Source of the DNA: JAUWCW01 sp030609125 [NCBI: Candidatus Rokuibacteriota bacterium]
GTDB taxonomy: Bacteria; JAUVQV01
Length of the DNA stretch: 5,596 bases
NCBI GenBank assembly: GCA_030609125.1
Contig: JAUWCW010000152.1
Span: forward strand, 1-5,596
Direction of reading: 5' to 3'
This document shows, piece by piece, positions 1 to 5,596 of the stretch. The translations under genes were made by a program, and so were the position numbers. The notes below the pieces were generated by a model. That model had not been told where the DNA came from. It did not search any database and saw only the letters and a list, made by a program, of their open reading frames with translations. Numbering within the stretch: the stretch's first letter is position 1; each line of letters opens with the position of its first letter.

Positions 1-543
1 TACGTCGACCCCCTTGTTCTCGGCATCACCTGCCCCAGGCCGATCCGGTTCATCATGCTCAAGGAGTTCTGGGAAAAGCCCTTCATCGGATGGGTGTGCC
101 GCAAGGCCGGCTGCTTTCCGGTGGACCCTCTCGGACCGGCCACCGGCGCTCTCCGCCAGGCAATGACGGTCCTCCACGGGGGGAATGTCCTCGGCATCTT
201 CCCCGAGGGCGGAAGGTCACCGGACGGCCGCCTGCTTCCCGGCAAGGCCGGAATCGCCCTCCTTGTTCTGAAGACCGGGCTGCCCCTTGTGCCGGCAGCC
301 ATCCTGGGCGCGGACCGGGCCTATTCCAGAGAGATGCTCCTCCCCCGCCCCTACCGCATCACCGTGCGCTACGGCGCGCCACTGACTTTCCCTTCCCCCC
401 CACCCGAGAAGAAGAGGGATTTTCTCGCGCAGACCACTGAAGCAACCATGAGGGCCATCGCCGACCTGTACGCCTCCGCCGCAGACCCGGGGGTTGCCCC
501 CTCCGGCGATGCCGGTGTATACTGTAAAGAGGAGGAAATGTGA
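1..543 (+). CDS. plsC: 1-acyl-sn-glycerol-3-phosphate acyltransferase (PlsC family), 5' partial
   Basis: The frame is open from base 1, so the gene starts before the window; 180 residues are visible. The family transfers an acyl chain to the sn-2 position of lysophosphatidic acid, making phosphatidic acid at the inner membrane. The start YVDPLVLG is the end of the catalytic H(X4)D block: the Asp is residue 3 and the His lies upstream. Other blocks are GCFPVDP (about 37-43), the substrate-binding FPEGGRS (67-73), and LPLVPAAI (94-101). An internal ATG at 55 would remove the catalytic block and is not the true start. The last 20 or so residues, after the hydrophobic IADLYASAA, look non-conserved, and their codons also carry the ribosome-binding site of the next ORF. 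The stop TGA abuts that ORF's ATG, which suggests translational coupling. The family call is firm; exact acyl specificity cannot be read from the sequence. Confidence 0.93.
   Translation, partial: YVDPLVLGITCPRPIRFIMLKEFWEKPFIGWVCRKAGCFPVDPLGPATGALRQAMTVLHGGNVLGIFPEGGRSPDGRLLPGKAGIALLVLKTGLPLVPAAILGADRAYSREMLLPRPYRITVRYGAPLTFPSPPPEKKRDFLAQTTEATMRAIADLYASAADPGVAPSGDAGVYCKEEEM
494..523 (+). promoter_or_regulatory. Possible sigma-70 promoter inside the end of plsC
   Basis: TTGCCC (494-499) and TATACT (518-523) are separated by 18 nt. The -10 matches TATAAT in 5 of 6 positions and sits in a locally AT-rich patch of otherwise GC-rich coding sequence. Initiation would fall near 530, almost on the AGGAGG of the small ORF, so the leader would be unusually short. 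The -35 is weak. The promoter may be coincidental, but it would allow the small ORF to be expressed separately from plsC. Confidence 0.25.
530..535 (+). promoter_or_regulatory. Strong Shine-Dalgarno for the 19-codon ORF
   Basis: A perfect AGGAGG lies 8 nt before the ATG at 544, which is ideal spacing. It is only 4 nt from the GTG at 540, so it favours 544 as the start. It is a better ribosome-binding site than those of the larger genes here, and it is the main reason to take the tiny ORF seriously. Confidence 0.7.
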
Positions 544-603
544 ATGAAGAAGACTTACATCAGGCCCAGGATAGTCGGCACATCAGGCGTTCATCCCTGC
601 TGA
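544..603 (+). CDS. Putative 19-residue peptide of unknown function
   Basis: The ORF encodes MKKTYIRPRIVGTSGVHPC and ends at TGA. I do not recognise it as a named family. Evidence that it is translated: a perfect AGGAGG at optimal spacing, an ATG directly abutting the plsC stop, and codons that make a sensible basic N-terminus followed by a Gly/Ser turn and a terminal His-Pro-Cys. The pattern Y5-x-x-P8-x-I10 resembles the YxxP leader motif recognised by RRE domains in lasso-peptide and related RiPP precursors. However, there is no obvious core after it and no maturase gene in the window. It could be a small RiPP-like or redox/metal-binding peptide, the start of a longer product if UGA encodes selenocysteine, or a non-functional leader. 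No signal peptide or membrane segment is seen. Existence is moderately supported; function is unknown. Confidence 0.5.
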   Translation: MKKTYIRPRIVGTSGVHPC

Positions 604-610
604 ATAAGCG

Positions 611-632
611 GCGGAAGCGTCAAGTCTTTCGC
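611..632. other. Stem-loop just downstream of the small ORF's UGA
   Basis: GCGGAAG (611-617) pairs with CTTTCGC (626-632) to form a 7-bp stem with one G-U pair and an 8-nt loop, CGTCAAGT. It starts 7 nt after the UGA at 601-603. No T-run follows directly, so it is not a standard terminator by itself. Its position, stem length and a G at the second loop position resemble a bacterial SECIS element, but in the opposite strand the same bases encode the fmdB C-terminus and stop, so chance pairing is possible. Confidence 0.35.
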
Positions 633-928
633 GGGGGTCTCGTCTTGCGGGCCTTTTTCGATGCCTCCGGTGCTTTGGGCTTGGTCTTGTCCCGGGGCTT
701 CTTTTTCCCGCGGGCTTTTTTGTCAGCCTCCAGCCCCGCCTTGCGGTCCTTGCTCGGGTAGTCCGTAACGTACCACCCCTCGCCCTTGAGGATAAAGGCC
801 GAAGCGGAAATCAGCCTCTTCATGGCGCCGCCGCACTCTTCGCATCTCGGTTCCGCCACCGAGGCGCCCTGCAGCAGCAGCTCAATCCGCCGTCCGCATT
901 CCCTGCACTGATACTCGTAAATAGGCAT
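620..928 (-). CDS. FmdB-family zinc-ribbon protein with lysine-rich tail
   Basis: A protein of 102 residues starting MPIYEYQC, the classic opening of the FmdB/CxxC_CxxC regulatory-protein family. The frame stays open 36 codons further upstream, but the ATG at 928 has a GGGAG (938-942) 9 nt away and begins exactly at the conserved family N-terminus. Two CxxC pairs (C8/C11 and C29/C32) would bind one zinc. The family's aromatic segment FILKGEGWYVTDY follows at about 45-57. From about residue 60 to the end the chain is dominated by Lys, Arg, Ala and Pro, a disordered basic tail likely to contact nucleic acid or the ribosome. FmdB was first described as a putative regulator of formamidase and amidase genes, but most members have no proven role. 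The gene is transcribed alone from its own promoter, and its tail is antisense to the region downstream of plsC. Family firm, function open. Confidence 0.9.
   Translation of the reverse strand: MPIYEYQCRECGRRIELLLQGASVAEPRCEECGGAMKRLISASAFILKGEGWYVTDYPSKDRKAGLEADKKARGKKKPRDKTKPKAPEASKKARKTRPPRKT
691..721 (+). terminator. Possible Rho-independent terminator for plsC and the small ORF
   Basis: CCCGGGG-type pairing: CCCG (691-694) with CGGG (711-714) and GGG (695-697) with CCC (707-709), with one bulged G at 710 and a 9-nt loop. One C and then six Ts (716-721) follow. The T-runs here are antisense to fmdB lysine codons, so they arise from coding constraint and may not have been selected as a terminator. 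A weaker hairpin with two G-U pairs (636-653) and five Ts (654-658) lies upstream. Confidence 0.35.
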
Positions 929-952
929 CTGCTCGATCTCCCGCGAGGCGTA

Positions 953-981
953 ACTATACCCAGCCGCCCCGTCAAAATCAA
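953..981 (-). promoter_or_regulatory. Sigma-70 type promoter for the fmdB-family gene
   Basis: Read on the minus strand, TTGATT (976-981) and TATAGT (953-958) are separated by exactly 17 nt. Initiation near 946 would leave a leader of about 18 nt before the ATG at 928, enough to contain the GGGAG ribosome-binding site. This also argues against the longer 138-codon reading, most of whose extension lies upstream of or within the promoter. Confidence 0.6.
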
Positions 982-1024
982 GCTTCCCGCCGCCGCCGGT
1001 CATAACACCCGTCGGACCGCGTTG

Positions 1025-1053
1025 TTGACATGACACGGACTAAGACTGATAAT
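1025..1053 (+). promoter_or_regulatory. Near-consensus sigma-70 promoter for tRNA-Gly
   Basis: A perfect -35 TTGACA (1025-1030), a 17-nt spacer and a -10 GATAAT (1048-1053; 5 of 6 matches). Initiation near 1060 gives a 5' leader of about 28 nt before the mature tRNA, to be removed by RNase P. The bases after the -10, GTGCGCTCGC, are GC-rich, as in stringently controlled stable-RNA promoters; growth-rate control is an inference from that. It is the strongest promoter in the window. Confidence 0.75.
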
Positions 1054-1087
1054 GTGCGCTCGCTGACTCTACATTGCAATTTCGAGC

Positions 1088-1163
1088 GCGGGCATAGCTC
1101 AGTTGGTAGAGTACAAGCTTCCCAAGCTTGGTGTCGCGGGTTCGAATCCCGTTGCCCGCTCCA
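1088..1163 (+). tRNA. tRNA-Gly, anticodon CCC
   Basis: A full cloverleaf can be folded by eye. The acceptor stem GCGGGCA/TGCCCGC is perfect, and the D arm is GCTC/GAGT with AGTTGGTA in the loop. The anticodon arm is CAAGC/GCTTG with loop TTCCCAA, giving anticodon CCC, which reads GGG. The variable loop is GTGTC, and the T arm is GCGGG/CCCGT with loop TTCGAAT. The discriminator base is T (U73), as expected for bacterial tRNA-Gly, and the CCA end is encoded at 1161-1163. G-U pairs close the D and T stems. Nothing resembling a terminator follows; the ribosome-binding site of the next gene starts within about 8 nt. Confidence 0.97.
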
Positions 1164-1184
1164 AGTCAGAAAGGGTTGAATCCG

Positions 1185-2018
1185 TTGCTCGATCCCTTAT
1201 CCGCACGATGTGACCTGCACGTGCACTCCCGCTTCTCCGACGGCACTCTCAGCCCGGCGGAACTCGTCGCTCTCGCCGCCGAGAGGGGGCTCCACGCCCT
1301 TTCGATTACGGATCACGACACCATCGCCGGCCTCGAAGAGGCCCGCGAAGCATGCCGGGGAGCGGGCATTCTCTTCATTCCCGGTGTCGAGCTCAGCGTC
1401 GGCTACGGCAACGGGGAAATACACATACTGGGCTACGGCATCGACACGAGGAGCAAGGTCCTCCGGGACACCCTCGATCGCCTGGCGGCGGAACGTGAAG
1501 AGCGGATGGTGAAGATGGTGAAGCGCCTGCGCAGCAGCGGGATTCCGGCCGTCTTCGAGGACGTCAGGGCCCTGGCGGGAGGGAATATCCTCAGCCGCCT
1601 GCACCTTGCCACGTATCTTGCCGAGAACGAATTCGCCGCTTCCCGGGACGACGCCTTCCTGAAATTCATCGGTAACGGGAGGCCCGCCTTCGTTCGCCGC
1701 CGCCTCCTGACCCTCAAGGACTCCATTGATCTCATCGTCGGGACCGGCGGTTTCCCTGTTCTCGCCCACCCGGCCCTCACCAGACGAGACGACCTGATCG
1801 AGTACCTGGTGCGGCTTGGCATCCGCGGCATTGAGGTCTACTACCCGAAGCACTCACCGGGAAATACGGCGAAGTACGAGAAAATCTGCCGGAAGTACGG
1901 CCTGATCGCCACCGGAGGATCGGACTTCCACGGCAACAGCAAGCCCGAAACCCCTCTCGGCGCCGCCCTGACTCCCCCGGACCAGCTCCAGAGAATCCTG
2001 AAGCTCATCCAGCTGTGA
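1185..2018 (+). CDS. PHP-domain metal-dependent phosphoesterase (YciV/RNase AM-like, COG0613 type)
   Basis: 277 residues from a TTG at 1185, chosen because AGAAAGGG ends 9 nt upstream. The longer frame from GTG 1128 runs through the tRNA and is not credible. The start sits nine codons before the first motif, the usual length. PHP metal ligands are visible: D10-L-H12-V-H14, D19, TDHD (42-45), GVE (E69), EIH (H80), the RLH of the helical insert (H140), AHP (H195) and SDFH (D247, H249). These would form a tri-metal site. The closest characterised relatives hydrolyse 3',5'-nucleotide bisphosphates or trim 5' ends of RNA (E. coli YciV/RNase AM); assigning that activity here is inference. It lies 21 nt after tRNA-Gly with no promoter or terminator between them, and its end overlaps the convergent rodA by 14 nt. 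Confidence 0.9.
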   Translation: MLDPLSARCDLHVHSRFSDGTLSPAELVALAAERGLHALSITDHDTIAGLEEAREACRGAGILFIPGVELSVGYGNGEIHILGYGIDTRSKVLRDTLDRLAAEREERMVKMVKRLRSSGIPAVFEDVRALAGGNILSRLHLATYLAENEFAASRDDAFLKFIGNGRPAFVRRRLLTLKDSIDLIVGTGGFPVLAHPALTRRDDLIEYLVRLGIRGIEVYYPKHSPGNTAKYEKICRKYGLIATGGSDFHGNSKPETPLGAALTPPDQLQRILKLIQL

Positions 2019-3159
2019 GGCTCCCGTTCCGGGCGAAAACAAAGCGCCTCATCCGTATGTTCATCAGCATGCCGAGGCCGACAAAGCTGGTGAGAACCGA
2101 CGAGCCGCCGTAACTCATCAGCGGAAGAGGCAGGCCCACCACGGGGAAGATGCCCATCGTCATCCCAATGTTTATCGCAAAGTGCAGAAAAAGGACGGCC
2201 ACCACACCGAGGGCGATGAAGCTCCCGGTCTTGTCCTGGGCCTTGCGGGACGTGTTGAGCCCCCACATCAGGAGGGCGAACATGAGAGAAAGCGTCACCA
2301 GAGAGATGATGAATCCCCCTTCCTCGGCGATAACGGAGAAGATGAAGTCCGTGTGCTGCTGCGGAAGGAAATGCAGCCCGCTCTGCGTCCCCTGGAGGAA
2401 CCCCTTTCCCGCTATGCCCCCGGACCCGATGGCTATCTTTGATTGGCTGATATGATACCCGGCCCCGAGAGGGTCCAGCTCCGGGTTGAAGAGCACCTTC
2501 AGCCTCCGCACCTGGTAATCCCGCAGAAGATTGAGAACGTTGAAAATCTTGAAATAAGCGAGGCCCGCCGTGACGACGGCTGACGCCGCGAACCCCCCTC
2601 CGAGCCAGGCGTAAATGCGGTAGTCCACGCCGGCCACGAAAAGGACGATCACATATATCCCGGCGACAATCATGGCTGTTCCGAGGTCCGGCTGCCGAAG
2701 GATGAGCACAAAGACCACCGACACGACGACGACCGTGGGCAGAACGTCCCTGATGCCAAGCGCCGCCTTCTTTTTCATGGATCCAAGATACCTCGCGAGA
2801 AAGAGTACGAGCGCTATCTTCAGAAACTCCGACGGCTGGATTCTCACTCCTCCCAGTGAAAGCCAGCGCTGCGCTCCCATACCGACCCTTCCGGAAACCT
2901 CGACGGCCACCAGCAGCAGGACACACAGGGCGAGGAAAAGGTATGCGTAGCGGTCGAGAATCCGGTAGTCGACGGCCATGACCACCAGCATGGCCGCAAA
3001 CCCGACGCCGAGGCGCAGGAGGTGATCGAGAAAGACCGGCGAGACCCCTCCTTCCCCCCTGGTGGCGCTGTACATTCCCAGGGCGCCGAGCAGTGCGAGG
3101 GCCATGGTCAGCAGGAGCGTGACCCAGTCAAATTCCTTGATCAGTCTTCGGTCAAGCAT
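2005..3159 (-). CDS. rodA: Peptidoglycan glycosyltransferase RodA (SEDS family)
   Basis: A 384-residue multi-pass inner-membrane protein, normal length for RodA, with roughly ten hydrophobic segments. It polymerises lipid II into glycan strands for lateral wall growth. SEDS landmarks: WLSLGGVRIQPSEFLKI (99-115), RQPDLGTAMI (155-164), the long extracellular loop with LRDYQVRRL (212-220) and GKGFLQGTQSGLHFLPQQHTD (251-271), where D271 matches the catalytic Asp of the family, and VGLPLPLMSYGGSS (341-354), which separates RodA from most FtsW context. The ATG start has a modest AGG 6 nt upstream, in the 21-nt gap after mrdA, so translation probably depends partly on the operon. Last gene of the mre cluster in this window. 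No clear terminator follows; its stop lies inside the 3' end of the convergent PHP gene. Confidence 0.96.
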   Translation of the reverse strand: MLDRRLIKEFDWVTLLLTMALALLGALGMYSATRGEGGVSPVFLDHLLRLGVGFAAMLVVMAVDYRILDRYAYLFLALCVLLLVAVEVSGRVGMGAQRWLSLGGVRIQPSEFLKIALVLFLARYLGSMKKKAALGIRDVLPTVVVVSVVFVLILRQPDLGTAMIVAGIYVIVLFVAGVDYRIYAWLGGGFAASAVVTAGLAYFKIFNVLNLLRDYQVRRLKVLFNPELDPLGAGYHISQSKIAIGSGGIAGKGFLQGTQSGLHFLPQQHTDFIFSVIAEEGGFIISLVTLSLMFALLMWGLNTSRKAQDKTGSFIALGVVAVLFLHFAINIGMTMGIFPVVGLPLPLMSYGGSSVLTSFVGLGMLMNIRMRRFVFARNGSLTAG

Positions 3160-3180
3160 GACGAACCTGAAGCATGGGCA

Positions 3181-5043
3181 TCATTCCCCCCTGCGACCCG
3201 CCAGGGTCTGAAAGAAACCGAGATTCTTCAGATGGAGGAGTATCTCACGGGCGAGAGGGGCGCTGGCCGAACCACCGTGCCCCCCGTGCTCGACGACAAT
3301 CGCCATGGCGACCCGGCCCATGTCCCGAGGCGCGTAGCAGATGAACCAGGCGTGATCCCGATAGCGCAACGGGACCTCTTCCAGCTTCGCGCGCTCATCA
3401 CCCCTGGGAAGCCGGACAACCTGTGCGGTTCCGGTCTTCCCCGACACGTCAACCCCTTTTACGGCTGCCCTCCTGCCCGTGCCGCGCGGTTCGTTCACCA
3501 CCCCATAGAGAGCGTCCCGGACCCTTCCCAGAGTCCTGGGGCTGATGTCCACCGCCCTGCCCTCGGGAAGCGGCCTTTCCTCGACCTTTCTCCCGTCCGG
3601 ATCCGTCACAGACCTCACCAGCACCGGCGGGTAGACGGTTCCGTTGTTGGCCAGAACCGCCGCCAGCACGGCCATCTGAAGGGGCGTCACCAGGTTGTAC
3701 CCCTGGCCGATGGCGGCCGACAGGGTCTCGCCGGGGTACCAGGGCTCACCCCGGGCCTCCTTCTTCCACTTCCTGCTTGGAACAATGCCGGCCGACTCGC
3801 CGCCCAGGCCCAGGCCGGGGGGTCTGCCCAGACCCAACTCGTGCGCGTAATAGGCGATATTGTCGATACCGACCTTTATTCCAACCTGATAGAAATAGAC
3901 ATCGCACGATTCCACCAGAGCCCGGTGAAGATCGACCTTCCCGTGCCCGCCTCTCTTCCAGCACCGGTATCTCCTCTTTCCGAACCGCAGCGATCCGCTG
4001 CAGTTGAAGGAGGTCTTTTCGTCGATGACCCCCTTCTCGAGAGCCGCCACGGCAGTGACGATTTTGAAAACCGACCCCGGCGGGTACTGGCCCCGAACGA
4101 TTCTGTTCTGCAGGGGGTGAGACCCGTCCCTCTGCACCGCGGCCCACTCGTTCCGGCTCAGTCCCCTGACGAACCGGTTGGGATCGAGTGACGGGCTGCC
4201 GGCAGCGGCAAGGATCTCGCCGGTGCCCGGATCGAGCACCACCACGGCTCCCATCTTGTCTCTCAGCGTATCTTCCACCACCTGCTGGAGCGCCAGGTCG
4301 ATGGTGAGCTTCACGTCGTTTCCGGGTCGGGGCTCTTTCATCGCCAGCACCCGTATCTCCCTGCCCAGCGAGTCGACCTCCATCTGGAGAGACCCTTCAA
4401 CTCCCTTCAGCTGCCCGTCCAGGACCTTCTCCACCCCCTCCTTCCCAATAGAGTCTCCTGCCCGGTAGCCATCCCCGGCTTCCAACTCAGCCTGGCTTAC
4501 CTGCCCCACGTGCCCCAGAAGGTGTGCCGCCAGCGTTCCGAAGGGATAGTATCTCCGGGGCTCGACCCCGATCTGCACCCCTGGCCACTCGTACTTTGAC
4601 GCCTCCAGCACCGCCACCTGCCGGCGGCTGGCATCCTCCATGATTCGAACGGGCTCGAAGGAGCGGTAGGGTCTGGCGCGGTGGACCCGTTCCATGACCA
4701 CCGCCTCTTCCACGCCCAGCACTTCGCTGAGCATGGAGACCGTGCCGGCCATATCCTTTACGCTTTCCATGATCAGGTTCACGGAGAAACTGGGCCGGTT
4801 CGTCACGAGGACATTGCCGTACCTGTCGAATATCTTCCCCCGCGGAGCACGGACCCTGGCCACGGATACCCGGTTTTCCTCGGAGAGCATCCTGAACGAA
4901 GGTCCCCGCACCACCTGTAGGTAATAGAGGCGGGCCACGAGGACCAGGAAAACCGCGGTTATGGCGAGGGCGAAGACGGCCAGTCGCCGTGCGAAGTACC
5001 GGCGCCCGGGGCGGTCCGGGCTCTCATAGACGTCACTGCGCAA
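3181..5043 (-). CDS. mrdA: Penicillin-binding protein 2, elongasome transpeptidase
   Basis: 620 residues, the usual size for PBP2. This class B transpeptidase cross-links peptidoglycan as the partner of RodA. In order: a short basic cytoplasmic end, a single membrane anchor (about 21-43), the N-terminal pedestal with RGKIFDRYGN (68-77), and the transpeptidase domain from about 265. Active-site motifs are SVFK (S324 nucleophile, K327), SCD (379-381) and KTGT (536-539). C348, C361, H367 and C380 fall where E. coli PBP2 has a structural zinc site. The start is a TTG at 5043 with GGGAG (5051-5055) 7 nt upstream; no nearby in-frame ATG exists. The start overlaps the mreD end by 11 nt, and rodA follows after 21 nt, so the three are very probably co-transcribed. 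All catalytic residues are intact. Confidence 0.96.
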   Translation of the reverse strand: MRSDVYESPDRPGRRYFARRLAVFALAITAVFLVLVARLYYLQVVRGPSFRMLSEENRVSVARVRAPRGKIFDRYGNVLVTNRPSFSVNLIMESVKDMAGTVSMLSEVLGVEEAVVMERVHRARPYRSFEPVRIMEDASRRQVAVLEASKYEWPGVQIGVEPRRYYPFGTLAAHLLGHVGQVSQAELEAGDGYRAGDSIGKEGVEKVLDGQLKGVEGSLQMEVDSLGREIRVLAMKEPRPGNDVKLTIDLALQQVVEDTLRDKMGAVVVLDPGTGEILAAAGSPSLDPNRFVRGLSRNEWAAVQRDGSHPLQNRIVRGQYPPGSVFKIVTAVAALEKGVIDEKTSFNCSGSLRFGKRRYRCWKRGGHGKVDLHRALVESCDVYFYQVGIKVGIDNIAYYAHELGLGRPPGLGLGGESAGIVPSRKWKKEARGEPWYPGETLSAAIGQGYNLVTPLQMAVLAAVLANNGTVYPPVLVRSVTDPDGRKVEERPLPEGRAVDISPRTLGRVRDALYGVVNEPRGTGRRAAVKGVDVSGKTGTAQVVRLPRGDERAKLEEVPLRYRDHAWFICYAPRDMGRVAMAIVVEHGGHGGSASAPLAREILLHLKNLGFFQTLAGRRGE

Positions 5044-5551
5044 ATCTCGACTCCCGTCGGCGCAGTTCGGCAGCCACCGTCCCCACCGCCCTCTCGGCGA
5101 GGATCACAAGAGGCATGACGAGGGAGTTGTACGCCGAGAGAGGGACGACCACCTGCGAAAATGTCCAGAGAGCGCTCTTCGCCGGCTGGTAGGCATAGAG
5201 AAGGATGGAGAGCACCGCTCCCTCCGCCAGGGAGGCGAAAAGCGTAACCACCGTCTGGGTGTTGGGATTGGCGAAGTCGAGCTTGTCCCTCATCAGCCCC
5301 ACGACGAATCCCGTCACGGGCTTGGAGAAAAGATTGAACCCTATGATCCCTCCCGAAAGGGCGTCCTGCACCGCTCCGGCCGCTAGCGCCCAGGCAAGGG
5401 CGCTCCCCCCTCCCCTGCGCATCGCGACGAGTATCACGGAGATGAGAAAGAGGTCCGGCTTCACATGGTAGATTTCGAAAGACGGCGCCGCGACGGTCTG
5501 CGCAACGGCGATCCCCGCCAGCCAGCAGCCGTAGACGAGCAGGCTCCTCAC
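5033..5551 (-). CDS. mreD: Rod shape-determining protein MreD
   Basis: 172 residues, about five hydrophobic segments and no soluble domain, typical of this inner-membrane elongasome subunit. MreD binds MreC and influences activation of PBP2/RodA. Supporting motifs are the conserved VKPDL near residue 30, the AGAVQDALSG segment (QD) around 58-67, and NLFSKPVTG after it. Sequence is poorly conserved in the family, so order between mreC and mrdA is the strongest support. The GTG start overlaps the mreC stop as GTGA, but the purine-rich GGGGGAGGA ends right against it, closer than ideal. A CTG three codons in would have better spacing, so the exact start is uncertain. The 3' end overlaps mrdA by 11 nt. 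Confidence 0.9.
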   Translation of the reverse strand: MRSLLVYGCWLAGIAVAQTVAAPSFEIYHVKPDLFLISVILVAMRRGGGSALAWALAAGAVQDALSGGIIGFNLFSKPVTGFVVGLMRDKLDFANPNTQTVVTLFASLAEGAVLSILLYAYQPAKSALWTFSQVVVPLSAYNSLVMPLVILAERAVGTVAAELRRRESRFAQ

Positions 5552-5596
5552 TCCTCCCCCCTCTGCCCGGCGGGGAGCAGGACAATCACTTCTTCC
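5548..5596 (-). CDS. mreC: Rod shape-determining protein MreC, C-terminal end only
   Basis: On the minus strand, fifteen codons, EEVIVLLPAGQRGEE, run into a TGA at 5548-5550. A short hydrophobic run such as EVIVLLP near the C-terminus, ahead of a charged tail, fits the end of MreC's beta domain, and mreC normally precedes mreD. The stop shares bases with the mreD GTG (4-nt overlap), typical of coupled genes. MreC is the periplasmic, membrane-anchored scaffold that contacts PBP2. Only the tail is in the window, so the call rests mostly on position. Confidence 0.6.
   Translation of the reverse strand, partial: EEVIVLLPAGQRGEE

What the first reader, a model, noticed from the sequence alone, without database searches (positions are those of the whole stretch)
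530..603. Tiny ORF after plsC with an ideal ribosome-binding site and a YxxP ... HPC peptide
Directly seen: AGGAGG, 8 nt, ATG touching the plsC stop, and a 19-residue product, MKKTYIRPRIVGTSGVHPC. A YxxP element in a short basic peptide recalls leader motifs bound by RRE domains in lasso and related RiPP systems (established). The terminal Cys, preceded by His-Pro, could be a modification, metal or thioester site (inference). No maturase is nearby in this window, so if it is a RiPP the enzymes act in trans or lie upstream.
Basis: partly seen in the sequence, partly recalled or inferred. Interest (0 to 1): 0.6.

Follow-up and report, generated by a model that had tools for sequence, protein, structure and literature searches.

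The report
Precursor peptide of GeoRSP radical-SAM system
The tiny 19-residue gene is real: it belongs to a widespread family of short peptides ending in Val-His-Pro-Cys that appears to be the missing raw material of an orphan bacterial peptide-modifying enzyme set, and whose gene copies often sit beside giant electron-carrying cytochromes.

Summary
The ORF (544-603, AGGAGG 530-535) encodes MKKTYIRPRIVGTSGVHPC. It belongs to a large family of 17-20-residue peptides, consensus MKK(x)YxKPxVVGSxxVHPC-stop, that no NCBIfam model hits. I read 130 pattern-found copies, mostly from Nitrospirota and Desulfuromonadales/Geobacter. All three stop codons follow the Cys, so it is not generally a selenopeptide. 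The family tracks the GeoRSP cassette (PqqD-like TIGR04302, radical SAM TIGR04303, SPASM TIGR04304). In 198 genomes of a Nitrospirota phylum sample, 11 of 11 with TIGR04303 have the peptide, against 3 of 187 without. In 297 genomes of Geobacter's phylum it is 20 of 21 against 2 of 276. In 16 loci the peptide gene lies between the radical SAM and SPASM genes. The window's own genome holds the cassette on another contig, so it would act in trans. A GeoRSP PqqD model is closest to a lasso RRE solved with its leader; the peptide carries the YxxPx[LVIFA] motif of such RREs. Many dispersed copies follow giant multiheme cytochromes. Best reading: this is the GeoRSP precursor, bound by its RRE and modified near the terminal Cys. 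Chemistry and product are unknown; a surface redox or metal cofactor is my guess.

The parts
544..603 (+). GeoRSP-associated precursor peptide gene, MKKTYIRPRIVGTSGVHPC + TGA
   Evidence: family profile match E 8.8e-10 at this place in the own genome
530..535 (+). Shine-Dalgarno AGGAGG, 8 nt before the ATG
   Evidence: 122 of 130 family copies have >=5/6 AGGAGG
556..573 (+). YxxPx[V/I] leader motif (YIRPRI), proposed RRE-binding site
   Evidence: motif described for discrete lasso RREs in PMC13381572 (passages); Y in 74 of 76 profile-found copies, F in 2
589..600 (+). VHPC C-terminus, proposed modified end
   Evidence: HPC in 74 of 76 and Cys followed at once by a stop in 75 of 76 profile-found copies
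494..523 (+). promoter-like site TTGCCC-18-TATACT, possible own promoter
   Evidence: 1 found, 0.1 expected; consensus match only
628..651 (+). terminator-like stem-loop followed by CCTTTTTCGA
   Evidence: 4 sites found in the stretch, 0.6 expected; consensus match only
1..543 (+). 3' part of a plsC-like acyltransferase; upstream neighbour, linkage apparently not conserved
   Evidence: PF01553 for this member

Best explanation
The ORF is a precursor peptide of the GeoRSP system, a PqqD-like RRE protein (TIGR04302) plus a radical SAM/SPASM enzyme (TIGR04303) plus a SPASM-only protein (TIGR04304). Shown: it is a real, conserved gene family; it co-occurs with the cassette in two phyla; it lies between the radical SAM and SPASM genes in 16 loci; and the cassette is present in the window's own genome on another contig. 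Inferred: the PqqD-like protein holds the N-terminal MKKxYxKPxV segment by its YxxPxV motif and presents the short C-terminal segment (SxxVHPC) to the radical SAM enzyme, which alters the fixed Val-His-Pro-Cys end, most likely at the Cys, with the SPASM-only protein as partner. Several dispersed copies per genome are served in trans by one cassette. Weaker inference: the product leaves the cytoplasm and works with secreted multiheme cytochromes, NosD-like beta-helix and CarboxypepD_reg proteins as a small redox- or metal-binding cofactor, with YedE (and, in Desulfuromonadales, a cysteine desulfurase family protein) supplying sulfur or selenium.
For: Co-occurrence: 11 of 198 genomes of a Nitrospirota phylum sample have TIGR04303; all 11 have the peptide, and 3 of the other 187 do; Fisher p 1e-15. 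In 297 genomes of the phylum of Geobacter sp. AOG1, 21 have TIGR04303 at E<=1e-60, 15 over cut-off; 20 of 21 have the peptide, as do 2 of the other 276; p 8e-28. TIGR04303 is over cut-off in 11 of 12 genomes chosen for the peptide and in 0 of 14 controls. Linkage: in 17 of 118 pattern stretches the peptide starts 45-209 nt after the end of a radical SAM match on the same strand; in 16 of 17 a SPASM match follows. By the match coordinates, 9 of 20 genomes have it within 150 nt of the radical SAM match. L174 shows the same adjacency in a Nitrospirota genome. Among 132 ribosome-site-led small ORFs outside large ORFs in 29 GeoRSP loci, this family is the only one whose pentapeptides recur in four or more loci. 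Own genome: PqqD, rSAM and SPASM in a row on C84 behind YedE-like and NosD-like genes. Recognition: a GeoRSP PqqD model (pLDDT 79) has as best PDB match TbiB1, a lasso RRE solved with its leader (E 4.5e-5); TruD, another lasso B1 and PqqD come next. The peptide has the YxxPx[LVIFA] motif of such RREs. Partners: the upstream gene has >=3 CxxCH in 35 of 92 non-GeoRSP copies, against 15 of 386 other genes in the same loci.
Against: Peptide without the radical SAM match: G091, G132, G153 (rescored in full, still none over E 1e-60; no PqqD either), G464 (no PqqD) and G511 (PqqD at 64.3 bits). Searches scored at most 10 and 7 candidates per genome, and G464 and G511 were not rescored, so some radical SAM genes may have been missed. 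Radical SAM without peptide: G440 (379.8 bits, under the cut-off). G068 has two partial radical SAM matches at distant places. In the window's genome the peptide is not beside the cassette, no secreted partner is adjacent, and the third protein scores 80.2 bits against a cut-off of 300. Genomes are related, so the Fisher p-values overstate the evidence. The PqqD model rests on five sequences, and the other four models had pLDDT 61-66. No binding, modification or product was observed; the cofactor/cytochrome role rests on gene neighbours alone.
Confidence: 0.85

Rival explanations
1. The peptide belongs to the GeoRSP pathway but is not its substrate: a regulatory or leader peptide, or a small partner protein of the maturase or the secreted proteins.
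For: Direct modification was not tested. Many copies are followed closely by terminator-like hairpins, by eye.
Against: Changes concentrate at third codon positions. Leader peptides normally lie upstream of what they control, whereas 16 of 17 linked copies lie inside the operon between two maturase genes. The cassette has a PqqD-like protein with an RRE fold and the peptide carries the motif. No other small ORF recurs in four or more of the 29 GeoRSP loci checked.
Confidence: 0.1
2. The TGA after TGC encodes selenocysteine, making a Cys-Sec selenopeptide that runs on beyond residue 19.
For: The window and both G001 copies end in TGC-TGA. YedE, called a putative selenium transporter, is in GeoRSP clusters.
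Against: Stops after the Cys are TGA 70, TAA 45, TAG 15 of 130 copies and TGA 42, TAA 21, TAG 12 in 76 profile-found copies, one reading on. The RNA from 595 to 660 folds no better than shuffles (z -0.44), and Rfam lists nothing there.
Confidence: 0.02
3. The peptide is the precursor of an antimicrobial or signalling RiPP.
For: Short RRE/radical SAM-modified peptides are often bacteriocins or signals (general knowledge).
Against: The C-terminal end is almost invariant across phyla, unlike variable bacteriocin cores. I recognised no dedicated exporter with peptidase or immunity gene by eye in the clusters listed, but made no model search for them. Fixed ends and redox-protein neighbours resemble mycofactocin and PQQ more.
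Confidence: 0.1
4. A chance ORF after plsC.
For: It is only 19 codons long, and plsC linkage does not seem conserved.
Against: Family conservation, ribosome-binding sites and substitution pattern.
Confidence: 0.005

Closest known systems
GeoRSP system (NCBIfam TIGR04302, TIGR04303, TIGR04304)
   Same: The three genes flank or co-occur with the peptide. In the window's genome two of the three proteins pass the curated cut-offs.
   Different: No NCBIfam model hits the peptide, so the system has no substrate model that I could find. The peptide would be the missing part.
Mycofactocin (MftA/MftB/MftC)
   Same: A tiny precursor with an invariant C-terminal end, a small partner protein and a SPASM radical SAM enzyme; TIGR03962 is among the nearer models to a GeoRSP rSAM (E 8.8e-59). 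Passages of PMC3023750 describe an invariant CGVY end and a proposed redox-carrier role.
   Different: The end is VHPC instead of CGVY. The precursor is often multi-copy and dispersed, and the linked proteins are multiheme cytochromes and beta-rich secreted proteins instead of nicotinoproteins.
PQQ (PqqA/PqqD/PqqE)
   Same: PqqD-type chaperone (PQQ_PqqD 56.6 bits, over its cut-off of 46, for the window genome's protein) and a PqqE-like SPASM enzyme.
   Different: PqqA has a Glu-Tyr core (recalled). The window peptide has no Glu and its only Tyr is in the N-terminal motif.
Lasso peptide leaders and their RREs
   Same: YxxPx[LVIFA] motif (PMC13381572, passages); the PqqD model is nearest to TbiB1.
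   Different: Only about seven residues follow the leader-like part, with no Asp or Glu acceptor in the window peptide. It works like the lasso recognition step but is not a lasso peptide.
Selenobiotic / thio(seleno)oxazole system (TIGR04081 peptide, TIGR04082 SbtM)
   Same: Tiny radical SAM substrate (recalled for TIGR04081); TIGR04082 is a distant relative of a GeoRSP rSAM (E 1e-20).
   Different: TIGR04081 does not match the window peptide, and Sec is excluded by the mixed stop codons.

Membership tests
RRE-dependent RiPP precursor | Ribosomally encoded, conserved short peptide gene | tested here: met
RRE-dependent RiPP precursor | Genetically linked RRE protein and modifying enzyme | tested here: met
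   (16 of 17 loci with GeoRSP matches on both sides); in trans in the window genome
RRE-dependent RiPP precursor | Leader motif known to bind an RRE of this kind | tested here: met
   YIRPRI fits [Y/W]xxPx[L/V/I/F/A]; RRE fold nearest to a lasso B1 protein. Sequence and fold only, binding not shown
RRE-dependent RiPP precursor | Post-translational modification of the core | not testable with these tools
   needs mass spectrometry
GeoRSP system | TIGR04302 + TIGR04303 + TIGR04304 in one cassette | tested here: met
   L175: 155, 595.7 and 303.9 bits, all over cut-off. Window genome: 100.6 and 445.7 over cut-off, third 80.2 bits under cut-off 300
GeoRSP system | Peptide present when the cassette is present and absent otherwise | tested here: met
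   peptide in 31 of 32 genomes with TIGR04303 (E<=1e-60) and in 5 of 463 without, over; the six exceptions are listed under evidence against
Lasso peptide | Core able to form a macrolactam: acidic residue at core position 7-9 (recalled) | tested here: not met
   no Asp or Glu in MKKTYIRPRIVGTSGVHPC
Lasso peptide | Linked asparagine-synthetase-like cyclase and B2 protease (recalled) | not tested
   none recognised by eye in the clusters listed; no model search made
Selenobiotic peptide TIGR04081 | Match over cut-off 30.5 bits | tested here: not met
   only hit in the own genome is 13.7 bits, at another place
Selenoprotein | Conserved in-frame UGA with downstream structure | tested here: not met
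   mixed stops; no significant fold
Mycofactocin precursor TIGR03969 | C-terminal Cys-Gly-Val-Tyr | tested here: not met
   C-terminus is VHPC; defining end from PMC3023750 passages

The most novel reading that the evidence does not exclude
GeoRSP makes a previously unrecognised peptide-derived cofactor with a modified His-Pro-Cys end, produced from many tiny genes placed beside the proteins that use it. It serves giant extracellular multiheme cytochromes and NosD/CarboxypepD_reg surface proteins, and would be a new component of extracellular electron transfer or metal handling in Geobacter and Nitrospirota.
Probability: 0.3. Interest if true: 0.92.

Novelty: new variant of a known kind. Interest (0 to 1): 0.77.

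Why it matters
It gives an orphan radical SAM maturase system, named by NCBI but without any substrate model that I could find, a concrete and testable substrate. It also exposes a large family of 17-20-residue genes of a size that gene callers tend to miss (general knowledge). The copies are dispersed and often placed beside giant multiheme cytochromes, which makes a link between a RiPP-like cofactor and extracellular electron transfer directly testable in Geobacter relatives held as named strains, such as Geomobilimonas luticola and Pelotalea chapellei.

Tried and rejected
Selenopeptide: rejected, because TGA, TAA and TAG all follow the Cys, the downstream RNA fold is unremarkable and Rfam lists nothing there.

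plsC partnership: not supported. Neither G001 copy is beside plsC. In 93 upstream genes the acyltransferase model is not among the 25 of 46 families listed, although the window's own gene matches it; 1 of 86 downstream genes matches it.

TIGR04081 selenobiotic peptide: no match in the window. A known NCBIfam peptide family: none for the window peptide or for 8 relatives. Rfam element near Geobacter copies: none at gathering score in 15 loci, 127,508 bases.

dN/dS: pN/pS over the free codons is 0.61, but synonymous differences are near saturation (pS 0.78), so I rely on the codon-position counts.

Early weak protein matches L003, L004 and L006 in other phyla lie inside longer frames and were dropped as chance. 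Five partial profile matches at E 0.03-0.1 (G112, G135, G143, G187, G201) were dropped before the count. In one search the E<=0.001 limit was used as given.

My listings of gene clusters had minimum lengths of 60-100 aa and so could not show other small ORFs; one search was run to check for these and found none recurring in four or more of 29 loci apart from this family.

first tried to count the ends of profile-found copies with a faulty expression and found 0; one search is the mended count.

Literature: six searches aimed at GeoRSP or the peptide listed no paper on either, judged by titles and abstract starts plus passages of PMC4289311 and PMC3023750. I did not open the other listed papers, such as PMC2825233. 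Searches were on RRE motifs and YedE; of their hits I saw passages of PMC12710340 and PMC13381572. Subscription journals are mostly not held, so this is not proof of absence.

Full report
What is in the window. The ORF is exactly as described: AGGAGG at 530-535, an 8-nt spacer, ATG at 544 touching the plsC stop, product MKKTYIRPRIVGTSGVHPC, stop TGA at 601-603. A promoter-like site (494-523) ends just before the ribosome-binding site and a terminator-like stem (628-651) follows, so it can stand as a minigene (consensus matches only). The window is a whole 5,596-base contig, C281 of a 2.3-Mb genome. Other contents: a tRNA-Gly, an FmdB-like zinc ribbon gene, a PHP-domain gene and mreD; the RodA-like and penicillin-binding-protein-like reading of the ORFs between is mine by eye.

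It is a conserved gene family. The only other genome held of this phylum, G001 of the same order, carries two relatives, MRKAKYVKPGVVGGSNVHPC and MKKTKYAKPMVVKGSNVHPC, each with its own ribosome-binding site, away from plsC. Of 133 matches in all loci then held, three were dropped (duplicate, no start codon, in-frame stop), leaving 130 with the window's own. By record titles they come mostly from Nitrospirota, Desulfuromonadales/Geobacteraceae and 'Deltaproteobacteria', with single records from Deferrisomatales, Desantisbacteria and Phycisphaerae. 122 of 130 have at least 5 of 6 bases of AGGAGG upstream, against 7.1% of 14,284 other ATGs in the same loci; codon differences concentrate at third positions. 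Tyr, Pro, His, Pro and Cys are fixed by the pattern itself, so I checked 76 profile-found copies: Tyr in 74 (Phe in 2), HPC in 74 (YPC 1, QPC 1), and the Cys followed at once by a stop in 75. Stops are TGA, TAA and TAG, which rules out a selenopeptide as the general reading.

It travels with GeoRSP. I recalled an orphan radical SAM system named GeoRSP and tested it. TIGR04303 is over its cut-off in 11 of 12 genomes chosen because they carry the peptide, including the window's own and G001; the twelfth, G068, has two partial matches at distant places; 0 of 14 control genomes pass. Then without such choice: of 198 genomes in the phylum of Nitrospiraceae bacterium Ngb-4, 11 have TIGR04303 and all 11 have the peptide, while 3 of the other 187 have it (five partial matches at E 0.03-0.1 dropped). 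Of 297 genomes in the phylum of Geobacter sp. AOG1, 21 have TIGR04303 at E<=1e-60, six of them at 380-399 bits, just under the curated cut-off; 20 of these 21 have the peptide, against 2 of the other 276. Fisher p is 1e-15 and 8e-28, treating related genomes as independent. Exceptions: peptide without radical SAM match in G091, G132, G153 and G464 (no PqqD match either) and G511 (PqqD match only); radical SAM without peptide in G440. Searches scored at most 10 and 7 candidates per genome; G091, G132 and G153 were rescored in full, G464 and G511 were not.

It is in the operon. Among the 118 pattern stretches, 17 have the peptide 45-209 nt downstream of the end of a GeoRSP radical SAM match, same strand; in 16 of 17 a SPASM match follows, and in the other (L041) the contig ends within about 300 bases. 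L043 is a tight operon: NosD-like (by eye; no NCBIfam hit), PhnD-like, TPR-like (by eye), YedE, PqqD, radical SAM, peptide, SPASM, cysteine desulfurase family protein. By the match coordinates, 9 of 20 genomes have the peptide within 150 nt of the radical SAM match and five more have it on the same contig within 31 kb. In the Nitrospirota sample G092 has it directly after the radical SAM gene, and G067, G069 and G226 have it within 14 kb on the same contig. As a control for other substrates, of 132 ribosome-site-led small ORFs outside large ORFs in 29 GeoRSP loci, only this family has pentapeptides recurring in four or more loci (NVHPC in 16). In the window's own genome, contig C84 holds PqqD, radical SAM and SPASM genes in a row, preceded by genes that by eye match the PhnD-like, TPR-like, YedE and NosD-like genes of the other clusters, so the peptide would be served in trans.

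How it probably works. The GeoRSP PqqD protein of the window genome matches TIGR04302 (100.6 bits, cut-off 100) and PQQ_PqqD (56.6, cut-off 46). An AlphaFold model of a Desulfuromonadales member (best pLDDT 79.3, the other four models 61-66; five sequences in the alignment) has as best PDB matches five chains of TbiB1, a lasso RRE solved with its leader (best E 4.5e-5), then the heterocyclase TruD, another lasso B1 with leader, and PqqD. Passages of PMC13381572 give the motif of discrete lasso RREs as [Y/W]xxPx[L/V/I/F/A]; the window peptide has YIRPRI. This leaves a short fixed C-terminal end, VHPC, as the likely site of change. That this end is modified, and how, is inference. The parallel with mycofactocin, whose precursor has an invariant C-terminal CGVY and a proposed redox role (PMC3023750, passages), suggests a cofactor-like product over a bacteriocin.

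What the product may be for. Copies per genome range from 1 (window genome, G065, G067, G068, G069) to 14 (G066) in the 10 of 11 genomes with a match. Dispersed copies often stand just after giant multiheme proteins: in Geobacter sp. AOG1 after predicted proteins of 1,564 aa (11 CxxCH), 2,098 aa (34) and at least 1,426 aa (11); in Geomobilimonas luticola after a 2,051-aa, 34-CxxCH protein, followed by a CarboxypepD_reg-like gene, a second peptide, a NosD-like gene (both by eye) and, further on, the GeoRSP cluster. Over the non-GeoRSP copies, 35 of 92 upstream genes have three or more CxxCH, against 15 of 386 other genes in the same loci (genomes not independent). By Pfam, 21 of 93 upstream genes have paired CXXCH and 13 CarboxypepD_reg; 24 of 86 downstream genes have CarboxypepD_reg, and 4 NosD. 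More than half of the upstream genes are thus not cytochromes, and the window's own copy has neither partner. YedE, called a putative selenium transporter (385.9 bits, cut-off 200), and a cysteine desulfurase family protein (436.1, cut-off 377) in the L043 operon point to sulfur or selenium supply. I take a small redox- or metal-binding cofactor for surface proteins as the likeliest function, with modest confidence.

Novelty. No NCBIfam model hits the peptide, and six literature searches aimed at it listed nothing on GeoRSP or its substrate; the library lacks most subscription journals. The kind (RRE plus radical SAM acting on a tiny peptide) is known. New are the substrate family of an orphan maturase and the dispersed, often cytochrome-linked layout.

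Noticed in passing
L217 2882-7576, L218 2779-9075, L219 2918-7198, L256 4780-10935: Giant multiheme proteins (11 to 34 CxxCH) directly upstream of peptide copies in Geobacter sp. AOG1 and Geomobilimonas luticola.
   Followed up: partly
upstream genes in L017, L023, L028, L032, L036, L049, L085, L100, L111, L116 and others: 17 of the 35 multiheme upstream proteins have a shared W-N-x-x-T/S-x-W type motif within 12 residues of their C-terminus, usually soon after a CH pair; it may be a sorting or interaction signal.
   Followed up: no
L258 (G066:C1:12000-31900): A Nitrospirota genome with 14 peptide copies, several alternating with duplicated 270-300-aa CarboxypepD_reg-like proteins (by eye); many of its peptides have a second Cys (SVCVHPC).
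   Followed up: partly
L175 4014-5930: An ArsP_1 / Cu-Zn efflux-like permease beside GeoRSP in a Nitrospirota genome, distantly like SaoE; hints at metal or metalloid handling.
   Followed up: no
L242, L237, L247: Natural variants of the end: HPC followed by Gln, YPC and QPC, useful for testing which residue matters.
   Followed up: no
L261 and L138 (G068): GeoRSP radical SAM matches split between two distant places in one chromosome assembly; a broken gene or an assembly error.
   Followed up: partly
L254 (G440:C137): A GeoRSP-like radical SAM and PqqD pair without a peptide match in its genome; possibly a diverged system with another substrate.
   Followed up: partly
window 1088-1163: tRNA-Gly (CCC) between the FmdB-like gene and a PHP-domain phosphatase-like gene.
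   Followed up: no
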